From the NCBI RefSeq assembly GCF_937129525.1, contig NZ_CAKZNK010000096.1:1-64000 (forward strand): a stretch of DNA of 64,000 bases. The letters are read 5' to 3'. This stretch comes from an uncultured Chloroflexus sp. (GTDB lineage Bacteria; Chloroflexota; Chloroflexia; Chloroflexales; Chloroflexaceae). Position 1 is the first letter of the stretch, and each line of letters opens with the position of its first letter. Positions 1 to 64,000 of the stretch are shown one piece after another. Made by a program: the position numbers and the translations under genes. The notes beneath the pieces were generated by a model. It saw only the letters and a program-made list of their open reading frames with translations, had not been told where the DNA came from and made no database searches.

Positions 1-78
1 GAAGAAGGCTTGCGCTTCGCCATCCGCGAGGGTGGTCGCACCGTCGGCGCCGGTGTTGTGACCAAGATCCTTGATTAA
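1..78 (+). CDS. tuf: Elongation factor Tu, C-terminal end (partial)
   Basis: The window opens inside a coding region whose last 25 codons read EEGLRFAIREGGRTVGAGVV followed by TKILD and a TAA stop. This is the characteristic end of domain 3 of EF-Tu, the GTPase that brings aminoacyl-tRNA to the ribosome. It is followed 69 bases later by secE, the usual bacterial order tuf-secE-nusG. No tRNA-Trp and no rpmG (L33) gene lies between tuf and secE. The rest of the gene is outside the window. Confidence 0.95.
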   Translation, partial: EEGLRFAIREGGRTVGAGVVTKILD

Positions 79-147
79 TGCCTGAGGCCGGATTCGCTAA
101 GCTGCCGGTGGTATTACCGCCGGCAGCTTCAAAGTGAAGGGTATGCA

Positions 148-375
148 ATGGCCGTGGCCAAAGATACAGAGCGTGACATTCAAGAAAACATTCTCGCGCG
201 CACATTTCGTGAAACGCGCAGCGAGTTACGGCAAGTTGTTTGGCCAAGCCGCGAAGAGACGATTCGTCTTACGGTGCTCGTGATTGCGGTGTCACTTGTG
301 ATCGGGTTGCTGCTTTTCATTGGTGATACGATCTTCACGTTCCTCTACACGAGCCTTGTGAGCCTCGTCCAGTAG
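148..375 (+). CDS. secE: Preprotein translocase subunit SecE
   Basis: A 75-residue protein with a charged amphipathic N-terminal half (RSELRQVVWPSREETIRLT is the conserved SecE motif, with the WPSR signature around residue 33) and one C-terminal membrane span at about residues 40-65. SecE is the small essential clamp subunit of the SecYEG channel in the cytoplasmic membrane. The single-TM length is the short form typical of most bacteria outside the enterics. It lies between tuf and nusG, so a common transcript with the ribosomal protein genes is likely. Confidence 0.95.
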   Translation: MAVAKDTERDIQENILARTFRETRSELRQVVWPSREETIRLTVLVIAVSLVIGLLLFIGDTIFTFLYTSLVSLVQ

Positions 376-399
376 CGGGTTCGCAAATGGGGGCTGCCC

Positions 400-957
400 A
401 TGTCTGAGGAAAAAGATAAAGAGACTGATGATCGGCGCTGGTACGTGATCCATACCTATTCGGGTTACGAAAATAAAGTAAAGCAAAATCTGGAGCATCG
501 CATCGCTTCGATGGAGATGCAAGACCAGATTTTCCGCGTCATCGTGCCAACTGAAGAGGAGATTGAGATCAAAAACGGACAGCGCCGCACGGTCAACAAG
601 AAGATCTATCCCGGTTATGTGCTGGTGCAGATGCGTCTCACCGACGACTCGTGGTATGTGGTGCGCAATACACCGGGAGTAACCAGCTTCGTCGGGAATG
701 GCAATAAGCCGACACCGCTCGAGGATGAAGAGGTGAAGGCTATTTTGCGCCAGATGGAAGGCGAAACTCCCAAAGTGCGCGTCAGCTATCAAAAGGGACA
801 GGCTGTCAAGATTATCGATGGCCCCTTTACCGATTTCGAAGGCATTGTCGATGCGATCGACCACGAGCGTGGTCGGGTGCGCGTGCTGGTCTCGTTCTTC
901 GGTCGTGAAGCGCCGGTCGAGCTTGACTTCCTGCAAGTGACCCGCCTGGTTGAATAA
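400..957 (+). CDS. nusG: Transcription termination/antitermination factor NusG
   Basis: 185 residues. The N-terminal NGN domain (about 12-115) begins with the classic RRWYVIHTYSGYENKVK stretch and carries the PGYVLVQM and NTPGVTSFVG motifs that bind RNA polymerase. The C-terminal KOW domain (about 128-185) includes GQAVKIIDGPFTDFEG, the surface that contacts Rho or ribosomal protein S10. The size matches the standard family length. It follows secE by 24 bases and precedes rplK, the conserved secE-nusG-rplK order linking secretion, transcription elongation and ribosome synthesis. Confidence 0.97.
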   Translation: MSEEKDKETDDRRWYVIHTYSGYENKVKQNLEHRIASMEMQDQIFRVIVPTEEEIEIKNGQRRTVNKKIYPGYVLVQMRLTDDSWYVVRNTPGVTSFVGNGNKPTPLEDEEVKAILRQMEGETPKVRVSYQKGQAVKIIDGPFTDFEGIVDAIDHERGRVRVLVSFFGREAPVELDFLQVTRLVE

Positions 958-1042
958 CACTGGTTCTTCTGTCCGTGACCTCGCCGGTTGCGCGAGGGAG
1001 GGAGGATGAGATGTTGCCTCCCGCTATCGAAGGAGTTGTGTC

Positions 1043-1468
1043 GTGGCAAAGAAACTTGTCGCAGTCGTAAAACTGCAATTGCCGGCTGGTAAGGCAACGC
1101 CAGCGCCGCCTGTTGGTCCGGCGCTCGGTCAGTACGGCATCAATATTATGGCGTTCGTGAAGGAGTACAATGAGAAGTCGGCAGCGCAGGCCGGCAGCAT
1201 TGTCCCGGTTGAGATTATGATCTACAGCGATCGCTCCTTCACAGCGCGTCTGTTGACTCCGCCTGCCGCCGATTTGTTGCGCAAGGCGGCTGGTATTCAG
1301 AAAGGTGCCAGCACCCCCAAGCGCACAACGGTTGGTTCGATCACCCGCGCTCAGTTGCGCCAGATTGCCCAGCAAAAGCTGCCTGATATGAATGCAAATG
1401 ATATTGAGGCAGCCGAACGGATTATTGCCGGCACTGCGCGCAGTATGGGCATCAAGATCGTTGAATAA
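1043..1468 (+). CDS. rplK: 50S ribosomal protein L11
   Basis: 141 residues, full length for L11. The N-terminal domain contains the proline-rich [17 protein letters not shown] segment and the C-terminal domain the rRNA-binding [16 protein letters not shown] region. L11 binds the GTPase-associated centre of 23S rRNA. The start codon is GTG, preceded by an AAGGAG Shine-Dalgarno sequence at 1030-1035. It sits directly upstream of rplA as in most bacteria. Confidence 0.97.
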
Positions 1469-1527
1469 GCGTTATAAGCTGGTGGGAGGATTGTCGCGAT
1501 CCGCCATCACCACCCGGAGTAGTTACT

Positions 1528-2241
1528 ATGCCGAAACACGGAAAAAAGTATCTCGCTGCGCTGGCGAAAGTTGACCGTTCACGTCTGTATTCGCCTGCTG
1601 AGGCGCTGGCGTTGGTTAAAGAGACCTCATACGCGAAGTTTGATGCTACCGTCGAAGCGCACCTGCGCCTGGGTATCGATCCGCGCCACGCCGATCAAAA
1701 TATCCGTACCACTGTTGCTTTGCCTCACGGCACCGGCAAAACGGTGCGCGTGCTTGTCTTCGCGCAAGGTGAAGCAGTGCAGGTTGCGCTTGACGCCGGA
1801 GCCGATTATGCCGGTAGCGATGACCTGATCGCCCGGATCGACCGCGAGAATTTCTTCGATTTTGATGTAGCCATCGCCACCCCCGATATGATGGGTAAGG
1901 TCGGTCGCATCGGTCGCAAACTCGGTCCACGTGGCTTGATGCCAAACCCCAAGAGTGGTACAATCGTCCCGGCTGCCGATCTGCCTCGCACGATCCGTGA
2001 AGTGAAGGGCGGTCGTGTCGAGTTCCGTAACGACAAGACCGGTATTTTGCACGTTGCGATCGGGAAAGTAAGCTTCTCGCCACAACAGCTCGCCGAAAAC
2101 TTCGTTGCCTTGATGGACGCAGTAAAAGCGGCAAAGCCGAGTGGCGCGAAGGGGACCTATATTCGCAGTGTCACCCTCACCAGCACGATGGGGCCTGGTG
2201 TGCCGGTTGACCCACTTGCGGCGCAAAACTTTAAGCCGTAA
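1528..2241 (+). CDS. rplA: 50S ribosomal protein L1
   Basis: 237 residues, the usual L1 length. The conserved block around [18 protein letters not shown] is present, followed by the [20 protein letters not shown] region of the rRNA-binding domain. L1 forms the mobile L1 stalk of the large subunit and in other bacteria also represses its own operon by binding the rplK leader. An 'L1' binding structure was not searched for here. It is separated from rplJ by a 229-base leader containing regulatory structure. Confidence 0.97.
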
Positions 2242-2261
2242 CAACTGAATCTCGCCATTTG

Positions 2262-2336
2262 CTGCCTGAGACAGCCGGTGAGCAGCGCTCTTAATGGCCC
2301 CCGCCGGGCCGCCAGCCGAGGTGGCGTCTGAGGTGT
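2262..2336 (+). promoter_or_regulatory. Ribosomal protein L10 leader (rplJL autoregulatory element)
   Basis: The conserved internal signature of the L10 leader family is visible: CTTAAT at 2290-2295 and GCCGAGG at 2315-2321, the two strands of the L10(L12)4-binding internal loop. They are enclosed by a closing helix whose strands are CCTGAGAC (2265-2272) and GTCTGAGG (2326-2333), pairing with one mismatch. It lies immediately upstream of rplJ, where this element is found in many bacteria and mediates feedback control by L10-L12. The motif identification is from sequence pattern alone; a covariance-model search was not possible. Confidence 0.8.
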
Positions 2337-2399
2337 GATAGTAGTAAGCGATTCGTTCGCTCTAGCTATACACGCGCAGTCAATGACTGCGCCGCTCTC

Positions 2400-2436
2400 G
2401 GTCGCCCGGTCTCAGGACACGGGCGGCCTTGCTTTT
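2400..2436 (+). terminator. Attenuator-type terminator in the rplJ leader
   Basis: A nine-base-pair stem (2400-2408 with 2420-2428, one G-U pair) with an 11-base loop is followed by TTGCTTTTT. The loop contains GTCTCAGG (2409-2416), an exact complement of the 5' strand of the L10 leader closing helix (2265-2272). This arrangement fits transcription attenuation of rplJL, where the leader strand pairs either within the L10-binding structure or with the terminator loop. A separate perfect 8-bp hairpin lies at 2374-2392 between the two elements. Confidence 0.7.
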
Positions 2437-2470
2437 TGTCTGAGTTTCAACGGAGAGGAGGTGAAATACG

Positions 2471-3019
2471 ATGCCAACACAGCGCAAAGTTGAAACGGTT
2501 AAGGAGCTAACCGATAGACTGAGCCGCGCCCAGCTTGTGGTCGTTGCCGATTATCGCGGTAATGGTCGCGGTATGAGCGTGGCTGATATGACCGAGTTGC
2601 GCCGCAAGTTGCGCGAGCATGGCGGGGAGGTCGTGGTAGCAAAGAACACGCTCCTGAAAATTGCCGCCAATCATACCGGTCGCGAGGCGCTCGATCCGTT
2701 GCTTGCCGGCCCGACTGCGGTGACCTTCGCCTATGACGACGTTTCTAAGGTAGCAAAGGCTCTGCTCGATTATCTCAAGTCGGGCAACAAGAGCTTTACC
2801 GTCCGTGGCGCTCTGCTCGGCAAGACCTTGTTGCCGGCTGATGCGCTCGAGCAGGTGACGAAGCTGCCTTCGCGCGAGCAGGCGCTGGCCCAGGTGGTCG
2901 GTGGTATCGCGGCGCCGGTTTCGGGTGTGGTCGGTGTCTTGAATGCCGCTATTTCCAACGTGCTCTACGTCTTGCAGGCGCGGATCGATCAGTTGCAGCC
3001 GCAGGGCGAGGCGGCGTAA
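2471..3019 (+). CDS. rplJ: 50S ribosomal protein L10
   Basis: 182 residues. The N-terminal rRNA-binding domain (VKELTDRLSRAQLVVVADYRG near residues 10-30, and VAKNTLLKIAA) is followed by the C-terminal helix that carries L7/L12 dimers. L10 is the base of the ribosomal stalk. A strong Shine-Dalgarno sequence (GGAGAGGAGG, 2452-2461) precedes the ATG. The gene sits downstream of an L10 leader and attenuator and 78 bases upstream of rplL, so its expression is probably set by L10-L12 feedback. Confidence 0.97.
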   Translation: MPTQRKVETVKELTDRLSRAQLVVVADYRGNGRGMSVADMTELRRKLREHGGEVVVAKNTLLKIAANHTGREALDPLLAGPTAVTFAYDDVSKVAKALLDYLKSGNKSFTVRGALLGKTLLPADALEQVTKLPSREQALAQVVGGIAAPVSGVVGVLNAAISNVLYVLQARIDQLQPQGEAA

Positions 3020-3097
3020 GTGTACTTAATATCGCTTGCGTAACAGTTGTAGATTTTTGGGTTCTGGTTATTCTCATCACGAAGGAGTATAAACGCC

Positions 3098-3496
3098 ATG
3101 TCGAAGATTGATACGATTATCGAAATGATCGAGGGTCTCAACGTCCTCGAGCTGGTTGAACTGAAGAAGAAGATGGAAGAGAAGTGGGGCGTGACCGCAG
3201 CGGCGCCGGTGATGGCGATGGGCGCGGCGATGCCGGTTGCTGCCGCCGGTGATGGCGCTGCCGCTGCCGCTCCGGTTGAGGAGAAGACTGAGTTTGATGT
3301 CATCCTCAAGGAGGCTGGCCCCAACAAGATTCAGGTTATTAAGGTGGTGCGCGAGTTGACCAGCCTCGGCCTCAAGGAGGCGAAGGATCTGGTTGAGGGT
3401 GCGCCGAAGCCGGTGCGCGAGGGTGTAAGCAAGGAAGAGGCTGAGGCGGCGAAGGCCAAGTTGACCGAGGTCGGCGCCGTGGTCGAGATTAAGTAA
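3098..3496 (+). CDS. rplL: 50S ribosomal protein L7/L12
   Basis: 132 residues. The N-terminal dimerisation domain ([20 protein letters not shown]) is followed by an Ala/Pro-rich hinge (about 35-62) and the globular C-terminal domain with the conserved [20 protein letters not shown] segment that recruits translational GTPases. The hinge is very alanine- and methionine-rich. The gene is followed by a strong terminator rather than rpoB, which is the usual downstream neighbour. Confidence 0.97.
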
Positions 3497-3524
3497 GACC
3501 GGTTTCAGCTTGATCTGAGTTGAG

Positions 3525-3562
3525 AGCGTGGCGTATCGTTATTGGTGCGCCACGCTTTATTG
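3525..3562 (+). terminator. Rho-independent terminator after rplL
   Basis: A perfect 9-bp stem, AGCGTGGCG (3525-3533) with CGCCACGCT (3548-3556), with a 14-base loop, followed by TTATTG. It closes the tuf-rplL gene block 29 bases after the rplL stop. Confidence 0.8.
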
Positions 3563-3638
3563 CGTCTTTCAAAAGCTTATCGGTGGGTGGTAGAAGGCAT
3601 TCGCAGAGACTGGTTTGCCTCCGGTGCTTAAGGCTTGA

Positions 3639-4793
3639 TCATCTGCGTGAGTCAGAGTGGTCAGGATTGTCTGTCGGCTCAGCAGTTATTTTCTGATGAG
3701 GAGACGGATCAGGCGATGCGAGCGGATCTGTGACTGCGCTTTCAGAGGTAACAGTTGCTTTCGTCACTCCCGCACCTTTATCTGGCTTTCCTCTGTCAAC
3801 CTCACTGGAAGATGCGGCTGAGCCATTGTTTGCCGCCAGCGCGCAAATGATTCCAATCGCTTCCAGGGTGCGCAGCTCGCTGTATGAGCGAGCAAAGTAG
3901 AATACTGATAGCAGCGCCAGGCTGACCAGAAGTAGTAGCGTTATCAGCAAGCCTTCGTTACTGGTTTCCAATCCCAGGATTTGCAACAGGCTGCGCCAGA
4001 GTCCTTCCCAGATTGCGCGAAGATCGTTTTCTGAGAATACGAGCGTTGCCAGGCTCAAGATCCCGATCGCAGCAAGGCCAAACGAAAACGACTGGATTCG
4101 TCCGTTGATTCCATCGAGCTTCCAGCGCGCAATTGCCTCAATATCCTGCCACTGTTGGGCTGTCAGGTCAGCAAGCTGCTGGTTGTTCGCAATCCGCCGG
4201 GCAGCGTGCCGGGTCATGGCGGTATAGCCGGGGATCAATGCACTCTCAGGACGATCGCGACCGATCGAAGAAAGCACCATAAACAAGAAGCGTGGTATGT
4301 TACCACTAATCATCCAAAAAATGCCAAAGATGAACAACCAGCCTGCCAGTGACAGAACTGCCCATACCACATAAACGGTTAACGCTATACTTCTTTCTGC
4401 TACACTCAAGATCAGCAAAGCAGGGAATAATGGCAACACGACAATATTATAAATTGCTAAAGAACCCTTCATGCTAAGTTTTCGATAAACGAATCTGTTG
4501 ATAAGCGAAAGGATGAGTGCCCAGATACCAAAGCCGAGTATTAATAAGATGATCGGTGATGTTCCGGTTACATCGATCTTTAAATCTGCCAGTAATGATT
4601 TAAGAGGTTCGTTAACGATGAAAAACCAGCTTACCATCACGAAGAAGAAACTTATGAAGAAATGAGCGGTTGCTGAAGTCCCCGGTTGTCGCAGCTTCTG
4701 TTCTGTCTGGCGAATCTGCTCGTCGAAAGAATCCTTCACCGCCTGATGTATGTGCAGGAAGTGATCGAAGGCTGTGTCACGAAATGGTGGCAT
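3639..4793 (-). CDS. Polytopic membrane protein of unknown function
   Basis: 384 residues, not recognised as a named family. About six hydrophobic segments are visible: roughly 44-65, 80-98, 108-128, 138-162, 230-250 and 275-298. A soluble stretch of about 65 residues (165-230) separates the fourth and fifth spans. The C-terminal 70 residues are polar, rich in Ser, Pro and Asp, and probably disordered and cytoplasmic. It is transcribed towards the rplL terminator and away from the large gene at 4974. No catalytic motif was seen. Confidence 0.7.
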   Translation of the reverse strand: MPPFRDTAFDHFLHIHQAVKDSFDEQIRQTEQKLRQPGTSATAHFFISFFFVMVSWFFIVNEPLKSLLADLKIDVTGTSPIILLILGFGIWALILSLINRFVYRKLSMKGSLAIYNIVVLPLFPALLILSVAERSIALTVYVVWAVLSLAGWLFIFGIFWMISGNIPRFLFMVLSSIGRDRPESALIPGYTAMTRHAARRIANNQQLADLTAQQWQDIEAIARWKLDGINGRIQSFSFGLAAIGILSLATLVFSENDLRAIWEGLWRSLLQILGLETSNEGLLITLLLLVSLALLSVFYFARSYSELRTLEAIGIICALAANNGSAASSSEVDRGKPDKGAGVTKATVTSESAVTDPLASPDPSPHQKITAEPTDNPDHSDSRR

Positions 4794-4955
4794 TATGGCA
4801 ATTTGAATATGTGATAGTATCGGGTAAGAATGCGAAGAGACCCTTATCTACCGGAAATCCAGAACGTTTATCGGAAAATTCCTGTTTAGGTCTGATTTCC
4901 CGATTTAGAGTCTACACGCTTTATAGTTGTATACTATAGCACACTGGCCAGAATG

Positions 4956-4964
4956 TGGTATAGT
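4956..4964 (+). promoter_or_regulatory. Extended -10 promoter, possibly giving a leaderless mRNA
   Basis: TGGTATAGT matches an extended -10 element. Transcription would start near 4971, only about three bases before the ATG at 4974, so the message would be leaderless or nearly so. An in-frame ATG at 4953 overlaps the promoter and is unlikely to be used. Confidence 0.5.
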
Positions 4965-4973
4965 ACACAACCG

Positions 4974-7931
4974 ATGAAACCAGCAACACCACGTGCCTTT
5001 CGCGCTGTCGAGCAATTTAGCGAACTCTATGCTGCGGTTGCGCCAGCGTTGCGCGCGCAGCAAGAACGAGTTCAGGCGTGTCTTCGTTCGGCAATTGATC
5101 GTTCAGCCTTAGTTGAGCAAGTTTTGGCGACGCTGCGCGCCCGACCTGGAATCGTTGCGCTTGATGCGCCTCTTGGTACGGGAGCAACGACGCTGCTTTG
5201 TCAGCTCGCCACGCGCGCTGATTGGCCGCTCTGGCTGGTGGATGATGATGATGGCAACGGCGCACTCGCTTTTTATGCCCAGATTGCCGCTCTGCGCCGC
5301 CCTTCATTGCCATTGATCGATCCGGCAGCTCTCACCGATCCCGCTGCCTGTGAACGGTTACTGGCTGAAATTGCCGATCCTGAACAACCGCTTGTCTTGC
5401 TGGTCAGCGCCCCTGATCGTGATCGGCAGCCGTTGCGATCGCTGCCGCTTCCCCTGCCTTTCGATCTGCCTGCCGGTGTCTCTTTGCTGATCCACGGCTC
5501 GCTGCCGGTCGAGCCTGATGCAAAACTTTCTCTGCTTGCTGCCGATAGCGCAGTAACCCAAACCCAACTCGCCGTGCTCGAACGGCGTAATTGTCCTCCC
5601 GTCTGGCGCGCGCCATTGATCGATGCAGCGCAAGGTAATCTGCTCTACCTGAGTTGGGCTGAACGCTGGTTGCATCTCGGTCTGCTGGACATCGCTCATC
5701 TTCCACGCGATCTCGATCATCTGCTTCAGTATTGGTGGCAGAGTCTTAGTCCGGTTGAGCGACGGCTGGCCACGCTTCTGGCGGCTGCCGGTGAACCGTT
5801 GCCGGTATCAGTGCTATCGCAGGTGGTTTCCGGACATCCACAGTTGATTCTTGATCGCTGGGAAGAGCAGGGCCTGGTGCATATCAACCTTCGGCGCGTC
5901 AGCGATGAAGACGCCTTGCTCCTGGTGCGCTACGCTCATCGCGCCGTCCGTCTGTTCCTGTCCCGTTACGCCACTCACGAGGTTGATGCTGCCCACGGAG
6001 AGCTGGCTGAATGGTGCGCTGCACGGTTACGGAATAACTTGCTTGACCCGGCGCAACGATACATGGGACGCCAGTTAGCGCGCCATACGGTGTTGTGCCC
6101 GCCTGCCCGTCGTCCTCCCAACTTGCCCACGGCTCAGCCGGTGGCCTGGCTGCGAGAACGCGAGTTGCGTGAAGGACTGGTCGGCGCGTTGCGCGATGCC
6201 GGTTGGATGCTGCATGATGCCGCTGCCGGCCCGCCACTGACTCTTGGTCGGATTGCGGCGATTACCGGCACTTTGGCCAGCCGCGCGCGTCAGCTCAGTG
6301 GCGAACTGGTGACGGCAGCCTTCTTGACCGCAGTCAAGACCGGTGGGCGTGAGGGGAGTCTGCGCCGCGTCAATACCATTGTCGAGCAGTTGCCCGATGG
6401 CGTGCCTAAGGCGGCGGTTTTGCGCCAGCTCGGTGAAGCCTGTTATAGCGTCAATATGCGTAGCGCTGCGATGCGCCTGCTCTCGCGCGCGCTCGATCTC
6501 GAGGCGCAACCGGTCTCGCGGGCCTGGCGTGACGCGCGCGATCAGACGATTGAAGCGTTGGCTACGGCATGTCTTGAGGTTGGCGATATTGAGCGGGCAT
6601 TGGCCTGCGCTGAACTGATCGATCTGCTCGAGCGGCGCGCGCAGGTGCAGACGCTGGTAGTGCGCCGGTTGCTGAGCGATGGGCAGTACGATCAGGCCTG
6701 GCGGTTGTCACGCTCCATTTTGCACGAAAATCGGGCAGCCTGGGCGCAGGCTGAAGTGGCAGTGGCGCTGGCGCGGATTGGCGATTCGCGGGGTGAAATG
6801 TTGCTCGAAGAGTTGACAGTTGAGACGGCACGGGCATGGGCTGAAATCGAGCTGGCATGCGATCTGGCGTTGCGCAACGAAGATGCGGCGTTGCAACGGA
6901 TCGCGGCGCTGCCCAGTCAGCATCAGCGCGATCGGGGCCTGGCCCGTCTTGCCCGGGTCTTCGCCCAGGCCGCAAAGGATGGCGATGCACTGGCCGCTGC
7001 CGAACGCATCTCTAGCCGGGAATTGCGCGTGACTACGCTGCTTGAGTTGCGAATTCTCCTCCAGGGATTAGTCGCTAATCTGGCTACCGAGCGCGCTACG
7101 CGCGAGATCGATGCGCTCCAGGGTGAAGATCGCCCAATCTTGTTGGCAGCGTTAGCGTCGGCGCATGCCGCCATTGGGCGCAAAGATCGCGCTTTGGCGA
7201 TCGCTCATCAACTGAGCGGCGAAGAGCTGGAGCGCGCGCTCTCACGGGTGGCGGTGGCGTGCGTGCAGGCAGGTGATTATGAAGGCGCGCAGGAAGTGCT
7301 GTCCAGGATGACCGATGATGATGAACGCGATTGGGCGCGCGACGAGATTGCCCGGATACTGGCCGGCCTTGGTGATTGGGAAGCGGCGATTGCCCAGGCA
7401 GCGGCCATCGTGGCCGATGATCAACGGGCGCGCACGAGCGCTGATCTGGCGATTGCGCGCGCGCGGGCTGGCGATGTAGCCATGGCTGTGACAATGATTC
7501 GTTCGATTGAAGTGGCGGCTGAACGGGCGCGGGCGTTGGTGATGGCGGCGCCGCTGCTGGTGGCGGTTGGCCCGACACAGGCTGATCAACTGGCCAATGA
7601 ATTGTTGACCGGTGAAGCCAGAAGTCGCTACCGCGCTGCGCTCGCGGTAGCGCTGGCCGGTCAGGGTGAACTGGCCGCGGCTGCGACGATTGCGCGTCGT
7701 ATTCGTCGTCGCAATGAACGGGTGCGGGCTGAACTGGCGATTGTGGCTGCGCTCGACGCAAAACATCCAACCACGCTTAGCCGGTTGGCGGCGACATTGA
7801 CTCGCGCCGCAATTGGTCGCGAAGAGATGTTTCGCGCGCTCGAACTGGCAGCGCCGATTTTGTTGCGCATTGGGGGCGCGCCACTCCTGGCTGATCTGGC
7901 AGCCACCATTGTCGCTGATGATCGCGCTTGA
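4974..7931 (+). CDS. Large NTPase-like protein with C-terminal helical (TPR-like) repeats
   Basis: 985 residues from the ATG at 4974. The N-terminal part (about 50-330) resembles the P-loop region of STAND/LuxR-type regulators: a phosphate-loop-like stretch LDAPLGTGATTLL, a LWLVDDDDG strand, and LVLLVSAPDRD where a Walker B strand would be. The loop has no lysine (GTGATT instead of GxxGxGKT), so ATP hydrolysis is doubtful. Residues from about 440 to 980 are continuous alpha-helical repeats rich in Ala, Arg and Glu (for example IERALACAELIDLLERRAQV), of TPR character, probably a scaffold. No DNA-binding domain was seen at either end. Function unknown; a signalling or scaffold role is inference. 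Convergent with the SRP RNA gene. Confidence 0.75.
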   Translation: MKPATPRAFRAVEQFSELYAAVAPALRAQQERVQACLRSAIDRSALVEQVLATLRARPGIVALDAPLGTGATTLLCQLATRADWPLWLVDDDDGNGALAFYAQIAALRRPSLPLIDPAALTDPAACERLLAEIADPEQPLVLLVSAPDRDRQPLRSLPLPLPFDLPAGVSLLIHGSLPVEPDAKLSLLAADSAVTQTQLAVLERRNCPPVWRAPLIDAAQGNLLYLSWAERWLHLGLLDIAHLPRDLDHLLQYWWQSLSPVERRLATLLAAAGEPLPVSVLSQVVSGHPQLILDRWEEQGLVHINLRRVSDEDALLLVRYAHRAVRLFLSRYATHEVDAAHGELAEWCAARLRNNLLDPAQRYMGRQLARHTVLCPPARRPPNLPTAQPVAWLRERELREGLVGALRDAGWMLHDAAAGPPLTLGRIAAITGTLASRARQLSGELVTAAFLTAVKTGGREGSLRRVNTIVEQLPDGVPKAAVLRQLGEACYSVNMRSAAMRLLSRALDLEAQPVSRAWRDARDQTIEALATACLEVGDIERALACAELIDLLERRAQVQTLVVRRLLSDGQYDQAWRLSRSILHENRAAWAQAEVAVALARIGDSRGEMLLEELTVETARAWAEIELACDLALRNEDAALQRIAALPSQHQRDRGLARLARVFAQAAKDGDALAAAERISSRELRVTTLLELRILLQGLVANLATERATREIDALQGEDRPILLAALASAHAAIGRKDRALAIAHQLSGEELERALSRVAVACVQAGDYEGAQEVLSRMTDDDERDWARDEIARILAGLGDWEAAIAQAAAIVADDQRARTSADLAIARARAGDVAMAVTMIRSIEVAAERARALVMAAPLLVAVGPTQADQLANELLTGEARSRYRAALAVALAGQGELAAAATIARRIRRRNERVRAELAIVAALDAKHPTTLSRLAATLTRAAIGREEMFRALELAAPILLRIGGAPLLADLAATIVADDRA

Positions 7932-7983
7932 TAAGGTCAGGCGCAGCGCTTGCTCTGCGCGCAGCCTGCTCACCCGCAAATAA

Positions 7984-8071
7984 AGCGCCGCGAACACCCA
8001 GAGGAACTCGCGTACCGTTGCTACCTTTCGGTCCTGGCGGGGTTCCGCAAGTATCTGCCGTTCGCGGCACT
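7984..8071 (-). ncRNA. ffs: Signal recognition particle RNA (small bacterial type, 4.5S-like)
   Basis: On the minus strand the apical core GCCAGGACCGAAAGGTAGCA matches the universally conserved SRP RNA domain IV, with a GAAA tetraloop in place of the commoner GGAA and the bulged AGCA strand that binds Ffh. The ends close perfectly: AGTGCCGCGAAC at the 5' end pairs with GTTCGCGGCGCT at the 3' end (one G-U), giving an 88-nt single hairpin. A promoter (AGGTATAAT, 8077-8085) lies 6 bases upstream and TTTATTT follows the 3' end. It is the small form without an Alu domain. It forms the SRP with Ffh for cotranslational membrane targeting. Confidence 0.9.
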
Positions 8072-8076
8072 TAGAC

Positions 8077-8085
8077 ATTATACCT
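8077..8085 (-). promoter_or_regulatory. -10 element of the SRP RNA gene
   Basis: Minus strand AGGTATAAT, with a perfect TATAAT hexamer (8077-8082). The predicted start point near 8071 coincides with the base that opens the SRP RNA terminal helix. Confidence 0.7.
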
Positions 8086-8126
8086 CAAAACAGCAATTGC
8101 GCAACCCTTGCGTCTACGAACAGGCG

Positions 8127-8135
8127 TGGTATTAT
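8127..8135 (+). promoter_or_regulatory. Extended -10 promoter for the gene at 8166
   Basis: TGGTATTAT, 31 bases before the ATG at 8166. A Shine-Dalgarno sequence (AGGAGG, 8157-8162) lies between the predicted start point and the ATG. Confidence 0.5.
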
Positions 8136-8165
8136 TCCTGACAACAAGTAGTCGCAGGAGGATAC

Positions 8166-8813
8166 ATGAGCAACGAAACCACCACCCGCCCCCAAAAGCG
8201 TTACGCGCGCATTGCCCCCCTCTACAAGGCAATGATCTGGACATCGTTCATCATGAATGCCGTGCTGCTGGTTGTGTTAGGAATTGTGATCGGTATTCTG
8301 GTTATGAACCAGCGTCAGGTGTCCCAGCTTGCTGAAAGCCTGCCGGTCTTTGCCGCCAACAATCTGGCTGAGCTGCAAGATGTGGTTGATCACCTCGAAT
8401 CGGCTACGATTGTCTACACCGTACCGCTGAGCACACGCCTGCCAATTGAACTGGATGTTCCGATCAATGGCGCCACGATTATGACTGAACGAAACGTGGT
8501 GAAGCTCACCGAACCGGTGTCGTTGCAAGCGCCCGCGCAGATCGCGTTTCCCGGCGGTGGTGGGAATCTCAATGCCAGTGTCGCTATTGTCTTGCCTGCT
8601 GGCCTTGAATTACCGGTCGATCTGAACATGAACGTAAAACTGGTCACTTCGATTCCGGTAGAGCTTGACGTGCCGGTCAATATCCCTCTGGCCGAAACCG
8701 AGTTAGGGCCACAATTTACCCGCCTCGGCGCGATTGTAGACCGGCTGGTTGCGCCAGTTGCGCCGCTGTTGCCAATGCCAGCGACGCCGCCGGATAGCAG
8801 CCAGCCGCAATAA
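8166..8813 (+). CDS. Single-span membrane protein of unknown function
   Basis: 215 residues with a basic N-terminus, one transmembrane helix at about residues 22-46 (FIMNAVLLVVLGIVIGILVM), and an extracytoplasmic domain of beta-strand character rich in Val, Pro, Thr and repeated 'P[IV]ELDVP' motifs (LPIELDVPINGA, IPVELDVPVNIP). The tail is Pro/Ser-rich. The repeated strand motif suggests a beta-sandwich or water-stress-like fold, but no family was recognised. A good Shine-Dalgarno sequence supports the start. Probably monocistronic, since the next gene is convergent. Confidence 0.75.
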   Translation: MSNETTTRPQKRYARIAPLYKAMIWTSFIMNAVLLVVLGIVIGILVMNQRQVSQLAESLPVFAANNLAELQDVVDHLESATIVYTVPLSTRLPIELDVPINGATIMTERNVVKLTEPVSLQAPAQIAFPGGGGNLNASVAIVLPAGLELPVDLNMNVKLVTSIPVELDVPVNIPLAETELGPQFTRLGAIVDRLVAPVAPLLPMPATPPDSSQPQ

Positions 8814-8867
8814 CCTCAATTGCTTCTACCGTTGGTAAGCGACTGCTGTGTCTTAAGGGTTTTATCT

Positions 8868-9267
8868 TGAATGCGCCCGCGAGTGACCTGAGTAAAACCG
8901 GTTACTCGCAGCTTGTTGCTGGCAGATTGCGCAGAGGTGGTAGCGCTGAATGCGCTGTTTACCTGCCCTCGGAGTCGAGTTGATCGGGGCTGAAACCGTA
9001 GGGTAAGCGTTCCGCTGGGGTGGTGAAGCGGCGTTCACTGCTATCGGCGTTGAGCAGAATGATCTGCTGAATGCGACCGCGAGTGACCTGAGTAAAACCG
9101 GTCACTCGCAGCTTGTTGCTGACAGATTGCGCAGAGGTGGTAGGGCTGAACGCCCTGCTCACCTTCCCTGTGCCTCAAGTTGATCGGGGCCGAAACCGTA
9201 GGGTAAGAGTTCTGCCGGAGTGGTGAAGCGGCGTTCACTGCCATCAGCGTTAAGCAGAATGATCTGC
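8868..9267. repeat. 200-bp tandem direct duplication covering the 3' end of cdd
   Basis: Two copies, 8868-9067 and 9068-9267, are in direct tandem with an exact 200-base offset and no gaps; by eye about 22 positions differ (about 89% identity). The cdd-proximal copy holds the last 35 codons of cdd plus about 90 bases of downstream DNA. The distal copy is a decaying remnant, out of frame with cdd because 200 is not a multiple of three. Two hairpins are kept in both copies: GCGAGTGACC/GGTCACTCGC (9079-9109 and 200 bases lower) and a 5-bp stem just after the stop (9142-9156 and 8942-8956). Confidence 0.9.
8959..9067 (-). pseudogene. Remnant of the C-terminus of cytidine deaminase
   Basis: Minus-strand translation gives QIILLNADSSERRFTTPAER followed by LPYGFSPDQLDSEGR and a stop, a degraded copy of the cdd C-terminus (QIILLNADGSERRFTTPAEL then LPYGFGPDQLEAQGR). 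It has no start codon of its own and none of the catalytic motifs, so it should not encode an enzyme. It arose from the tandem duplication that surrounds it. Confidence 0.85.
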
Positions 9268-9575
9268 GCGCGCGGCGCCAGTTCAAAAATGACTTGCCGA
9301 CATGCGCCGCATGGACTGGCTACAGTCGGAGTTGGCGTCACAATGGCCAGAGCCGTCACCGGGCCGGCGGCAGCCATATGAGCGCAGAAGAGCGCCACTC
9401 GCTCGGCGCAAATTGTCAATGGATACGAGGCATTTTCGATGTTGGCGCCGCTAAAGATGTGGCCATCGGCAACCATGGCTGCTGCGCCGACTGCAAAGCG
9501 TGAGTAGGGCGCATATGCGCGCCGTTGGGCTGCCAGCGCGGCATTGATAAGCTGGTCAAGAGCTACTGGATCCAT
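9159..9575 (-). CDS. cdd: Cytidine deaminase
   Basis: 138 residues, the usual length of the homotetrameric class. The zinc-site motifs are complete: CAE (in TICAERVALF) with the catalytic glutamate and first zinc cysteine, and PCGACRQ with the other two cysteines. The FSGANIENASYP substrate-binding segment is present. It converts cytidine and deoxycytidine to uridine and deoxyuridine in pyrimidine salvage. The start overlaps the end of the upstream CNNM/CorC gene by 20 bases, so the two are translationally linked. Its 3' end is tandemly duplicated just downstream. Confidence 0.95.
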   Translation of the reverse strand: MDPVALDQLINAALAAQRRAYAPYSRFAVGAAAMVADGHIFSGANIENASYPLTICAERVALFCAHMAAAGPVTALAIVTPTPTVASPCGACRQVIFELAPRAQIILLNADGSERRFTTPAELLPYGFGPDQLEAQGR

Positions 9576-10908
9576 GCGCTTCCTGGGTGATCGGCAACAC
9601 AGGTCTTGCAGTTTCCGCCGGTTGCGCCGCTTCCGCTTCCTCCGGTGGCTGGCGAACGATGCGCAGCCGTTCGGCGCGAATACCTTTCAATGATAGCACA
9701 GTAATCGTTACGTCACCACAGGTCACTTCATCACCGACGCGCGGAATGCGACCCAACTGCTCGTAGACCAGGCCGCCAATGCGGTCGGCGGTGGTTTCCG
9801 GAAATTCCATTTCAAGCAGCTCGGCCACATCGTCAATAGGAACGCGGGCATCAACGATCAACTCTCCTGGCCCGACCTCGACGATTGCCGGCTCTTCGGT
9901 GTCGTACTCATCACGGATTTCGCCAACGATCTGCTCGATCAGGTCTTCAAGCGTGACGATTCCCGCTGTGCCGCCATACTCATCGACGACAATTGCCATA
10001 TGAACGCGGCGCCGTTGCAAATCTTCTAGCAGCGCCGATACCTTCATCGTCACCGGCACAAAATAGGCCGGGCGCAACAGAACGCGGAGCGGCGTATCGC
10101 GTCGTCCGTCGCGTAAGACCGGGATCAGATCTTTGACATACAGAATGCCGATCACGTTATCGATCGTCTCTTCGTAGACCGGAATACGTGAGTGACCGCG
10201 GGTGATGGCCAGATCAAGCGCGCGATCGAGTGAGCTGTTCACTTCGAGCGCAGCCACGTCTACCCGCGGGATCATAATCTCGCGCACCAGTGTATCGCCA
10301 AAATCCATCACCCCCTCGATCATCTCCCGCTCTTCGTGCTCAATCCAGCCGGCTTCTTCACCGGCGCTCATCATCAGGCGCAATTCTTCTTCGGTGACGA
10401 GCGGCGCAGGGGGAGCTGGCTTTCCACTCAGCAGCGTGAAGATCGGGCGAGTGATCGCATTGATAATTGCCATCAAAGGCCACAGGATTGTCGCCACAAT
10501 CACGAGCGGGCGCGCGAGTATGAGTACTGTGGCTTCTGGGTTGCGGTAGGCCAGCGCCTTGGCGATCACTTCACTCAACAGCAGGATTGCGAATAACAGT
10601 GTTGCGAGGCCGATAAACAGTGCATTGAAGCCATGCGGCGCAGTAAGCTGAATTGTCAGTGCCGTGACTGTAATGGTAAGCGTGGCATTCAAAAAGATGA
10701 TGGCTGACTTGATCCGGTACGGCTCGTCGAAAAAGTGCGCAGTGAAACGGCGCGTGCCAAGGCCAGCCGAGCCGAGCAGGGCGCTCAGACGCGGACGGCT
10801 GATGGTCATCAAGACCGTATCGGCAGCCGAGGTAATACCGAGAAAGAAGAGGCAGAGGCCAATGCCGATCACTAGCGAACTAGGGCCGGGGTCTTCCAAG
10901 CGAATCAT
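9556..10908 (-). CDS. CNNM/CorC-type transporter-associated protein (DUF21 + CBS pair + CorC_HlyC)
   Basis: 450 residues. The N-terminal 170 residues are hydrophobic (DUF21/CNNM membrane domain, spans at about 10-32, 65-95 and 100-150). Two CBS repeats follow (about 205-330, with PRVDVAALEVNSSLDRALDL, VIGILYVKDLIPVL and VDEYGGTAGIVTLEDLIEQI). The last 90 residues form a CorC_HlyC domain. Family members take part in Mg2+ or other cation efflux at the membrane; the exact ion is not known here. The AGGAGG sits directly against the ATG at 10908, so a TTG three codons further in (about 10899) is an equally plausible start. Overlaps cdd downstream. Confidence 0.88.
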   Translation of the reverse strand: MIRLEDPGPSSLVIGIGLCLFFLGITSAADTVLMTISRPRLSALLGSAGLGTRRFTAHFFDEPYRIKSAIIFLNATLTITVTALTIQLTAPHGFNALFIGLATLLFAILLLSEVIAKALAYRNPEATVLILARPLVIVATILWPLMAIINAITRPIFTLLSGKPAPPAPLVTEEELRLMMSAGEEAGWIEHEEREMIEGVMDFGDTLVREIMIPRVDVAALEVNSSLDRALDLAITRGHSRIPVYEETIDNVIGILYVKDLIPVLRDGRRDTPLRVLLRPAYFVPVTMKVSALLEDLQRRRVHMAIVVDEYGGTAGIVTLEDLIEQIVGEIRDEYDTEEPAIVEVGPGELIVDARVPIDDVAELLEMEFPETTADRIGGLVYEQLGRIPRVGDEVTCGDVTITVLSLKGIRAERLRIVRQPPEEAEAAQPAETARPVLPITQEAHGSSSS

Positions 10909-10949
10909 CCTCCTTTCCGTGGGAAAGCGCAGCGCGTCGGGTCTGGAAT

Positions 10950-10975
10950 GCGCCCGAAGAGAATCGATCGGGCGC
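10950..10975. other. Hairpin between prs and the CNNM/CorC gene
   Basis: GCGCCCGA (10950-10957) pairs with TCGGGCGC (10968-10975) around a 10-base loop. There is no clear T-run on either side, so it may be a weak terminator or a processing site after prs rather than a canonical terminator. Confidence 0.4.
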
Positions 10976-10989
10976 GCGATCCCGCTTTG

Positions 10990-11928
10990 TCACGAAAAGA
11001 GTGCGCTGAGCGAAAGATCTTTGTGGATGCGCATAATTGCTTCGGCAAACAGTGGCGCGACGCTGATCGCGCGCACACGAGCGGCTGCAGCATCAGGCGG
11101 CTGGGGAATCGTATTGGTCACAATTGTTTCGACCAGATCTGAGTTGGCGATCAGTTGCAAGGCATTATCGGCAAAGATTCCGTGGGTTGCGCAGGCATAC
11201 ACTGCTCGCGCGCCGCGGGCCAGCAACGTCTGCGCCGCTTCGATCAGCGTGCCGCCGGTTGAGATCATATCATCAACGATGATCGCTGTCTTCCCTTCAA
11301 CTTCGCCAACCATCTCAATCACTTCGGCAGTATCGGGTTCAAGCCGCTGTTTGGCGATGATAGCCAGACCGGCGCCGATCCGCTCACGGAAACGGTTGGC
11401 TCGCCCAACGCCACCGGCATCCGGCGAAACCACTACCGGATTGGGCAGGTTGAGTTCACGAATATAGTCGGCCAGCAATGGCGATGCTTGCAGGTGATCA
11501 ACCGGAATGTCGAAAAAGCCTTCAATTGCCGGGGCATGCAGATCCATCGTCAGCACGCGGTCAGCGCCGGCGGTGCGGATAAGATTCGCCACCAGCTTGG
11601 CGGTAATCGGTTCGCGCCCTGAGGTCTTTTTCTCTTGCTTGGCATAGCCGTAATAGGGAATGACTGCCGTGACCCGGGCCGCCGAAGCTCGCCGGAAGGC
11701 GTCAATCATGATCAGCAATTCCATCAGATGGTGATCTACCGGCGTGCAGGTTGGCTGAATGACAAATACATCACAGCCGCGCACATTGTCGTGGATCTTG
11801 ACCCGCGTTTCGCCGTTTTTGAAGGTGCCGACTAGCGCCCGCCCCAAATTGATGCGCAGGTTGCGGGCAATCTCTTGCGCTAACGCCGGGTTGGCGTTGC
11901 CGGTGAAGATAAGCAGGCGACCGTCCAT
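10990..11928 (-). CDS. prs: Ribose-phosphate pyrophosphokinase (PRPP synthetase)
   Basis: 312 residues, full length. The catalytic flexible loop region (GYAKQEKKTSGREPITAKLV), the Mg-binding DLHAPAIEGFFDIPVDHL motif, the pyrophosphate-binding VVSPDAGGVGRA and the PRPP-binding VIIVDDM-type loop (TAIIVDDMISTGGTL) are all present. It makes PRPP from ribose 5-phosphate and ATP for nucleotide, His and Trp synthesis. It is transcribed on the minus strand ahead of the CNNM/CorC-cdd pair and downstream of tRNA-Gln. Confidence 0.97.
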   Translation of the reverse strand: MDGRLLIFTGNANPALAQEIARNLRINLGRALVGTFKNGETRVKIHDNVRGCDVFVIQPTCTPVDHHLMELLIMIDAFRRASAARVTAVIPYYGYAKQEKKTSGREPITAKLVANLIRTAGADRVLTMDLHAPAIEGFFDIPVDHLQASPLLADYIRELNLPNPVVVSPDAGGVGRANRFRERIGAGLAIIAKQRLEPDTAEVIEMVGEVEGKTAIIVDDMISTGGTLIEAAQTLLARGARAVYACATHGIFADNALQLIANSDLVETIVTNTIPQPPDAAAARVRAISVAPLFAEAIMRIHKDLSLSALFS

Positions 11929-11947
11929 GTCTCAATCATTCTTTCCT

Positions 11948-11981
11948 GAATAGAAACGCGCAGCGAGCATGCTCACTGCGC
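11948..11981 (-). terminator. Terminator-like hairpin between tRNA-Gln and prs
   Basis: Minus strand GCGCAGTGAGC-AT-GCTCGCTGCGC (one G-U pair) followed by GTTTCTATTC. It lies about 100 bases after the tRNA-Gln gene and 20-50 bases before the prs start, so it may end the tRNA transcript. Confidence 0.5.
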
Positions 11982-12078
11982 ACCTGTCAATTGGTCGAGC
12001 CAATTACTCTGACCGCCATGGCTGAAAATAGATTATACGGGTTCAGTCGTTTCATTGCCTGTGGCACAGTGCTGAATG

Positions 12079-12152
12079 TGGCTGCCGGGCTAGGACTCGA
12101 ACCTAGACTAACGGATCCAAAGTCCGCTGTGCTACCATTACACCACCCGGCA
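12079..12152 (-). tRNA. tRNA-Gln (anticodon TTG)
   Basis: A 74-base minus-strand tRNA with a genome-encoded CCA. The acceptor stem TGCCGGG pairs with CCCGGCA, the D-arm contains GTGTAATGGTAGCAC, the anticodon stem GCGGA/TCCGT (allowing a G-U) encloses CTTTGGA with anticodon TTG, and the T-arm reads CTAGGTTCGAGTCCTAG. It reads CAA and CAG glutamine codons. A perfect TGGTATAAT promoter lies about 12 bases upstream. Because gatA is present in the window, charging by glutamylation and transamidation is possible, but gatB/gatC and a GlnRS gene were not seen. Confidence 0.95.
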
Positions 12153-12163
12153 TCACGTTGGGT

Positions 12164-12172
12164 ATTATACCA
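12164..12172 (-). promoter_or_regulatory. Extended -10 promoter of tRNA-Gln
   Basis: Minus strand TGGTATAAT, identical to the consensus extended -10. The expected start near 12157 leaves a leader of about five bases before the mature tRNA. Confidence 0.75.
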
Positions 12173-12259
12173 TAAGCCTGAACGCGCATTGTCAACAACT
12201 GCTACCGATCGCCTGTGCTACACTAGAGGTCGGTACTGATTTACCCGAGGAGTTTCCGT

Positions 12260-13939
12260 ATGACCGATACACAGAAGGTGATCTTTTCGATGTACCGGGT
12301 AGGCAAAGTGGTGCCGCCCAACCGTGAAATTCTCAAAGATATTAGCCTGTCGTTCTTCTATGGCGCCAAGATTGGCGTGATCGGCGCGAATGGATCGGGC
12401 AAGAGTTCACTGCTGCGGATCATGGCCGGTCTCGATCAGGATTACACTGGCGAGATTACGCGCTCACCCGGTTACACCATCGGGTTGCTCGAACAGGAGC
12501 CACATCTCGACGATGCCAAGACGGTGCGTGAAGTGGTCGAAGAGGGCATGGCCGAGATTGTTGCTCTGCTCCGTCGCTACGACGAGATTACCGAGCAGTT
12601 TAATCACCCCGATGCCGATTACGATGCGCTGATCGCCGAGCAGGCTGAATTGCAAGACAAGATCGATCACGTTGATGGCTGGAATCTTGATAGCCGGCTG
12701 GAGCTGGCAATGGATGCGTTGCGTTGCCCGCCGGGTGATACGCCGGTAGCAGTTCTATCAGGCGGTGAGCGCCGTCGGGTTGCGTTGTGCCGGTTACTCT
12801 TGCAACAGCCCGATATTCTGTTGCTCGATGAACCAACCAACCACCTCGATGCCGAGTCGGTCGCCTGGCTCGAACGCCATCTGCAAGAGTACAAAGGCAC
12901 CGTGATCGCCGTCACCCACGACCGCCATTTCCTCAACAATGTCGCCGGCTGGATCCTCGAACTCGAACGCGGGCATGGCATTCCCTGGCGCGGGAACTAT
13001 TCGAGCTGGCTTGAACAGAAACGGCAGAAGCTGGCCGAAACCGAAAAAGCCGAGTCGCAGCGTCAGAAGGCGCTTCAGCGTGAGCTGGAATGGATCAATA
13101 TGGCGCCGAAGGGTCGCCATGCGAAATCGAAGGCCAGAATTGCCGCTTATGAACGTCTGCTGAATGAGAGTCAGGATCAGCGCGACCGTGAGCTTGAGAT
13201 CTACATCCCACCCGGCCCTCGCCTCGGCGATCTGGTCATTCGGGCAACCAGCGTTACCAAAGCATACGGTGACAGGCTCCTCTACGAAAATCTCAGCTTT
13301 GAGGTGCCGCCGGGCGCAATCGTTGGCATTGTTGGCCCCAACGGAGCCGGCAAGACGACTCTCTTCCGCATGATCGTCGGCCAGGAACAGCCCGATGGTG
13401 GCACGCTGGAAATTGGCGCTTCGGTGAAGCTCGGCTACGTCGATCAGAGCCGCGACGTGCTCGATCCGCGGCAAACGGTCTGGGAAGCTATTACCGAAGG
13501 AAACGACCAGATCGTGCTTGGTGGACGACAGGTCAATTCACGCGCCTACTGTGCCCGCTTCAATTTCAGCGGTAGCGATCAGCAGAAACTGGTTGGCAGT
13601 CTCTCCGGTGGTGAGCGCAACCGGGTGCATCTGGCCCGTATCCTCAAATCGGGGGCGAATGTGCTATTGCTCGACGAGCCAACCAACGATCTCGATGTGC
13701 ATACGCTGCGCGCGCTTGAAGAGGGTCTGGAGAATTTTGCCGGCTGCGCGTTGATCATTTCGCACGACCGCTGGTTCCTCGATCGTGTCGCCACGCACAT
13801 CCTCGCCTTTGAAGGTAACAGCCAGGTGGTCTGGTTCCCCGGTACCTATTCAGAATACGCTGCCGATTATCGACAGCGCAAGGGTGCTGAGGCCGATCAT
13901 CCGCATCGGATCGTTTACCGTAAATTAACGCGCCAGTGA
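12260..13939 (+). CDS. ettA: ABC-F protein, energy-dependent translational throttle EttA
   Basis: 559 residues, close to the 555 of Escherichia coli EttA. Two ABC domains in tandem and no membrane span: domain 1 has GANGSGKSSL, LSGGERRRVAL and LLLDEPTNHLD; domain 2 has GPNGAGKTTL, LSGGERNRVHL and LLLDEPTNDLD. The linker (about 250-320) is highly charged, with the KAESQRQKAL and KGRHAKSKARIAAYE motifs that contact tRNA and rRNA. The arm insertion of domain 1 at about 95-140 is present. EttA binds the ribosomal E site and gates the first elongation step according to ATP/ADP ratio. The start has a GAGGAG Shine-Dalgarno. Followed by two terminators. Confidence 0.93.
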   Translation: MTDTQKVIFSMYRVGKVVPPNREILKDISLSFFYGAKIGVIGANGSGKSSLLRIMAGLDQDYTGEITRSPGYTIGLLEQEPHLDDAKTVREVVEEGMAEIVALLRRYDEITEQFNHPDADYDALIAEQAELQDKIDHVDGWNLDSRLELAMDALRCPPGDTPVAVLSGGERRRVALCRLLLQQPDILLLDEPTNHLDAESVAWLERHLQEYKGTVIAVTHDRHFLNNVAGWILELERGHGIPWRGNYSSWLEQKRQKLAETEKAESQRQKALQRELEWINMAPKGRHAKSKARIAAYERLLNESQDQRDRELEIYIPPGPRLGDLVIRATSVTKAYGDRLLYENLSFEVPPGAIVGIVGPNGAGKTTLFRMIVGQEQPDGGTLEIGASVKLGYVDQSRDVLDPRQTVWEAITEGNDQIVLGGRQVNSRAYCARFNFSGSDQQKLVGSLSGGERNRVHLARILKSGANVLLLDEPTNDLDVHTLRALEEGLENFAGCALIISHDRWFLDRVATHILAFEGNSQVVWFPGTYSEYAADYRQRKGAEADHPHRIVYRKLTRQ

Positions 13940-13953
13940 CCGGTGTGACCCTG

Positions 13954-14003
13954 AGCTGCCTGATGGCGCGATGATCCGCGTAGTCAGGCAGCTTGTTGCT
14001 TTG
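13954..14003 (+). terminator. Rho-independent terminator 1 after ettA
   Basis: AGCTGCCTGA (13954-13963) pairs perfectly with TCAGGCAGCT (13984-13993), followed by TGTTGCTTTG. It starts 15 bases after the ettA stop. Confidence 0.75.
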
Positions 14004-14015
14004 TATGGAGAGCCG

Positions 14016-14058
14016 CCCGGTGGTGATTCACCGCATAGCCACCGGGTAGTTTTCTTGT
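14016..14058 (+). terminator. Rho-independent terminator 2 after ettA
   Basis: CCCGGTGG (14016-14023) pairs with CCACCGGG (14039-14046), followed by TAGTTTTCTTGTT. A second terminator in tandem with the one at 13954. The remaining DNA from 14060 to about 14355 carries no recognisable gene; TATAAT at 14221-14226 lacks a matching -35 box. Confidence 0.75.
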
Positions 14059-14360
14059 TATTGCCGGTAAATGCCTGTTTACTGTTCTTTTCTGCTAAAC
14101 CTGTTACCATATTGACCAACAAATTTTTTTACTTCCAGTAAGTGAGTATGTATGCGCTTCATCATTACCCTCTTGCTTGGCGCGCTACGCTATCAAGTGC
14201 GGGTAAGTGTTCGGTGAGGATATAATACAACCCGCCGGAAGCAGCTCTTCCAATGGGGCTACTTTGTCGTTGCAGTCAATGCTGAATGAACGTCAGGAGC
14301 AGGCTGGTTGTGGTAATAGCAGCGAGTCGCTCTGTGGCAGGTGATGCATTGGGCATTGTC

Positions 14361-14390
14361 TTGACGCCACTCTTGCAGTTCGGCTACAAT
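14361..14390 (+). promoter_or_regulatory. Sigma-70-type promoter of the class III aminotransferase
   Basis: TTGACG (14361-14366), an 18-base spacer, then TACAAT (14385-14390). The predicted start near 14397 gives a 41-base leader that includes AAAGGAG ahead of the ATG at 14438. Confidence 0.6.
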
Positions 14391-14437
14391 ATTCAGCCTG
14401 CAACTATATACAATGCCGATCTGCAAAGGAGCATCTT

Positions 14438-15781
14438 ATGACGGCCTATACCGATACAGCACGCTCGCCTGCCGACTACATGCCCGAACCGGTACCCGGC
14501 CCGCGCGCGCAGGCGCTGGTGGCCCGCGATCACGAAGTGATTGCGCCGCTTGGCCGCGTCTACCCCCTCGTGATCGATCATGCGCAGGGATGCGAAGTTT
14601 GGGACGTAGACGGAAACCGGTTTCTCGACATGAATGCAGGGATTGCCGTCCTTGCCGCCGGTCACTGTCATCCGCGTCTGGTCAAAGTTGCCCAGGAGCA
14701 GTTGCAGCGCTTCACCCATATGGCCGGCACTGACTTCTACAACGAGCCGATGGTGCGCGCCGCCGAGAAGATCGTCTCGCTGATGCCAGGTGGCCAGGGA
14801 TGGCAGGTCTTTTTCACCAATAGCGGCACTGAGGCAATTGAGGCCAGTATCAAACTGGCGCGCTATGTCACCGGTCGCCAGAATATTATCGCCTTTTACG
14901 GCGCGTTTCATGGGCGCAGTTATGGTAGCCTTTCGCTGACCGCATCGAAACCGCGACAGCGTCGTGGCTTCTTTCCGTTGCTGTCGGGGGTGAGCCATAC
15001 CTACTATCCCAATTGTTACCGCTGCCCAATCAATCTCCAGTTCCCGACATGCAATATTGCCTGTCTCGATCTGATCGAGCGCACTCTATTCAAGACAACC
15101 ACTCCACCTGAAGAGGTAGCGGCAATTGTGATCGAGCCAATCCAGGGTGAAGGTGGCTATGTGGTGCCGCCGCCAGGTGCGCTGTCGCGCCTCCGCTCGA
15201 TCTGTGATCGTTATGGCATATTACTGATCGTTGATGAAGTGCAGAGTGGCGTTGGCCGTACCGGCAAGATGTGGGCGTTCGAGCACGAAGGGGTTGTGCC
15301 CGACATTGTGGCATCGGCTAAGGGGTTGGGTGGCGGTCTGCCGCTCGGCGCGATGATTGCCCGCGCCGAACTGGCGCGCCAATGGCAGCCTGGTTCGCAC
15401 GGTAACACCTACGGCGGTAATGGCCTGACCTGCGCAGTGGCCTACGAACTGCTCTGTATGGTCGAAGAGGAACTGATGGTCAATGCGGCTACGGTGGGTG
15501 AGTATCTCCTCGACCGACTGCGCGCATTGCAGGCCCGCTTTCCCCAGATCGGAGCCGTTCGTGGTCGAGGGTTGATGATCGGGGTTGAATTTGTTGACGA
15601 GCAGGGTCAACCGGCTGGCGCTCTCGCCGATGCGGTCATGGAAGAGAGTTTCCGTAAAGGGTTACTTGTGCTCACCTGTGGCGCTTCTACCATCCGGTTT
15701 TGTCCGCCGTTGACCTTGACGAAGGCGCAGGCTGATGAAGCGGTCGAGCGCTTTGCGCTGGCAATTGAAGCGTGTCTGTAA
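14438..15781 (+). CDS. Class III pyridoxal-phosphate aminotransferase (acetylornithine/4-aminobutyrate type)
   Basis: 447 residues, the length of GABA/ornithine-type omega-aminotransferases. Visible landmarks are the VWDVDGNRFLDMNAGIAVL N-terminal motif, NSGTEAIEASIKLAR (phosphate binding), FYGAFHGRSYGSLSLT, the Asp of LLIVDEVQSGVGRTGKMW, and the PLP lysine in ASAKGLGGGLPLGAM. The CYRCPIN stretch with nearby cysteines resembles archaeal and thermophile GABA/ornithine aminotransferases. Substrate cannot be set from sequence alone; 4-aminobutyrate, ornithine or other omega-amino acids are candidates. It stands alone between its own promoter and a terminator. Confidence 0.88.
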   Translation: MTAYTDTARSPADYMPEPVPGPRAQALVARDHEVIAPLGRVYPLVIDHAQGCEVWDVDGNRFLDMNAGIAVLAAGHCHPRLVKVAQEQLQRFTHMAGTDFYNEPMVRAAEKIVSLMPGGQGWQVFFTNSGTEAIEASIKLARYVTGRQNIIAFYGAFHGRSYGSLSLTASKPRQRRGFFPLLSGVSHTYYPNCYRCPINLQFPTCNIACLDLIERTLFKTTTPPEEVAAIVIEPIQGEGGYVVPPPGALSRLRSICDRYGILLIVDEVQSGVGRTGKMWAFEHEGVVPDIVASAKGLGGGLPLGAMIARAELARQWQPGSHGNTYGGNGLTCAVAYELLCMVEEELMVNAATVGEYLLDRLRALQARFPQIGAVRGRGLMIGVEFVDEQGQPAGALADAVMEESFRKGLLVLTCGASTIRFCPPLTLTKAQADEAVERFALAIEACL

Positions 15782-15819
15782 TCAGGGCTTGCGTGAGCGG
15801 AATACTATGGATGTGACGA

Positions 15820-15866
15820 GTCGCAGCGTCAACCGATAATATCGGGATCGCTGCGACGTTGTTTTG
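15820..15866 (+). terminator. Terminator after the aminotransferase
   Basis: GTCGCAGCG (15820-15828) pairs with CGCTGCGAC (15849-15857), with an inner CCGAT/ATCGG stem, followed by GTTGTTTTGG. Confidence 0.8.
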
Positions 15867-15969
15867 GTGAAAGCTGCCCAACAGCACCGCCAGGTGTGGT
15901 AAGCTCATGATAATATATGAAGAGATCCATCGGCTGGTGGTTGGTGGAATGGGTTGATGGAATCAGCGC

Positions 15970-17409
15970 ATGACTTCCCCTGAAGCGACAAAGGAACCGG
16001 TCCTTTTTGGCCGCTATCGAGTGCATGAAGCGCTTGGCGAGACACGTCTGGCCACCGTGTACAAAGCCACCGATTTGCGCTTACAACGCCCTGTCTTGAT
16101 CCATTTATTGCGCAAGGAGTTATGGGGAAACCAGCGCAAACGCGAGCAATTTCTGCAAGAAGCGGCGCAGAGCGCGCGCCGTTCGCATCCGGTATTGCTC
16201 GAAGTGTTTGATAGCGGCGAGAGCAATAATCGTCCATTTCTCATTACCGAAGCGGTGGAAGGTCGGCCATTATTTGGTATGGGGGCGTTAAGCGTAGCGC
16301 AGGCGCTCACCGTCGCGCGTCAGGTTGCCGATGCAGTGGCGCTCTGTCAGCGTCATCGTTCGGCTGAATTGCCCCTCGGTCTCTTCCACCCCCCGATTAG
16401 CAGCGCCAATCTCTTACTGGTGGGCAATGATCAGGTGAAGCTGGTTGATGGCTGGTTCTTCGCTTCAGCAATGATTCCGGCAGATCTGGCTCACTATCGA
16501 GCGCCCGAACTCAGCGCGGGCCAGGCGCCTCAACTGGCCAGTGTTGTATATGCGCTGGGTATCTTGTTGTTCGAGCTGATCACCGGTCAACGCCCCATCC
16601 ATGGCGATGATCCCCAATCGACCGCGCTGGCTCATCTAAGCAAACCGGTGCCTCCGCTGGCTCGCGCGCGTCCAGCCATCTATCTGCCTTCAGTTGATCG
16701 ATTGATTGCTCAGGCGACGGCGCGCGATCCATCCCGGCGGTTTCCCGACGCCCAGGCGTTGGTCGTGGCCATCGACAGCCTTTGGCATGAGTTGACGGTG
16801 CAAACGCGCCGGTTGCCAGTTATCCCGGTTGCTCAACCTCGACCGGTTGTTCCTCCTGTAGCTCCTCCTCAATCTGCAACCGGCGCGCCGGCTTCGCGTG
16901 TCGCAGATCGCGCGAACGCGCCGGCGATAGCGCGGCGCGATCTGCGCAGTCGGGTGAGTCGCGCGCTGACCGGTTCTTTTGATGTAGACCAGTTTCGTCG
17001 GCAAAACTGGGGCCGCAGCTTGAAGGGCTGGCTGGTAATGATGCTGCTCTTGCTGGTCGTGGCCGGTGGTTCGTTCTGGGCCGTGACGTGGGCGATCGAA
17101 CGATTAGGGATCGCGAGTGCTCTGCAATTGACTCCCTTGCCGGAGTGGTTGCCGCCGGCTGTAGGTTTGCCCGGCAATACCACGACAGAGCAATATGTGG
17201 TCAATATTGCTGAAGGGCTGAACCTGCGCGCTGAACCGGGCACCAATCCTGGTAATATTCTCATGGTCGTTCCTAATGGAACGATCGTGCGCAAGATGGA
17301 AGGACCGGTCATGGCCGATAATATCCCATGGTTGAAGGTCCAATTTGAGCAGAATGGCCAGCTTATCGAGGGCTGGATGTCGTTAAACTATTTACGTCCG
17401 CAACAGTAG
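15970..17409 (+). CDS. Membrane-bound pseudokinase with extracytoplasmic SH3b domain
   Basis: 479 residues. Residues 10-275 follow the Ser/Thr kinase fold (FGRYRVHEALGETRLATVYK for the glycine-rich strand, YRAPEL as the APE motif, VVYALGILLFELITGQRP as helix F). The three catalytic motifs are all changed: the VAIK lysine position reads VLIH, the HRD loop reads HPPISSAN, and DFG reads DGW. A Pro/Ala-rich linker, one membrane span (about 355-376, LVMMLLLLVVAGGSFW) and a C-terminal bacterial SH3 domain (YVVNIAEGLNLRAEPG...) follow. It is probably a receptor-like scaffold that no longer phosphorylates; ligand unknown. It begins a likely operon with the acetyltransferase 10 bases downstream. Confidence 0.85.
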   Translation: MTSPEATKEPVLFGRYRVHEALGETRLATVYKATDLRLQRPVLIHLLRKELWGNQRKREQFLQEAAQSARRSHPVLLEVFDSGESNNRPFLITEAVEGRPLFGMGALSVAQALTVARQVADAVALCQRHRSAELPLGLFHPPISSANLLLVGNDQVKLVDGWFFASAMIPADLAHYRAPELSAGQAPQLASVVYALGILLFELITGQRPIHGDDPQSTALAHLSKPVPPLARARPAIYLPSVDRLIAQATARDPSRRFPDAQALVVAIDSLWHELTVQTRRLPVIPVAQPRPVVPPVAPPQSATGAPASRVADRANAPAIARRDLRSRVSRALTGSFDVDQFRRQNWGRSLKGWLVMMLLLLVVAGGSFWAVTWAIERLGIASALQLTPLPEWLPPAVGLPGNTTTEQYVVNIAEGLNLRAEPGTNPGNILMVVPNGTIVRKMEGPVMADNIPWLKVQFEQNGQLIEGWMSLNYLRPQQ

Positions 17410-17419
17410 GAGAGGGCCT

Positions 17420-18037
17420 GTGACACAGAAAGCGGAAATGCGCGAATTGCTCGGCGAGCGGGTTCGCATTCGCCCATGGCAACGAGCCGATACGCTGATG
17501 CAAGAGCGCTGGCCGCGTTATAGCGAACCGTTTAGCTCGCTCTGGAACATTCCGCGCCCGTATCAGCCCGGTCAGGATGACCATCAGTGGACGGGAACAA
17601 ACGAAGCATGGGCTGTGGATCTGCGGTCGGGTCCGCTCATCGGTCGTATCTCGTTGCGTGAGATTGACCGCCGCTGGCAATCGGCCCGGCTGGGGATTTC
17701 CCTGGCTCAGCCCTACGTCGGGCAGGGACTGGGTGGCGAGTCGCTGCGTCTGTTTCTCGCTTACTACTTCGGTTCGCTCGGCTATCAGCGGATGGTTCTC
17801 GATGTGGCGGCTTTCAATCTGCGCGCGGTGCGTTGCTATCAGCGCCTCGGTTTTGTGGGTATTGGCAGCGAATGGCGACATATCGGTAATGAGCCTGTGT
17901 TAAAATTGCTAGACGAACAGCAATATCAACACCTGGCGCCCTATTTTCGCCGCAATCGATTTGACGCGCAGGTAGAATTTTACGAGATGGAATTGACACG
18001 CGACGCCTGGCTGGCTGCTGGCGGCGCACTGATTTAG
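17420..18037 (+). CDS. GNAT-family N-acetyltransferase (RimJ/RimL-like)
   Basis: 205 residues. The acetyl-CoA site is visible in LGISLAQPYVGQGLGGESLR (a Q-x-x-G-x-G/A loop) and the C-terminal FNLRAVRCYQRLGFVGIG motif is the usual GNAT strand-helix end. A protein N-terminal or small-molecule amine substrate is possible. The GTG start follows GGAGAGG by 4-5 bases and lies 10 bases after the pseudokinase stop, so the two are co-transcribed. The C-terminal 30 residues extend beyond the core fold. Confidence 0.82.
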   Translation: MTQKAEMRELLGERVRIRPWQRADTLMQERWPRYSEPFSSLWNIPRPYQPGQDDHQWTGTNEAWAVDLRSGPLIGRISLREIDRRWQSARLGISLAQPYVGQGLGGESLRLFLAYYFGSLGYQRMVLDVAAFNLRAVRCYQRLGFVGIGSEWRHIGNEPVLKLLDEQQYQHLAPYFRRNRFDAQVEFYEMELTRDAWLAAGGALI

Positions 18038-18047
18038 GGAGAATATA

Positions 18048-18614
18048 ATGTCGCTTATCGCCGGCAATCTTGCTATCGTCCAACGCCTGCTCGACGGCGA
18101 TCAGATGGCATGGGCAGTTATTGGTGGCGCGGCTGCGCACCTGTATGGTGACCGACGTCCGATTAACGACGTGGATATTCTGGTCGAGCGTGGTGCGTTG
18201 CCCCGTGTGATCCATCTCTTGCAGCAATCGCATAAAGCGGTGCAGGCTGATAGTGGACGAGTGATCTGGCGTGGGATCAAGCTGTTTGAGGATTTGACCG
18301 CGCGTTTCGGCAGTGTGAGTTATCCGTTCTGGCTCGATGAGCCAATGCGACAACACCGCCGACGCATGCCGCTGCTTGGCACGCAGGTCTTCGTGGCTGC
18401 GCCAGAGGACATCGTGGCGCACAAGCTCTTATTGCAGCGTGGTCCCGAGCAGGGTAAGCACGATGTCACCGATGTCGCCGGTATCGTTCGCCGCCACCAG
18501 CTTGATGTACAATACCTCAGCGTGCGCCTGCGTAGTATGGGAGCGCTCGAACTCGACAAGGTACGCTCGCGACTGAATGATTTTGGGATCGTGTTACCAG
18601 CAACAGTGATCTAA
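18048..18614 (+). CDS. Nucleotidyltransferase-fold protein
   Basis: 188 residues. The N-terminus AWAVIGGAAAHLYGDRRPIN followed by DVDILVE matches the GG...DxD core of the MNT/pol-beta-like nucleotidyltransferase superfamily, with the Asp-x-Asp metal ligands. A later DIVAHKLLLQRGPEQGKHD segment is typical of the HEPN/MNT-like or AbiEii-like relatives that carry K...KH/D at this point. No partner toxin or HEPN gene lies next to it, so a toxin-antitoxin role is not supported. The gene follows the acetyltransferase by 10 bases with a GGAGA Shine-Dalgarno sequence, ending an apparent three-gene operon. Convergent with fur. Confidence 0.72.
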   Translation: MSLIAGNLAIVQRLLDGDQMAWAVIGGAAAHLYGDRRPINDVDILVERGALPRVIHLLQQSHKAVQADSGRVIWRGIKLFEDLTARFGSVSYPFWLDEPMRQHRRRMPLLGTQVFVAAPEDIVAHKLLLQRGPEQGKHDVTDVAGIVRRHQLDVQYLSVRLRSMGALELDKVRSRLNDFGIVLPATVI

Positions 18615-18619
18615 ACCGG

Positions 18620-19096
18620 TTACGGCAGCGTGTTCTGGCAATTGGCGCAGCGCCCGAACAGTTGCAGTAAATGTCCTTCAACGCTAAAGCCGGTTTCGGC
18701 GGCAATGCGAGCCAGCAGTTCTTCGAGATTGCAACCTTCAAAACTCATCACCTGCCCGCACTTCGTGCAAACCAGATGGTGGAGATGACCGGGATGACAG
18801 GGTACGTAGCCCTCTTCGCCGGTTGCGCCGTGAATGCGGGCCAGCCAGCCACTTTCATGCAATTGATCAATAGTACGGTAGACGGTCGCCCTTCCCGGCG
18901 CTTCGTTGTGCGCGCAAAGATCGGTGTAGAGCTGTTCGGCGCTGAATGGTGCGTGATACGAGACAATCGTTTCGATGACGCGCAAGCGAGGGCCGGTAAT
19001 CCGCAATCCGCTTCGTTGCCACGCTGAGCGCACACCGTTAAGCCAGGCCTGGGTGTCGAGGGGTGGCTGGAGTGATGCAGCAGTATTGGTCGCCAT
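18620..19096 (-). CDS. Fur-family metalloregulator (Zur-like)
   Basis: 158 residues. The N-terminal winged helix includes PFSAEQLYTDL and GRATVYRTIDQL (the DNA-recognition helix). The C-terminal dimerisation domain holds GHLHHLVCTKCGQVMSF and GRCANCQ, giving the two structural-zinc CxxC pairs, with the regulatory His cluster in PCHPGHLHHL. A Zur-like identity is suggested, not proved, because the upstream gene is an rpsR with a single cysteine, and Zur often controls zinc-free ribosomal paralogues. AGGAAA precedes the ATG by 8 bases. Transcribed after rpsR with an intervening hairpin at 19123-19162. Confidence 0.88.
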   Translation of the reverse strand: MATNTAASLQPPLDTQAWLNGVRSAWQRSGLRITGPRLRVIETIVSYHAPFSAEQLYTDLCAHNEAPGRATVYRTIDQLHESGWLARIHGATGEEGYVPCHPGHLHHLVCTKCGQVMSFEGCNLEELLARIAAETGFSVEGHLLQLFGRCANCQNTLP

Positions 19097-19122
19097 ATAT
19101 GGTTTCCTCTAAGTGATCAATA

Positions 19123-19162
19123 CGCGAGGGTCGAGGCAGCAATAAGCTGACCGACCCTCGCG
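19123..19162 (-). terminator. Hairpin between rpsR and the fur-like gene
   Basis: CGCGAGGGTCG (19123-19133) pairs perfectly with CGACCCTCGCG (19152-19162) over an 18-base loop. On the minus strand it is followed by TATTGATC, so it is a weak or partial terminator of rpsR. Confidence 0.45.
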
Positions 19163-19195
19163 CGTCGCGTCGTACCGATACTGTTTGTGTGGTCG

Positions 19196-19441
19196 TTAAC
19201 GGGTGTGTGCCGGGGCAGCCGGCAGCAATGCCAGATGGCGGGCGCGCTTGATGGCAACAGCCAGGCGGCGCTGCATCTTGGCCGACACACCGGTGCGGCG
19301 ACGAGGCAGGATTTTGCCCTGCGCGGTCAGATACTTTTGCAGACGCTTTACATCTTTATAATCCGGCACAATCCCAAGCTTGGTAAACTCACACTCGCGG
19401 CGGCGTGAACGAGGCCGCCCTACTCCTCGCGAACGGCTCAT
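19196..19441 (-). CDS. rpsR: 30S ribosomal protein S18
   Basis: 81 residues from the ATG at 19441, which has GGAGAGAG upstream. The conserved core [20 protein letters not shown] then [20 protein letters not shown] and ARHLALLP is unmistakable. Only one cysteine (RRRECEFT) is present where zinc-binding S18 forms carry several, so this is the zinc-independent type. It is not in the usual rpsF-ssb-rpsR-rplI cluster but between gatA and a fur-like gene. An inverted repeat centred on its -10 element suggests dedicated control. Confidence 0.95.
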
Positions 19442-19473
19442 TGATACTCTCTCTCCTTGCCTCTTTGTCTGAT

Positions 19474-19536
19474 CGGTCAATGTTTCAAAAACCGTTCAAT
19501 AGTATACCACAAGTTGCTAATGCTTGAAACAGACCG
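19474..19536. promoter_or_regulatory. rpsR promoter flanked by an inverted repeat
   Basis: Minus strand TGGTATACT (19501-19509) is the extended -10 of rpsR. It is flanked by arms CGGTC-AA-TGTTTCAA (19474-19488) and TTGAAACAGACCG (19524-19536), reverse complements apart from two inserted bases. The symmetry centre (about 19506) falls on the -10 hexamer. One arm covers the -35 region and the other lies just past the start point, a sensible layout for a repressor operator. Confidence 0.5.
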
Positions 19537-19561
19537 TTTGTTCGGTGTTTCCCGAGAGTGT

Positions 19562-21025
19562 TCATACGGGAAGCTGTGGTCGGCGGGTGTGCCAATCGGT
19601 GAGACGCTGATAGGCATCGCCAACCCGCAACAACGTTGCTTCGTCGAACGGACGCCCGATCAGTTGCAGGCCAATCGGCAGACCTTCGCTGAAACCGCAG
19701 GGTACGACCAGTGCCGGCACGCCAGCCAGGTTGATCGGTAACGTGCAGACATCACTCAGGTACATCGCCAGGGGATCGTTCATCTTCTGGCCGATCGGGA
19801 AGGCAACAGTCGGCGAGGTTGGCGTAGCCAGCAGATCGACCTGCGCAAAAACCTGATCGAAGTCGCGTTTGATCAACGTGCGCACCTGTTGAGCGCGTCG
19901 GTAGTAGGCGTCGTAATAGCCCGCCGAGAGTGCGTAGGTGCCGAGCATAATTCGTCGGCGCACCTCTGGCCCAAACCCCTTCCCGCGCGTCTGCTCGATC
20001 TGTTCCCACATCGTCTCGCCCTCGGCGCGAAAGCCGTAGCGCACGCCGTCGAAACGGGCCAAATTTGCGCTGGCTTCAGCCGGAGCGATGATGTAATATG
20101 TAGGCAAAGCATATTTGGTGTGCGGTAGCGAGACATCGACTAAGGTGGCTCCCTGTTCACGCAACACCTCAATGGCTGCGCGGGTAGCGGCTTCGACACC
20201 GGGTTCCATACCCTCGACGAAGTACTCTCGCGGAATCCCGATTCGCAACCCGCGCAGATCGCCGGTCAGGGCGGCAGTGTAATCAGGGGTGGGAATGGGC
20301 GCACTGGTACCGTCACGTGGATCATGGCCGGCAATGACATTCATGATCAACGCCAGATCGGCGACTGTCCAGGCCATTGGCCCGATCTGGTCAAGCGATG
20401 AACCATACGCGATCAGGCCGTATCGGCTCACGCGCCCGTAGGTCGGTTTGAGACCGCTGATGCCGCAGAGCGCCGCCGGCTGCCGGATCGAACCGCCAGT
20501 GTCGGTGCCGAGAGTGGCCGGGGTTTGCCCGGCTGCCACCGCAGCGGCGCTACCGCCACTGCTACCACCCGGCACCCGACTGGTGTCCCAGGGGTTGGTG
20601 GTGATCTGGTAGGCGCTATTCTCAGTACTCGAACCCATGGCAAATTCGTCACAGTTGAGCTTGCCGATCACGACTGCGCCGCTGGCCAGTAATCGTTCAA
20701 TGACGGTCGCATTGTAGGGCGGGCGAAACCCGGCCAGAATCCGCGATCCGGCAGTTGTGGGCACTCCCTCGGTGCAGATGACATCTTTGATACCGATGGG
20801 AATACCGTCGAGCGGGCCGAGTGATTGTCCACGTTGTCGTCGTTCGTCGGCAGTCCGCGCTGCTGCTAATGAAGTCTCGGGCGTGAGATGCAGGAAGGCA
20901 CGAATCAGTGGGTCAGTTGCGTTGATTCGGGCCAGACAGGCTTCAGTTAATTCAACCGCCGTCATATCGCCCGCGGCAAGCGCAGCTCGGGCAGCGCTGA
21001 CGGTGAGAGTGTGTAATTCGGTCAT
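19562..21025 (-). CDS. gatA: Glutamyl-tRNA(Gln)/aspartyl-tRNA(Asn) amidotransferase subunit A
   Basis: 487 residues from the ATG at 21025, which has GGAGG 7 bases upstream; a longer open frame upstream is not supported. The amidase signature is complete: catalytic lysine in [10 protein letters not shown], the glycine/serine-rich [20 protein letters not shown] segment, and the cis-Ser loop [13 protein letters not shown]. The C-terminus carries the usual [20 protein letters not shown]. It releases ammonia from glutamine for transamidation of mischarged tRNA. gatB and gatC are not adjacent. Ends 120 bases before rpsR on the same strand. Confidence 0.95.
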
Positions 21026-21050
21026 ATCGCCTCCAGCGGAGTTGTGGCGC

Positions 21051-23789
21051 ATGGTTTCTGTATTGTACCAGACTTCAACGCGATGTATTGCTGTTGGCAG
21101 TCGCTTGCTCGCTCTATTGCTTTGCGTGGTTTTGTTGATAGCAGGGCTACCATCACGTCTCGAGGCAGCCGTCGATACGCCACCTGAACCGACCAGTTTG
21201 ATATGTACCGACGCCCTGCTTGATTCCTCTATTAGTCGTCCGTCGGCTACCTCGCCCTGGCAAACCATTCTGCCACAAGTTGTCTTTACCAGTGCCAGCG
21301 CGCAAGTCTTCTCGCCGCCGCAGGCCATCCTGCTCCGTGAGGATGACGATGGAGTGAGCGATGGCAGTGTTGATGTTGACGCCTTCGGGCAGGCCTTTAC
21401 CGCGCCGGCAAATACCGAACAGGTGATCGGGTCACTGCAATATCGCATCGCGCCTGGCGCCTTAGGGCCAGGCGATACGGTTACCGTATCGCTCAATTTG
21501 CCCGACAATCCGACGCCATCGGGAAGGATTTTTGCTGTTGATCTGCCCCTTAGTGGGCGAGCTGATGGCAATTGGCGCAGTTTTACCTGGGCGGCAACCG
21601 ATGTCGGGCCGCTGGTTGAGGCCGGCTCCGCGCTGTTCATGATCACGCTGCGCGGAGTGAATGATAGCGCTGCGCTCAGTATTTCGTTCGATGAGATCGA
21701 AGCGCAGGTTTGCCGTCGCGCTACAGCGACCCTTGGCGGACGGGTGACGCAGCAGAATCGCGCGGCGCCTGATCTCAGTAACGCGCAAGTCTTGTTGCTC
21801 CGTTATGATAGCAGTGGCAAACAGGTAGTGGCAACAGCTCAGGTCGCGTTGACCGATGATGGTTTTCGCTATCGATTTGATGTGCCACCGTTGTCTGCTG
21901 GCGCATTGTATCAGGTCTGGTTTGCCAATCAACCGCTTACTGCCGGTCGTGATGATCAGCGGTTGGGAGTGCTGGCCGGGCCGGTGATAACCTCGCTTGC
22001 CGCTGGTCAGGAAGTAACCGATCTCGATCTTGAAGTAAGCACGGTAAAATTGCTCGATCCGCCACCGGGTGTGCAGCGGGTCTTGAATGATGAGAATCCG
22101 GTGCGATTCTGGATTGAGCCGCGCGGTATCGACGATGAAGAGTATCAGATCTGTCTCTACGATCCGGGATTGATCGATTCGGTAACCGGTATGCCGCCGC
22201 AAGTGTGCAGTCCACCACTACTATCCACGGCGCCATTCTTCGATCTCACGCCGGCCAATTTTACTGCAATGCCGCTCCGCTACAACTATCCATACCGCTG
22301 GTACGCGGTCGCGCGCGATAATCGTGGCACGGCGGCATATCCGGCATTTGGCTACAGCTTTGCCGAACACACCATCACCTTTACCGTTGCGCCATCTTCC
22401 CCGCCTGCGCAATTCTCAAGCGATGAAGGGCTGCTGCCTGGCGCCGCCTCTGCGAACTGGACAGTGCTCATCTACGTTGCGGCTGACAATGCGCTGGGCG
22501 ATCAGATGCGCCTGAGCGCTGTGGCGCAACCTGTTGTCGAATTAGAGCGCCTGCGCGCGCTGGCGCCATCCTATCCAAACATCTCTCTCGTGACCTGGTT
22601 TGATGGCTATGGCGATACCGGCGGCCAGATTTGTGCGTTGCGCGGCAGTGCGGTGGATTGCCGCCGCCAGCTCGAGCCGAATAGTGCCGATCCGGCCACG
22701 CTGCGCGCGTTTGTTGAATACGGTTTGACAGCATTTCCGGCCAACCGCGTCATGTTAGTATTGGTGGGGCCGGCGCATCCGGCGCTGGGCTTTGGGAGTG
22801 ATGAAACAACTGCCAGCGCGCCAGCTATGAGTATTGCTGCGCTGGGCACGGCTTTGACCGAGGCAACGACTGCTGTGGGCAAACGGATCGATCTGGTTTT
22901 GATGCAAGCGCCTTTGACCGCCAATCTCACGATGGCTACGGCGCTGGCTCCCGCTGCCAGCTACCTAGTTGCGCCACCCGGTCAACTCTGGCGCGTTGCC
23001 TGGCTCAATCGCGTTCTCAATCGGTTGACAACGACCGGTAGTAATGATCCACGCGCAGTTGCCATCGATTTACCAGCGCTATACGGATCTGCCGTTCGCG
23101 CTGATGGTGTGTTGCGCGAATATGCGATGGCTGCGTTTGATCTTGCTCGAGTCAATGCAGTGCGTTCCGCGCGCGATACACTGGCTGCCGAGCTGTCTGA
23201 GGTCTGGAACGAGCGTCGCGCAACAATGGAATTGTTGTTCGTTGAAGTGCGCGCGAACAGTGTGATCTACGATACTTCAGGGAATGGTTTAGGCGATGAG
23301 ATGCGAGATCTGGCTGGCGACCGATATGACGCGCCAGAAGATGCATTCATCGATCTGGGAGATTTTACTGCGCTCCTGGCGGCGGCGCCTGCGCTACAGG
23401 CAAGCGAGCTAGCCGCTGCGCGCGCAGCAACTGAAGCTCTGGCTGCGGCTATGGGTGGTTCGTCACCCTTCGTGATCGCCGCTCGTCGGCAAGCGGAAGG
23501 AGGGATTGGCATACCTTCGTTGCCGCCCGGCGCCGGTCTGGCCGAATTCTTCCCCCATCGATCGTTGCTGGGTGCGCAGCCGCTACTGGTAGAGCGCCTG
23601 CTTTACCGGGGCCAAACCGATAGCTGGAGCGCGTTTCTGCGGCGCTATCTGGCCGCTGATCGTCTGTTTGGGATTGGCGGCGTTACTGCGGCGCCATCTG
23701 GTGGCACAGGTTTACCGTTGATTGTCGGCAGGCCGATTGCCTATGAGCGGTATTTGCCGATTGTCAGTCGGCAGGTGAATGACGAATGA
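21051..23789 (+). CDS. Secreted clostripain-like (C11) protein without catalytic residues
   Basis: 912 residues. An N-terminal signal peptide ([18 protein letters not shown] then SRLEA) leads to a long beta-rich region (about 35-440) resembling carbohydrate-binding or fibronectin-like modules. From about residue 465 the C11 peptidase pattern begins: [19 protein letters not shown], then [34 protein letters not shown] and [12 protein letters not shown]. The motif expected to hold the catalytic histidine (DHGGG) reads GPAHP and the catalytic cysteine (DAC) reads MQA, so proteolysis is not expected. The ATG at 21051 has GGAG 9 bases upstream. The start region overlaps the gatA promoter. Ligand unknown. 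Confidence 0.75.
21062..21070 (-). promoter_or_regulatory. Extended -10 promoter of gatA
   Basis: Minus strand TGGTACAAT. The predicted start near 21055 gives a 30-base leader containing the GGAGG. The element lies inside the first codons of the divergent gene that starts at 21051. Confidence 0.55.
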
Positions 23790-23845
23790 AGGGGCAGTTG
23801 CGCGTCGGTTGCGCGGGTAATGAGCAACTGCTCCTTCATACCGCG

Positions 23846-25723
23846 TTACCCACTCACTTCTACGCCGGCAGCGAATTGTTGCCGGTACAGCTCGTAATAC
23901 GGGCCTCGCTGCGCCAGCAGTTCTTGGTGTGTGCCGCGTTCGACAATCTGTCCGTTTTGTACCATCAACACCAGATCGGCGTTGCGTATCGTGCTCAGCC
24001 GGTGAGCGATGACGAAGCTGGTGCGACCGGTAAGCATCTGATCGAAGGCGCGTTGAATGACGCGCTCGGTGCGGGTATCGACACTGCTGGTCGCCTCATC
24101 GAGTATCAGGATGCGCGGGTTAGCTAACGCTGCGCGGGCAATTGCAATCAATTGCCGTTGTCCCTGGCTCAGACCGGTGCCGCGTTCACCGAGGATGGTC
24201 TGGTAGCCATCGGGTAACCGCTCAATAAATTCGTTTGCCCCGACAAGCCTGGCTGCCGCAATCACCTCTTCGTCGCTGGCATCGAGGCGCCCATAGCGAA
24301 TATTGTTCATCACTGTATCGGCAAACAAAAAGGTGTCTTGCAACACAATGCCGATTTGGGAGCGCAGGCTGGCCGCCGTTACCTCGCGCACATCAAAACC
24401 GTCAATCGTAACGCTCCCTGCGCTTACGTCGTAAAAGCGTGGGATAAGGTTGACCAGGGTCGTTTTGCCGGCGCCGGTTGGCCCGACAATGGCAATCGTC
24501 TGTCCGGGTTCAGCCACGAAGCTGATGTCACGCAGCACCGGCTGGCCCGGCTTATATTCGGCCCAGACCCGATCAAAAGCGACCCGGCCTTTAATCGGCG
24601 GCAATGGTCGGGCATCAGGAGCGTCAACCAGATCGGGTCGGACATCAAGCAGGCCAAAGATTCGTTCGCCCCCGGCAATCGCATTTTGCACGTTCGTCCA
24701 GAGCGAGGCGATCTGTTGAATAGGCTGGTTAAACCGTTGCACATATTGGATGAAGGCAAATATTGTGCCGAGCGAGATCATGGCGGTGCCGAAGAGTGGG
24801 GCATTGCGCAACATACTCAGCGCGCCAACCACGACAACAATCGCAATAGCGACAAACCCCAATGCTTCCAGAACCGGATTGAGCGCACTGGTGAAACTGG
24901 CAGCGCGAATGTTGGCGTCGCGATTGGCGGCGTTTGCCCGCTCGAATTGAGCGATACTCTCAGTTTCACGGTTGAAGGCCTGCACCTCGCGCGCGCCGGC
25001 GATACTCTCTTGCAAACCGGCATTGACGTTACCCATCTGCTGGCGACTGGCGCGGAAAGCGCGGCGGGCCTGAGTTGAGAAGTAAACGGTCGCCAGCGCC
25101 ATAAACGGAACCACACTCAGGCTGATCAGTGCATAGATCCAGTTGCTTTGCAGCATTGCATTGATCGTCAACCCGATTTGCAAGATGCCGTTTACGACGC
25201 TCAACAGGGCAAAGCTGAGCGCCTGCTGGATTGTGTCAGTATCGCTGGTAATGCGGCTCATCACATTTCCGGCTTCATTGCGGGCAAAATAGCCGAGCGA
25301 AAGGCGATGGATGTGGGAAAAGACATCTTCCCGAATCTGGCGCAGGGCATGTTGACCGACCCAGTTCATGCTAAAGAACGCCAGTCCTTGCAGGAAGGCG
25401 CCACCGATAAACACAACCAGCAGCAAGCCGGTCAGCGTGGCCAGTCCACTCATGCGATCAGCGCCGGTTGCAGCGGGATCGACAACCGTAAACCAGCAAG
25501 CGTCAGCTCGTGGGAAGAGGTAGCAATCCACTGCCTGCCCGATCAGCTCAGGCGCAGTGACTTGCAGTTGCGCGCTGGCCGTAATCAAGATGAGTGTCAG
25601 CGCCACAGCAAACCAGTAAGGGCGAAAATAGGGCCAGAAGCGCGCAATAGTTGCCCACACATGCTTTGGCTTTTGCACTTCAGTATTGAGCATACGGCCA
25701 GGGCCGCCTAATCCTCCCATCAT
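23846..25723 (-). CDS. Heterodimeric ABC exporter subunit with the canonical nucleotide site
   Basis: 625 residues, half-size exporter: six membrane spans (about 35-355) then an ABC domain. Walker A is GPTGAGKTTL, Walker B ends ILILDEATSSVD with the catalytic glutamate, and the switch histidine is intact (FVIAHRLST). The signature motif is the deviant LSQGQ. Paired with the upstream subunit, which has LSGGQ but a degenerate Walker B, this gives one working and one degenerate ATP site, as in TM287/288- and BmrCD-type exporters. It overlaps the upstream subunit by four bases. Likely exports drugs or lipids; substrate unknown. Confidence 0.9.
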   Translation of the reverse strand: MMGGLGGPGRMLNTEVQKPKHVWATIARFWPYFRPYWFAVALTLILITASAQLQVTAPELIGQAVDCYLFPRADACWFTVVDPAATGADRMSGLATLTGLLLVVFIGGAFLQGLAFFSMNWVGQHALRQIREDVFSHIHRLSLGYFARNEAGNVMSRITSDTDTIQQALSFALLSVVNGILQIGLTINAMLQSNWIYALISLSVVPFMALATVYFSTQARRAFRASRQQMGNVNAGLQESIAGAREVQAFNRETESIAQFERANAANRDANIRAASFTSALNPVLEALGFVAIAIVVVVGALSMLRNAPLFGTAMISLGTIFAFIQYVQRFNQPIQQIASLWTNVQNAIAGGERIFGLLDVRPDLVDAPDARPLPPIKGRVAFDRVWAEYKPGQPVLRDISFVAEPGQTIAIVGPTGAGKTTLVNLIPRFYDVSAGSVTIDGFDVREVTAASLRSQIGIVLQDTFLFADTVMNNIRYGRLDASDEEVIAAARLVGANEFIERLPDGYQTILGERGTGLSQGQRQLIAIARAALANPRILILDEATSSVDTRTERVIQRAFDQMLTGRTSFVIAHRLSTIRNADLVLMVQNGQIVERGTHQELLAQRGPYYELYRQQFAAGVEVSG

Positions 25724-27645
25724 AGCGCGGGTGCTCCTTCGTTAGACTGACCATTGGATGACGGTAGTGGCGCATCTTCAAACAACTGTGAAGCGTAGAT
25801 TTCAGCGTAGATCGGGCTGTTTTCCAGCAGCTCATGGTGCGTGCCACTGGCAACCAGCCGACCTTTATCGAGCACGAGGATCAGATCGGCGTTGCGCACA
25901 GTGCTGATCCGTTGGGCAATGACAAAGCTCGTGCGTCCGCGCATCAGTCGGTCGAGCGCGCGCTGGATCAAGGCTTCGGTCGCGACATCAACATTGCTGG
26001 TGCTATCGTCAAGAATCAACAGGCGCGGATTCAGCAAGAGCGCGCGAGCGATGGCAATGCGCTGCTTTTGGCCGCCAGAGAGGGTCATGCCGCGCTCGCC
26101 GACGCGAGTGTTGTAACCGTCGGGAAAACTGACGATGAAATCATGCGCCGCTGCCGCTTTCGCTGCGGCAATCACCTCCTCATCACTGGCATCGGGACGA
26201 CCGAAAGCAATGTTTTCACGGATGGTGCCGCTAAACAGATTGGTCTCTTGCAGCACAATCCCGATCTGGCTGCGCAGACTATCAATCGTAACATCGCGCA
26301 CATCATAGCCATCGATCAAGACTGCCCCTTCGCTCACGTCGTAGAATCGTGGAATCAGGTTGATAATCGATGTTTTACCGCTGCCGGTCGCGCCGAGCAG
26401 GGCGACAGTTTGGCCTGGTTCGACCACGAAACTGACATCTTGCAAGACCGGGGCGCTGCTGTTGAAGTAGCGAAACGTGACATTACGAAACTCAACCCGG
26501 CCCTGCACCGGTGGCAAGACAATCGCATTTGGGCGTTCCACAATCTCGCTTTGGGCGTCGAGCACCTCAAAAATACGCGCTGCTGAAGCGCCGGCCTGAG
26601 CCAGCAACGCAATGATGAAACCAAGCTGGCCAAGTGGGAAGAAGACATAAACCAGATAAAGGCTAAACTTCTGGTACTCACCTAAAGCGAGGGTACCGTT
26701 GAGAATCTGCTGACCGCCGAAGTAGAGGATTGCGGCTTGACCGAGCTGGGCAATTAGAAAAATAAGCGGGAAGAGAAAGGCAAAGATTCGATTGACCTTG
26801 ATCTGCTGCGCCATTAATGCCGTTGCTGCCTGATCGAACCGTTGCTCTTCGTAAGGCTCGCGGGTAAATGCTTTGACCACCTTGATACCGGCGATATTCT
26901 CTTGCAAAATCGTGTTAAGACGGGCCAGCCGGGCCTGCACTTCGGCGAACAGAGGCTGGCTGATTCGGCCAAAGACAAAAAAGATGGCCAGCGCAATCGG
27001 CAGGAGTGGCACAATAACCAGTGTTAATTGCCAGTTGGTGAAGGCAAGCACGATGAGCGCACCGGTTAACAACAGCAGCGACTGAGCAGCCAGCACCAAA
27101 CCCTGAGCGACAAACGTGCGCACTCGCTCGACATCATCGGTTGCGCGCACCATTAACTGACCAGTCTGGTTGCGGTCGTAAAAGCTGAAAGACATGCGTT
27201 GAATTTTGCTGAAAATCGCATTGCGCAAATCAAACGCCAGTCCATGCGACGTGCGTTCGGCCATAAACGATTGCAAGAACGAGAAGACCCCACGCATGAC
27301 GGCAAAGACCAGGATCAGCAAGGCAGCATTGATCACAATACTTTCGGCATTGGCCGCGTCGCGCTGTAACTGATCAACCGTGAGACCGGCCTGAGCGGCA
27401 GCGGCAGCTTGAAATGCCGCCGGTACCTCGGTGAGGATGCGAGTTGCGATCACGCTGCGGGTCACTGCATCGATCATATTCTGCACGAGTTGTGGCACAG
27501 CCAGTTGGGTCAGGGTAGCAATCACCAGCGCGCCGTAGGCGATGGTTACAGTGCGGCGTTGTTTGCTGAGGTAGCGAATGGCGCGTATCAACGCGCCAGG
27601 AGTCGGTCGATTGACCGGTGATGAGGCGACACGATTGGCTTGCAT
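25720..27645 (-). CDS. Heterodimeric ABC exporter subunit with the degenerate nucleotide site
   Basis: 641 residues: six membrane spans (about 35-365, with a large outer loop near 75-110), then an ABC domain with Walker A GATGSGKTSI and signature LSGGQ. The catalytic glutamate is replaced by aspartate (LLILDDSTSNVD) and the switch histidine by glutamine (FVIAQRIST). This is the expected inactive-site partner of the downstream subunit, which supplies LSQGQ. The gene is 63 bases after marR and overlaps its partner by four bases, so the three form one operon under MarR control. Confidence 0.9.
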   Translation of the reverse strand: MQANRVASSPVNRPTPGALIRAIRYLSKQRRTVTIAYGALVIATLTQLAVPQLVQNMIDAVTRSVIATRILTEVPAAFQAAAAAQAGLTVDQLQRDAANAESIVINAALLILVFAVMRGVFSFLQSFMAERTSHGLAFDLRNAIFSKIQRMSFSFYDRNQTGQLMVRATDDVERVRTFVAQGLVLAAQSLLLLTGALIVLAFTNWQLTLVIVPLLPIALAIFFVFGRISQPLFAEVQARLARLNTILQENIAGIKVVKAFTREPYEEQRFDQAATALMAQQIKVNRIFAFLFPLIFLIAQLGQAAILYFGGQQILNGTLALGEYQKFSLYLVYVFFPLGQLGFIIALLAQAGASAARIFEVLDAQSEIVERPNAIVLPPVQGRVEFRNVTFRYFNSSAPVLQDVSFVVEPGQTVALLGATGSGKTSIINLIPRFYDVSEGAVLIDGYDVRDVTIDSLRSQIGIVLQETNLFSGTIRENIAFGRPDASDEEVIAAAKAAAAHDFIVSFPDGYNTRVGERGMTLSGGQKQRIAIARALLLNPRLLILDDSTSNVDVATEALIQRALDRLMRGRTSFVIAQRISTVRNADLILVLDKGRLVASGTHHELLENSPIYAEIYASQLFEDAPLPSSNGQSNEGAPAL

Positions 27646-27708
27646 GGCAACGTTCCAGTTATCAAGATGCCAGAGTTACGCTTCCAGGGGCGCGGTTTTC
27701 CCGGTTTG

Positions 27709-28140
27709 TCAGGCGCGAATAGCTCGCTCCAAAAGATCGAGAAACATCTGTTGCTCAGCGTGCGGCAAGCCGGCCAGCAACCGTCCGATACGGTTAACCC
27801 GCTCGGTCTCCAGATCGCGATGCAGTTGCCTGCCAGCTTCAGTTAACGAGAGCAACATAATCCGACTGTCAGCCGGATGTGGACGACGGGCAACCAGGCC
27901 ATTCTGTACTAATCGACGAGTGAGCGCAGTCAATGATGGTGGCGTGATTCCGAGTGCATCGGCCAGCTCACGCATCGATTGCTCGTGATCGGGCGCCAGC
28001 AGACTGAGCAGGCGCAGGTGCGACATCGACAAACCCCACTCATTGAGTTTCTGCATGAGCGGGCTGCGCGGCTGGTTGGCTCGCATCCAGTCGATCAAGC
28101 GCAAGAGGCGGTGAGCATTGACCAGAGTGACCGCATCCAT
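27709..28140 (-). CDS. MarR-family transcriptional regulator
   Basis: 143 residues. The winged helix-turn-helix covers about 55-105 (SMRELADALGITPPSLTALT as helices 3 and 4, HPADSRIMLLSLTEAGRQ as wing and following strand). It heads an operon with two ABC exporter subunits, the standard arrangement for a drug-responsive repressor. A perfect TTAGTT-n5-AACTAA palindrome sits over its predicted start site (28189-28205), suggesting autorepression of the whole operon. The ligand cannot be inferred. Confidence 0.92.
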   Translation of the reverse strand: MDAVTLVNAHRLLRLIDWMRANQPRSPLMQKLNEWGLSMSHLRLLSLLAPDHEQSMRELADALGITPPSLTALTRRLVQNGLVARRPHPADSRIMLLSLTEAGRQLHRDLETERVNRIGRLLAGLPHAEQQMFLDLLERAIRA

Positions 28141-28173
28141 AACACATCGTTGCTTTCGTTGCGAGCGTACCGG

Positions 28174-28218
28174 GTTTGTCTCAAAACATTAGTTAGACAA
28201 ACTAAGAGTATCGTACCG
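28174..28218 (-). promoter_or_regulatory. Promoter and MarR-type operator of the exporter operon
   Basis: Minus strand CGGTACGAT (28210-28218) is a plausible -10. Next to it TTAGTT-agaca-AACTAA (28189-28205) is a perfect 17-bp palindrome spanning the start point, and a larger inverted repeat GTTTGTCT (28174-28181) / AGACAAAC (28195-28202) shares its right arm. The size and symmetry match typical MarR operators. Confidence 0.6.
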
Positions 28219-28359
28219 CGATATTATTTGATTTGTCAAATGAGAATTGAGCAAGAGGCGGGATGGTTGCATCCTGAGAGAGCACGGCGTGACACACGCA
28301 GGTATGTTAGAGCGAGATGGTCAGTCCAGGCGAGTGTGATGGCGCGATACCTTGCCATC

Positions 28360-28393
28360 AACACTAATAGAGCCGCGTGGTATTGCGGCTCTA
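28360..28393 (-). terminator. Terminator after the S9 peptidase
   Basis: TAGAGCCGC (28368-28376) pairs with GCGGCTCTA (28385-28393), 8-base loop; on the minus strand it is followed by TTAGTGTTG. It lies 20 bases after the peptidase stop. Confidence 0.6.
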
Positions 28394-28412
28394 CCGATGC
28401 GATCGTTGGTTG

Positions 28413-30449
28413 TCAACCCTTGCAATAGCGGTCAAACCATTCGAGCGTTCGCCGCATATGGTCAGCGCGGTGGCGAGGTTCGCCGCTGCGCGTCAGTTCA
28501 TGCCCTTCGCGAGGGTAGCGCACCAGCTCAACCACTTTTTTCTGGCGACGGAGGATGGCGAAGAGCTGTTCGGCTTCGCTAATCGGTACTCGATAATCAA
28601 GCTCGCTATGCAAGAGCAGTAATGGCGTTTTGATCTTATGGGCGTGGGCCAGCGGTGAATGGTCCCACAATTCCTCGTACAATTCCCATGGAAATCCGCC
28701 GAACTCAATCTCAATCAATTCGTGGGCATCACTGGTACTATGCTGGGTGAGCAGGTTATAGACGCCGCGGGCAGCAACGGCGCAGGCAAAACGATCGTCG
28801 TGCCCGATCAACCATGCCGTCATATAACCGCCATACGAGCCACCGGTGACAGCGATGCAATTGGGATCGATGTAGCCGCGAGCCACGAGCGTATCAATCC
28901 CGGCCAGAATATCGGGGGCATCGGCTTCGCCCCAATTGCCGCGGATAGCGTCGCGCCAGAGTTCGCCGTAACCCTCGCTCCCGCGCGGATTACAAAAGAA
29001 GACTACATAGCCACGAGCTGCCGCTACCTGCCATTCGTGCCACATTGAGCGGAACCCCGGCCCCCACATGATATGTGGCCCGCCGTGAATGTAGACTGCA
29101 AGGGGGTAGCGATTTGTCGGGTCGAAATCAGGCGGATGCAACGTCCAGCCTTGCACTTCACTGCCATCAGGGGCAAGGTAAACCAGCTCTTCAATCGGCA
29201 CAATGATCCGCTGCTTGAGCAACCGCTCATTAATTGCCGTCAGTTGACGCTCTTGACCATCAGCGCTGCGGTAGAAGAGATCGCACGGATTGGTGGCGCT
29301 GCCGGCAACAAAAGCAACGCTACCGTCACGGCCAACATCAAATTCGCTCACAATACGCGGTCCCCCGACCAGAATGGCGCCATTGCGGTAGGTTGGCGTG
29401 CCTGGCAACCCAATCTGGTAGATATGGGCATCTCCACGCCAGCCGGCGCTAAAGAACACCCCTTGCCCATCAGGTTGCCAGTGGAATTGTTCAACATTCA
29501 GATCGGTATGCGCAGTGAGATCGTGAGGCTCGCCGCCGATCGCCGGGATAATTGCAATCCGACGGCCTTCGCCGAGTAGGCGGGTTTCGTTAAGTCGTAA
29601 AAAGGCAATTTGACTACCGTCGGGCGAAGGTTGTGGGTCGAAGTATGAAAAACCGGGATTGGTCAGAGCCTGAGGCAGCGATCCATCGAGTGGAATGCGC
29701 ATGACATCATAATAGGCAAAGAGCGAGTCGGCTTCGGGATCACGGGTAGCGGTGCTCAGCAAAGCATCGCCGGCAGGCATCCAGACCGGTGCGCTGTAGT
29801 GCAGATCGCCCGATGTGAGGCGACGCGGCTTTGCCGGTGTCTCATCGTCTGTAATCTCGACCACATACACGTGGCGTCGCCGATCATCGAAGTAGCTGGT
29901 GCCGCTACGGTACGGCAATCTGGTCACGACGCGAGGATCAAAGCGCATCTCTTCTTCGTGCTGGCGTTGCTCACGGGCGCGGCGCGCTTCCCAGGCATCG
30001 GCTGGCGGTGGCGGCAGTTCGCCAGCGTCTTCACGCGCCTGTTCTGCCAGGTTTACCGGTGACAGAAATGCTATCTGCCGCCCATCCGGACTCCAGGCCG
30101 GATCGCTGGCGCCATTCGCCATCGTGGTAAGCTGGCGCGCTTCGCCACCATCAACCGGAATGAGATAAATCTGCCCGCGCTCATCATCGCGACTCGACAC
30201 AAAAGCCAGCCATTTGCCATCAGGACTCCAACGTGGTTGACGGTCATTCTTGCCGCGAGTAAACCGTCGCACCGAACCGCCATCGACCGGTACGAGGGCA
30301 ATCTGGCGGCGATAGCCGTTGCTCAGGCGATCCACGGTCACCCACACGACTGCTACTGTTCGTCCATCAGGGCTAAGGCGGGGATCTTCCAGCCAGCCCA
30401 ATTCATAAAGATCATCAATCGTGAAGCGATCGGGGGTTGAGTTTGTCAT
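28413..30449 (-). CDS. S9-family prolyl oligopeptidase/acylaminoacyl-peptidase
   Basis: 678 residues. Residues about 10-410 form a WD40-like/TolB-like beta-propeller with repeated 'SPDG' blades (PRLSPDGRTVAVVW, PRWSPDGKWLAFVS, PAWSPDGRQIAFLS). The C-terminal alpha/beta hydrolase has GGSYGGYMTAWL with the nucleophilic serine, SELDYRVPISEAEQL with the aspartate and YPREGHELTRSG with the histidine. No signal peptide is visible, so it is probably cytoplasmic and acts on short peptides or acylated peptides. It is divergent from the double-HTH gene; a TGTTACAAT element at 30491-30499 is its likely -10. Confidence 0.92.
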   Translation of the reverse strand: MTNSTPDRFTIDDLYELGWLEDPRLSPDGRTVAVVWVTVDRLSNGYRRQIALVPVDGGSVRRFTRGKNDRQPRWSPDGKWLAFVSSRDDERGQIYLIPVDGGEARQLTTMANGASDPAWSPDGRQIAFLSPVNLAEQAREDAGELPPPPADAWEARRAREQRQHEEEMRFDPRVVTRLPYRSGTSYFDDRRRHVYVVEITDDETPAKPRRLTSGDLHYSAPVWMPAGDALLSTATRDPEADSLFAYYDVMRIPLDGSLPQALTNPGFSYFDPQPSPDGSQIAFLRLNETRLLGEGRRIAIIPAIGGEPHDLTAHTDLNVEQFHWQPDGQGVFFSAGWRGDAHIYQIGLPGTPTYRNGAILVGGPRIVSEFDVGRDGSVAFVAGSATNPCDLFYRSADGQERQLTAINERLLKQRIIVPIEELVYLAPDGSEVQGWTLHPPDFDPTNRYPLAVYIHGGPHIMWGPGFRSMWHEWQVAAARGYVVFFCNPRGSEGYGELWRDAIRGNWGEADAPDILAGIDTLVARGYIDPNCIAVTGGSYGGYMTAWLIGHDDRFACAVAARGVYNLLTQHSTSDAHELIEIEFGGFPWELYEELWDHSPLAHAHKIKTPLLLLHSELDYRVPISEAEQLFAILRRQKKVVELVRYPREGHELTRSGEPRHRADHMRRTLEWFDRYCKG

Positions 30450-30490
30450 GGGCAGTCCTACGATTATAAAACCGATGTTGATTAGTTGCT

Positions 30491-30499
30491 ATTGTAACA
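30491..30499 (-). promoter_or_regulatory. -10 element of the S9 peptidase gene
   Basis: Minus strand TGTTACAAT, about 42 bases before the ATG at 30449. Confidence 0.5.
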
Positions 30500-30561
30500 T
30501 ACTTCCCGGTCGATGTTGCTTGAGGTTTTTGCAAGATAAAGTAAGAGTGTACCGATAAACC

Positions 30562-30590
30562 TTGACACTTTAGGTATATTCCATTATAAT
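30562..30590 (+). promoter_or_regulatory. Perfect-consensus sigma-70 promoter for the double-HTH regulator
   Basis: TTGACA (30562-30567), a 17-base spacer, and TATAAT (30585-30590), with no deviation from consensus. It is the only fully consensus promoter noticed in the window. The leader to the GTG start at 30672 is about 75 bases and AT-rich. Confidence 0.75.
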
Positions 30591-30671
30591 CCAACATTAG
30601 CAAGGATAATTTTCACTATTTCTTGTGTAATCATTGGATCAGAACTTCTGACAAAGAAAGGATTGTCTCTG

Positions 30672-31394
30672 GTGAGCCCGTCTGAATCAAAACTGCCACT
30701 TTCTGTGCTTCTCTTCCACGCGGCGATGCAACAGCATATGTCATTAGCCGATTTCACAGACACGTTAGGGCTTAGTGTCGCCACGCTTCGCTCGTATCTG
30801 TTTGATGCCGGATCGTGCTCGCGTATGCGCTCCAAAACTGTTGAGCAAATAGCAAAAGTATTAAATCTCTCGGAAGAGGAAGTGCGCGAACGAGCTGAAT
30901 TATTGCCTTATGCAACTGAGCCGTTCGGTGAGTGGCTGAAGAACCAGATGCAGGGTCGCTTCACGCGCGCCAGTTTGTGTGCGGCAACCAAGATCAGCGA
31001 TAGCGCGATGAAGAATTATCTGAATGGCCAAACCACACCCGATCCTGAAAATGCGATGAAACTGGCCGAGGCACTGAACGCCGATACGCTCGCCGTCGCT
31101 CACATGATCGTTGCCTCTGAGTTGCAGCAACGTGGCACTACGTTGCCACAAGTGCCGCAGCGCGAAGCGCCTGTCGCTGCCAAATTGGCGCCTGCTCCAG
31201 CCGCTGCCCCGGCGCTTGAGACGACTGTCGAAGCGACGCCGGCGCCGATGCCTGCGCTGAATGCAGCTCACGATGAAGCGGTGATTACGGCCTATACTGA
31301 ACAGCGGTTGCTCAATCTGTGGCGACGGCTGCATCCGCAGGGGCGGCGCGCGACGTTGACCTACATCGCTTCGCTGCTCGCCGAGGAGTTGTAG
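30672..31394 (+). CDS. Protein with two helix-turn-helix (XRE/Cro-like) domains
   Basis: 240 residues from the GTG at 30672, which has AAAGGA at a good distance; a TTG three codons upstream is too close to it. The first HTH lies at about 15-75 (MSLADFTDTLGLSVATLRSY then SKTVEQIAKVLNLSEEEV), the second at about 85-150 (FTRASLCAATKISDSAMKNY then TPDPENAMKLAEALN). An Ala/Pro-rich linker leads to a helical tail (LLNLWRRLHPQGRRATLTYI). No enzymatic domain was seen. It is probably a transcription factor; the tandem HTH could bind a long or bipartite site. Targets are unknown. Confidence 0.75.
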   Translation: MSPSESKLPLSVLLFHAAMQQHMSLADFTDTLGLSVATLRSYLFDAGSCSRMRSKTVEQIAKVLNLSEEEVRERAELLPYATEPFGEWLKNQMQGRFTRASLCAATKISDSAMKNYLNGQTTPDPENAMKLAEALNADTLAVAHMIVASELQQRGTTLPQVPQREAPVAAKLAPAPAAAPALETTVEATPAPMPALNAAHDEAVITAYTEQRLLNLWRRLHPQGRRATLTYIASLLAEEL

Positions 31395-31422
31395 ACAGTC
31401 GCGCAATAGTCTGTGTGGTGGT

Positions 31423-31443
31423 GGGCGGGTGACTAACCCGCCC
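31423..31443 (+). terminator. Hairpin after the double-HTH gene
   Basis: GGGCGGGT-gacta-ACCCGCCC, a perfect 8-bp stem, followed only by TTACTGT, so a weak intrinsic terminator. Confidence 0.5.
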
Positions 31444-31486
31444 TTACTGTCTCGTTGCGAGCTGTTGGATTTGAAACTTGAAAGGT

Positions 31487-32608
31487 ATGTCGCCACTTCG
31501 CATCGGCTTCGATGCTCGTTACGCCACCGATCACTTTCCTGGAATTGGTCGCTATATCACCTCGCTCTTGCCGGCGCTGAGCGATCTTTGCCGCTCGCAT
31601 CGTCTGTTCGTCCTGGTCAATGCCGGCCAATCGCTCCCGTCTCTCGCCAATGATGCAGTCGAATATGTTCCGGTGCGCAGTGGTCCCTTCGCCCTTGGTC
31701 AACAGTTTGAAGTTCCATTATTGGCTCGACGCTGGCGTCTTGATCTGCTCCATTCGCCTTATATTGTTAAACCGTACCTTTTGCCTTGTCACTCGGTGGT
31801 AACTATTTATGATGTCTTGCCATTGCGGTATCCGCAAACGCTCAGTCCACGCGGACGGCGATTCTATCGATGGTCTTTACGCCTTGCAGTTCAGAGTGCG
31901 CAGCGCCTGATCACCATTTCTACCGTCTCGCGTGATGATCTTGCCTTCCATCTGCGTATTCCCCGTGAACACATTGCCGTGACACCGCTGGCCGCAGCGC
32001 CGACATTTGCCCCTCAGCCGATTGACGAGATTACCGATGTGCGATTGCGGTACGGTTTGCCGCGACGTTACGTATTGTACGTTGGTTCAAATAAGCCGCA
32101 CAAAAATATCGATCGCCTGATTCGGGCCTGGGAACGAGTCATTCCCGCTTTACCAGCGCGCTATGCTGATACGATGCTGGTTATCGCCGGTAAGTTTGAT
32201 CCGCAGTATCCGCTGCCGGCAGCGATTGCAGCCGAGCGAGGGTTGAGCGCGCGGGTAAAGGTGTTATCCAATGTGGCCGACGCTGATTTACCGGCGCTCT
32301 ACAGTGGCGCATTGCTGTTCGTCTTCCCCTCTTCGTATGAAGGGTTTGGCCTGCCGCCACTCGAGGCCATGGCTTGTGGCACACCGGTGGTTTGCGCCTA
32401 TGCCGGTAGTCTGCCGGAAGTAGTGGATGAAGCGGCATTGACGGTTGATCCGCACAGTATGCATGAGATCGCCGAAGGTATCTTGCGCGTGTTGCGTTCG
32501 CCCGATCTGTACGAGCTGTTGTCCCGCCGAGGTCTGCGTCAGGCTGCGCGCTTTTCGTGGCAGGCTACTGCGCAGGCGACTCTGGCTGTATACGAACAGA
32601 TCAGGTAG
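31487..32608 (+). CDS. GT4-family glycosyltransferase
   Basis: 373 residues from the ATG at 31487 (GAAAGG upstream). The C-terminal donor domain carries the EX7E pattern in SSYEGFGLPPLEAMACGTPV, and VLYVGSNKPHKNIDRLIRAW is the nucleotide-sugar region typical of GT-B GT4 enzymes. The N-terminus (LRIGFDARYATDHFPGIGRY) matches mannosyltransferase-like members. Acts in the cytoplasm on nucleotide-sugar donors, for lipid or polysaccharide glycosylation. Acceptor and sugar cannot be told. No other polysaccharide genes adjoin it. Confidence 0.9.
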   Translation: MSPLRIGFDARYATDHFPGIGRYITSLLPALSDLCRSHRLFVLVNAGQSLPSLANDAVEYVPVRSGPFALGQQFEVPLLARRWRLDLLHSPYIVKPYLLPCHSVVTIYDVLPLRYPQTLSPRGRRFYRWSLRLAVQSAQRLITISTVSRDDLAFHLRIPREHIAVTPLAAAPTFAPQPIDEITDVRLRYGLPRRYVLYVGSNKPHKNIDRLIRAWERVIPALPARYADTMLVIAGKFDPQYPLPAAIAAERGLSARVKVLSNVADADLPALYSGALLFVFPSSYEGFGLPPLEAMACGTPVVCAYAGSLPEVVDEAALTVDPHSMHEIAEGILRVLRSPDLYELLSRRGLRQAARFSWQATAQATLAVYEQIR

Positions 32609-32722
32609 CGCGTTGGCGCGCATCCGTAAGCGCGGCGCAAGTCTGGAATGGGGGCAGATGAACTTCGCTGGCGGATTTCAGCCTCTATCTCGCCATCGTA
32701 GTCGCGGCTCCGTTAGCTCCTG

Positions 32723-33286
32723 CTATCGTTCAGGTTGACTGAGCAAGGTGGCACTCACCCATCCCTCCGTGCCGACGCTGACTCGTTGCGGCACGCAGTT
32801 GCCACTGATTTCGATCACGCGCAACCTGTACCAGCGGTTATTGCCATCGATGGCACGCTCGGCGAGCAACTCTACCCGGTCGCCAACACACACCTGACCG
32901 ATCACTGTTTCCTGGGCTATCCGTGGTTCGCTGCGAATGTTTCCACCCTGTATCACCTGCGCGCGTCCAATGATCGGTTCCGGAGTGTTGGTTGGCGGAG
33001 GTGGAGTGGCAGTAAGGGTAGGAGTGGCGGTTGCAGTGGGGATTGCGCTCTGGGTTGCCGCTTGCTGAGCAGTCGCGCGCGCTTCACGAGTTTGTATCGC
33101 AATCTGTGTCTGGTTGGCAACCACCCGACTCACTTCAATCTGCTCGATCAAAAAGGGGGTGAGGCCAATTAATCCCAACACCAGCACGCCGCCGATCACG
33201 GCGATCGTCAACACAGCGAGCGGTCCACGACGGCGTCGGCGCGCAAATAGCCGATCCCAATCACGTGGATCATGTTTACGTTGCAC
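32723..33286 (-). CDS. Membrane-anchored SH3b-domain protein
   Basis: 187 residues. A basic N-terminus (DRLFARRRRRG) precedes one membrane span at about 22-46. A helical stretch (about 50-80) is followed by a Thr/Pro-rich linker (TATATPTLTATPPPPTNTPE) and an SH3b-like domain (GGNIRSEPRIAQETVIGQVC...WVSATLL). Bacterial SH3 domains often bind peptidoglycan or peptides on the outside of the cell. It lies 12 bases downstream of the GNAT gene on the same strand and is probably co-transcribed. Confidence 0.8.
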   Translation of the reverse strand: MQRKHDPRDWDRLFARRRRRGPLAVLTIAVIGGVLVLGLIGLTPFLIEQIEVSRVVANQTQIAIQTREARATAQQAATQSAIPTATATPTLTATPPPPTNTPEPIIGRAQVIQGGNIRSEPRIAQETVIGQVCVGDRVELLAERAIDGNNRWYRLRVIEISGNCVPQRVSVGTEGWVSATLLSQPER

Positions 33287-33298
33287 AGTTCTCCCTCT

Positions 33299-34201
33299 CT
33301 ACAACCAGCGGCATAACACCGGCTGACGCTCGCCGGTTGGCGTAAAGCCAAACCAGCGGTAAAGCCGCTGGGCATGGTGGTTATATGCCTGGGTGTTGAG
33401 AGTGAGCAACCCGGCGCCAATTTCAGCCGCATAGGTGACGAATTCGGCTAACAGGCGCGCGCCAATGCCGCGACCGCGATGTTCAGGATCAACGGCAATA
33501 CGCACCAGATGCGCCAGCCGACCGCCAAAATGGCTGGTGGCGTAACTGTATCCTACAATCCGTCCGTCGAGTTCGGCAGTCACAAAAAATGAACCATCAA
33601 CAATTGCCGGCGCTAATACCGTTTCGTCTTTTACCCATTGCGGCTCGAAGCAGCGCGCGTCGAGTTGCAACACTTCGGCTAAATCAACGGAATGGGCAGG
33701 GCGAACTTGCACATCAGGGTTACCGTCGGCTGGAATTTCCCACCCGCGTTTTTCATAGACAATCACATCGGTGTGGTGATAGTAGCCGGTCCCTTCGAGT
33801 AATGGGCGAAACCACTGATCAGACTGATCGTCGCCAGCGTAGTAGAGTTGGGTAATTGCCTGACTACGGGCCAGTTCTTCCAGCGCTGGCGCGATCTGGT
33901 TAAATGCTAGCTGGATCTGAATCCGATCACTGCAAGCGAAGGCACGCAGCCAGGCAACGCGCGTGATTGGACGACTGAGCGCGGCTACCGCAACCAGATC
34001 GCGCCGATGTTCGAGCACTACTGCTCGCCCTGCTTCCACCGCAGTGTACAGTTCATTGCCGCTCATCGCCACGAATCGTCGTCCGGCAGCGCGCAAAAGG
34101 TGACTGACAGCAGTGACATCAGCCGCCTGACTTGCGCGAACCACCGTTTCTTCTGGGTCAATAAGTTTGCGAAATGGCCACATACCTGTGCTACCATACA
34201 T
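33299..34201 (-). CDS. GNAT-family acetyltransferase (two GNAT-like halves)
   Basis: 300 residues. The C-terminal half has a clear acetyl-CoA site (VRIAVDPEHRGRGIGARLLA) and the LNTQAYNHHAQRLYRWFGF end typical of GNAT enzymes. The N-terminal half (about 20-150, VRASQAADVTAVSHLL) looks like a second, degenerate GNAT domain. Substrate unknown. The ATG at 34201 gives a leader of about 11 bases from the TGGTACAAT promoter; an ATG six codons in (34183) is the alternative start. Divergent from the phosphatase gene. Confidence 0.8.
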   Translation of the reverse strand: MYGSTGMWPFRKLIDPEETVVRASQAADVTAVSHLLRAAGRRFVAMSGNELYTAVEAGRAVVLEHRRDLVAVAALSRPITRVAWLRAFACSDRIQIQLAFNQIAPALEELARSQAITQLYYAGDDQSDQWFRPLLEGTGYYHHTDVIVYEKRGWEIPADGNPDVQVRPAHSVDLAEVLQLDARCFEPQWVKDETVLAPAIVDGSFFVTAELDGRIVGYSYATSHFGGRLAHLVRIAVDPEHRGRGIGARLLAEFVTYAAEIGAGLLTLNTQAYNHHAQRLYRWFGFTPTGERQPVLCRWL

Positions 34202-34218
34202 TTAGAGTCTGAAGCTGT

Positions 34219-34227
34219 ATTGTACCA
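34219..34227 (-). promoter_or_regulatory. Extended -10 promoter of the GNAT-SH3b operon
   Basis: Minus strand TGGTACAAT, in the 36-base gap between two divergent genes. Confidence 0.55.
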
Positions 34228-34237
34228 GAGAAGGGTT

Positions 34238-34804
34238 ATGATAAGCCGGTTGCATCGCTATCTTTCCAGTCAGTGGCAACGATTTTTCGGTCTCAATATC
34301 ACGGCTATCACACCGATGCTCTTCGTGGGTGGTCAATTCCATCCCCGCCAATGGCCGATCATCTATACGCTAGGGGTGCGGGCCGTCCTTTCGTTACAGG
34401 CCGAACGGGCCGATACGTTCCACGGGCCGCTGCCGGCGCGCAATTTACGATTATTGGTGCCGGATTTTCACCCTCCCACCATCGAGCAGCTTGATGAAGG
34501 AGTGCATTTTATTGCGCAAGCTATCAGTGACGGCTTGCCAGTTTTCGTCCATTGTCATGCCGGAGTAGGGCGGGCGCCATTAATGGCTGCCGCGTATTTG
34601 ATGGCACGGCATGGATTGGAACACCAGGCCGCGCTGACCACCTTGCGCCTTGCCCGTCCAATCATTCGCCCGAATCGCCGCCAGATCGGTCGCCTGCGCG
34701 AGTATGAGCAGCTCTTGCGCCGTCGTCGCCAAACGCAGCGCGCTATGCCGCCTGCCGGCGCTGAAAACCGGTTGCCGCCAGTTCCAGACACCCCGATACC
34801 GTAA
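34238..34804 (+). CDS. Dual-specificity protein phosphatase
   Basis: 188 residues from the ATG at 34238, preceded by AGAAGG. The cysteine-phosphatase loop is VFVHCHAGVGRAPLMAAAYL, a good HCxxGxxR(S/T-like A) signature, and the general-acid aspartate is likely in LLVPDFHPPTIEQL. It resembles the compact eukaryote-like DSP/PTP family that acts on phosphotyrosine, phosphothreonine or phosphorylated lipids and carbohydrates. The basic C-terminal tail (RRRRQTQRAMPP) is unusual. Its last 62 bases overlap the 3' end of the convergent DUF2156 gene. Confidence 0.87.
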   Translation: MISRLHRYLSSQWQRFFGLNITAITPMLFVGGQFHPRQWPIIYTLGVRAVLSLQAERADTFHGPLPARNLRLLVPDFHPPTIEQLDEGVHFIAQAISDGLPVFVHCHAGVGRAPLMAAAYLMARHGLEHQAALTTLRLARPIIRPNRRQIGRLREYEQLLRRRRQTQRAMPPAGAENRLPPVPDTPIP

Positions 34805-35693
34805 AGAGATCGACCAGTGCCAGTAATGGTAGACGCGATTGGGCGCAGAGGTAGACGGGCCGCCACGAAGGGGCGAATTTAGCCTTGAAGCGATATAGAC
34901 CTTCAGCATTGTAGACGGTAACCATCCGGCGGCCAACCAGCGTGATCAAGCGTTCAAGTGGACGAAGATCCTGGTCAAGGTGGTGGAACGGTACTTCATT
35001 GAGACTGAGGGTTTGGCAGCCTTCAGCCTGCAACTGGGCGCCGGCTGTAGCAAACAAGGCTTCCATAACCCCTGCCGGCGCTTGCGGTCGGCGCAGCATC
35101 AATTCGGTCACAGCAGTCGTCGCCGATGGTCGGGTAAGTAACAGCGCTCCCTGCCAGCAATCGGTTGGATCGGCGTAGACGAATAAACGAGTTTCAGGCT
35201 CAAAAGTGGTGCGAAAGAGGTAGCGAAGCTGCGGTCGTTGACCGTAACGGGCTTCGCTCGCCAGTCGGCGTAGCCGGGTAACAGCAGTCGGACTCCAGGG
35301 AATTTCGCTGACCTTGCCGAAACGGGCTGCGGCGCGCGCCATTTTCCGCACTGAACGACGGCATAGCCCGTCACCAGTGAGATCGATGATACCTTCAATG
35401 CCAACCCGTATTGTCTCCCAGCCGACGCGCGCTAGCCGTTGCGCGACCCCTGCCGCGCATCCGCGCAACAACAGGCGATGGCCTGATTGCTCGCGATGCA
35501 CCTGAAGTAGATCATACCCTGGCGGCAGGGTAGCATATGCTATCCAGGTCAGACCAGATAGCGGTAGCCTGACCTGCTGCATGCGTGGTCGCGCAAGATT
35601 GGCTCGTGTCCAGCTCAAAGGCAATTCGTCATCACCGGGAACAGGTAACATCATAGCGGTTTCCAACCTGTCGAGGCGCGCTCCGAGACTCAT
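34743..35693 (-). CDS. DUF2156-like protein (MprF C-terminal, GNAT fold)
   Basis: 316 residues from the ATG at 35693; a TTG at 35711 is possible. The C-terminal pattern YNAEGLYRFKAKFAPSWRPV matches the end of the DUF2156 domain of phosphatidylglycerol lysyltransferases. The middle (LRYLFRTTFEPETRLFVYAD) is the GNAT-like strand region. No membrane flippase domain is present, so this is a free-standing soluble form; aminoacyl transfer to lipid or another substrate is only inferred from the family. Its 3' end overlaps the phosphatase gene by 62 bases. Confidence 0.7.
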   Translation of the reverse strand: MSLGARLDRLETAMMLPVPGDDELPLSWTRANLARPRMQQVRLPLSGLTWIAYATLPPGYDLLQVHREQSGHRLLLRGCAAGVAQRLARVGWETIRVGIEGIIDLTGDGLCRRSVRKMARAAARFGKVSEIPWSPTAVTRLRRLASEARYGQRPQLRYLFRTTFEPETRLFVYADPTDCWQGALLLTRPSATTAVTELMLRRPQAPAGVMEALFATAGAQLQAEGCQTLSLNEVPFHHLDQDLRPLERLITLVGRRMVTVYNAEGLYRFKAKFAPSWRPVYLCAQSRLPLLALVDLFTVSGCLELAATGFQRRQAA

Positions 35694-35850
35694 CTCGAGA
35701 TTGACGGTCAAATAGGTTGCAGGAGAGACATCGTTTTACCGAAAAGGCGCGCAATTGATATCGTATGTAGTTTGCTCCCGATTGCGTGCCTCGTCAAGCA
35801 CATCTGAGGTTGTTGCGATGTATGCCTGTCTGATGGCGCTGCCTACTTGC

Positions 35851-36480
35851 TCAGGCTCCCTGCAAAGCCGCCTCGATCCTGGCCACCACCATATCGATAG
35901 CGATAGGGTTGCGCCCCCCGCCGGGGAAGATCACGTCGGCATAGCGTTTGGTCGGTTCAACAAACTCAAGATGCATTGGGCGCACCGTGGTGAGATATTG
36001 TTCGATCACCGACTCAACTGAACGTCCACGTTCAGCGATGTCGCGGCGTAGCCGGCGGATAAAGCGCAAATCGGGATCGGCGTCAACAAACAGCTTAATC
36101 TGCATCCGGCGGCGCAACACCGGTTCGTAGAAGATCAAAATGCCTTCGACCAGAATCACCGGGCGCGGCTCAACCCGTTCAGTTTGCGGCAGGCGCGCAT
36201 AGGTGGCGTAATCGTACACCGGTAGATCCACGGCTTGACCAGCGCACAGTGCGTCGAGATGGGCGACCAGCAGGTCGTTGTCTAATGCGTCGGGGTGATC
36301 AAAGTTGAATCTGGTTCGCTCTTCAAACGGCAGATGGCTGAGGTCTTTGTAGTAGCGATCATGGTCGATGTGAGCGATCCGGTCGGCGCCAACCCGTTGT
36401 AGTATCGCCTGGGCTACGCTGGTTTTACCGCTGGCGCTACCACCGGCGACGCCAATAATAATCGGCGAGATGTTCATCAT
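35851..36480 (-). CDS. udk: Uridine kinase
   Basis: 209 residues, full length. Walker A is GVAGGSASGKTSVAQAIL, and HIDHDRYYKDLSHLPFEERT and NFDHPDALDNDLL are the family's uridine-binding motifs. VILVEGILIFYEPVLRRRM is the conserved lid-strand region. It phosphorylates uridine and cytidine with ATP or GTP in pyrimidine salvage, matching the role of cdd at 9.2-9.6 kb. Two ATGs in tandem start the gene. Confidence 0.96.
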   Translation of the reverse strand: MMNISPIIIGVAGGSASGKTSVAQAILQRVGADRIAHIDHDRYYKDLSHLPFEERTRFNFDHPDALDNDLLVAHLDALCAGQAVDLPVYDYATYARLPQTERVEPRPVILVEGILIFYEPVLRRRMQIKLFVDADPDLRFIRRLRRDIAERGRSVESVIEQYLTTVRPMHLEFVEPTKRYADVIFPGGGRNPIAIDMVVARIEAALQGA

Positions 36481-36498
36481 AAGCGCGCTACTCTCTCA

Positions 36499-36527
36499 CA
36501 AACGGAGGCGCGCCACAGGCGCGCCTC
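36499..36527 (-). terminator. Hairpin upstream of udk, probably ending the protease operon
   Basis: GAGGCGCGCC-aca-GGCGCGCCTC (36505-36527), a perfect 10-bp stem. On the minus strand it is followed by CGTTTG. It lies between the 46-residue gene and udk. The DNA from 36530 to 36690 shows nothing recognisable. Confidence 0.55.
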
Positions 36528-36691
36528 TTGACGACTTGCACTCTCTGTTGTTGCGCGTCAGACGGGTATGGAGTACCGTAATTCAGCGCAACCCTTTATG
36601 CTTCATACGTCATTCGACTTTCGACGCTACCAGCCGCGGTGGCGATAGCTTACCTGTTTCAGTCTGATCGGCGTAGCGACAATGTCGTCTA

Positions 36692-36832
36692 TCAGACTGT
36701 CTGCGACTCTGGCTTTGATGGCTCACCAAGAATTTTATTGGTGAGGTAGGTCGCCAGCCACGCTGCCGCCAGGCTCAACACCAGACTAATCAAACCGTGT
36801 ACCAGCTTGCGGCGCAACTCTTCATCAGTCAT
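36692..36832 (-). CDS. Small single-span membrane protein, translationally coupled to the YugP-type protease
   Basis: 46 residues: MTDEELRRKLVHGLISLVLS, then a hydrophobic stretch (LAAAWLATYLTNKIL) and a polar tail ending in TV. One membrane helix at about 13-33. The Shine-Dalgarno sequence GGAGGG lies inside the last codons of the upstream protease gene and the ATG is three bases after its stop, so coupling is strong. The good ribosome binding site, coherent TM topology and tight spacing support a real gene despite its size. It may be a subunit or regulator of the protease; no family was recognised. Confidence 0.7.
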   Translation of the reverse strand: MTDEELRRKLVHGLISLVLSLAAAWLATYLTNKILGEPSKPESQTV

Positions 36833-36835
36833 GCG

Positions 36836-37543
36836 TTATTCCCTCCGTCGCATCAAAATCGTCACAAAGTAGAGCAACTGCGCAATCGCCTGCGCTGCTG
36901 CGGCCACGTAGGTCAGGGCGGCGGCGTTTAGCACCGCATTCACGCCGGCGGCTTCCTGCACGGTCACCAGTCCGGCGCGTTGCAACATCTCGCGGGCGCG
37001 AGCGCTGGCATTAAACTCAACCGGCAGCGTCACCAGGGTAAATGCCACTGCCGCACTGAACAGGATGACACCAATGACGGCCAACTGGAAACCGAAGCTG
37101 CGACCACCGGTGGCGCTAAGCAGCATACCGATGAAGAAGAGCCAGGTGCCGAGCTGCGAACCAATATTGGCGAAGCCAACAATGCCCGACCGCACCCGCA
37201 GCCAGGCATACCCTTCTTTGTCCTGGGCGGCATGACCCAGCTCGTGGGCCACAATAGCCATCGCTGCCACCGACGGTTGCACCGATCCCTCTGACAGGCG
37301 GATGACCTTGCTGGATGGATCGTAGTGGTCGGTCAACATACCGGGGATCGTCTCGATCCCAACATGGTCAAGACCTTCATTCCGAATCAGGATGCGGGCG
37401 ACATCAAAGCCGTTGAGCCGCCGCATATTGGCAACCTGTGACCATTTATTGAATGCCGACTGGACCTGAAACTGGGCCCAGAGCGCGAAGAGCATTGCTG
37501 GCACAGCAAAGATCAGGTACGTTGGATCGAAGAAGAATGGCAT
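36836..37543 (-). CDS. Membrane zinc metallopeptidase, YugP family
   Basis: 235 residues from the ATG at 37543, with GGGAGG upstream; the open frame before it is not supported. The zinc site is HELGH (AMAIVAHELGHAAQDKEGYA), placed after an N-terminal membrane span (about 8-25). Two or three further spans follow (about 125-170 and 205-230). The pattern with SSKVIRLSEGSVQPSVAAMA matches the neutral zinc metallopeptidase YugP family. Substrate unknown, probably membrane protein quality control. The promoter is TGGTATACT at 37599-37607. Confidence 0.88.
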   Translation of the reverse strand: MPFFFDPTYLIFAVPAMLFALWAQFQVQSAFNKWSQVANMRRLNGFDVARILIRNEGLDHVGIETIPGMLTDHYDPSSKVIRLSEGSVQPSVAAMAIVAHELGHAAQDKEGYAWLRVRSGIVGFANIGSQLGTWLFFIGMLLSATGGRSFGFQLAVIGVILFSAAVAFTLVTLPVEFNASARAREMLQRAGLVTVQEAAGVNAVLNAAALTYVAAAAQAIAQLLYFVTILMRRRE

Positions 37544-37598
37544 AGACGCCTCCCTCAAGCTTTAAGATGAGATGCGGATTGAAACCGCTGCTGCGTTC

Positions 37599-37607
37599 AG
37601 TATACCA
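37599..37607 (-). promoter_or_regulatory. Extended -10 promoter of the YugP-type protease operon
   Basis: Minus strand TGGTATACT, identical to the rpsR element; leader of about 49 bases. Confidence 0.6.
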
Positions 37608-37651
37608 CTCTCAGACCTCAGTGAACTATTGACGAAGTATTTGAGTTTTGC

Positions 37652-37685
37652 AAAAAATCTGGGGCGACTCTTGCGTCGCCCCAGA
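37652..37685 (-). terminator. Strong terminator after the YtxH-like gene
   Basis: A perfect 11-bp stem, TCTGGGGCGAC (37658-37668) with GTCGCCCCAGA (37675-37685), 6-base loop. On the minus strand it is followed by six Ts. Confidence 0.9.
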
Positions 37686-37708
37686 TCAGGACAATAACAG
37701 CCCCGGCC

Positions 37709-37927
37709 TTACAATCGCTGCTCGCCGGTCAGCGTTTGCCGGAATTGCCCAAGCCAGACCTGCCCGCGTTCGGCTACCAGCGCGCGCAAGGCCGGGCCAC
37801 TGCGTGGGCTGAACAGGGCCGCGACTATGGCGCCGCCGGCCAGACCGATGAGGAAGCCGGCGATGAAACGCCGACCGCCAGTGCGACGGGGAATGAGACT
37901 GTCGATCATTGTGTCGAGTTCATCCAT
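37709..37927 (-). CDS. Small YtxH-like membrane protein
   Basis: 72 residues. The central hydrophobic segment FIAGFLIGLAGGAIVAALFS followed by PRSGPALR is the YtxH-type pattern (one glycine-rich span then a 'P.sG...R' turn), ending in an amphipathic helix. Members are general-stress or envelope-associated proteins of unclear function. It is 42 bases downstream of gdhA on the same strand, and a strong terminator follows it. Confidence 0.7.
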   Translation of the reverse strand: MDELDTMIDSLIPRRTGGRRFIAGFLIGLAGGAIVAALFSPRSGPALRALVAERGQVWLGQFRQTLTGEQRL

Positions 37928-37969
37928 AGCCCGATCCTGGTCAACATTCTGATTGCGGTCAGTCAGTGT

Positions 37970-39253
37970 TTACGGATAAATTCCGCGGGTCGTCACCGCT
38001 TCAGCCACCCGCTGCACCGCCAGCATATAGGCTGCCGTCCGCAGGTCAACCTGCCGCTCGGCTGAGACGCGCAACACCTGCTGGAAGGCGTTGGTCATCA
38101 CCCGGCGCAATTGGGCATTAACTTCTCGTTCGCTCCAGAAGAATTCTTGCAGGCCCTGCACCCATTCGAAGTAGCTTACAGTCACCCCGCCAGCGTTAGC
38201 CAGAATATCAGGAATAACGAGACAGCCACGATCGTACAGGATGGCATCGGCATCTTTCGTAGTAGGGCCATTGGCAGCTTCGGCAATTATCTGCGCTTTG
38301 ATCCGGTCGGCATTCCGTGAGGTGATCACACCGCTCAAAGCTGCCGGCACCAGCACATCACACTCAAGTTCGAGGAGTTCTTCGTTAGGGAGCGTATCGG
38401 CGTTAGCGACGCCGATCACGCTGCCGGTGTGGGCTTTATGCGACAGCACTGCTTCCACATCAAGCCCATGGGGATTGTAAACGCCACCCTGACTATCACT
38501 CAGCGCGATCACCTTCATCCCCAGTGCTACCGCTTCACGCGCAACCGTTGAGCCAACATTGCCGCAACCCTGAATTGCCAATCGTGTCTCAGCCAGATTC
38601 AGGCTCAGATGTTGCGCAGCAGTGGTCAAGACGTAGGTCAAGCCGCGACCGGTAGCTTCGAGTCGGCCTTCCGAGCCGCCAATGTTGATTGGCTTGCCGG
38701 TGACGACCGCCGGTACGGTATAGCCTTGATGCATCGAAATCGTATCCATGATCCACGCCATCACCTGCGGATTGGTGCCGATGTCGGGCGCAGGGATGTC
38801 ACGCTCAGGACCGATCACAACGCTAATCTCGGTGGCAAACCGCCGGGTCAGGCGCTCAATCTCGCCAGCCGAAAGCTGTTTCGGGTCAACAATCACGGCT
38901 CCCTTGGCGCCACCGTAAGGCAAACCGGCCAGGGCACACTTCCAGGTCATCAGCATCGCCAGCGCCCGTGTTTCGTCAAGGGTCACATCAGGGTGATAGC
39001 GAATCCCGCCCTTCGTTGGGCCACGCGCCAGATTGTGCTGAACGCGAAAACCCTGAAAGACTTCAATGCGCCCATCATCACGTTTGACGGGGAAATTGAC
39101 GGTGAGTTCACGCTGGGGCACGCGCAAAATGCGACGTAAATTTGCCGGTAGATCGAGCAGATCGGCAGCTTCGTCAAACTGTTGCTGAACAGTGCTCAGC
39201 AGGTTTGCGCCCTCCAGGGGCGCGGCGGTTCGTTTTACATCAGTCATAACCAT
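37970..39253 (-). CDS. gdhA: Glutamate dehydrogenase (Glu/Leu/Phe/Val family)
   Basis: 427 residues, the length of hexameric class I GDH. The catalytic-lysine regions KGGIRYHPDV and KCALAGLPYGGAKGAVIVDP are present, as are the PAPDIGTNPQVMAWIMDTIS motif and the nucleotide-binding RLAIQGCGNVGSTVA. It interconverts glutamate and 2-oxoglutarate with NAD(P). The upstream DNA has TGGTACAAT (39329-39337), giving a 69-base leader. Coenzyme preference was not decided. Confidence 0.94.
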   Translation of the reverse strand: MVMTDVKRTAAPLEGANLLSTVQQQFDEAADLLDLPANLRRILRVPQRELTVNFPVKRDDGRIEVFQGFRVQHNLARGPTKGGIRYHPDVTLDETRALAMLMTWKCALAGLPYGGAKGAVIVDPKQLSAGEIERLTRRFATEISVVIGPERDIPAPDIGTNPQVMAWIMDTISMHQGYTVPAVVTGKPINIGGSEGRLEATGRGLTYVLTTAAQHLSLNLAETRLAIQGCGNVGSTVAREAVALGMKVIALSDSQGGVYNPHGLDVEAVLSHKAHTGSVIGVANADTLPNEELLELECDVLVPAALSGVITSRNADRIKAQIIAEAANGPTTKDADAILYDRGCLVIPDILANAGGVTVSYFEWVQGLQEFFWSEREVNAQLRRVMTNAFQQVLRVSAERQVDLRTAAYMLAVQRVAEAVTTRGIYP

Positions 39254-39328
39254 AACGCTTTACCCCTCAACGATGAGTGGAGACGGCCAGCGCTGGCCGG
39301 TCGCGACAACGGCGGCGCGACATACGGT

Positions 39329-39337
39329 ATTGTACCA
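39329..39337 (-). promoter_or_regulatory. Extended -10 promoter of gdhA
   Basis: Minus strand TGGTACAAT. Confidence 0.55.
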
Positions 39338-39373
39338 CGCCACAGCGGCTGATCATGTTGAAATGGAATGAAA

Positions 39374-40438
39374 TTAGTCATCAACTGGAATGAATTCATT
39401 GACACTCACCACCGAATGCACAAATGCGGCGATTAACCGGATAGCGTGATCCACATCGCTCAATTCGATCATTTCATTCGGTGAATGCATATAGCGATTG
39501 GGGATCGAAATCACCGCGCTGGCCACGCCTCCGCGCGCGTGGTGAATGGCGTCAGCATCGGTGCCGGTATAGCGTGGAGAAATCTGCACACTGTAAGGAA
39601 TCGCCTCGCGTTCAGCCAGTTCGACCAGGCGGCGGAAGACGCGCCCGCTATTAGCCGAACCGCGTGAGAGCACCGGGCCACCGCCAAGTTTCACTGTATT
39701 CCACTGGCGCTGATCGGAATCAGGGTGATCAGTCGCGAAGGTGACATCAACCACAATCGCTACCTGCGGATCGAAACTGAAGGCAGCGGTTGTAGCTCCG
39801 CCAAAGGTAATCTCTTCCTGGGTTGTAGCCACTGCCGCAACACAGGCGTTTGGTCGATGCTGACTAAGCAAGCGCAATGCCTCTAGCACGGTGAATGCGC
39901 CGATGCGATTGTCAATCGAACGGCTGACGATCCGGTGGCCGCGCAATTCATAGACGGGAGCGTCGATTACACCCACATCGCCGACCTGAACCAGCTCGAC
40001 GGCTTCGGCGCGACTCGACACGCCAATGTCGATCCACATTTGTTCGATTTTGGTCACCTGGTTGCGCTCGTCGGGTTTGAGCAGATGGATGGGCTTTTTG
40101 CCGATCACCCCAATGACTTCGCCATGTCGCCCAAGCAGACGCACCCGTTGCCCGATCAATACCTGCGCGTCCCAGCCGCCAATTGGGCTGAAGAAGAGAA
40201 AGCCATTGTCATCGATGTGACTGATCATCAGCCCGATTTCGTCAATGTGGCCGGCAAGCAAAATGCGAGGGCCGCTACCTTCCAGCACGGCAAAACTGTT
40301 GCCGAGCACGTCGCTATAGACCTGGTCGGCAAACGCGCGCGCCTCGGCGCGCCAAACCCGCGCCGCCTGATCTTCGTCGCCTGATGGTCCCGGCGCAGCC
40401 AGCAGACGTTTCAGAAACGCAATTTGATCATCGTGCAT
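39374..40438 (-). CDS. M42-family aminopeptidase (tetrahedral/deblocking type)
   Basis: 354 residues, full length. The two-metal site is visible: LLAGHIDEIGLMI (His and nearby Asp), SIDNRIGAF (bridging Asp), TQEEITFGGATTA (catalytic Glu pair), VVDVTFATD (Asp) and NRYMHSPNEMIE (His). The PDZ-like insertion follows GQRVRLLGRHGEVIG. It removes N-terminal residues from peptides and probably forms a dodecamer in the cytoplasm. Ends 120 bases before gdhA on the same strand. Confidence 0.93.
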   Translation of the reverse strand: MHDDQIAFLKRLLAAPGPSGDEDQAARVWRAEARAFADQVYSDVLGNSFAVLEGSGPRILLAGHIDEIGLMISHIDDNGFLFFSPIGGWDAQVLIGQRVRLLGRHGEVIGVIGKKPIHLLKPDERNQVTKIEQMWIDIGVSSRAEAVELVQVGDVGVIDAPVYELRGHRIVSRSIDNRIGAFTVLEALRLLSQHRPNACVAAVATTQEEITFGGATTAAFSFDPQVAIVVDVTFATDHPDSDQRQWNTVKLGGGPVLSRGSANSGRVFRRLVELAEREAIPYSVQISPRYTGTDADAIHHARGGVASAVISIPNRYMHSPNEMIELSDVDHAIRLIAAFVHSVVSVNEFIPVDD

Positions 40439-40500
40439 GATTCTTGATCCTTACCTTGTATCAGTGCGACAGCGGTGTCGCCTCTGGCACTCCGTATTTT

Positions 40501-40530
40501 AGTATATCCCAAGACAGATGTTGTCTGTTT
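40501..40530 (-). promoter_or_regulatory. M42 peptidase promoter with adjoining palindrome
   Basis: Minus strand TATACT at 40501-40506 is a candidate -10. An inverted repeat (AAGACAGA-tgttg-TCTGTTTT, 40511-40530 approx., 7 of 8 bases symmetrical) lies over the spacer and -35 region. It could be an operator; no regulator is known. Confidence 0.35.
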
Positions 40531-40588
40531 TGGAAAGCTTCGATCAGAATAATATGCGCTTTTGACCGTATTCTGTCGGATAAAATGC

Positions 40589-40618
40589 TTGACGCCGTTC
40601 AAATCTGCCCCTTATAAT
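40589..40618 (+). promoter_or_regulatory. Sigma-70-type promoter of the zincin gene
   Basis: TTGACG (40589-40594), 18-base spacer, TATAAT (40613-40618). The predicted start near 40625 leaves only 6 bases before the first ATG at 40631. Confidence 0.7.
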
Positions 40619-40630
40619 GAAGCAGACATT

Positions 40631-41020
40631 ATGCGGTACGCAAGCATAACAAAGATGAAAAAGCCGGAATTTGCCGATCTGGTTGCTGAAGTGCTTGAAA
40701 GTCTGCCCCCTGCCTTTGCCCGTTATCTCGAGACGGTTGAGGTGCTGATTGCGCCGCGCCCCAGTCGAGAACAGCGCCGCGCGCTTGGCTTGCGACCGTG
40801 GCAGACCATTTACGGGCTATACGAGGGCATCCCGATCACCGAGCAGCATAGTGGTGATATAGTCTCCCCGGCGACTATCACCATCTTCCAGGAGCCGCTC
40901 GAACGCGATTTTCGCACTACGACGGCGCTGCGCGAGCAGGTGCGCCGCACCGTATTGCACGAGATTGCCCACCATTTCGGCATTAGCGATGAACGGTTGC
41001 GCGATTTGAATGCCTATTAG
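40631..41020 (+). CDS. Small zincin-like metallopeptidase (PF06262 type)
   Basis: 129 residues from the ATG at 40631. The zinc motif HEIAHHFGISDERL (HExxH...D/E) near the C-terminus is the family hallmark, with conserved GLYEGIPIT and PATITIFQEPLER before it. The ATG at 40655 (MKKPEFADLV) is an equal candidate, gives the family's usual length of about 120, and has a 30-base leader; neither has a clear Shine-Dalgarno sequence. Expected to be cytoplasmic. Substrate unknown. Confidence 0.85.
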   Translation: MRYASITKMKKPEFADLVAEVLESLPPAFARYLETVEVLIAPRPSREQRRALGLRPWQTIYGLYEGIPITEQHSGDIVSPATITIFQEPLERDFRTTTALREQVRRTVLHEIAHHFGISDERLRDLNAY

Positions 41021-41045
41021 CGGTTCAATCGCGACTGTTTGTTGA

Positions 41046-42305
41046 GTGAGGGAGCGCGTGCGGATTAGTGCGATCATCACCGGAGTCATCTATATCGGGG
41101 CGCTGGCTGTAGCTGCCCTGCTACTCTGGCAGACACTTCAGATGTCGAGTGCATTGATCTCACTCACCACCAGGGTTCCTGCAACCGCTACAGTCGCAGC
41201 GCCTACCGCCACTGCGGCGCCCTTGTTGATATTGCCTACTCCGGTTCCGCCTACTCCGGCGCCAACCGTAGCGCCGCCACCGACAGAGTTGGTGGGCTAT
41301 CATCCGAAGAGTGGACGCTATATCGCAGTTTGGTTGCCGCCAGTCTTCGAGGGTGAAGCTCGCGAGTCGTTTTTCGCCAATGTTGACATTATCGATGACA
41401 TCAGTCCATTCTGGTACACGACTGATGCCAGTGGCCGGCTTTACGGACGACGCGATGATGAGTTGGTGCGCATTGCCCACGATAACAATGTTCGTATCAT
41501 TCCTTCTATTCACAATGTGGGCAATCCAGGCGCTGTTGTGCCGGTGTTAACGAACCCCCAGTTGCGCGCGCGTCACATTCAAAATATTGTAGATGAGGTT
41601 TTGGCTCGCGGATACGATGGTATCGACATTGACTACGAATCGTTAGCGCCGTCGGTGCGTGATGATTTTACCGCCTTTATCATCGAGCTGTCCGCTGCGC
41701 TGCGCGCGCACAATAAGTTGCTTACGGTTGCTGTGCATGCTAAAGATCGCGATGATGGCGGGTTGGGTGCGTTTCAAGACTGGCGAGCCATCGGGACCCA
41801 TGTGGATCAATTGCGTATCATGACCTACGATTACCACTGGCGTGGATCGGGGCCAGGGCCGGTTGCGCCGGCCTACTGGATCGAAGCGGTAGCCGGTTAT
41901 GCCCGCGAGGTGGTTGATCCGGCGAAAGTCTTGATCGGTGTTCATTTTTACGGTTACGATTGGCCTCCTGAAGGTAACGCCACCGCGCGCCCATGGCGAA
42001 TTATCGAAGAGATTATCAACGAGTACCAGCCAACAGTGAGTTTTATCGAGCGCAATGCTCGTGGTCGGGTCGGTGAGAGCACGTTTACCTATCGCACCAG
42101 CGCCGGCACGCGCACGGTCTGGTTTATGACCGATACCGGTCTGGCCGACAAGATTGCAACCGTGCAGAAGCTCGATCTGGCCGGGATTGCGATCTGGCAA
42201 TTAGGGTATGAGCGACCTGAATACTGGCAGACGGTGCGGGCCAATTTAGTGCAGGATTCGACGTTGATTCAACGGGCGTTGAATGCATTGTTACCGGAAC
42301 ATTGA
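41046..42305 (+). CDS. Membrane-anchored glycoside hydrolase family 18 protein
   Basis: 419 residues. An N-terminal signal anchor (about 6-35), then a Pro/Thr/Ala-rich linker (about 40-80), then a GH18 barrel. The catalytic DxxDxDxE motif is intact (RGYDGIDIDYESL), and LRIMTYDYHW and the final AGIAIWQLGYERPEYW are the other barrel-strand landmarks. It resembles YaaH/SleL-type muramidase-like chitinases more than secreted chitinases. Likely acts on cell-wall or exogenous N-acetylglucosamine polymers. Start is a GTG at 41046 or 41058 (the latter closer to GAGGGAG). Confidence 0.88.
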   Translation: MRERVRISAIITGVIYIGALAVAALLLWQTLQMSSALISLTTRVPATATVAAPTATAAPLLILPTPVPPTPAPTVAPPPTELVGYHPKSGRYIAVWLPPVFEGEARESFFANVDIIDDISPFWYTTDASGRLYGRRDDELVRIAHDNNVRIIPSIHNVGNPGAVVPVLTNPQLRARHIQNIVDEVLARGYDGIDIDYESLAPSVRDDFTAFIIELSAALRAHNKLLTVAVHAKDRDDGGLGAFQDWRAIGTHVDQLRIMTYDYHWRGSGPGPVAPAYWIEAVAGYAREVVDPAKVLIGVHFYGYDWPPEGNATARPWRIIEEIINEYQPTVSFIERNARGRVGESTFTYRTSAGTRTVWFMTDTGLADKIATVQKLDLAGIAIWQLGYERPEYWQTVRANLVQDSTLIQRALNALLPEH

Positions 42306-42369
42306 GGGGTGACGCGCGGCGATGTGTCGGTGTCAACAACTCGATCCAGAGTGTCGCTGAGCTGATATT

Positions 42370-43434
42370 ATGACGACCACTGCAAGCGAACGCGGAGTGC
42401 AGGCTAATCCAACTGAAGCGCGCGATCTGGTCGAACGCGGCATTGCCGCAGCGCGCGGTGGCCAACGTCGCGTGGCGGCAGGCCTGCTGGCCCGCGCGTT
42501 GAAGCTTGATCCCCGTGATGAACGCGCCTGGTTGTGGTTAAGCGGTGTAGTGGATGATCCGGCCCAGCGCATGTTTTGTTTGCAGGCCGTGTTGCGGATC
42601 AATCCCAATAATCCGCATGCTCGTCGCGGACTGGCTATGCTCGAGCGGCAGGGTGCGGTGGCAGCGCAACCGGTTGCCAACCTCGAGCAGCCGGTCGCAG
42701 AATCGGTTGCCGAAACACCATCAACACCTGCGAACACTACCGTAGCGGGGGCAACGCCGGCCCATGACTGGTGGTTTCGCTGGCGCTGGCAGCGGCAGGA
42801 AACGTCGCGCGCGCGGGTAGTGCTCTGGTTCTTGCCGATTGTGTTGTTGACCGTCGCGTTGTTCTTGCATCAGAGTGTGAGCGCGGCGCGCGAGCAGGCG
42901 CTGGCTGCGCTGACCACGGCGCAAACGCAAGAGCTGCTCGTCGAACCATTGGTGACTCTGTTGGCTACCCCAACGCCTGTTCCGGCACTCGAAGCTGAGC
43001 CACTGGCCGTTGTCGAGAGTCTCACCGTCTCGTATCTCACCGCTATCGATGCGATCCGTGCTGATTTGCGCGCGGCAACAGCTACGTATCGTCAAGAGAC
43101 CAGTCAGCCTGGCGGCGCTTCGATTAATCATGTTGCGGCTACGCAACGGCTGCGCGCGAACGTAGCGCAGGCTCTGGCTAACCTTGGCGAACTGCGCGCG
43201 CCGGGTGTGCTGTTGCCGGCTCATGAAGATTATCGGCAGGGTCTCGAACTGGAACTGGCCGGCCTTGACGCAATTCTCGACTTTTATAGCACCTATGATG
43301 TTGCCCATGCCAATCGCGCTGCGCTTCGTTTTCAGGAAGCGCGCGCTTTTATCGAGCGCGCGCAGACCAGCTTTCAGGTTCAACGTCAGCTTCTGGGAGA
43401 GATGAGCCTGATAAGTGCGTATACCATTCGTTAA
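42370..43434 (+). CDS. Membrane protein with N-terminal TPR motifs
   Basis: 354 residues. Residues about 15-90 form two TPR-like units (RDLVERGIAAARGGQRRVAA, LKLDPRDERAWLWLSGVVDD, LRINPNNPHARRGLAMLE). A Pro/Ala/Glu-rich linker (about 95-130) precedes one membrane span at about 155-172. The C-terminal half is helical (about 200-350) and lies on the other side of the membrane. No enzymatic motif. It follows the GH18 gene by 64 bases. The TPR-plus-linker-plus-TM design suggests a complex-assembly role; this is inference. Confidence 0.75.
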   Translation: MTTTASERGVQANPTEARDLVERGIAAARGGQRRVAAGLLARALKLDPRDERAWLWLSGVVDDPAQRMFCLQAVLRINPNNPHARRGLAMLERQGAVAAQPVANLEQPVAESVAETPSTPANTTVAGATPAHDWWFRWRWQRQETSRARVVLWFLPIVLLTVALFLHQSVSAAREQALAALTTAQTQELLVEPLVTLLATPTPVPALEAEPLAVVESLTVSYLTAIDAIRADLRAATATYRQETSQPGGASINHVAATQRLRANVAQALANLGELRAPGVLLPAHEDYRQGLELELAGLDAILDFYSTYDVAHANRAALRFQEARAFIERAQTSFQVQRQLLGEMSLISAYTIR

Positions 43435-43484
43435 ACACCCTGTACAACTACCGTGCGCGAAGGCGCGGCACTTGGTGAAATGAA

Positions 43485-43518
43485 CCGCGTCTATGTGGCA
43501 CAAGTCCCACAGACGCGG
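43485..43518. other. Hairpin between convergent genes
   Basis: CCGCGTCT (43485-43492) pairs with AGACGCGG (43511-43518), with an inner 4-bp extension after a 2-base bulge. It lies between the TPR gene and the M32 carboxypeptidase gene, which converge here; no T-run was seen. Confidence 0.4.
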
Positions 43519-43552
43519 CCCAATCCCCTCCCTCGTTGCTGTGCCACTCAGT

Positions 43553-45064
43553 CTACAGCGCTACTCCATAGATAGCCGAATACTTTTGGCGCAGATAGGT
43601 GAGGTATGGTTCGATCTGTAACGGCCCGCCAGCCGCCCGCTCGATCAGTTCGTTTGGCGTAAATACGCTGCCATGGCGATAAATGTGTTCGCGCAACCAA
43701 CCGTGCAACGTGGCAAATTCTCCTTCGCGGATCTCATCATCGATAACGGGATGCGCAGCGCGCGCTGCGGCCAGAAATTGCGCGCTGAGAATGTTGCCCA
43801 GGGTATATCCCTGAAATGCGCCGCCGATCAGGCCGCCAAACCAGTGGACATCTTGCAACACACCGTCGCGATAGTCCGGCACGGTGACCCCCAGATCCTC
43901 GGCGTAGCGGGCATTCCACGCTTCAGGCAGTTCGCGCAACTGGAGACTACCTTCAAGCAAGGCCAGCTCCAGATCAAACCGGATCATCACGTGAAGATTG
44001 TAAGTTACTTCATCGGCGTCGGTGCGAATCAATGAGGGTTGCACACGGTTGATGGCGCGGTAGAATTCATCAAGCGATACTTTCCCCAATTGTTGCGGAA
44101 AGGTCTCTTGCAATTCCGGGTAAAAGCGTTCCCAGAAAGGCAATGAGCGACCGATCAGATTTTCCCACAAGCGGGATTGACTTTCATGTACGCCGGCAGA
44201 GACGCCGCCACAGAGTGGGGTGCCCTCAAAGGCGGGATCTACCCCCTGCTCGTACATGGCATGCCCCGACTCGTGCAGGGTGCTGAAGAGACCATCTGCC
44301 AGATCGTGTTCGTTGATCCGGGTGGTGATCCGCACATCACCTACCGAGAATTTGGTGGCAAACGGATGATGGGTCAGATCCTGGCGACCGCGCTCGAAGT
44401 CGTAGCCGAAGCGGCGGATGATCGACTCGCCAAACGCAAGCTGATCCTGGCGCGGGTAATATTTGCGCAGGCATGAGTCATCAATCGGCGGTTGGGCGAC
44501 GATGGCGCGAATGATAGGGGTCAGGCCGGCGCGCAGGCGGGCAAAGAGATCGCGAATCTTCGCTGCGCGCATGCCATAGTCGCTGAAGTCGATCAACGGA
44601 TCGGCGGGATGTTCGTAACCGGGAAAGCAGTCGGCTACCCGGCGACTCAACTCCAGCGTGCGTTCAAGATAGGGCAGCATCGTCGCAAAATCATTCGCCG
44701 GACGGGCCTGCGTCCAGGCGTGATAACTGGCTGCCGTATGCGCAGCAATCTCGCCGGCCAGCTCAACCGGAATGCGAGTCATTCGTTCGTAATCGCGATG
44801 CGCAACCCGGATCAGCGCAGCGTCCGGGTGCTCGTAGGGTAGCTGTTCAGCGTAGGGCAATAGCTCTTTCAGCAGGCGACCCAGTTCGGGATCGGTGCTG
44901 CGGGCATGGGCGAGCCGCGAGAGTGTTGCCAGTTGGCGAGCGCGCGCTGCTGCGCCGCCGGGAGGCATATAGGTGCTCTGATCCCAGTTAAGCACGGCTG
45001 CGGCGCTGTTCAGATCGTCAATCTCTTGCAGCCGGGCGCGAAGTTCCTGGAGACGGGTTTCCAT
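43553..45064 (-). CDS. M32 carboxypeptidase (carboxypeptidase Taq)
   Basis: 503 residues, the standard M32 length, from the ATG at 45064 (a GTG three codons upstream is possible). The zinc site is HESGH (FSTLHESGHAMYEQG) with the downstream glutamate in the SRLWENLIGRS region; VLNWDQSTYMPPGG near the N-terminus and IRTDADEVTYNLHVMIRFDL are family signatures. It removes C-terminal residues from peptides in the cytoplasm. Transcribed alone towards the TPR gene. Confidence 0.94.
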   Translation of the reverse strand: METRLQELRARLQEIDDLNSAAAVLNWDQSTYMPPGGAAARARQLATLSRLAHARSTDPELGRLLKELLPYAEQLPYEHPDAALIRVAHRDYERMTRIPVELAGEIAAHTAASYHAWTQARPANDFATMLPYLERTLELSRRVADCFPGYEHPADPLIDFSDYGMRAAKIRDLFARLRAGLTPIIRAIVAQPPIDDSCLRKYYPRQDQLAFGESIIRRFGYDFERGRQDLTHHPFATKFSVGDVRITTRINEHDLADGLFSTLHESGHAMYEQGVDPAFEGTPLCGGVSAGVHESQSRLWENLIGRSLPFWERFYPELQETFPQQLGKVSLDEFYRAINRVQPSLIRTDADEVTYNLHVMIRFDLELALLEGSLQLRELPEAWNARYAEDLGVTVPDYRDGVLQDVHWFGGLIGGAFQGYTLGNILSAQFLAAARAAHPVIDDEIREGEFATLHGWLREHIYRHGSVFTPNELIERAAGGPLQIEPYLTYLRQKYSAIYGVAL

Positions 45065-45195
45065 TATTGTCACTCACTTTCTCTCTGCGCAAACCACTTC
45101 TGTGTGGATGCTATTGCTGTCAGTTTAGCCTAAACGTTGATGAGCCTGAGGTCACATCACTACGCGCGTCGCGATGTACTCGCGATGATACCGGT

Positions 45196-46386
45196 TTAGC
45201 TCCGCTGCCGCCAGGCGAGCAACCGCTGTTCGGCAGCGCGCAGAGTTTCGTCGCGTTTGGCAAAGCAAAATCGGGCCAATAGTGGCAGATCATGCCGGCG
45301 AGCGTAAAAAACTGAGGGTGGAATTGCCGCCACGCCGACTTCCCGGGTGAGATAACGGCAGAACGCAACATCGTCGCGAAAGCCGGTAGCGGTAATGTCG
45401 GCCATCAGGAAATAGCTGCCTTCAGTCGGTAACACCGGCAAACCAACGCTAGACAGAATCTCTTCTAAGAGCCGATAACGCGCCGTGTACTCGGCGCGAA
45501 ATTGCCGGTAATACCCGTTGTGAAGCGCGCCTTCGAGCGCCGCAGCAGCGGCAAACTGCAACGGTGTGGCGGTAGCGAAGGTGATCCACTGGTGGGCAGC
45601 GCGCAGGGCATCATTCAGGTGGGCCGGACCGACTGCATACCCGATCTTCCAACCGGTCAGGCTAAAGGTCTTCCCAATGCTATTGATTGTCAGCGCGCGT
45701 TCCCACATGCCGGGCAACGTCGCGATAGGAATATGCTCAGCGCCGGCAAACACAAGCTGATCGTAGACCTCATCAGCAACGACGATCACGTCATAGGTTT
45801 GACAGAGATCGGCAATCTGTTCCAGTTCGGCGCGGCGAAAGACCTTTCCGGTTGGGTTGTGCGGCGTGTTCAGTATCAGCAGGCGAGTGCGTGGCGAGAA
45901 GGCTGCCTGCAATTCTGCCGGATCGAACCACCAGCCGGCGTGATTGGCTGTCGGCGGATGGAGACGCACAAAGCGAGGAACGCCGCCGGCCATAGTCACA
46001 TCGGGCAGATAGGCATCGTAGAACGGCTCGAACAGGATCACCTCATCGCCGGGATCAACCAATGCCTGCACGGCGCCGAAGAGCGCTTCGGTTGCGCCAC
46101 TGGTCACAGTGACTTCACGCTGTGGATCAATTGTTCGCCAGCCTTGCGCCTGCCAGGTGGCCGCGATTGCTTCGCGCAAACGGGGAACGCCAATGTAAGG
46201 CGCATACTGGTTAGCGTCAGCGGCAATAGCTTCAGCGGCAGCCTGCTTGACCCACTCCGGTCCGGCGAAATCAGGGAATCCCTGACCCAGATTGACTGCG
46301 CCGCACTGCACGGCGAGGGCGCTAATTTCGGCAAAGATGGTGGTGCCAAAGTGACGAACGCGCTCGGCGCTGTGTGGTGTGGTCAT
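45196..46386 (-). CDS. Class I pyridoxal-phosphate aminotransferase (methionine/kynurenine type)
   Basis: 396 residues. The N-terminus FGTTIFAEISALAVQCGAVN then LGQGFPDF matches the YbdL/KAT branch. The phosphate and pyridine contacts are visible in TSGATEALFGAVQ, LNTPHNPTGKVF, VADEVYDQLVF and the PLP lysine in SIGKTFSLTGWKIGY. Likely takes methionine, aromatic or branched amino acids with 2-oxo acids. GAGG precedes the ATG. The -10 TGGTACCAT is at 46437-46445. Confidence 0.92.
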   Translation of the reverse strand: MTTPHSAERVRHFGTTIFAEISALAVQCGAVNLGQGFPDFAGPEWVKQAAAEAIAADANQYAPYIGVPRLREAIAATWQAQGWRTIDPQREVTVTSGATEALFGAVQALVDPGDEVILFEPFYDAYLPDVTMAGGVPRFVRLHPPTANHAGWWFDPAELQAAFSPRTRLLILNTPHNPTGKVFRRAELEQIADLCQTYDVIVVADEVYDQLVFAGAEHIPIATLPGMWERALTINSIGKTFSLTGWKIGYAVGPAHLNDALRAAHQWITFATATPLQFAAAAALEGALHNGYYRQFRAEYTARYRLLEEILSSVGLPVLPTEGSYFLMADITATGFRDDVAFCRYLTREVGVAAIPPSVFYARRHDLPLLARFCFAKRDETLRAAEQRLLAWRQRS

Positions 46387-46436
46387 CGCGAACCTCTAAT
46401 GTCTGGCTGAAGAACCGGCTTTTGTTATGGTACCAC

Positions 46437-46445
46437 AGACTGCTG
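46437..46445 (-). promoter_or_regulatory. Extended -10 promoter of the class I aminotransferase
   Basis: Minus strand TGGTACCAT, 51 bases before the ATG. Confidence 0.5.
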
Positions 46446-46518
46446 CAACTTTGGCGCTGGTCACGGCGTCATACCGGCAGTAAATGTGGCACGTCTATCG
46501 CACCTGAGGAGGCAATCA

Positions 46519-46911
46519 ATGTCATTCCAACACGATCAGGCTCGTTTGATCGGTTTCTTGCTCATCGCGCTCGGTATCGTTGCGCTCTTCAAGTTATGGT
46601 GGCTGGTTCCGATTGCGTTGCTGGTCGGTGGCGGTATTGCCATCTACCGCCGCCAGCGCGACCTTGGTCGCACCGCCGAGGCAGTGCAGGCGTTGCTGTG
46701 GGGGGTAGGGCTGGCATTGCTCTCGCTGTTCAATCTGGTCTGGCCGGGCATTTTAGTCCTTGGTGGCATCAGCCTGTTAATGATCGGGCGTGAAGCGGTT
46801 GTTGAGCAGCGCATGTGGGCATTAATTGGGCAGGTGTTAAACTGGAATCGCCGCCCCACAACGCCACCGGCAAGCAACAAAGTCCAGATCGTCGAGCGCG
46901 ACAACGAATAG
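46519..46911 (+). CDS. Small membrane protein of unknown function
   Basis: 130 residues from the ATG at 46519 (GAGGAGG upstream); an upstream frame extension is not supported. Two to four hydrophobic segments: about 10-25 (FLLIALGIVALFKLW), 28-45 (VPIALLVGGGIAIYRR), 62-80 and 82-96. They resemble the LiaI/LiaF-like or DUF5668 transmembrane motif. A 35-residue soluble tail follows. Function unknown. Convergent with the DUF3352-like gene. Confidence 0.75.
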   Translation: MSFQHDQARLIGFLLIALGIVALFKLWWLVPIALLVGGGIAIYRRQRDLGRTAEAVQALLWGVGLALLSLFNLVWPGILVLGGISLLMIGREAVVEQRMWALIGQVLNWNRRPTTPPASNKVQIVERDNE

Positions 46912-46919
46912 CTCAGGCG

Positions 46920-46955
46920 GCAGGCGTTATCGATCCGGTAACGCCTGCTCTGTTT
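46920..46955 (+). terminator. Terminator after the small membrane protein gene
   Basis: GCAGGCGTTA (46920-46929) pairs perfectly with TAACGCCTGC (46939-46948), 9-base loop, followed by TCTGTTT. Confidence 0.8.
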
Positions 46956-47762
46956 CTACGGTAGCGACCCCAACAGGCGAGCCAGCCAGACTCTCACTGC
47001 CGCTCGCGCCGCTTCGGCAGTGGGTGATCCATCGGTGTAAATTGCTCCCGACTGCACAGTGGCGATTGTCTCCTGGAAATCTTGAAATGCCGTCACTCCG
47101 GCCAGCCGATCAGGACGATCTGGGCCACCGGCCAGGTCGATCAGCGCTTCTGGACGGTTAGAAAAGACGATATGATGCTCAATCAGGCTCACGGCGCGCA
47201 ACGGGCCGGTGGTGTCGCTGACAAAGATAGTCGTCTCTCCCACTCGTTGTTCGGTGAAGGTCTCGCCGCGATTGCGACGAACGGCAAGATGCTTTTCCAG
47301 AAACATGCGGGCCTGAGGATCGTTGCGCGAGGCGAGGAAGACCATCACTTCGCCGTTTGTGATCAGGTCAGCGGCGACATCGCTGGTCACAGGCGTGAAA
47401 TCGCGCACCACTACCGCAATGTTGCTGCCGATCCAGGTAATCACATCGCTGTCGAGCTTCACCCCCAGCAATGAGGCCACATTCGTCGCTGCATCGGCTG
47501 GCAATGGCAAACCAAAGATTTCGTTTAAGGCTCGTTCGATCCGCGGCTGCTCAGGCACATCGCTCAGCGTAGGCGCGAGACTGGCGTATAGCTGGACATC
47601 AGCCGGCAACAATTCCGCCGGCGTTGGCCCGCGTTGGACAGTGGTAAACCAGTAAATGAAGATCGCGCCGACCAGGGCAGCAAACAGGGTGATTGCCAGC
47701 CCTCCGGCAAAGGCGTAACCCAGACCTCTTTCACGGGGCATGGTTGAAGTATGAATCATCAT
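46956..47762 (-). CDS. DUF3352-like membrane-anchored protein
   Basis: 268 residues. A signal-anchor helix at about 15-42 is followed by an extracytoplasmic domain starting PAELLPADVQLYASLAPTLS, the opening of the DUF3352 family ('P.d...y...'), with VKLDSDVITWIGSNIAVVV and a C-terminal helix. It is shorter than most DUF3352 proteins. Function unknown. Transcribed from the same intergenic palindrome as the divergent MoeA-like gene. Confidence 0.75.
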   Translation of the reverse strand: MMIHTSTMPRERGLGYAFAGGLAITLFAALVGAIFIYWFTTVQRGPTPAELLPADVQLYASLAPTLSDVPEQPRIERALNEIFGLPLPADAATNVASLLGVKLDSDVITWIGSNIAVVVRDFTPVTSDVAADLITNGEVMVFLASRNDPQARMFLEKHLAVRRNRGETFTEQRVGETTIFVSDTTGPLRAVSLIEHHIVFSNRPEALIDLAGGPDRPDRLAGVTAFQDFQETIATVQSGAIYTDGSPTAEAARAAVRVWLARLLGSLP

Positions 47763-47795
47763 TTTATCAATTGACTAGCCACTTTTCCTATCAGC

Positions 47796-47805
47796 ATGGT
47801 ACCAT
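47796..47805. promoter_or_regulatory. Palindromic ATGGTACCAT, possible shared -10 for divergent genes
   Basis: The 10-base palindrome reads as TGGTACCAT on both strands. It would start transcription near 47812 (+) towards the MoeA-like gene and near 47789 (-) towards the DUF3352-like gene. Confidence 0.4.
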
Positions 47806-47852
47806 ACTTTACAGTGACAGCCGAACTGAAGGGTAGTGATAGGCATGCTGGT

Positions 47853-48875
47853 ATGCGGATCGAAACCTTACCGCCGGTAGCGGCGGTTGGGCATATTCTC
47901 TGCCACAATCTGGCCGATGCGCAGGGACGTAAAGCCTTTAGCAAAGGTCGGCGATTACAGACTGAAGATCTGGCGCGGTTAGCCGAGCTAGGCATCGCGG
48001 CGGTGCGAGTGGCCGTGCTGGCGCCGGATGATGTCCACGAAGACGAAGCGGCAGTGCGTTTAGCGCAAATCGTGGCCGGTCCGGGGGTGGCAATCGGCGA
48101 GCCGCATGCCGGTAGGGTCAATCTGCGCGCTACTGTTGATGGCCTGCTTTTGATTGACGCTGAGGGATTGTTGTCGATCAATTTAATTGATGGGCTGACC
48201 GTCGCCACTCTGCCTTCTTACACCCTGGTTACTGCCGGTCAAATGCTGGCAACGATCAAGATTATTCCGTTTGCAGTCCCGGCAGCCGATCTATCGCAGG
48301 CCGCAACGACTAGCTCCGGCGGAGTTATGCGGGTCACAATGTTAACGCGGCAGCGGATCGGCGTGGCGTTGGTCAGCAGCCTGGCTGGGCGAGCGCGAGT
48401 TGCGCGCGTGATGTTACCCGCTATCAGCGGACGGATCGCCGATCTAGGCGCAACTATGGTGGCGCAGCGCGAAGTATTGCCCGACGAAGCCGAAGTTGCT
48501 GCCGGCCTGGTAGAGCTGATCGAGTCAGGGGCCGATCTGATCATTGCTGCTGGCGAAACCTCGGTCGTTGATCGTGACGATGTCATTCCGCGCGCTGTGC
48601 GGAGACTTGGCGGTGAAATCGCTCATTACGGCGCGCCGGTGGAGCCGGGGAATCTGTTGTTACTTGCATACTTGCCCGGCGCAGATGGAGATATACCGGT
48701 CATCGGCGCGCCTGGCTGTGTGCGATCGCGCGACCAAAACATTGTTGACCTGATTCTTCCGCGTCTGATGGCTGGTGAACGGTTGGGGCGACGGGAAATT
48801 GCCGCGCTTGGACTGGGGGGATTGCTCGGTGCAGTGCGACAGGAAGCGAGGAGCCATCGAGATAACCGGGCTTGA
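47853..48875 (+). CDS. MoeA/MogA-like molybdopterin-binding domain protein
   Basis: 340 residues from the ATG at 47853 (AGG upstream), giving MRIETLPPVAAVGHILCHNL. Residues about 170-320 have the MoCF fold pattern: IGVALVSSLAGRARVARVML, then GADLIIAAGETSVVDRDDVI and IPVIGAPGCVRSRDQNIVDL. The canonical GGTG of MogA/MoeA is replaced by AAGETSV, so the activity may differ. The N-terminal half is not the full MoeA domain set. A role with molybdenum cofactor or a related nucleotide cofactor is inferred from the fold only. No moa/mob genes are adjacent. Confidence 0.72.
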   Translation: MRIETLPPVAAVGHILCHNLADAQGRKAFSKGRRLQTEDLARLAELGIAAVRVAVLAPDDVHEDEAAVRLAQIVAGPGVAIGEPHAGRVNLRATVDGLLLIDAEGLLSINLIDGLTVATLPSYTLVTAGQMLATIKIIPFAVPAADLSQAATTSSGGVMRVTMLTRQRIGVALVSSLAGRARVARVMLPAISGRIADLGATMVAQREVLPDEAEVAAGLVELIESGADLIIAAGETSVVDRDDVIPRAVRRLGGEIAHYGAPVEPGNLLLLAYLPGADGDIPVIGAPGCVRSRDQNIVDLILPRLMAGERLGRREIAALGLGGLLGAVRQEARSHRDNRA

Positions 48876-48929
48876 AAGAAGAATAAGAACGATTGGCACA
48901 AGACATGATACTGAAGGGGGAAGGCGGCA

Positions 48930-50282
48930 ATGAATCTTGAAAGTCTATACCACGACCGGCGCGAGGCGGCGCTGGCCGATTTCAATCGAGCAATTGCGAT
49001 TGATGAAGCCTATGCGTGGGCTTACTTTCAGCGTGGTCAGGTATTGCGTGAATTGGGGCGAATGGAGGAAGCTCTGGCTGATTTGACCCGCGCTTGCGAA
49101 CTGGAACCGGAAGACGCTGCCTATCACGCCGAGCGTGGTGAGACATTGCGCATGCTACGCCGTTACGAAGAGGCGTTGGCCGCTTTCTCGCGCGCAATCA
49201 CGCTACGACCCGAATATCCCTGGGCGCTTGGCAGTCGCGGGCAGGTGTGGCGCGCGCTGCGACGCCATCACGAAGCGCTGTCCGATTTCGATGCCGCATT
49301 AGAGTTCAACCCCACGCTGGCGTGGGTGCATGCCGAACGTGGCGAGACCCTGCGCGCGCTCCGGCGCTATCCCGAGGCGATTGAGGCATTCAGTCATGCG
49401 CTGGCCATCGATCCCGATTATGTCTGGGCGCGGGGACATCGCGGCATTACCTATCGTGAAATGCAGGACTATCCGGCAGCGATTGCCGATTTCGACGCTG
49501 CCATTGCTTTGCAAAATAATATGCCATGGCTCTACGCCGAGCGTGGCGAGGCGCGTCGCCTCGCCGATGATTATGATGGCGCCCTCGCCGACTTGTCGCG
49601 CGCGATTGAACTTGATCCCGAATATGCCTGGGCTTTTGGCAGCCGCGGCGCCACGTTCCGCGCTATCGGTGACGTTGAGGCAGCATTGGCCGATTTCAAC
49701 CGGGCGCTCGAACTCGATCCCGATTATACGTGGGTCTACATGCAGCGCGGTCTCTTGCATCGCAACGCTGACCGAACCGATGAAGCGCTGGCTGATTTTA
49801 GCCGCGTGCTTGAACTAGATCCCAATCACGTGAGCGCGCTCGCAGAGCGCGGCGAACTCTGGCGGTTGCGCCGTCGTTACAACGAAGCATTAGCTGACTT
49901 CAATCGCGCGCTCGAGTTGCAACCGGATCATGCGTGGGTGTTGGGTAGTCGCGGGCAGGTCTATCGAGTGCTGAGCCGCTATGAAGAGGCGTTAGCCGAT
50001 TTCAATCGCGCGCTTGCGCTCAAGCCCGATGTGGTCTGGATGCTGGCCGAGCGTGGCGAAACACTCCGCCTGCTGCGGCGCTATAACGAGGCCATCGAAG
50101 ATTTCAACCGGGCGCTCGAGCTCAGTCCTGACGACTCGTGGATCCTCAGCCGGCGCGGCGCTACCTATCAGGCGCTCAAAATCTACGAAGAGGCATTTAT
50201 CGACCTGACCCGCGCAGTTGAGATCGATCCCAACAATGCCTGGGCCTGGGCGCAGCGTGGTTCGCTCTTTCGTCAGATGTGA
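48930..50282 (+). CDS. TPR solenoid protein (twelve full repeats plus two half repeats)
   Basis: 450 residues made of 34-residue TPR units. It begins with only the second helix of a repeat (REAALADFNRAIAIDEAYAW), continues with twelve complete units and ends with only the first helix of another (AWAQRGSLFRQM). Units alternate between an AERGE-type and a GSRG-type first helix, giving a 68-residue superperiod that slips once near units 8-10. A strong GGGGGAAGG precedes the ATG. No signal peptide or other domain; a soluble protein-protein scaffold. The partners are unknown. It follows the MoeA-like gene by 54 bases. Confidence 0.9.
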   Translation: MNLESLYHDRREAALADFNRAIAIDEAYAWAYFQRGQVLRELGRMEEALADLTRACELEPEDAAYHAERGETLRMLRRYEEALAAFSRAITLRPEYPWALGSRGQVWRALRRHHEALSDFDAALEFNPTLAWVHAERGETLRALRRYPEAIEAFSHALAIDPDYVWARGHRGITYREMQDYPAAIADFDAAIALQNNMPWLYAERGEARRLADDYDGALADLSRAIELDPEYAWAFGSRGATFRAIGDVEAALADFNRALELDPDYTWVYMQRGLLHRNADRTDEALADFSRVLELDPNHVSALAERGELWRLRRRYNEALADFNRALELQPDHAWVLGSRGQVYRVLSRYEEALADFNRALALKPDVVWMLAERGETLRLLRRYNEAIEDFNRALELSPDDSWILSRRGATYQALKIYEEAFIDLTRAVEIDPNNAWAWAQRGSLFRQM

Positions 50283-50407
50283 CTATGGGCGAGTCATGAT
50301 CGGCGCGCAAGCGCGCCGGTCAGTCAATAGTGTCTTCTATGCTGCCGCACAGTGTCCTGGAATTGCCGGTACATCAACCGGTGTCACACAGACCCGTATG
50401 GTTCCTG

Positions 50408-50437
50408 CTCACCCACTTTCAACTTGAAAGTGGTGAG
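50408..50437. promoter_or_regulatory. Long near-perfect palindrome between the TPR and GT4 genes
   Basis: CTCACCCACTTTCAA (50408-50422), one central C, then TTGAAAGTGGTGAG (50424-50437): 14 paired bases with one extra C in the left arm and a one-base centre. This is too tight for an RNA terminator loop and has no T-run, so a dimer-binding operator is more likely. The rest of 50283-50480 has no gene. Confidence 0.45.
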
Positions 50438-50485
50438 TTGGCGCATGAGTCAGGCCATCTCCTCGCTACTCTGGCTCTATTTTGT

Positions 50486-50494
50486 GGTATCATC
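50486..50494 (+). promoter_or_regulatory. Extended -10 promoter of the GT4 gene
   Basis: TGGTATCAT, giving a leader of about 36 bases that contains GAGGGAGG before the ATG at 50537. Confidence 0.6.
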
Positions 50495-50536
50495 GCTTGC
50501 GCCTGATCATCTTCAGCGAGGGAGGATCGCGCGGCA

Positions 50537-51805
50537 ATGACCATCAATTATTCAGATTACTCGCGCCCGATACGGGTGGCGATGCTGGCGCGCGCCGTCT
50601 TCCCCTTGCATGGCTACGGCGGGATCGAGCGTCACGTCTATCATCTCACCAAGTACCTGACTCGATTGGGAGTGGAAGTGACACTCTATGTACAAACCCC
50701 GCCGGCGAATGCGGAACAACGTGATCTTCGTCCACGCGCTATTGAGACGTTGCGTTACGACTATACCTCACCGTTTTTGCCGCCAAATGGCGTGATCGGA
50801 CGCCAGATCAACTTTCCGATCTATAGCTGGCGGATTGGGCGGCAGGCGGTGCAGCGCGCGCTCAACGGCGACTTTGATATTGTGCATACTCAGGGGTTGT
50901 GCGCCTTCGGATACGCTCTTGCCCGCCAACGTGACGCGCGTTTGCGCGTGATTCCCTTCATAGCCAATCCGCATGGGATGGAAGAATTCCGCACCCCTGA
51001 CCGGCGCAAGTGGCTGGCATATGCCCCATTTCGCCAGCTTTACGCCTATGGCCATCGCCAGGCAGACCGGGTCATTGCAACCGATGCCTGCACCAAAGAT
51101 GATCTCCCCCGCTATCTTGGCGTTGATCCGGCCAGGGTTGTGGTCATTCCCTCGGCGATTGATGTGGACGAATGTTTGTCACAGGTGCGGAGCGATTTGC
51201 GGACGGCGCTGCGGTTTCGGCTTGGCCTGACCAGAGGTGGGCCGATCTTGCTCAGTGTAGGCCGGTTAGAGCCAAACAAGGGTTTCGACATCTTGATCGC
51301 AGCCCTTGCGCGCTTGCGTGACGAGTTGCCGGCCAACTGGCGCTGGTTGCTGGTCGGCAGCGGTTCGGCCCGCGCGGCGCTTGAGCAGCAAGCCCGCGAT
51401 GCCGGATTGGGCGAGCATGCGCTCTTCGTGGGTCGTTTAAGTGACGAAGAGCTGCACAGTCTCTACGAAGAGATCGATCTCTTTGTCCATCCAACGCGGT
51501 ACGAAGGCAGCTCTCTGGTAACGCTTGAAGCGATGATCCATCGCCGACCGGTGGTAGCCAGCGCGATTGGCGGCATTCCCGATAAGGTGTTTCCCGGGCG
51601 CAACGGGTTGCTGGCGCAACCGGGTGATGTTGACGATCTCACTGCGCAACTGCGCGCTGCGTTTGCTGCGCGTGATCAGTGGTCGGGTTGGGGAGCGGAG
51701 GGCGAGCGGATCGCGCGCGCGACTTTTGATTGGCCGGTTGTGGCCCAGCAAACGCTCGACCTCTACCGCGAACTTCTTGCAGCTACGACCTTGCCCTCCA
51801 GTTGA
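50537..51805 (+). CDS. GT4-family glycosyltransferase
   Basis: 422 residues. GT-B fold with the N-terminal acceptor-domain motif FPLHGYGGIERHVYHLTKYL and the donor-domain signature PTRYEGSSLVTLEAMIHRRP (EX7E). PILLSVGRLEPNKGFDILIA is the nucleotide-sugar contact region. Similar to cytoplasmic mannosyl- or glucosyltransferases for glycolipids or polysaccharide. Donor and acceptor unknown. It stands alone with its own promoter. Confidence 0.9.
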   Translation: MTINYSDYSRPIRVAMLARAVFPLHGYGGIERHVYHLTKYLTRLGVEVTLYVQTPPANAEQRDLRPRAIETLRYDYTSPFLPPNGVIGRQINFPIYSWRIGRQAVQRALNGDFDIVHTQGLCAFGYALARQRDARLRVIPFIANPHGMEEFRTPDRRKWLAYAPFRQLYAYGHRQADRVIATDACTKDDLPRYLGVDPARVVVIPSAIDVDECLSQVRSDLRTALRFRLGLTRGGPILLSVGRLEPNKGFDILIAALARLRDELPANWRWLLVGSGSARAALEQQARDAGLGEHALFVGRLSDEELHSLYEEIDLFVHPTRYEGSSLVTLEAMIHRRPVVASAIGGIPDKVFPGRNGLLAQPGDVDDLTAQLRAAFAARDQWSGWGAEGERIARATFDWPVVAQQTLDLYRELLAATTLPSS

Positions 51806-51904
51806 GTAAATTGCTGTTATGCCGGTTCTATTCTGGCATACCGTGTTGCCGATGTTTATTCCATCAACGCTCGAATGCTTTTCTTGATATATGGCCGATC
51901 AGCG

Positions 51905-51913
51905 TGTTACAAT
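51905..51913 (+). promoter_or_regulatory. -10 element of the DICT-STAS gene
   Basis: TGTTACAAT, about 69 bases before the ATG at 51982. Confidence 0.5.
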
Positions 51914-51981
51914 ACTGACTATGCGTTATATCCTGGTGATTGTCTGCGAAACTTGCTTTTACCCACTTCTCAGGGAATGCA

Positions 51982-53061
51982 ATGAGCGATGTGACGGGGA
52001 CGCCGGTACCTTCTCTCTTCCAGTTAATGCGCAATCTCCTGGCGTCTGACAATCCCCCCTTCATGGCCAGCAAGGCGACGCTGGTCGATTTAAGCCATAC
52101 CCTCGAAGACTGTATCATCAACAATCGCTTACCCAGTGTCATCTTCACCGGTTTCCAGGAGAGCAGTCACTGGCGCGAAGAGACGCAACGCTACCTGGAA
52201 ATGGCGCAGATTGCCAGCGCTATTTGCATCTTTGCCGGCGGTCAGCCGTCATTTCCCGACGAAAGGCACATTGCGGTAAACCTGGAGGCTGGCAATCCAT
52301 TGCGGCAAGAATGGTTTGTGCTGGTCTTGACCGAATGGTTTTGCGCCATTCTCTGCGGGTTGGATCAGCAAGAACCGGTTGATCGCGAGGCTGATCGTCG
52401 TTTCGAAACACTGCTTACCTTTCAACCGGAAGCGGTGGAAAAGGCGCTCGATGTCTTGATTCCGGTTGTCATGCGGCACCGGCCCGATCGCGCCGCCGAA
52501 CTGACTGCCGCTCGCATCCAGTTTCCGCCACGAACGCCGCATGGGCCGTACTTTTCACAAATTGTCTGCGCGGTTGTGAATCATATGCAGCGTCGCTACG
52601 ATCAGCAACGGCAACTTGTCAGCGAGCTGCGCGAACTCAACGAGCGACAGCAGTCGTTAGAAGACGAGCTAGCGCGCCTCGGCGCGCCGGTAGTGCCGCT
52701 GTTGACCGGGGTCATCCTCTTGCCACTGATCGGTAGCATCGACTCACGGCGGGCGCAGCAAATTATGGAACATCTGCTAACCGGGATTGCCGAACACACT
52801 GCCGACGTTGCCATTATCGATATTACGGGGGTGGCAGTTGTCGATACAGCAGTGGCAAACTATCTGCTTCAGGCGATTCGCGCGGCGCGTTTGCTCGGTG
52901 CGCAGGTTATCATCACCGGCATTCGCGCTTCAGTTGCGCAAACGATGATCAACCTCGGCATCGATCTCGGGCAGGTCATCACGCGCAATACTCTGCGTGA
53001 AGGTATTGAAGCTGCCTGGCGCTGGATGGGTTACGAGTTGCGTCCGCTTGAGCAGAAATAG
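51982..53061 (+). CDS. DICT sensory domain plus STAS domain protein (RsbR-like)
   Basis: 359 residues from the ATG at 51982 with AGGGA upstream. Residues about 10-190 form a DICT domain (SVIFTGFQESSHWREETQRY, then AICIFAG and LRQEWFVLVLTEWFCAILC). A coiled-coil (about 205-240, RQQSLEDELARL) leads to a STAS domain with the RsbR-type core AIIDITGVAVVDTAVANYLL, including the phosphorylatable aspartate-threonine context. RsbR-like proteins belong to stressosome complexes that gate the general stress response. No RsbS/RsbT partner gene is in the window. Confidence 0.85.
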   Translation: MSDVTGTPVPSLFQLMRNLLASDNPPFMASKATLVDLSHTLEDCIINNRLPSVIFTGFQESSHWREETQRYLEMAQIASAICIFAGGQPSFPDERHIAVNLEAGNPLRQEWFVLVLTEWFCAILCGLDQQEPVDREADRRFETLLTFQPEAVEKALDVLIPVVMRHRPDRAAELTAARIQFPPRTPHGPYFSQIVCAVVNHMQRRYDQQRQLVSELRELNERQQSLEDELARLGAPVVPLLTGVILLPLIGSIDSRRAQQIMEHLLTGIAEHTADVAIIDITGVAVVDTAVANYLLQAIRAARLLGAQVIITGIRASVAQTMINLGIDLGQVITRNTLREGIEAAWRWMGYELRPLEQK

Positions 53062-53297
53062 GCGCGCTGCGCGGAACGCGAGATGGAGTGAACGGTTTAG
53101 GAAATTTGCTTTTCTGCGGCATTGATCTGGTCAGGAACAGTTTGAGAAAGGTGAGATATTGTCAATCTTTGAAGTCGCTGGTTTAGGACACACCCAATCT
53201 ATAGCAAAAGCATGTAATACAATTTGAGATATTTACCACGTTATCTGTTGCTTGTCCTGCTCAGATTGGTAGTCTCTGAAAAGCAGTCTCTGAAAAA

Positions 53298-53870
53298 TTA
53301 AAATTGTTGATATTTCTTCGCTTCTTCCTCTATTTCTCTGTACTTCGCCCTTGCGCGCATTTCCAAAAACATCCAGGTGACCAGGAAAGTAATCACTCCT
53401 GCGCCAATAGACCACCCCGCATTTGCAACGTAAAGATAGGTGATCAGGCCGACATTGAGGGCATGGATCGTGCAGATGATGGATTGCGCTAACCCTCTGA
53501 TGCCAGACTCGTTTTTGGTTACAAACGGCGTCGGCCCATCACGCAGCGACAATGATATATGTTTTCTTATGTATGGATGTTTGCTAACAAAGTAGCGCCG
53601 TATGCGAGCCAGGGCGCGCAGATTGTAATCGACATTCTTGTCGCGCTTGATGGTGAACTGGAAGGTGCTCAGGCCCAATAGTGTTAGAAACGACAACGCG
53701 CCAATGCTGACGAGTTGAACCGTTAGCGCAGAAGCGACACTGCTTTCACTGAAGACAATGAGCGCTCCCAAAATTGCAGAAGTTATTGTGATAAAGAAAT
53801 TGAGCCGGTTTAAGCCTTCAGCCCTGATAGTTCGGATGTCTTCATTGATTTGCTCATATTCTGCCAGCAA
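53298..53870 (-). CDS. Four-span membrane protein of unknown function with an uncertain start
   Basis: 190 residues. Four hydrophobic segments: about 24-45 (LNFFITITSAILGALIVF), 52-68, 133-150 and 155-172. A central soluble part (75-130) carries DYNLRALARIRRYFVSKHPY. The pattern recalls short SLATT-like or DUF4231-type membrane proteins, but this is weak. The frame stays open 19 codons upstream of the TTG at 53870, to a stop at 53928-53930, without an ATG, GTG or further TTG, so the true start may be lost or rare. It lies in an AT-rich stretch unlike its neighbours, suggesting recent acquisition. Confidence 0.55.
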   Translation of the reverse strand: MLAEYEQINEDIRTIRAEGLNRLNFFITITSAILGALIVFSESSVASALTVQLVSIGALSFLTLLGLSTFQFTIKRDKNVDYNLRALARIRRYFVSKHPYIRKHISLSLRDGPTPFVTKNESGIRGLAQSIICTIHALNVGLITYLYVANAGWSIGAGVITFLVTWMFLEMRARAKYREIEEEAKKYQQF

Positions 53871-53930
53871 AAAATCAACAATTTCGAGGTTTGTCTCAAG
53901 GTTTTCTGAGAGATGAATCGTCGGATGTTA

Positions 53931-54356
53931 GCCCGCTGTTGACGTTTGCTGCCCGATTCACTGTCGCTTTCTCCCCTGCTGTGGCGCTGTTGACGTTCGC
54001 TTTAAGCGCAGTTCTTGCCAGGATGCGCCGCGCCCGTTTCGATGTCTTCATCGTCGTTGCCTCTGCTCTGGTGAAGTAGCTAATCGTATATGCATTTAGT
54101 AATTTTTAGAGAATTGGATTTTACTCGCTATTCTAGCATGCCTGAGCTATGACCGCAAGGTGTTTTTAGGGGAGGGATTTAATTTTAGCCTGTGGAGAGT
54201 GCATGAAACGGCAGAAATCGATAGCCTTTGTTTAATAATGTATAAAACAGTAGATGCTAAAATGTTGAAAGTTCGCTTTTTGTTCGCAAACATTGTATTC
54301 GACACAATTTCTGTCGTTTATTCGTTGTTGGACACAGCTCTTTCACGGTTTCTCAT
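53931..54356. other. AT-rich DNA without a recognisable gene
   Basis: About 420 bases, clearly richer in A and T than the rest of the window, especially 54075-54330. Short open frames occur on the plus strand but have no ribosome binding site or family resemblance. No insertion-sequence ends or terminal repeats were noticed. With 53062-53870 it forms an AT-rich island of about 1.3 kb. Confidence 0.5.
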
Positions 54357-55055
54357 TCATTCCGCCGATTCTTGAATTGTGGCGGAGTCATTGAATCGGT
54401 AGCCAACATACGGCTCAGTAATGATATAGCGCGGATGCGATGGGTCGGGCTCTAACTTTGTGCGCAGTCGCCGAATCACGCCTTTGACATAATCGGTTGA
54501 GTCAAGGTATTGCGGCCCCCAGACACGTTGCACGATCTGGCGCGCAGTGACAACGCCATCACGATGTGCCACCAGTTCGGCCAGTACCGCATACTCGATT
54601 GGGGTCAGATTGACCAGCTTTCCTTCGCGCAGCACCACCCGGCGGTTGGTGTCAATGACCAGATCGGCGCAATAGATGCGCGCCTGTGTGGTCTGGCCCC
54701 GGCGCAGCACCGCCCGGATACGCGCCAGTAATTCGCTCAGCCGGAATGGTTTCACCAGGTAGTCATCGGCACCATTGTCAAGCGCGGTCACAATGTCGGC
54801 TTCGGCCCCTTTGACGCTGACTACGATGATTGGGGTGGCGCTATGCTGTCGAATTTGCTGGCAGACGGCGATGCCGTTCAGAGCCGGCATCACCAGATCG
54901 AGTAAAATCAGGTCAGGCGCATACTGCTGGAACAGGTGCAATGCAGCCTCGCCATCACTGGCGATGGCAACGTCATATCCCTGCGCGCGCAAAGCTGGCG
55001 AGATCGCGGCGACAATGCCCGGATCATCATCCACAACCAGAATACGCTGGCTCAT
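54357..55055 (-). CDS. OmpR/PhoB-family response regulator
   Basis: 232 residues from the ATG at 55055 (GGAGG upstream). Receiver domain: VVDDDP acidic pair, phosphorylated aspartate in LILLDLVMPALNG, conserved lysine in YLVKPFRLSELLARI. The winged helix (about 135-228) is of the KdpE/OmpR type (LTPIEYAVLAELVAHRDGVV, STDYVKGVIRRLRTKLEPDP). Its start overlaps the stop of the upstream kinase gene in an ATGA arrangement, so the pair is co-translated. Likely target: the 11-bp direct repeat at 57579-57599. Confidence 0.93.
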   Translation of the reverse strand: MSQRILVVDDDPGIVAAISPALRAQGYDVAIASDGEAALHLFQQYAPDLILLDLVMPALNGIAVCQQIRQHSATPIIVVSVKGAEADIVTALDNGADDYLVKPFRLSELLARIRAVLRRGQTTQARIYCADLVIDTNRRVVLREGKLVNLTPIEYAVLAELVAHRDGVVTARQIVQRVWGPQYLDSTDYVKGVIRRLRTKLEPDPSHPRYIITEPYVGYRFNDSATIQESAE

Positions 55056-57485
55056 ACGAACGCTTCCTCCGGTAACCACCCACCTGTTCGCTCGTGGGTA
55101 AGTGGTATCGCAATTCGGAATATGCTTCCGCCTCCCGGTCGTTCATCAACCCAGATTGTGCCATTATGAGCAGTGATGATGCCATGACAAATCGCCAACC
55201 CCAGTCCGCTGCCGCGCTGACGACCGTGGCGGTCGCGTTCGAGCCGGTAGAAACGGTCGAAGATCCGGCGCCGTTCCGCCAATGGAATCCCCGGCCCGCG
55301 ATCGCTGATGCTCATGACCAGGTGGCTGTTGGTGCAGAAGGCTTCAATCGTGATCGGCCCGTCAGGCGGTCCGTACTTTTGGCCGTTTTCCAGCACATTC
55401 CACAATACCTGGCCGATCAGCATTGGATCGAGATATAACAGCGGCAGCGTCGGCGAGACCAGCGTTTCAATCCGGCAGTCTGGCCAGTGCTGGCGGAAAT
55501 TGCTCACCACATCCTCGATCAGGGTTTTCAGCTCAATCCATTCGCGGTCGATGGGCAGTGATCCCGCCTCGATGCGCGAGAGATCGAGTAATTGATCGAC
55601 GAAGCGGCTCAGGCGCGCTGTTTCGCGCGCAATGTTGCTGAGCAGGGCGCGATGTTCGCTGGCCGAGACGGCATGCTGGCGTTCCAGGAGGTCTTCGACT
55701 GAGGCTCGAATTGCGGTTAGCGGCGAGCGCAGATCGTGCGAGACGCTGGCGAGAAACGCGCTTTTCAGATGATTGGCTTGCCGCAAAGCTTCATTCTCAT
55801 TCGCCACCCGACGCAGTCGCGCATTGCTCAGCGTCAGACCCAGTTGTTGCGCAATCGTGAGCAAGAGGGTCAAATCTTCCCCGCTGATGTGACGGTGAGC
55901 GCGACTGCCAATTAAGAGCGCGCCGGCGTTGGTAGCGTGCAGCGCTAGCGGTAACATGACCAGATCGCAAAAACCGGCCAGCGCGCGCGGCAATGTCTCG
56001 GTGGTTGTGGCGTGTTGACGGCAAAGCCAGACCGGTTGGCCGGTGGCAATGACCATTTCGACCATTGCCGTCACTTGCGCCGGTTCGATGGCCAGTGCCG
56101 GCACACTGATAACGGTATCCTGTGGTTCGTCTTTCAGCATGATGAGACCAGCGTCGAGGTGGGTGAGGGCAAGAATGCGTTGCAACACCATATCGAGTTG
56201 TCGCGCCGGATCGAGCAATCCACCCAGGAAGAGCGCCAGGGTGTTGAGCACCTCGGTCTGAGCGGCGTAGGCCTGCAAATCGGTGTACATGCGGGCATGC
56301 CGCAACATTGCCGCGCTGTGGGCCGCCAGGGTTGCGCCACACTGCTGGTCGATTGATGTCCAGGGAGTTTCCGGGAGGCGAACCATCAGAATGACGCTGC
56401 CGATGTCGGTCAGAGGAAACCCTACCAGGGTTGTCTGATGAAATGATGTAGTGATGAACGGACTCTGGCACGATCGCCAGGCTAAGATGGCCGGTTCGGT
56501 GATAGCCGCGCGCAAGATGCTCAGCGCCCGTTGACCGTTAGCGTCTGCTACTGCCCAGAAGTGGGTATATGGGCGCTCAACCGGCGTTCCTTCAACCAGC
56601 GCGACGGCGGTGGCGTCGAGCAAATGACCCATGTGTTCTACAATTACCTGCGGCGCGTGATCTGGATCGAAGATATTGCTGATCGCGCGCGTGGCGGCGG
56701 TGAGGCGCGTGAACCGATCCGGTCGCGGCGCCGGTTGTGGCGGCGCCGCTTCAACCGGGAATGGCGGTGTCCATCCGTTGAAGATACGGGGCCGAACGGG
56801 TTGTTTGACCCATTCCAGCCGGTAGCGCCGTTGCACTTCGGCGGCAGCCGCAGCCAGCACACCGGCCAGAAACGGACGCGCCAGCCGGTAGTCGCCGGTG
56901 ATGTCCAGCACGCCGATCAAACGTCCATCAGCGGGATGAATTACCGGCGCAGCCGTGCAGGTAACATCTTGCCAGCCATTGCAATAGTGCTCGGCGCCGA
57001 CCAGTTGCACGACCTGCCTGGTTGTCAATGCCACGCCAATCGCAAATCGCATTGGTGCCGGCAACCGCTTCGCTCCAGTTGCTGCCCGGCAGCAATCCTT
57101 TGCGCGCCAGACGGCGGCGACAGGTCAGGTCGCCATCAACGTCAAGCAGCGTTCCTTCCGCATCACTGACTGCAATCACATATCCGACACTGCCCAGCGT
57201 GGCGCGCAAGCGTAACAACACCGGATGCGCCGCGCGCAGGAAGGGCGCATTCAGCTCGCGCAATTCGCGTAATTGATGGTCATCAGGCGCCGCAAATTGG
57301 GCCAGATTCAAATCGGCATTGACGGCCAGCTCACGGCAACGTCGCCACGATTCACGAATGATCGATCGTACCGGCGAGAGATCGACCGCATTGCAACTGA
57401 GAAATGCTTCCCGCAAAGCGGCGACCTGCCAGACCAGCGTATCCAGATCAGTCGTGGTCATCGCGCGTTGCACCGTCTCGCTCAT
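55052..57485 (-). pseudogene. Histidine kinase with AcoR-type and further GAF domains, split by a 7-bp duplication
   Basis: Two overlapping frames: 57485 down to about 57050 encodes the N-terminus (SPVRSIIRESWRRCRELAVN..., LLPGSNWSEAVAGTNA) and 57064/57052 down to 55052 the rest (IGVALTTRQVVQLVGAEHY...). The break is an exact tandem duplication of AATCGCA (57038-57051 on the plus strand). With one copy removed the join reads GTNAIGVALTTRQVV, the conserved AcoR-GAF sequence, and the gene becomes 809 codons (808 residues). Domains: AcoR-like GAF (about 60-190), two more GAF-type domains, HisKA (SVSHDLRSPLTAIRAS, phospho-His), HATPase (NVLENGQKYG, SDRGPGIP). No membrane span. The 670-residue downstream part could be made separately and keep kinase function. 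Confidence 0.85.
57038..57051. repeat. Exact 7-bp tandem duplication AATCGCA causing the kinase frameshift
   Basis: AATCGCA AATCGCA, adjacent. The second copy shifts the minus-strand reading frame inside the AcoR-type GAF domain. Slippage at such a repeat could revert it. Confidence 0.9.
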
Positions 57486-57535
57486 AGCGCCTCCCTGCGC
57501 AAGCGATCTATTCAGGTTTTTGGGTGGATGATCAG

Positions 57536-57544
57536 GTTATACCA
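57536..57544 (-). promoter_or_regulatory. Extended -10 promoter of the kinase-regulator operon
   Basis: Minus strand TGGTATAAC, 50 bases before the start at 57485. Confidence 0.5.
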
Positions 57545-57578
57545 CACCTTAACCGGTAGCGTCTACTGCTGCTGGCAA

Positions 57579-57626
57579 TTTTTCACCGGTTTTTCACCGC
57601 TCGATCGGGTGAGTTTCTGCTACGAT
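57579..57626 (+). promoter_or_regulatory. Direct repeats and promoter upstream of the amidohydrolase operon
   Basis: TTTTTCACCG occurs at 57579-57588 and again at 57590-57599, an 11-base period, one helical turn. TGCTACGAT (57618-57626) is the likely -10, so the second repeat overlaps the -35 position. OmpR-type regulators bind tandem repeats of this spacing, and one is encoded by the divergent operon. Confidence 0.6.
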
Positions 57627-57699
57627 GCTGGCAACCCCATCTGCGATCAATACAACCGGCGTCGGTTATCAGGATTGTCATCGTTGACAGGAGGAGTGT

Positions 57700-58746
57700 A
57701 TGTACCGCACCGCTGATGGCCGCGAGATTTTCGTGATCGATGCTCACACCCATCTGTGGGACGCCAGTCCGGAGAATCAGCGCGGCAAGTTGGGCAAAGG
57801 CTGGATCGATTGCTTCTATGCCTACCACAAGAACCTCTCGCCGGCAGATAAGGTTTGGACACTCGAACACTACCAGCGCTACTCGGTTGAAGACATGGCG
57901 CGCGATCTCTTCGTCGAGGGCTACGTCGATATGTGCATTCTGCAATCGACCAACCTCTTCGACTTCTACCACACCGGTTTTAATCCCATCGAGCGCAATG
58001 CGCAGTTGAAGGAGGCGTTCCCCGAGCGAGTTATTCTCAATGGCTCGTTCGATCCCCGGCACGGCGAAGATGGCCCGCTCGGCCTGAATGCCTTGCGCCG
58101 GGCAAAGGAACAATACGACATCAAAGGCGTCAAGCTCTACACTGCCGAGTGGCACAATGGCTCGCGCGGTTGGCGGTTGAACGATCCAGCGGCTTACCCC
58201 TTCTTTGAGGAGTGCGAACGACTCGGTATCACTAACATCCACATTCACAAGGGACCGACCATCTGGCCGCTTGACCGCGACTCGTTCGATGTGGCCGATG
58301 TTGACTACGTTGCCACCGATTTTCCCGGCCTCACCTTTATCGTCGAGCACTGCGGTCTGCCACGCCTGGAAGACTTTTGCTGGATTGCCACGCAAGAGAC
58401 CAATGTTTGGGGTGGCCTGGCGGTTGCGATGCCCTTCATTCACTCACGTCCGCGCTATTTCGCCGAGATCATGGCCAATCTGCTCTACTGGCTTGGCCCT
58501 GACAAGCTGACCTTCGCCAGCGATTATGCTCTCTGGACGCCGGGCTGGCTGATCGAGAAGTTTATGGCCTTTGAACTGCCCGAAGATTTAGAGCAGGAAT
58601 TCGGGGTGAAATTAACCCTGGAAAACAAGGAGAAGATTCTCGGTCTAAACGCTGCCCGTCTCTACGGGATTGACGTTGAGGCGAAGAAAGAACAGTTACG
58701 GGCAATGCCGGTCGTGCTCGACGGCGCTGCGCCCGCTACCGCCTGA
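57700..58746 (+). CDS. Amidohydrolase-family metal-dependent hydrolase
   Basis: 348 residues. TIM-barrel metal ligands of the amidohydrolase-2 (COG2159-like) type: IDAHTHLWD (HxH), GVKLYTAEWH, TNIHIHKGP, IVEHCGLPR and the final aspartate in TFASDYALWTPG. GGAG precedes the ATG. It is the first gene of a three-gene operon with a DUF59 protein and a Zn-alcohol dehydrogenase. In propane-type soluble di-iron monooxygenase clusters (for example prm/mim in actinobacteria) a homologue of this family is required for the oxygenase; its reaction there is not established. No oxygenase is in this window. Confidence 0.85.
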   Translation: MYRTADGREIFVIDAHTHLWDASPENQRGKLGKGWIDCFYAYHKNLSPADKVWTLEHYQRYSVEDMARDLFVEGYVDMCILQSTNLFDFYHTGFNPIERNAQLKEAFPERVILNGSFDPRHGEDGPLGLNALRRAKEQYDIKGVKLYTAEWHNGSRGWRLNDPAAYPFFEECERLGITNIHIHKGPTIWPLDRDSFDVADVDYVATDFPGLTFIVEHCGLPRLEDFCWIATQETNVWGGLAVAMPFIHSRPRYFAEIMANLLYWLGPDKLTFASDYALWTPGWLIEKFMAFELPEDLEQEFGVKLTLENKEKILGLNAARLYGIDVEAKKEQLRAMPVVLDGAAPATA

Positions 58747-58757
58747 GAGGTGTTGCC

Positions 58758-59543
58758 GTGCCTGAGCTTGCCGACATTCAGCGCGCGTTAGCCGAAGTCT
58801 ACGATCCGGAACTCGATACACCGATCACCGAGCTGGGATTTGTTAATGAGGTGCAGATCAGCGGTGATCACGTCACCGTAACCTACACCGTTCCTACCTT
58901 TTGGTGCGCGCCCAACTTCGTTTTTATGATGTCGCAAGACATTCGCGCCGAGGTGAGTCGAGTGCCAGGAGTGGCTGGGGTTACCGTCGTCGTGCGTAAC
59001 AACTGTCTGGAAGACGAGATCAACGCCGGGGTAAATGCCGGTCGCAGTTTTGCCGAAACCTTTCCCGCCGATGTGGGGACGAAGGCCGATCTGGAAGCGC
59101 TACGCCATACCTTCACTGTGAAAGGGTTTCTTGCCCGGCAGGATGCGCTGCTGCGCCGGATGCGACAGGCCGGTTTGCGCGATGCAACCATTCTCGATTT
59201 GCGCGTCGGTGATGTTGTCGCGCAAGGCGAAGATCTCTTCGTCGCGACTGCTGCGGATTGTCCTCCGCAACGGATTGCGCTGGCTGCGGCTGATCTGGCA
59301 CGTTACCTGCACAAGCGGCGTCGGCTTGGTCTGCCGGTAGCGGCAAACGATTGGCTATTCACCACGGTTGACGGCCAGCCGATTGCTGAAGCCGAGCTGG
59401 CCACCTATCTGCGCTACTCACGCGCTGCCCGGCTTAATATCGCTTTCAACACCAGCCTCTGTGAAGGTCTCCTCCGCACCCAGTTCTTTCCCGAACGGCA
59501 ATACGACTATTCCAGTGTTGGTGACCGCCTGATCTTGCAATGA
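58758..59543 (+). CDS. DUF59/MIP18-domain protein (iron-sulfur or di-iron assembly type)
   Basis: 261 residues. The N-terminal 95 residues are a DUF59 domain (IQRALAEVYDPELDTPITEL then GFVNEVQISGDHVTVTYTVP, with the single reactive cysteine in TFWCAPNF). The remaining 165 residues are an extension rich in Ala, Arg and Leu, as in the SDIMO-associated DUF59 proteins. It starts 11 bases after the amidohydrolase stop. Likely role: metal centre or Fe-S assembly for an oxygenase or the alcohol dehydrogenase partner; inference from neighbourhood. Confidence 0.85.
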   Translation: MPELADIQRALAEVYDPELDTPITELGFVNEVQISGDHVTVTYTVPTFWCAPNFVFMMSQDIRAEVSRVPGVAGVTVVVRNNCLEDEINAGVNAGRSFAETFPADVGTKADLEALRHTFTVKGFLARQDALLRRMRQAGLRDATILDLRVGDVVAQGEDLFVATAADCPPQRIALAAADLARYLHKRRRLGLPVAANDWLFTTVDGQPIAEAELATYLRYSRAARLNIAFNTSLCEGLLRTQFFPERQYDYSSVGDRLILQ

Positions 59544-59555
59544 GGAGCCACGCTT

Positions 59556-60599
59556 ATGCGAGCTGCCCGTTTACACGAGTACGATGAGCATCTGAACGTC
59601 CAGCTTCAACTTGAGGATGTCCCGTTGCCCAAAATCACCAAACCCGGTGAAGTAATTGTCCGGATTGGCGCTGCCGGTCTGTGCCGCACCGATCTGCACA
59701 TCATTGAAGGGGTGTGGAAAGACATTCAAGACCCACAGCGCACCTTGCTCCCCTACATTCTCGGCCACGAAAATGCCGGGTGGGTTGAGGAAGTCGGTCC
59801 TGGCGTGACAACGGTCAAGGTCGGCGATCCCGTGATCTGTCATCCTCTGCGTTCGTGCGGCGTTTGTCTGGGCTGCCGGCGCGGGGAAGACATGTACTGC
59901 GAGCATGGCAGTTTTCCCGGTCTCAACTGCGATGGCGGTTTCGCCGAATACATGCTGACTAACGAGCGCGCGCTCATCAAGCTCAATCCGAATGTCGCGC
60001 CGGTTGATGTCGCGCCGCTTGCCGATGCCGGAATCACCGCTTACCGGGTGGCCAAAAAGGCGGCGCGAAAACTCAATCCCGGCCAATATTGCGTCATTCT
60101 CGGCGTAGGTGGTCTGGGTCACATTGCGCTCCAATCGGTGCGCGAGCTTTGCGGCGCGCGGATCATAGCCGTTGATCGATCGGAAGCGGCGCGCAACCTG
60201 GCCCGCGATCTGGGCGCGCATCACGTGCTCGATGGCGGTGACTCAATTGTGCAAGAGGTTAAAGAACTCACTCATGGCGGCGCGCATGTCGTGATCGATT
60301 TCGTTGGTGAGCTGGGCGCCGAGCAGGTTTCCTGGCAAATGCTGCGTCAGGGTGGCACACACTACGTTGTCGGCTATGGCGGCGCGGTCAATGTGCCAAC
60401 GGTTCATATGATCATCACCGAAATCGCCATCGAGGGTAGCCTGGTCGGCAACTATGTAGAACTGGTCGAATTGATGGAACTGAATGCCGAAGGCCGCGTG
60501 AAGCTGCATGGACAGCAATACCGGCTAGACCAGATCAATCAGGCTATCGACGATTTCAAAAACCGGCGCATTGCCGGTCGCGCGGTAATCGTGCCCTGA
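59556..60599 (+). CDS. Zinc-dependent alcohol dehydrogenase (medium-chain, NAD type)
   Basis: 347 residues. Catalytic zinc ligands: C in GLCRTDLHIIEG and H/E in LGHENAGWVEE. Structural zinc: SCGVCLGCRRGEDMYC (four cysteines). The dinucleotide fold is VILGVGGLGHIALQSV, with aspartate at the strand-2 end (IIAVDRS), so NAD preference is expected. It follows the DUF59 gene by 12 bases with GAGGAG. In propane-monooxygenase clusters the equivalent gene oxidises the secondary alcohol. The substrate here is unknown. A terminator follows at 60614. Confidence 0.92.
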   Translation: MRAARLHEYDEHLNVQLQLEDVPLPKITKPGEVIVRIGAAGLCRTDLHIIEGVWKDIQDPQRTLLPYILGHENAGWVEEVGPGVTTVKVGDPVICHPLRSCGVCLGCRRGEDMYCEHGSFPGLNCDGGFAEYMLTNERALIKLNPNVAPVDVAPLADAGITAYRVAKKAARKLNPGQYCVILGVGGLGHIALQSVRELCGARIIAVDRSEAARNLARDLGAHHVLDGGDSIVQEVKELTHGGAHVVIDFVGELGAEQVSWQMLRQGGTHYVVGYGGAVNVPTVHMIITEIAIEGSLVGNYVELVELMELNAEGRVKLHGQQYRLDQINQAIDDFKNRRIAGRAVIVP

Positions 60600-60613
60600 T
60601 TGAGCGCAATTGC

Positions 60614-60650
60614 GGGGGTAGGTTCGCGCAACCTGCCCCCAGATTGTTTC
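60614..60650 (+). terminator. Terminator of the amidohydrolase-DUF59-adh operon
   Basis: GGGGGTAGGTT (60614-60624) pairs with AACCTGCCCCC (60630-60640, one G-U), 5-base loop, followed by AGATTGTTTC. Confidence 0.7.
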
Positions 60651-60855
60651 CCTTGCCAGATCGACACGTTTGGCGGCTCCAGCCCTGTTTTTGCAGTCCG
60701 GTTGCTCGTCGGGAGCGCAATTGACCACGGGCCTGCTCAGCGCAACCTCTTCACCTCCTCTTTATCCCGGCTTCACGCTACCATCATCAGAGCTTCATCA
60801 CGATGCCTTACACTCATAATCGGGATCGCGCATCGTGGTTTACAGGAGCACATTC

Positions 60856-61584
60856 GTGGTAGCATCCTTCAGCGCAGCCGACCTGCACATTCATACCACT
60901 GCCAGTGACGGCACTGCCTCGCCAGAGGCAGTGCTGTCGTATGTTGCCGGCAAGACCGATCTGCGCGTGATCGCAATTACCGATCACGATACGCTGGCCG
61001 GAGCGTTAGTGGCCCGTCGCCTGGCACCGCAGTACGGAATCGAAGTGATCGTTGGCTGCGAAATTTCCACCCAGGTTGGTCATCTGTTAGCTCTGTTCAT
61101 CGAACAACCGGTGCCTGCCGGCCTCGATCTGGCAACCACTGTGGCGCTGGTGCATGCTCAGGGTGGGATGGCATTTGCCGCTCATCCCTTTGGCGCATTA
61201 GTGCCATCAATCGGTCGGCGATGCCTGCTCGGGCCAGAACGGACCGATCTCGACTGGTCATTGCTCGATGGCATAGAGGTCTTCAACGCCAGTTTGTGGT
61301 ATCCGGCCAACAATCGGCGCGCAGCGCGGAAAGCGCAAGCGCTCAGCCTGACGCAAATCGGTGGCAGCGACGCGCACAACCTGGCCATGATTGGCGCCGG
61401 TCGCACGCTGTTTCCCGGACAAAGCGCCGCTGATTTGCGGTATGCGCTGCAACGGCGCGCAACACTGGTGACCGGGAAAGCCTGGGGCTGGCGTGGCGTG
61501 GCCGGTGTTGCGCGCGAACAGATCCAGCAGTGGTTCGATCGCCGCCAGACCGATTCGGTGGAAATGACCGGCTCGCTTCAGTAG
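60856..61584 (+). CDS. PHP-domain metal-dependent phosphoesterase
   Basis: 242 residues from the GTG at 60856, with AGGAG (60844-60848) upstream. The four PHP motifs are present: ADLHIHTTASDGTASP, AITDHDTLAG, VIVGCEIST and FAAHPFG, ending with GGSDAHNLAMIG (final His/Asp). This is the stand-alone TrpH/YciV-like form that acts on 5' phosphates of nucleotides or nucleoside 3',5'-bisphosphates. A weak CATAAT lies at 60815-60820. The DNA from 60650 to 60800 has nothing else recognisable. Confidence 0.88.
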   Translation: MVASFSAADLHIHTTASDGTASPEAVLSYVAGKTDLRVIAITDHDTLAGALVARRLAPQYGIEVIVGCEISTQVGHLLALFIEQPVPAGLDLATTVALVHAQGGMAFAAHPFGALVPSIGRRCLLGPERTDLDWSLLDGIEVFNASLWYPANNRRAARKAQALSLTQIGGSDAHNLAMIGAGRTLFPGQSAADLRYALQRRATLVTGKAWGWRGVAGVAREQIQQWFDRRQTDSVEMTGSLQ

Positions 61585-61587
61585 CGA

Positions 61588-63468
61588 TTACCTGGCCCAC
61601 TCACCGATCGGCGGGCCGGCTTCGAAAAAGATTGTTGGCAAGAGATCGAGTTGTCGGCTGAGCCATGGCAAAGCGGCAGACAGAAGCTGTCGGCGCAGGC
61701 GAGCCGGCAGCAACAAGCCGAGCAATGCTCCGGCGCGAGCCAGTCGGTGTTGCTGGCGGCGAGCCAGTCTAATCAGGCGCGCCGCCAGTCGCGCTTTAGT
61801 CAGGGTCAGGCGTGGCGCTTGCTCCCAACGGTCGAGAAAGCGCGATAGCTCGGCGAGTTCCAGTGGCGGAAAATCGGCACGTTCACCCCATTGGCGCTGA
61901 TGATACTCGATTGCCAGTCTCAGCGCGCGCGTTTCGGCTTCCAGATCGCGCGGTTGCCCATCACGGGCCATAGCGGCCAGCGGCAGCAGCAGGGCGCGCG
62001 TTGCCTGCGATAGAGTCAGCGCATCGTGTAAATAACGCAGACTGGTAACGATCTGGGATACTTCGACATCGAAAGAGGGCGCTTTCAGCGCCACCAGGTC
62101 GGCCAGCTCACCGGCCACTTGCGCCGCATAACCGGCGCGTTCAATCACCAGCGCCGGGTCAGGCAACACCTCGGACAGATAGACCCACACCGGGAGCGCA
62201 ACGGTCGGGCGCATCCACCAGATCCATAGCAACGAAGGCATCACGATGCCGCCAAACCGTTCTATCCCCGGCGATTGCCCAAAATACCAGCCCTGCTCGA
62301 TCAATGACTCTGATTTGAGGTAAGCCGTTGCCACAGCATCGGCAAAAGCGGCGCCATAGACGGCTAACCGATGGGCAAACCACTCGCGCGCAAACGCCGC
62401 TGCATCGATAGCAGGTTGTTGGGCCAGCGCTGCCGTGATCGCGCTACTGGCTTCCGTCCAGAGATTCCAGCCGTTTGGACCAAGCGAAGCCGCGCCGCCA
62501 CCCCACCCGCCGGTGCCATTCCATGCCCAGATCCCGACGCAGCGCGGTTCGGCGGCAGCCCGCCGGATTGCGGCGCTATGCAGCTCTACCACACCGGAGG
62601 GAACCAGGCCAAACAGCTCGTATTCGCGTCGGTTTTGCAACTCGACGATCTGGCGCGGGCCGGGCAGACCAAGCGTGGGATTGACGGGCAACAGGCGGAA
62701 AAAGTCGGCAGGAGTGTGCTTGAGTGAAACCAGCAGATGTGGGTCACGCTGATCGGCAAAGACAGCCCGATAGCGATCTGGCGATGAGAGTAGATCGCCA
62801 GCTTCGCCAATTCCGAGCGTCCACGTCCGCATAATCAGGTGTCGATCAAAGCGATTGCATACCGGCAAGAGTGTTGCGATCAGGCGCCTGATTGCCGCCA
62901 CGTCGTGATAGATCAGATGACCGGTATAACCGGCGCAATCGTGTGCGCCACCTGTCTCGCCGATGCGAATGATCACACCACTCACCATCGGCAGCGCGGT
63001 GAAAAGATCGATCAATGCGGCCTGATTGAGCTCATCCAGCCTGGGATTGCCGGCAAAGAGTGGCCCAACCTGCGATCGCAACTCCGGCGTCATCCACTGC
63101 ATATCACTGGTCACGTAGACCTGCATCCCCCGCGCTGCTGCCTCGGTCAGCAATGGCGCAAGCGCTGCGCGGTAAGCCAGCGCGCGTAACCGGTAAGGGC
63201 TATGTGGCGTGTAGTATGGCTTGGGGGCCTGATCGAATGTGACCAGGTGCGCCAGATTGTCGATCACAATTCCGGTATAACCCTGTGCCTGCGCCGCGGC
63301 CAGATATGTGTGTGCCCGTTCCACGCCGCGTTGTATTTGCGCCTCAGCGACGTATGGCGGCACTGGAAGATCAATCTGGCTAAACGGAAACGATGACCAA
63401 TTCCGCACCGGCGCTGATGGATCGATAAAGGGGCCATTGATGTCAATCAGACGAAGCGAGAGTGTCAT
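61588..63468 (-). CDS. TIM-barrel glycosidase-like protein of unknown function
   Basis: 626 residues, not matched to a named family. The N-terminal half (about 1-400) has a barrel pattern: YTGIVIDNLAHLVTF, MQVYVTSDMQWMTPE, PMVSGVIIRIGETGG, NRFDRHLIMRTWTLGIGE and CVGIWAWNGTGGWG. The conserved IRIGETGG and NGTGGWG loops recall GH67-like (alpha-glucuronidase) barrels, with a glutamate in IGETGG. The C-terminal 200 residues are helical. No signal peptide is visible. A -10 (TATAAT, minus strand, 63514-63519) gives a leader of about 39 bases. It is convergent with the PHP gene, three bases apart. Confidence 0.65.
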   Translation of the reverse strand: MTLSLRLIDINGPFIDPSAPVRNWSSFPFSQIDLPVPPYVAEAQIQRGVERAHTYLAAAQAQGYTGIVIDNLAHLVTFDQAPKPYYTPHSPYRLRALAYRAALAPLLTEAAARGMQVYVTSDMQWMTPELRSQVGPLFAGNPRLDELNQAALIDLFTALPMVSGVIIRIGETGGAHDCAGYTGHLIYHDVAAIRRLIATLLPVCNRFDRHLIMRTWTLGIGEAGDLLSSPDRYRAVFADQRDPHLLVSLKHTPADFFRLLPVNPTLGLPGPRQIVELQNRREYELFGLVPSGVVELHSAAIRRAAAEPRCVGIWAWNGTGGWGGGAASLGPNGWNLWTEASSAITAALAQQPAIDAAAFAREWFAHRLAVYGAAFADAVATAYLKSESLIEQGWYFGQSPGIERFGGIVMPSLLWIWWMRPTVALPVWVYLSEVLPDPALVIERAGYAAQVAGELADLVALKAPSFDVEVSQIVTSLRYLHDALTLSQATRALLLPLAAMARDGQPRDLEAETRALRLAIEYHQRQWGERADFPPLELAELSRFLDRWEQAPRLTLTKARLAARLIRLARRQQHRLARAGALLGLLLPARLRRQLLSAALPWLSRQLDLLPTIFFEAGPPIGEWAR

Positions 63469-63678
63469 AGCTGCAACGGTTCAGCATCAATATCAAGCCA
63501 GTGTTAAGATTTGATTATACCTGAGTAAAATATCAATTCAAGGGAAGATCAGGTAACACAAAGCGGGGAAAGTGATCATTTGAGGGAAGCAATTCGTTCG
63601 CCAGAAAAATCAGGACGCGAGCATTGGGGAAACTGCCAGAGTCAACGCAGTGCGCAGCGAGCCGAAGACCAAAACCTC

Positions 63679-63707
63679 TTTACAATACAGAACAATTGTG
63701 CTACAAT
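63679..63707 (+). promoter_or_regulatory. Promoter of the last, partial gene
   Basis: TTTACA (63679-63684), 17-base spacer, TACAAT (63702-63707), within TGCTACAAT. The start point near 63714 gives a 40-base leader with GAGGAGC. Confidence 0.6.
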
Positions 63708-63753
63708 GTCCGCACTTAACGAAGCAGTACGGGCAAGGAAGAGGAGCAACGCA

Positions 63754-64000
63754 ATGATAGGCCGCAACCGAGTTCACGTCATTACCGAAGCCATTACTCT
63801 CCAGTACGCCAACGGCAAGAGCGTAGCCCGACTGGTAGGCGGCAAACGCTTTTCCCCTTATATCGGCTTCCACATCGAAATCGGGCGTGACGACGAACTC
63901 GATGCTCGTCTGAAAGCGGCCCAAATCGCGCAAATCGAAATTAAACACCAGCGTCAGGGCGGGGCGGAAGTGATCCGCCACTGGGCGCTCGGCGAGACCA
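63754..64000 (+). CDS. Unrecognised gene, 5' part (runs off the window)
   Basis: The frame opens with an ATG at 63754, GAGGAGC 7 bases upstream, and continues past the window edge for at least 82 codons. The visible residues begin MIGRNRVHVITEAITLQYAN, then GKSVARLVGGKRFSPYIGFH and IEIGRDDELDARLKAAQIAQ, then IEIKHQRQGGAEVIRHWALG. A mixed alpha/beta start is suggested, but no family was recognised and the product may lie in a mobile or accessory region. Length, domains and role cannot be given from this part. Confidence 0.7.
   Translation, partial: MIGRNRVHVITEAITLQYANGKSVARLVGGKRFSPYIGFHIEIGRDDELDARLKAAQIAQIEIKHQRQGGAEVIRHWALGET

Follow-up and report, generated by a model that had tools for sequence, protein, structure and literature searches.

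Introduction

Partial tandem duplication is an ordinary fate of genes, and the spare end that it leaves behind decays. The locus described here, behind the cytidine deaminase gene (cdd) of an uncultured Chloroflexus sp., resembles such duplications in its head-to-tail copy and in a spare part that lacks the front of the gene; no difference from them is evident. Two further systems resemble the hairpins that the duplicate contains. The intrinsic terminators of Bacillus cereus show compensatory switches, and the bidirectional ones are more strongly conserved, according to the sections of Safina et al. (2017, PMC5381666) considered here. As far as those sections describe them, these terminators share with the present locus a stem-loop behind a gene end, an arrangement of convergent genes and Watson-Crick pair switches. 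However, 927 terminator alignments across strains were available there, whereas here there is one copy pair in one genome, without a T-run. RNA hairpins can also be maintained by template switching, as set out in the part of Monttinen and Loytynoja (2022, PMC8794818) used here. That mechanism could produce a paired double change in a stem, as observed at this locus; unlike the hairpins treated in that part, the two copies here show no footprint beyond chance. Compensatory switches in terminators are already known from the same sections of PMC5381666, and the duplication here is an ordinary event. Our literature search found nothing on transcription termination with hairpins in Chloroflexus.

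Results

A contig of 85,699 bases, part of a genome of 4.48 Mb in 157 contigs, contains the window (the whole stretch of DNA analysed, 64,000 nucleotides). The cdd gene (9159..9575, minus strand) encodes a cytidine deaminase of 138 aa that matches TIGR01354 (cyt_deam_tetra) at E 3e-39, above the family cut-off, and Pfam PF00383; the cdd of Chloroflexus islandicus is 86% identical to it. The convergent neighbour (8166..8813, plus strand) encodes a predicted protein of 215 aa with no Pfam or NCBIfam match at E 0.001. The gap between the two genes is 345 nt long and holds the duplicate. As the initial annotation had reported, about 200 bp at the 3' end of cdd are tandemly duplicated with some 22 differences, and this description was confirmed. 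The unit takes in 109 nt of cdd (9267-9159, minus strand), which comprise one base, 35 codons and the stop, together with the 91 nt downstream (9158-9068). The proximal copy (9068..9267, minus strand) thus begins within the gene, its first part being the final 109 nt of cdd (9159-9267). The distal copy (8868..9067, minus strand) carries a 35-codon remnant of the cdd tail with an in-frame TAA at 8959-8961. The two copies are arranged head to tail at a spacing of exactly 200, align without gaps and are 89% identical, the 22 differences comprising 13 transitions and 9 transversions. The duplication certainly exceeds chance. No clean microhomology was seen by eye in the printed ends of the duplication; AGAT is present at both ends, two bases out of register. 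A 421-base query matched a single locus in its own genome, and when E values up to 1 were admitted, only the two tandem copies and two short chance-level matches appeared.

None of the seven other genomes of the genus that were searched shows a second copy, and each gave one cdd match. When the unit was used in a DNA search, the coding tail alone matched in five of these relatives, and the other two gave no match at E 0.001. At E up to 1, the extra matches in all eight genus genomes were short and at chance level, and no similar non-coding stretch was found in the seven relatives, whose sequence downstream of cdd could not be aligned to that of the window at either threshold (E 0.001; E up to 1). 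The genomes searched included no second strain of the same species. Six loci from outside the genus (G029, G012, G018, G031, G021 and G019) were kept out of all counts. The 3' end of the convergent neighbour could be read by eye downstream of cdd in five of the seven relatives (G001, G002, G005, G006 and G007). In G004 (locus L008) and G003 (locus L010), it was not seen by eye within 300 bases downstream of cdd, and the gap between the two genes seems to be disrupted or rearranged there. The synonymous divergence (dS) between the two tails is about 0.42, a rough value from 35 codons, compared with 1.5 to 2.6 for this cdd against five relatives; a sixth, G003, was not computable, and G002 was left out since the start of its contig lies within the gene. 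The duplication therefore took place after those splits. We consider it probable that this is an ordinary lineage-specific duplication, in which the gene end and its terminator-like hairpins were copied as passengers.

Because 200 is not a multiple of three, the distal tail lies in a frame other than that of cdd, and cdd terminates before it. Over the first 30 codons, the proximal and distal tails differ by six synonymous and three non-synonymous changes. In the distal copy, codon 20 has changed from Leu to Arg and codon 26 from Gly to Ser, both at sites where all seven relatives share the proximal residue; the third non-synonymous change, at codon 9, is at a site that varies across the relatives. 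The majority of relatives (4/7 and 6/7, respectively) agree with the distal copy at the synonymous sites 16 and 22. The initial annotation regarded the distal protein tail as decaying. This is correct in so far as the tail, judged by its sequence, shows relaxed constraint at two otherwise invariant residues, Leu20 and Gly26. However, all 35 codons and the in-frame stop are still present, and the dN/dS between the tails, about 0.19 (0.079 over 0.42), is low for a freely drifting copy and counts against free decay. A functional distal protein was rejected as an explanation, given the changes at invariant residues and no family match at E 0.001. An open frame of 67 codons (8959..9162, minus strand) runs from a GTG that overlaps the stop of cdd (GTGA) to the in-frame TAA of the distal tail and has no family match. 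It is probably a by-product of the duplication, and it could be a candidate for translation by coupling with cdd.

The differences are unevenly spread along the unit. There are 8 in the first 90 positions, 11 in the 34 positions around the stop and hairpin 1 (positions 91-124) and 3 in the remaining 76 (125-200). The P value for clustering was 0.005 for a span of 34 nt, which was picked after inspection, 0.017 for 20 nt and 0.13 for 10 nt. The comparison of 3/75 differences at positions 126-200 with the rest gave P 0.018, with the border again picked afterwards. The pre-set comparison of coding (15/109) with non-coding (7/91) positions gave P 0.26, and a one-breakpoint test for mosaic divergence was not significant (P 0.14). 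Apart from the three distal non-synonymous ones, the coding differences are either silent or confined to the C-terminal tail and stop, which vary across the seven relatives too. Two orthologous alleles would be expected to give this pattern, and selection on RNA therefore has a serious, if unproven, rival in recombination with a diverged allele or in homogenisation of the back part. The well-kept linkers fit a duplicate that is mosaic or partly homogenised at least as well as they fit structure selection, and the uneven divergence suggests, though it does not prove, that a cdd end was overwritten or the back part homogenised.

In the fuller form of this alternative, one copy is the allele of a diverged strain, acquired by recombination or introduced by an assembly join of two strains, and many of the differences are those between orthologues. 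The silent or tolerated coding differences, the dN/dS of the tails and the contrast between positions 91-124 and 125-200 all agree with it. However, the distal Arg and Ser stand at sites invariant in the seven relatives and would be unlikely in the working cdd of another strain, the breakpoint test gave no significant signal, and the estimated contamination of the assembly is 0.22. We regard this origin as doubtful, and a duplication within the lineage as the better account of the two copies.

Each copy of the 91-nt part contains two hairpins. Hairpin 1 reads AGGGC-GTTCA-GCCCT on the cdd strand in the proximal copy (9142..9156, minus strand) and AGCGC-ATTCA-GCGCT in the distal copy (8942..8956, minus strand). 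All five pairs form in both through a double change from G-C to C-G, so that the claim of a 5-bp stem past the stop that stays paired was borne out. Hairpin 2 is a stable stem-loop that starts about 50 nt past the cdd stop. Its proximal form (9079..9109) has a perfect 10-bp stem and an 11-nt loop, without a T-run on either side, and folds beyond chance on both strands (z -5.8 and -6.5) at -19.7 kcal/mol on the cdd strand and -18.8 on the plus strand. In the distal form (8879..8909), a G-C pair has become G-U on the plus strand, where 10/10 pairs remain and the energy is -16.6 kcal/mol, whereas on the cdd strand there is an A.C mismatch, with 9/10 pairs left and an energy of -13.3 kcal/mol; the mismatch costs about 6 kcal/mol in cdd's RNA. 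The claim that this 10-bp hairpin keeps pairing through a G-U/G-C exchange accordingly holds on the plus strand and fails in the RNA of cdd itself. As full pairing is confined to the plus strand, the example is limited to read-through from the convergent gene or to transcripts antisense to cdd. The 91-nt part as a whole also folds less distinctly in the distal than in the proximal copy, both on the cdd strand (z -1.95 vs -4.22) and on the plus strand (z -1.83 vs -2.65). In the minimum-energy fold of the distal copy on the plus strand, hairpin 1 is absent and other pairing takes its place.

Known element classes were compared with this structure. No T-run directly follows the stem of hairpin 2, the next ten bases being AGCTTGTTGC on the plus and GGTCGCATTC on the minus strand, and the missing T-run rules out a canonical intrinsic (Rho-independent) terminator. 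Hairpin 2 was not listed by the terminator scan, which covers loops of 3-8 only, compared with 11 nt here. An Rfam family was rejected since the single match in 8500-9700 reached 19.5 bits (E 0.26), where the family's gathering score is 176. A dispersed or REP-like repeat was rejected as well: the 27-nt core occurs at 0-1 mismatch only in the two tandem copies, and at up to 3 mismatches the totals (22 and 20) show no excess over the reversed-pattern control (23 and 31).

Strong hairpins are present behind cdd in the relatives G007 (z -4.8) and G005 (z -4.4), where the sequence differs from that of the window. The fold is weaker in G002 (z -2.0), and the values for G006, G003 and G001 are -0.6, +0.3 and +1.3, respectively; G004 was left out of the folding. 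Since G001, G003, G006 and G002 have no strong hairpin, the element is not conserved across the genus. Between the hairpins of G007 and G005, there is a G-C/C-G switch in the pair that adjoins their shared 8-bp arm, and the next pair outward is G-C in G005 and an unpaired G.G in G007. Such switches therefore arise in the cdd gap without a duplication, and alongside changes that leave bases unpaired.

Hairpins are also found elsewhere in the window. Perfect stems of at least 9 bp with loops of 3-12 number 13, compared with 2, 4 and 2 in three shuffles; seven of the 13 lie inside reading frames as called by a simple length rule, and two lie in convergent gaps. Four of the ten convergent gaps, taken with 20 nt flanks, reach a folding z of -2.8 or below on one or both strands, and the cdd gap is the strongest of them. 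A perfect 10-bp hairpin at 46920-46948 fills most of a 44-nt gap between convergent frames, with the T-rich TCTGTTTCTA on its plus side, and is a candidate for another bidirectional 3'-end element. Between two minus-strand frames, a perfect 12-bp hairpin at 37657-37686 is followed on the minus strand by TTTTTGCAAA and has a more canonical terminator shape.

The initial annotation proposed that structure, and not protein, is what is maintained in the duplicate. If selection acted on RNA or DNA structure in both copies, the double change in hairpin 1 would be a compensatory one that preserves it. The double change is real, and the G-C/C-G switch in the two relatives is a further instance. All 15 stem pairs form on the plus strand in both copies; this outcome arose in 7.2%, 13.8% and 2.5% of simulations with 22 substitutions over the unit, 7 in the 91 non-coding nt and 3 in stem sites, respectively. 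These simulations took the proximal copy as their starting sequence and gave transitions a weight of 2, and their percentages are unadjusted for the hairpins having been chosen after they were seen. Under the same three schemes, at least one compensatory pair appeared in 6.4%, 2.9% and 3.9%, and at least 14 of the 15 pairs survived on the cdd strand in 29%, 47% and 20%. In contrast to the duplication itself, the pattern of pairing does not clearly exceed chance. The non-coding part is also better kept than synonymous sites (7/91 vs 8 of about 25, Fisher P 0.004), above all its last 75 nt with 3 differences (P 0.0006).

However, the stems are not depleted of substitutions. Changes were found at 3/30 stem sites compared with 4/61 other non-coding sites (P 0.68) and 19/170 of all non-stem sites (P 1.0). 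Two stem pairs were hit: in one the change is compensated, and the other no longer pairs in the RNA of cdd. Within the last 75 nt, the unpaired positions, with 2/54 changed, are as well kept as the stems, a pattern that selection on pairing alone would not produce. The less distinct folding of the distal copy, including the loss of hairpin 1 from its plus-strand minimum-energy fold, also speaks against a maintained structure, and the shuffle controls (249/500 and 220/500 reached the observed value) are uninformative, being based on two sequences. With a covariation sample of two sequences and one double change, selection and chance are inseparable. The proposal therefore holds in part: the distal tail is relaxed at two residues and the 91 nt have diverged less than synonymous sites, while the stems change like other sites and the unpaired positions are kept equally. 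The non-coding 91 nt may be under some constraint, the evidence for a maintained structure is weak, and selection on the structure of both copies is an unlikely explanation.

A mutational origin of the double change was also considered, in which one substitution was followed by template-switch repair of the quasi-palindrome, with one arm serving as template for the other. For RNA stems, this mechanism is described in the part of PMC8794818 used here, and the clustering of 11 differences within the 34 nt that surround the stop and hairpin 1 is in keeping with it. However, in a direct search for reverse-complement copying across at least two differences, no match appeared when the distal copy was taken as child and one of 8 nt when the proximal copy was, and 34/300 random simulations also matched. 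A template-switch footprint was therefore rejected for the difference cluster, none being present beyond chance. Template switching is here indistinguishable from two point mutations, and we consider it still more improbable than structure selection. The switch in hairpin 1 probably reflects ordinary stem turnover or chance, and it is no proof that the duplicate is maintained by selection.

Discussion

Our preferred explanation remains a lineage-specific duplication with passenger hairpins. A 200-bp stretch, made up of the last 35 codons and stop of cdd and 91 bp with two hairpins, would have been duplicated head to tail in one Chloroflexus lineage. The hairpins, as 3'-end elements of the convergent gene pair, would be a bidirectional terminator or a stabiliser of transcript ends; judging from their position and stability, they most likely act at the 3' ends of both genes. 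They would have been carried along passively with the tail of cdd. The distal protein tail would then drift because cdd stops before it. At a later time, the cdd end of one copy may have been overwritten by a diverged allele, or the back part may have been homogenised.

Two cautions follow for the reading of duplicated hairpins. In a few per cent of cases, chance should be enough to yield one paired change between two copies. In addition, whether a stem change preserves pairing can depend on the strand that is read.

It is conceivable, though very improbable, that the two copies are specialising by strand, so that each convergent gene would have its own 3' hairpin. This candidate reading is based on hairpin 2: the copy on the cdd side pairs perfectly on both strands, while the copy on the side of the plus-strand gene has changed harmlessly on the plus strand (G-U) and damagingly in cdd's RNA (A.C). 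If such strand-specific specialisation were true, the locus would be a natural experiment in which a shared bidirectional terminator is splitting in two.

Follow-up and report, generated by a model that had tools for sequence, protein, structure and literature searches.

Genes and features of the locus

Three intact, co-directional ORFs lie on the + strand of the 64 000 nt stretch of Chloroflexus DNA analysed here (the window), separated by gaps of 11 and 12 bp. The first (57700..58746) encodes a 348 aa enzyme of the Amidohydro_2 family (AMH; Pfam, 1e-44), the second (58758..59543) a 261 aa protein in which a Pfam DUF59 domain is followed by a C-terminal extension (DUF59x), and the third (59556..60599) a zinc-dependent MDR alcohol dehydrogenase (ADH; ADH_N 4e-29, ADH_zinc_N 9e-24). 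The ORFs and Pfam matches agree with the sequence-only reading of the region as a trio of amidohydrolase, DUF59 protein with a long C-terminal extension and Zn-ADH. A terminator-like hairpin with an 11-bp stem, detected by consensus scan only, lies directly 3′ of ADH (60614..60640, + strand).

AMH retains the complete metal/catalytic set of its family: the HxH motif (H16, H18), two further histidines (H183, H217) and an aspartate (D275). H16 and D275 are present in all aligned rows and H183 and H217 in 45/45; H18 is absent in two rows. The nearest AMH matches in the PDB by sequence are weak, and the AlphaFold model of AMH is poor. ADH has the full catalytic and structural Zn ligands of a zinc-dependent MDR enzyme and keeps the NAD-selecting Asp207; its nearest solved structure is the Aeropyrum ADH (1h2b, E 9e-102).

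Upstream of the trio, in divergent orientation, are the genes of a two-component system (TCS), all on the − strand. An OmpR/PhoB-type response regulator (54357..55079; Response_reg 2e-32, Trans_reg_C 2e-19) is accompanied by the main fragment of a histidine kinase (55052..57064; GAF, HisKA and HATPase_c by Pfam) and, in another frame, by an N-terminal AcoR/DhaR-type sensor fragment (56928..57485; NCBIfam DhaR 8e-8). Other Chloroflexus species and the relative G048 have intact kinases, to which the main fragment is 62–72 % identical. In relatives, kinase and sensor form one intact ORF of 813–906 aa; in the present genome a 7-bp tandem duplication within the kinase gene (57038..57051, − strand; AATCGCA twice on the + strand) interrupts the frame; it was seen in comparison with loci L031 and L034 and is absent from those relatives. 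The divergent TCS and its AcoR/DhaR-like N-terminus, both proposed from the sequence alone, are thus present, with the correction that the kinase ORF is broken here. Since it is broken, regulation in this genome may be impaired.

The response regulator gene adjoins the trio in Chloroflexus species and in G048, G019 and G034. At high similarity, the kinase sensor is found among 61 relatives in trio-bearing genomes only and is missing from the trio-less genome G004; among relatives, the TCS is confined to trio loci. The weaker sensor matches of G048 and G054 belong to other genes. The sensor had also been read as a link to the mim activator. This does not hold as a specific pointer to mim-type sensing: the domain is widespread among AcoR-type regulators, with matches in 505 plasmid records, and at the trio it sits on a histidine kinase rather than on the sigma-54 activator that carries it in prm/mim clusters.

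A probable tandem operator between the two-component system and the trio

Alignment of the intergenic region from eight genomes revealed one outstanding block, two TTTTTCACC direct repeats that precede the AMH start by about 100 bp. In the window this is TTTTTCACC-GG-TTTTTCACC (57579..57598, + strand), with an 11-bp period. The arrangement TTTTTCACC-N2-TTTTTCACC is nearly invariant across Chloroflexus; the window contains one such site, with zero expected from 100 shuffles. Downstream of the operator a conserved GYTACRAT block includes TACGAT, a candidate −10 element (57621..57626, + strand).

When 1.49 Mb of loci were scanned, the operator was present at every TCS-trio locus whose intergenic region was covered, with three mismatches in G019; a one-mismatch copy also separates the TCS from an SDIMO (soluble di-iron monooxygenase) operon in G289. 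The tandem operator is tied to the TCS. The sole further matches in the scan, L032 9064 and L143 608, are both at the three-mismatch limit. Direct repeats one helical turn apart suit an OmpR-family regulator. Given this fit of the 11-bp spacing, TTTTTCACC-N2-TTTTTCACC is probably the operator of the TCS response regulator.

DUF59x and its extension

Residues 5–77 of DUF59x match FeS_assembly_P (DUF59; 1e-14), and for the extension of about 180 residues (78–261) no Pfam family was found above cut-off. Cys50 (58905–58907) and Cys235 (59460–59462) are invariant in 46/46 homologues, the former being the conserved cysteine expected of a DUF59/MIP18 domain. DUF59x shares this feature with the Fe-S targeting proteins PaaD, SufT and CIAO2 but differs from them in its recombinase-fold extension, which they lack as far as matches go. 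No Fe-S client that would account for a DUF59 protein is encoded in the trio operon. Against the PDB by sequence, DUF59x gave matches above chance to DUF59 entries only.

The AlphaFold model of DUF59x, built from five input sequences, is middling (pLDDT 72), and its last 35 or so residues, including Cys235, are poor. In a structure search the N-terminal half matches DUF59/CIAO2 proteins. Within the extension of this predicted model, residues 118–227 (59109..59438, + strand) align by VIA-align with the tyrosine recombinases Cre (Z 9.8, about 103 residues, 2.8–3.0 Å), XerH (Z 8.9) and XerD (Z 8.2). Because middling Z values are common, the match was checked at the sequence level. With hhalign, an alignment of the extension against 28 integrase sequences, picked by a simple motif rule and possibly including a few wrong frames, gave a probability of 90.7 (score 45); five unrelated families gave less than 0.4 and 20 column-shuffles less than 0.3. 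Pfam Phage_integrase alone gave only 0.09. The extension is thus predicted to adopt the fold of a tyrosine-recombinase catalytic domain. The catalytic residues themselves are missing from it: the Arg I column is mostly Ser/Ala, there is no HxxR box, and a single Tyr-rich column lies upstream of the expected catalytic region. Taken together, the hhalign and structure matches and the loss of the catalytic Arg and HxxR make DUF59x most likely a fusion of a DUF59 domain with an inactive domain of recombinase fold. No description of such a fusion, or of a DUF59-amidohydrolase pair, was found in the open-access literature.

The match to tyrosine recombinases in fold and profile could also mean that DUF59x acts in nucleic-acid binding or regulation and not as a maturation factor. 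However, the catalytic residues are gone, the operon pairing with an enzyme is strict, and the N-terminal DUF59 domain is of the CIAO2/FAM96/SufT kind with its conserved Cys; a nucleic-acid-binding or regulatory role is accordingly considered very unlikely.

Relationship to SDIMO gene clusters

The trio consists of homologues of genes that lie beside SDIMO operons. Its resemblance to SDIMO accessory genes (PMC4428276, PMC9213486) was recognized in the sequence-only reading and is borne out both by homology and by the published gene order after prmABCD, namely hydrolase, metal-sulfur protein, ADH and GroEL (PMC4428276), minus the GroEL. In the prmABCD/mimABCD clusters (group V SDIMO) of Rhodococcus, Gordonia, Mycolicibacterium and Proteobacteria, AMH is about 60 % and DUF59x about 30–35 % identical to the proteins described here, the ADH is of the same family and the gene order is the same in several (PMC4428276). 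These clusters differ in having a hydroxylase, reductase, coupling protein and dedicated GroEL, none of which is found at the Chloroflexus trio, and in having a sigma-54 Fis regulator where the trio has a TCS. The smoABCD system (group VI SDIMO) of R. aetherivorans BCP1 also combines a TCS, an ADH and GroEL beside an alkane-oxidation system, but its regulator is of the LuxR type, its ADH is NDMA-dependent and no AMH or DUF59 is reported (PMC11057499).

A closer regulatory link than the sensor is provided by G289, in which a homologous histidine kinase (41 %), a response regulator and the same tandem operator precede an SDIMO-AMH operon. Unlike the Chloroflexus arrangement, this one drives an SDIMO; the contig ends inside AMH, short of the stretch where DUF59x and ADH might follow.

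The window contains no match to PF02332 (SDIMO hydroxylase alpha/beta), in keeping with the earlier observation that no oxygenase accompanies the trio. Nor was an SDIMO found with this profile in the present genome (G000; 4.48 Mb, 99.97 % complete), in any of the eight Chloroflexus genomes comprising it and seven others (0/8, even at E 10), or in G037, G015 and G048. Close matches to the present genome come from C. islandicus and other Chloroflexus. Relatives served as the positive control, with SDIMOs found in two members of the family, G034 and G019; in 14 named control genomes there was no PF02332 match over cut-off. In G034 the same TCS-trio lies about 7 kb from a group-V-like SDIMO-GroEL operon, and in G019 trio and SDIMO operon are on separate contigs. 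The alpha subunits of the two are 97 % identical to each other. GroEL, present in G034 and G019, had no match in the trio neighbourhoods of Chloroflexus. The search for SDIMO subunits linked to the trio, which the sequence-only reading had proposed, was therefore negative in this genome. A search with PF08882 (acetone carboxylase gamma) gave no match, and its control likewise gave none.

Across 400 Chloroflexota genomes, SDIMOs occur in 8 (PF02332) and DUF59x in 33 (long profile matches, counted over 180 bits). The AMH profile matches 31 genomes at E below 1e-140, each with DUF59x; of the two other genomes with DUF59x, G271 has a partial AMH frame and G269 an AMH at the edge of a contig. Thirty of the 33 DUF59x-positive genomes are without SDIMO, and in the three that have both (G034, G193 and G269) the two are nowhere directly adjacent. 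AMH, DUF59x and ADH are co-conserved in many genomes without SDIMO. SDIMOs are found in 3/33 genomes with DUF59x and in 5/367 without it (Fisher p 0.02), a modest enrichment in light of which the trio could still rely in part on oxygenases elsewhere.

These data bear on the suggestion that the trio serves an oxygenase, be it an SDIMO, a P450 or another, encoded elsewhere in the same genome. The SDIMO-GroEL operons of G034 and G019 are compatible with it, as are the homologous TCS and operator before the SDIMO-AMH operon of G289. Against it, no SDIMO was found in any of the eight Chloroflexus genomes or in G037, G015 and G048, and the operator was not found upstream of the SDIMO operons of G034 and G019. 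P450s were considered as the partner oxygenase and rejected, since they do not track the trio: they are present in G000, G003 and the trio-less G004 and absent from the trio-bearing G034. Service to a distant oxygenase is considered unlikely, and the conservation of DUF59x in 30/33 genomes without SDIMO runs counter to the oxygenase-bound role first proposed. The fallback offered with that proposal, an undescribed alcohol/ketone pathway, appears the better choice; no description of one was found.

Conservation and evolution of the trio

Related loci without an oxygenase are found in haloarchaea, Thermomicrobium, Peribacillus and Rhizobium N324. Thermomicrobium roseum and other Chloroflexota have stand-alone DUF59x-AMH-ADH loci of the same three families with no SDIMO nearby, and haloarchaea have a version with a divergent ADH, again with no SDIMO nearby; these loci differ from the Chloroflexus trio in gene order and in having an IclR regulator or no TCS. 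In the loci read, the intact trio is found in three gene orders, and besides it only an IclR or TCS regulator recurs; with regulators alone recurring, neighbours provide no substrate clue. Outside Chloroflexota the comparison was made with plasmid records, unannotated ones being read by BLASTP. DUF59x relatives with AMH lie beside SDIMO operons and GroEL on plasmid records of Ponticoccus, Bradyrhizobium, Gemmobacter, Aminobacter, Paracoccus, Caballeronia and Rhodococcus.

Comparison of Chloroflexus species gives dN/dS values of about 0.01–0.05 for AMH and ADH, where dS is often near saturation, and about 0.06–0.13 for DUF59x. In quick-search trees with no resolved root, the Chloroflexus copies of AMH and DUF59x group with those of G048, G019 and G034, and AMH also with G015 and G037. 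The Chloroflexus ADH clade is sister to SDIMO-linked ADHs of Gemmobacter and Paracoccus. SDIMO-linked rows appear in several places in the ADH tree and interleave with unlinked copies, such that several switches are needed; the two kinds stand neither wholly apart, the outcome that the sequence-only reading had named as contrary to its proposal, nor wholly together.

Strong purifying selection on the three genes shows the trio to be an actively maintained module that stands alone, and not a relic. Were it a relic, an ancestral SDIMO cluster would have lost its oxygenase and GroEL and left functionless accessory genes to linger, a history with which the grouping of the two SDIMO-bearing relatives with Chloroflexus in trees, the TCS and operator common to the trio and the G289 SDIMO operon, and the broken kinase of the present genome could be reconciled. 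The very low dN/dS of AMH and ADH (dS often saturated), the conserved operator, the intact catalytic residues and the repeated appearance of the genes apart from any SDIMO, in many lineages including archaea, leave this explanation barely credible. Ancestral loss of an oxygenase is possible in itself; loss of trio function is unlikely.

The pairing of AMH with DUF59 is seen beyond the trio, in a paralogous two-gene operon of the present genome (G000:C51) and, at adjacent coordinates, in G380 and G208. This recurrence even in distant paralogues argues that the pair is the core of the module. ADH is absent beside AMH-DUF59x in Rhizobium N324, where lactoylglutathione lyase (gloA) follows the pair, and in Peribacillus, where DJ-1/PfpI does; the alcohol step may therefore not be core. 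Accordingly, AMH-DUF59x could be the true unit, acting on a reactive 2-oxoaldehyde or hydroxyketone such as methylglyoxal or acetol, with ADH one of several interchangeable partners. The constant pairing, the gloA and DJ-1/PfpI replacements, the relationship of the kinase sensor to DhaR/AcoR and the acetone oxidation route of mim-bearing actinobacteria, proposed to run through acetol to methylglyoxal (PMC7176365), would all suit such chemistry, but the Rhizobium N324 and Peribacillus loci are long-branch members. It is regarded as a possible, if doubtful, reading.

Proposed function and implications

The explanation preferred here is a stand-alone operon whose genes are homologues of those accessory to propane/acetone-type SDIMO clusters and which works without an oxygenase in an alcohol/ketone pathway; belief and doubt in this full account are about evenly balanced. 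That the trio, being widespread and strongly conserved by itself, forms an independent alcohol-processing pathway is probable. On a signal sensed by the AcoR-type GAF of the kinase, the response regulator would occupy TTTTTCACC-N2-TTTTTCACC and turn on the operon. ADH would then oxidize a small alcohol with NAD+, perhaps a secondary or alpha-hydroxy C3–C4 alcohol such as 2-propanol or acetol. The C3 guess follows from SDIMO pathways and from the abundance of AMH and Adh1 proteins in Actinomycetospora grown on acetone/2-HIBA (PMC7176365). AMH, presumably a mononuclear-metal enzyme of the hydrolase/decarboxylase type, may process the resulting carbonyl compound or something derived from it. DUF59x would be the dedicated partner of AMH: its most likely task is to supply the AMH metal or keep it bound by means of Cys50/Cys235, and the inactive recombinase-fold domain would bind the client. 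The AMH-DUF59x-ADH unit would be common to SDIMO clusters and the trio since the same alcohol/ketone chemistry would be a stage of both.

More broadly, AMH-DUF59x may be an ancient pair of bacteria and archaea in which a fusion of DUF59 to a dead recombinase matures or partners an uncharacterized metalloenzyme. With ADH it would make up an oxygenase-independent alcohol/ketone pathway later recruited by SDIMO clusters, not one invented for the oxygenase. This wider proposal is tentative, and somewhat more doubted than believed.

The recombinase-like domain alters the view of the ‘iron-sulfur assembly protein’ in propane monooxygenase clusters. Maps of prm clusters in the open-access literature draw the hydrolase and the metal-sulfur protein without an assigned role. 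Oxygenase-free genomes, including that of the cultured phototroph Chloroflexus, permit the roles of both proteins to be tested without an oxygenase interfering.

DUF59x, the DUF59 protein of the amidohydrolase (AMH)–DUF59x–alcohol dehydrogenase (ADH) trio, is a homologue of the 'Fe-S assembly' protein of propane/acetone-type (prm/mim) monooxygenase clusters. In its C-terminal extension, residues 118–227 (window 59109–59438) correspond to a degenerate tyrosine-recombinase fold, and an invariant Cys lies near the end of the extension.

AMH and DUF59x also occur together in loci from which the ADH is absent. In Peribacillus (locus L075, 6360–11342) the pair is followed by DJ-1/PfpI, and in Rhizobium N324 (L077, 8909–12198) by gloA and a CtBP-like dehydrogenase. 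A paralogous two-gene unit, comprising a second DUF59 protein (143 aa) and an Amidohydro_2 protein (334 aa), is located on contig C51 of the genome under study (L082, 9897–11329). Metal ligands of this Amidohydro_2 protein are changed, with VCH replacing HxH and GGE replacing SD; pairings of this kind are also found in genomes G380 and G208.

Upstream of the trio, the histidine kinase gene is interrupted by a 7 bp tandem duplication (AATCGCA twice, window 57038–57051) seen in this genome only, which is either a genuine recent mutation or an assembly error. The operator, a probable response-regulator site, is present in two copies in C. islandicus (L031, 8086–8105 and 8819–8838) and a related MAG (L033, 956–975 and 1689–1708), spaced by exactly 733 bp in both, a pattern that would fit a duplication of the intergenic region. 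A 626 aa ORF that lies beyond the trio on its downstream side and runs in the opposite direction (window 61588–63468) has no match in Pfam.

Group-V-like operons encoding a soluble di-iron monooxygenase and GroEL are present in two Chloroflexaceae genomes, G034 (L055, 8430–14559) and G019 (L135, 6205–12555). Their alpha subunits are ~77 % identical to that of Caballeronia and 97 % identical to each other, far more than the reductases (84 %), beta subunits (88 %) or GroEL proteins (89 %).
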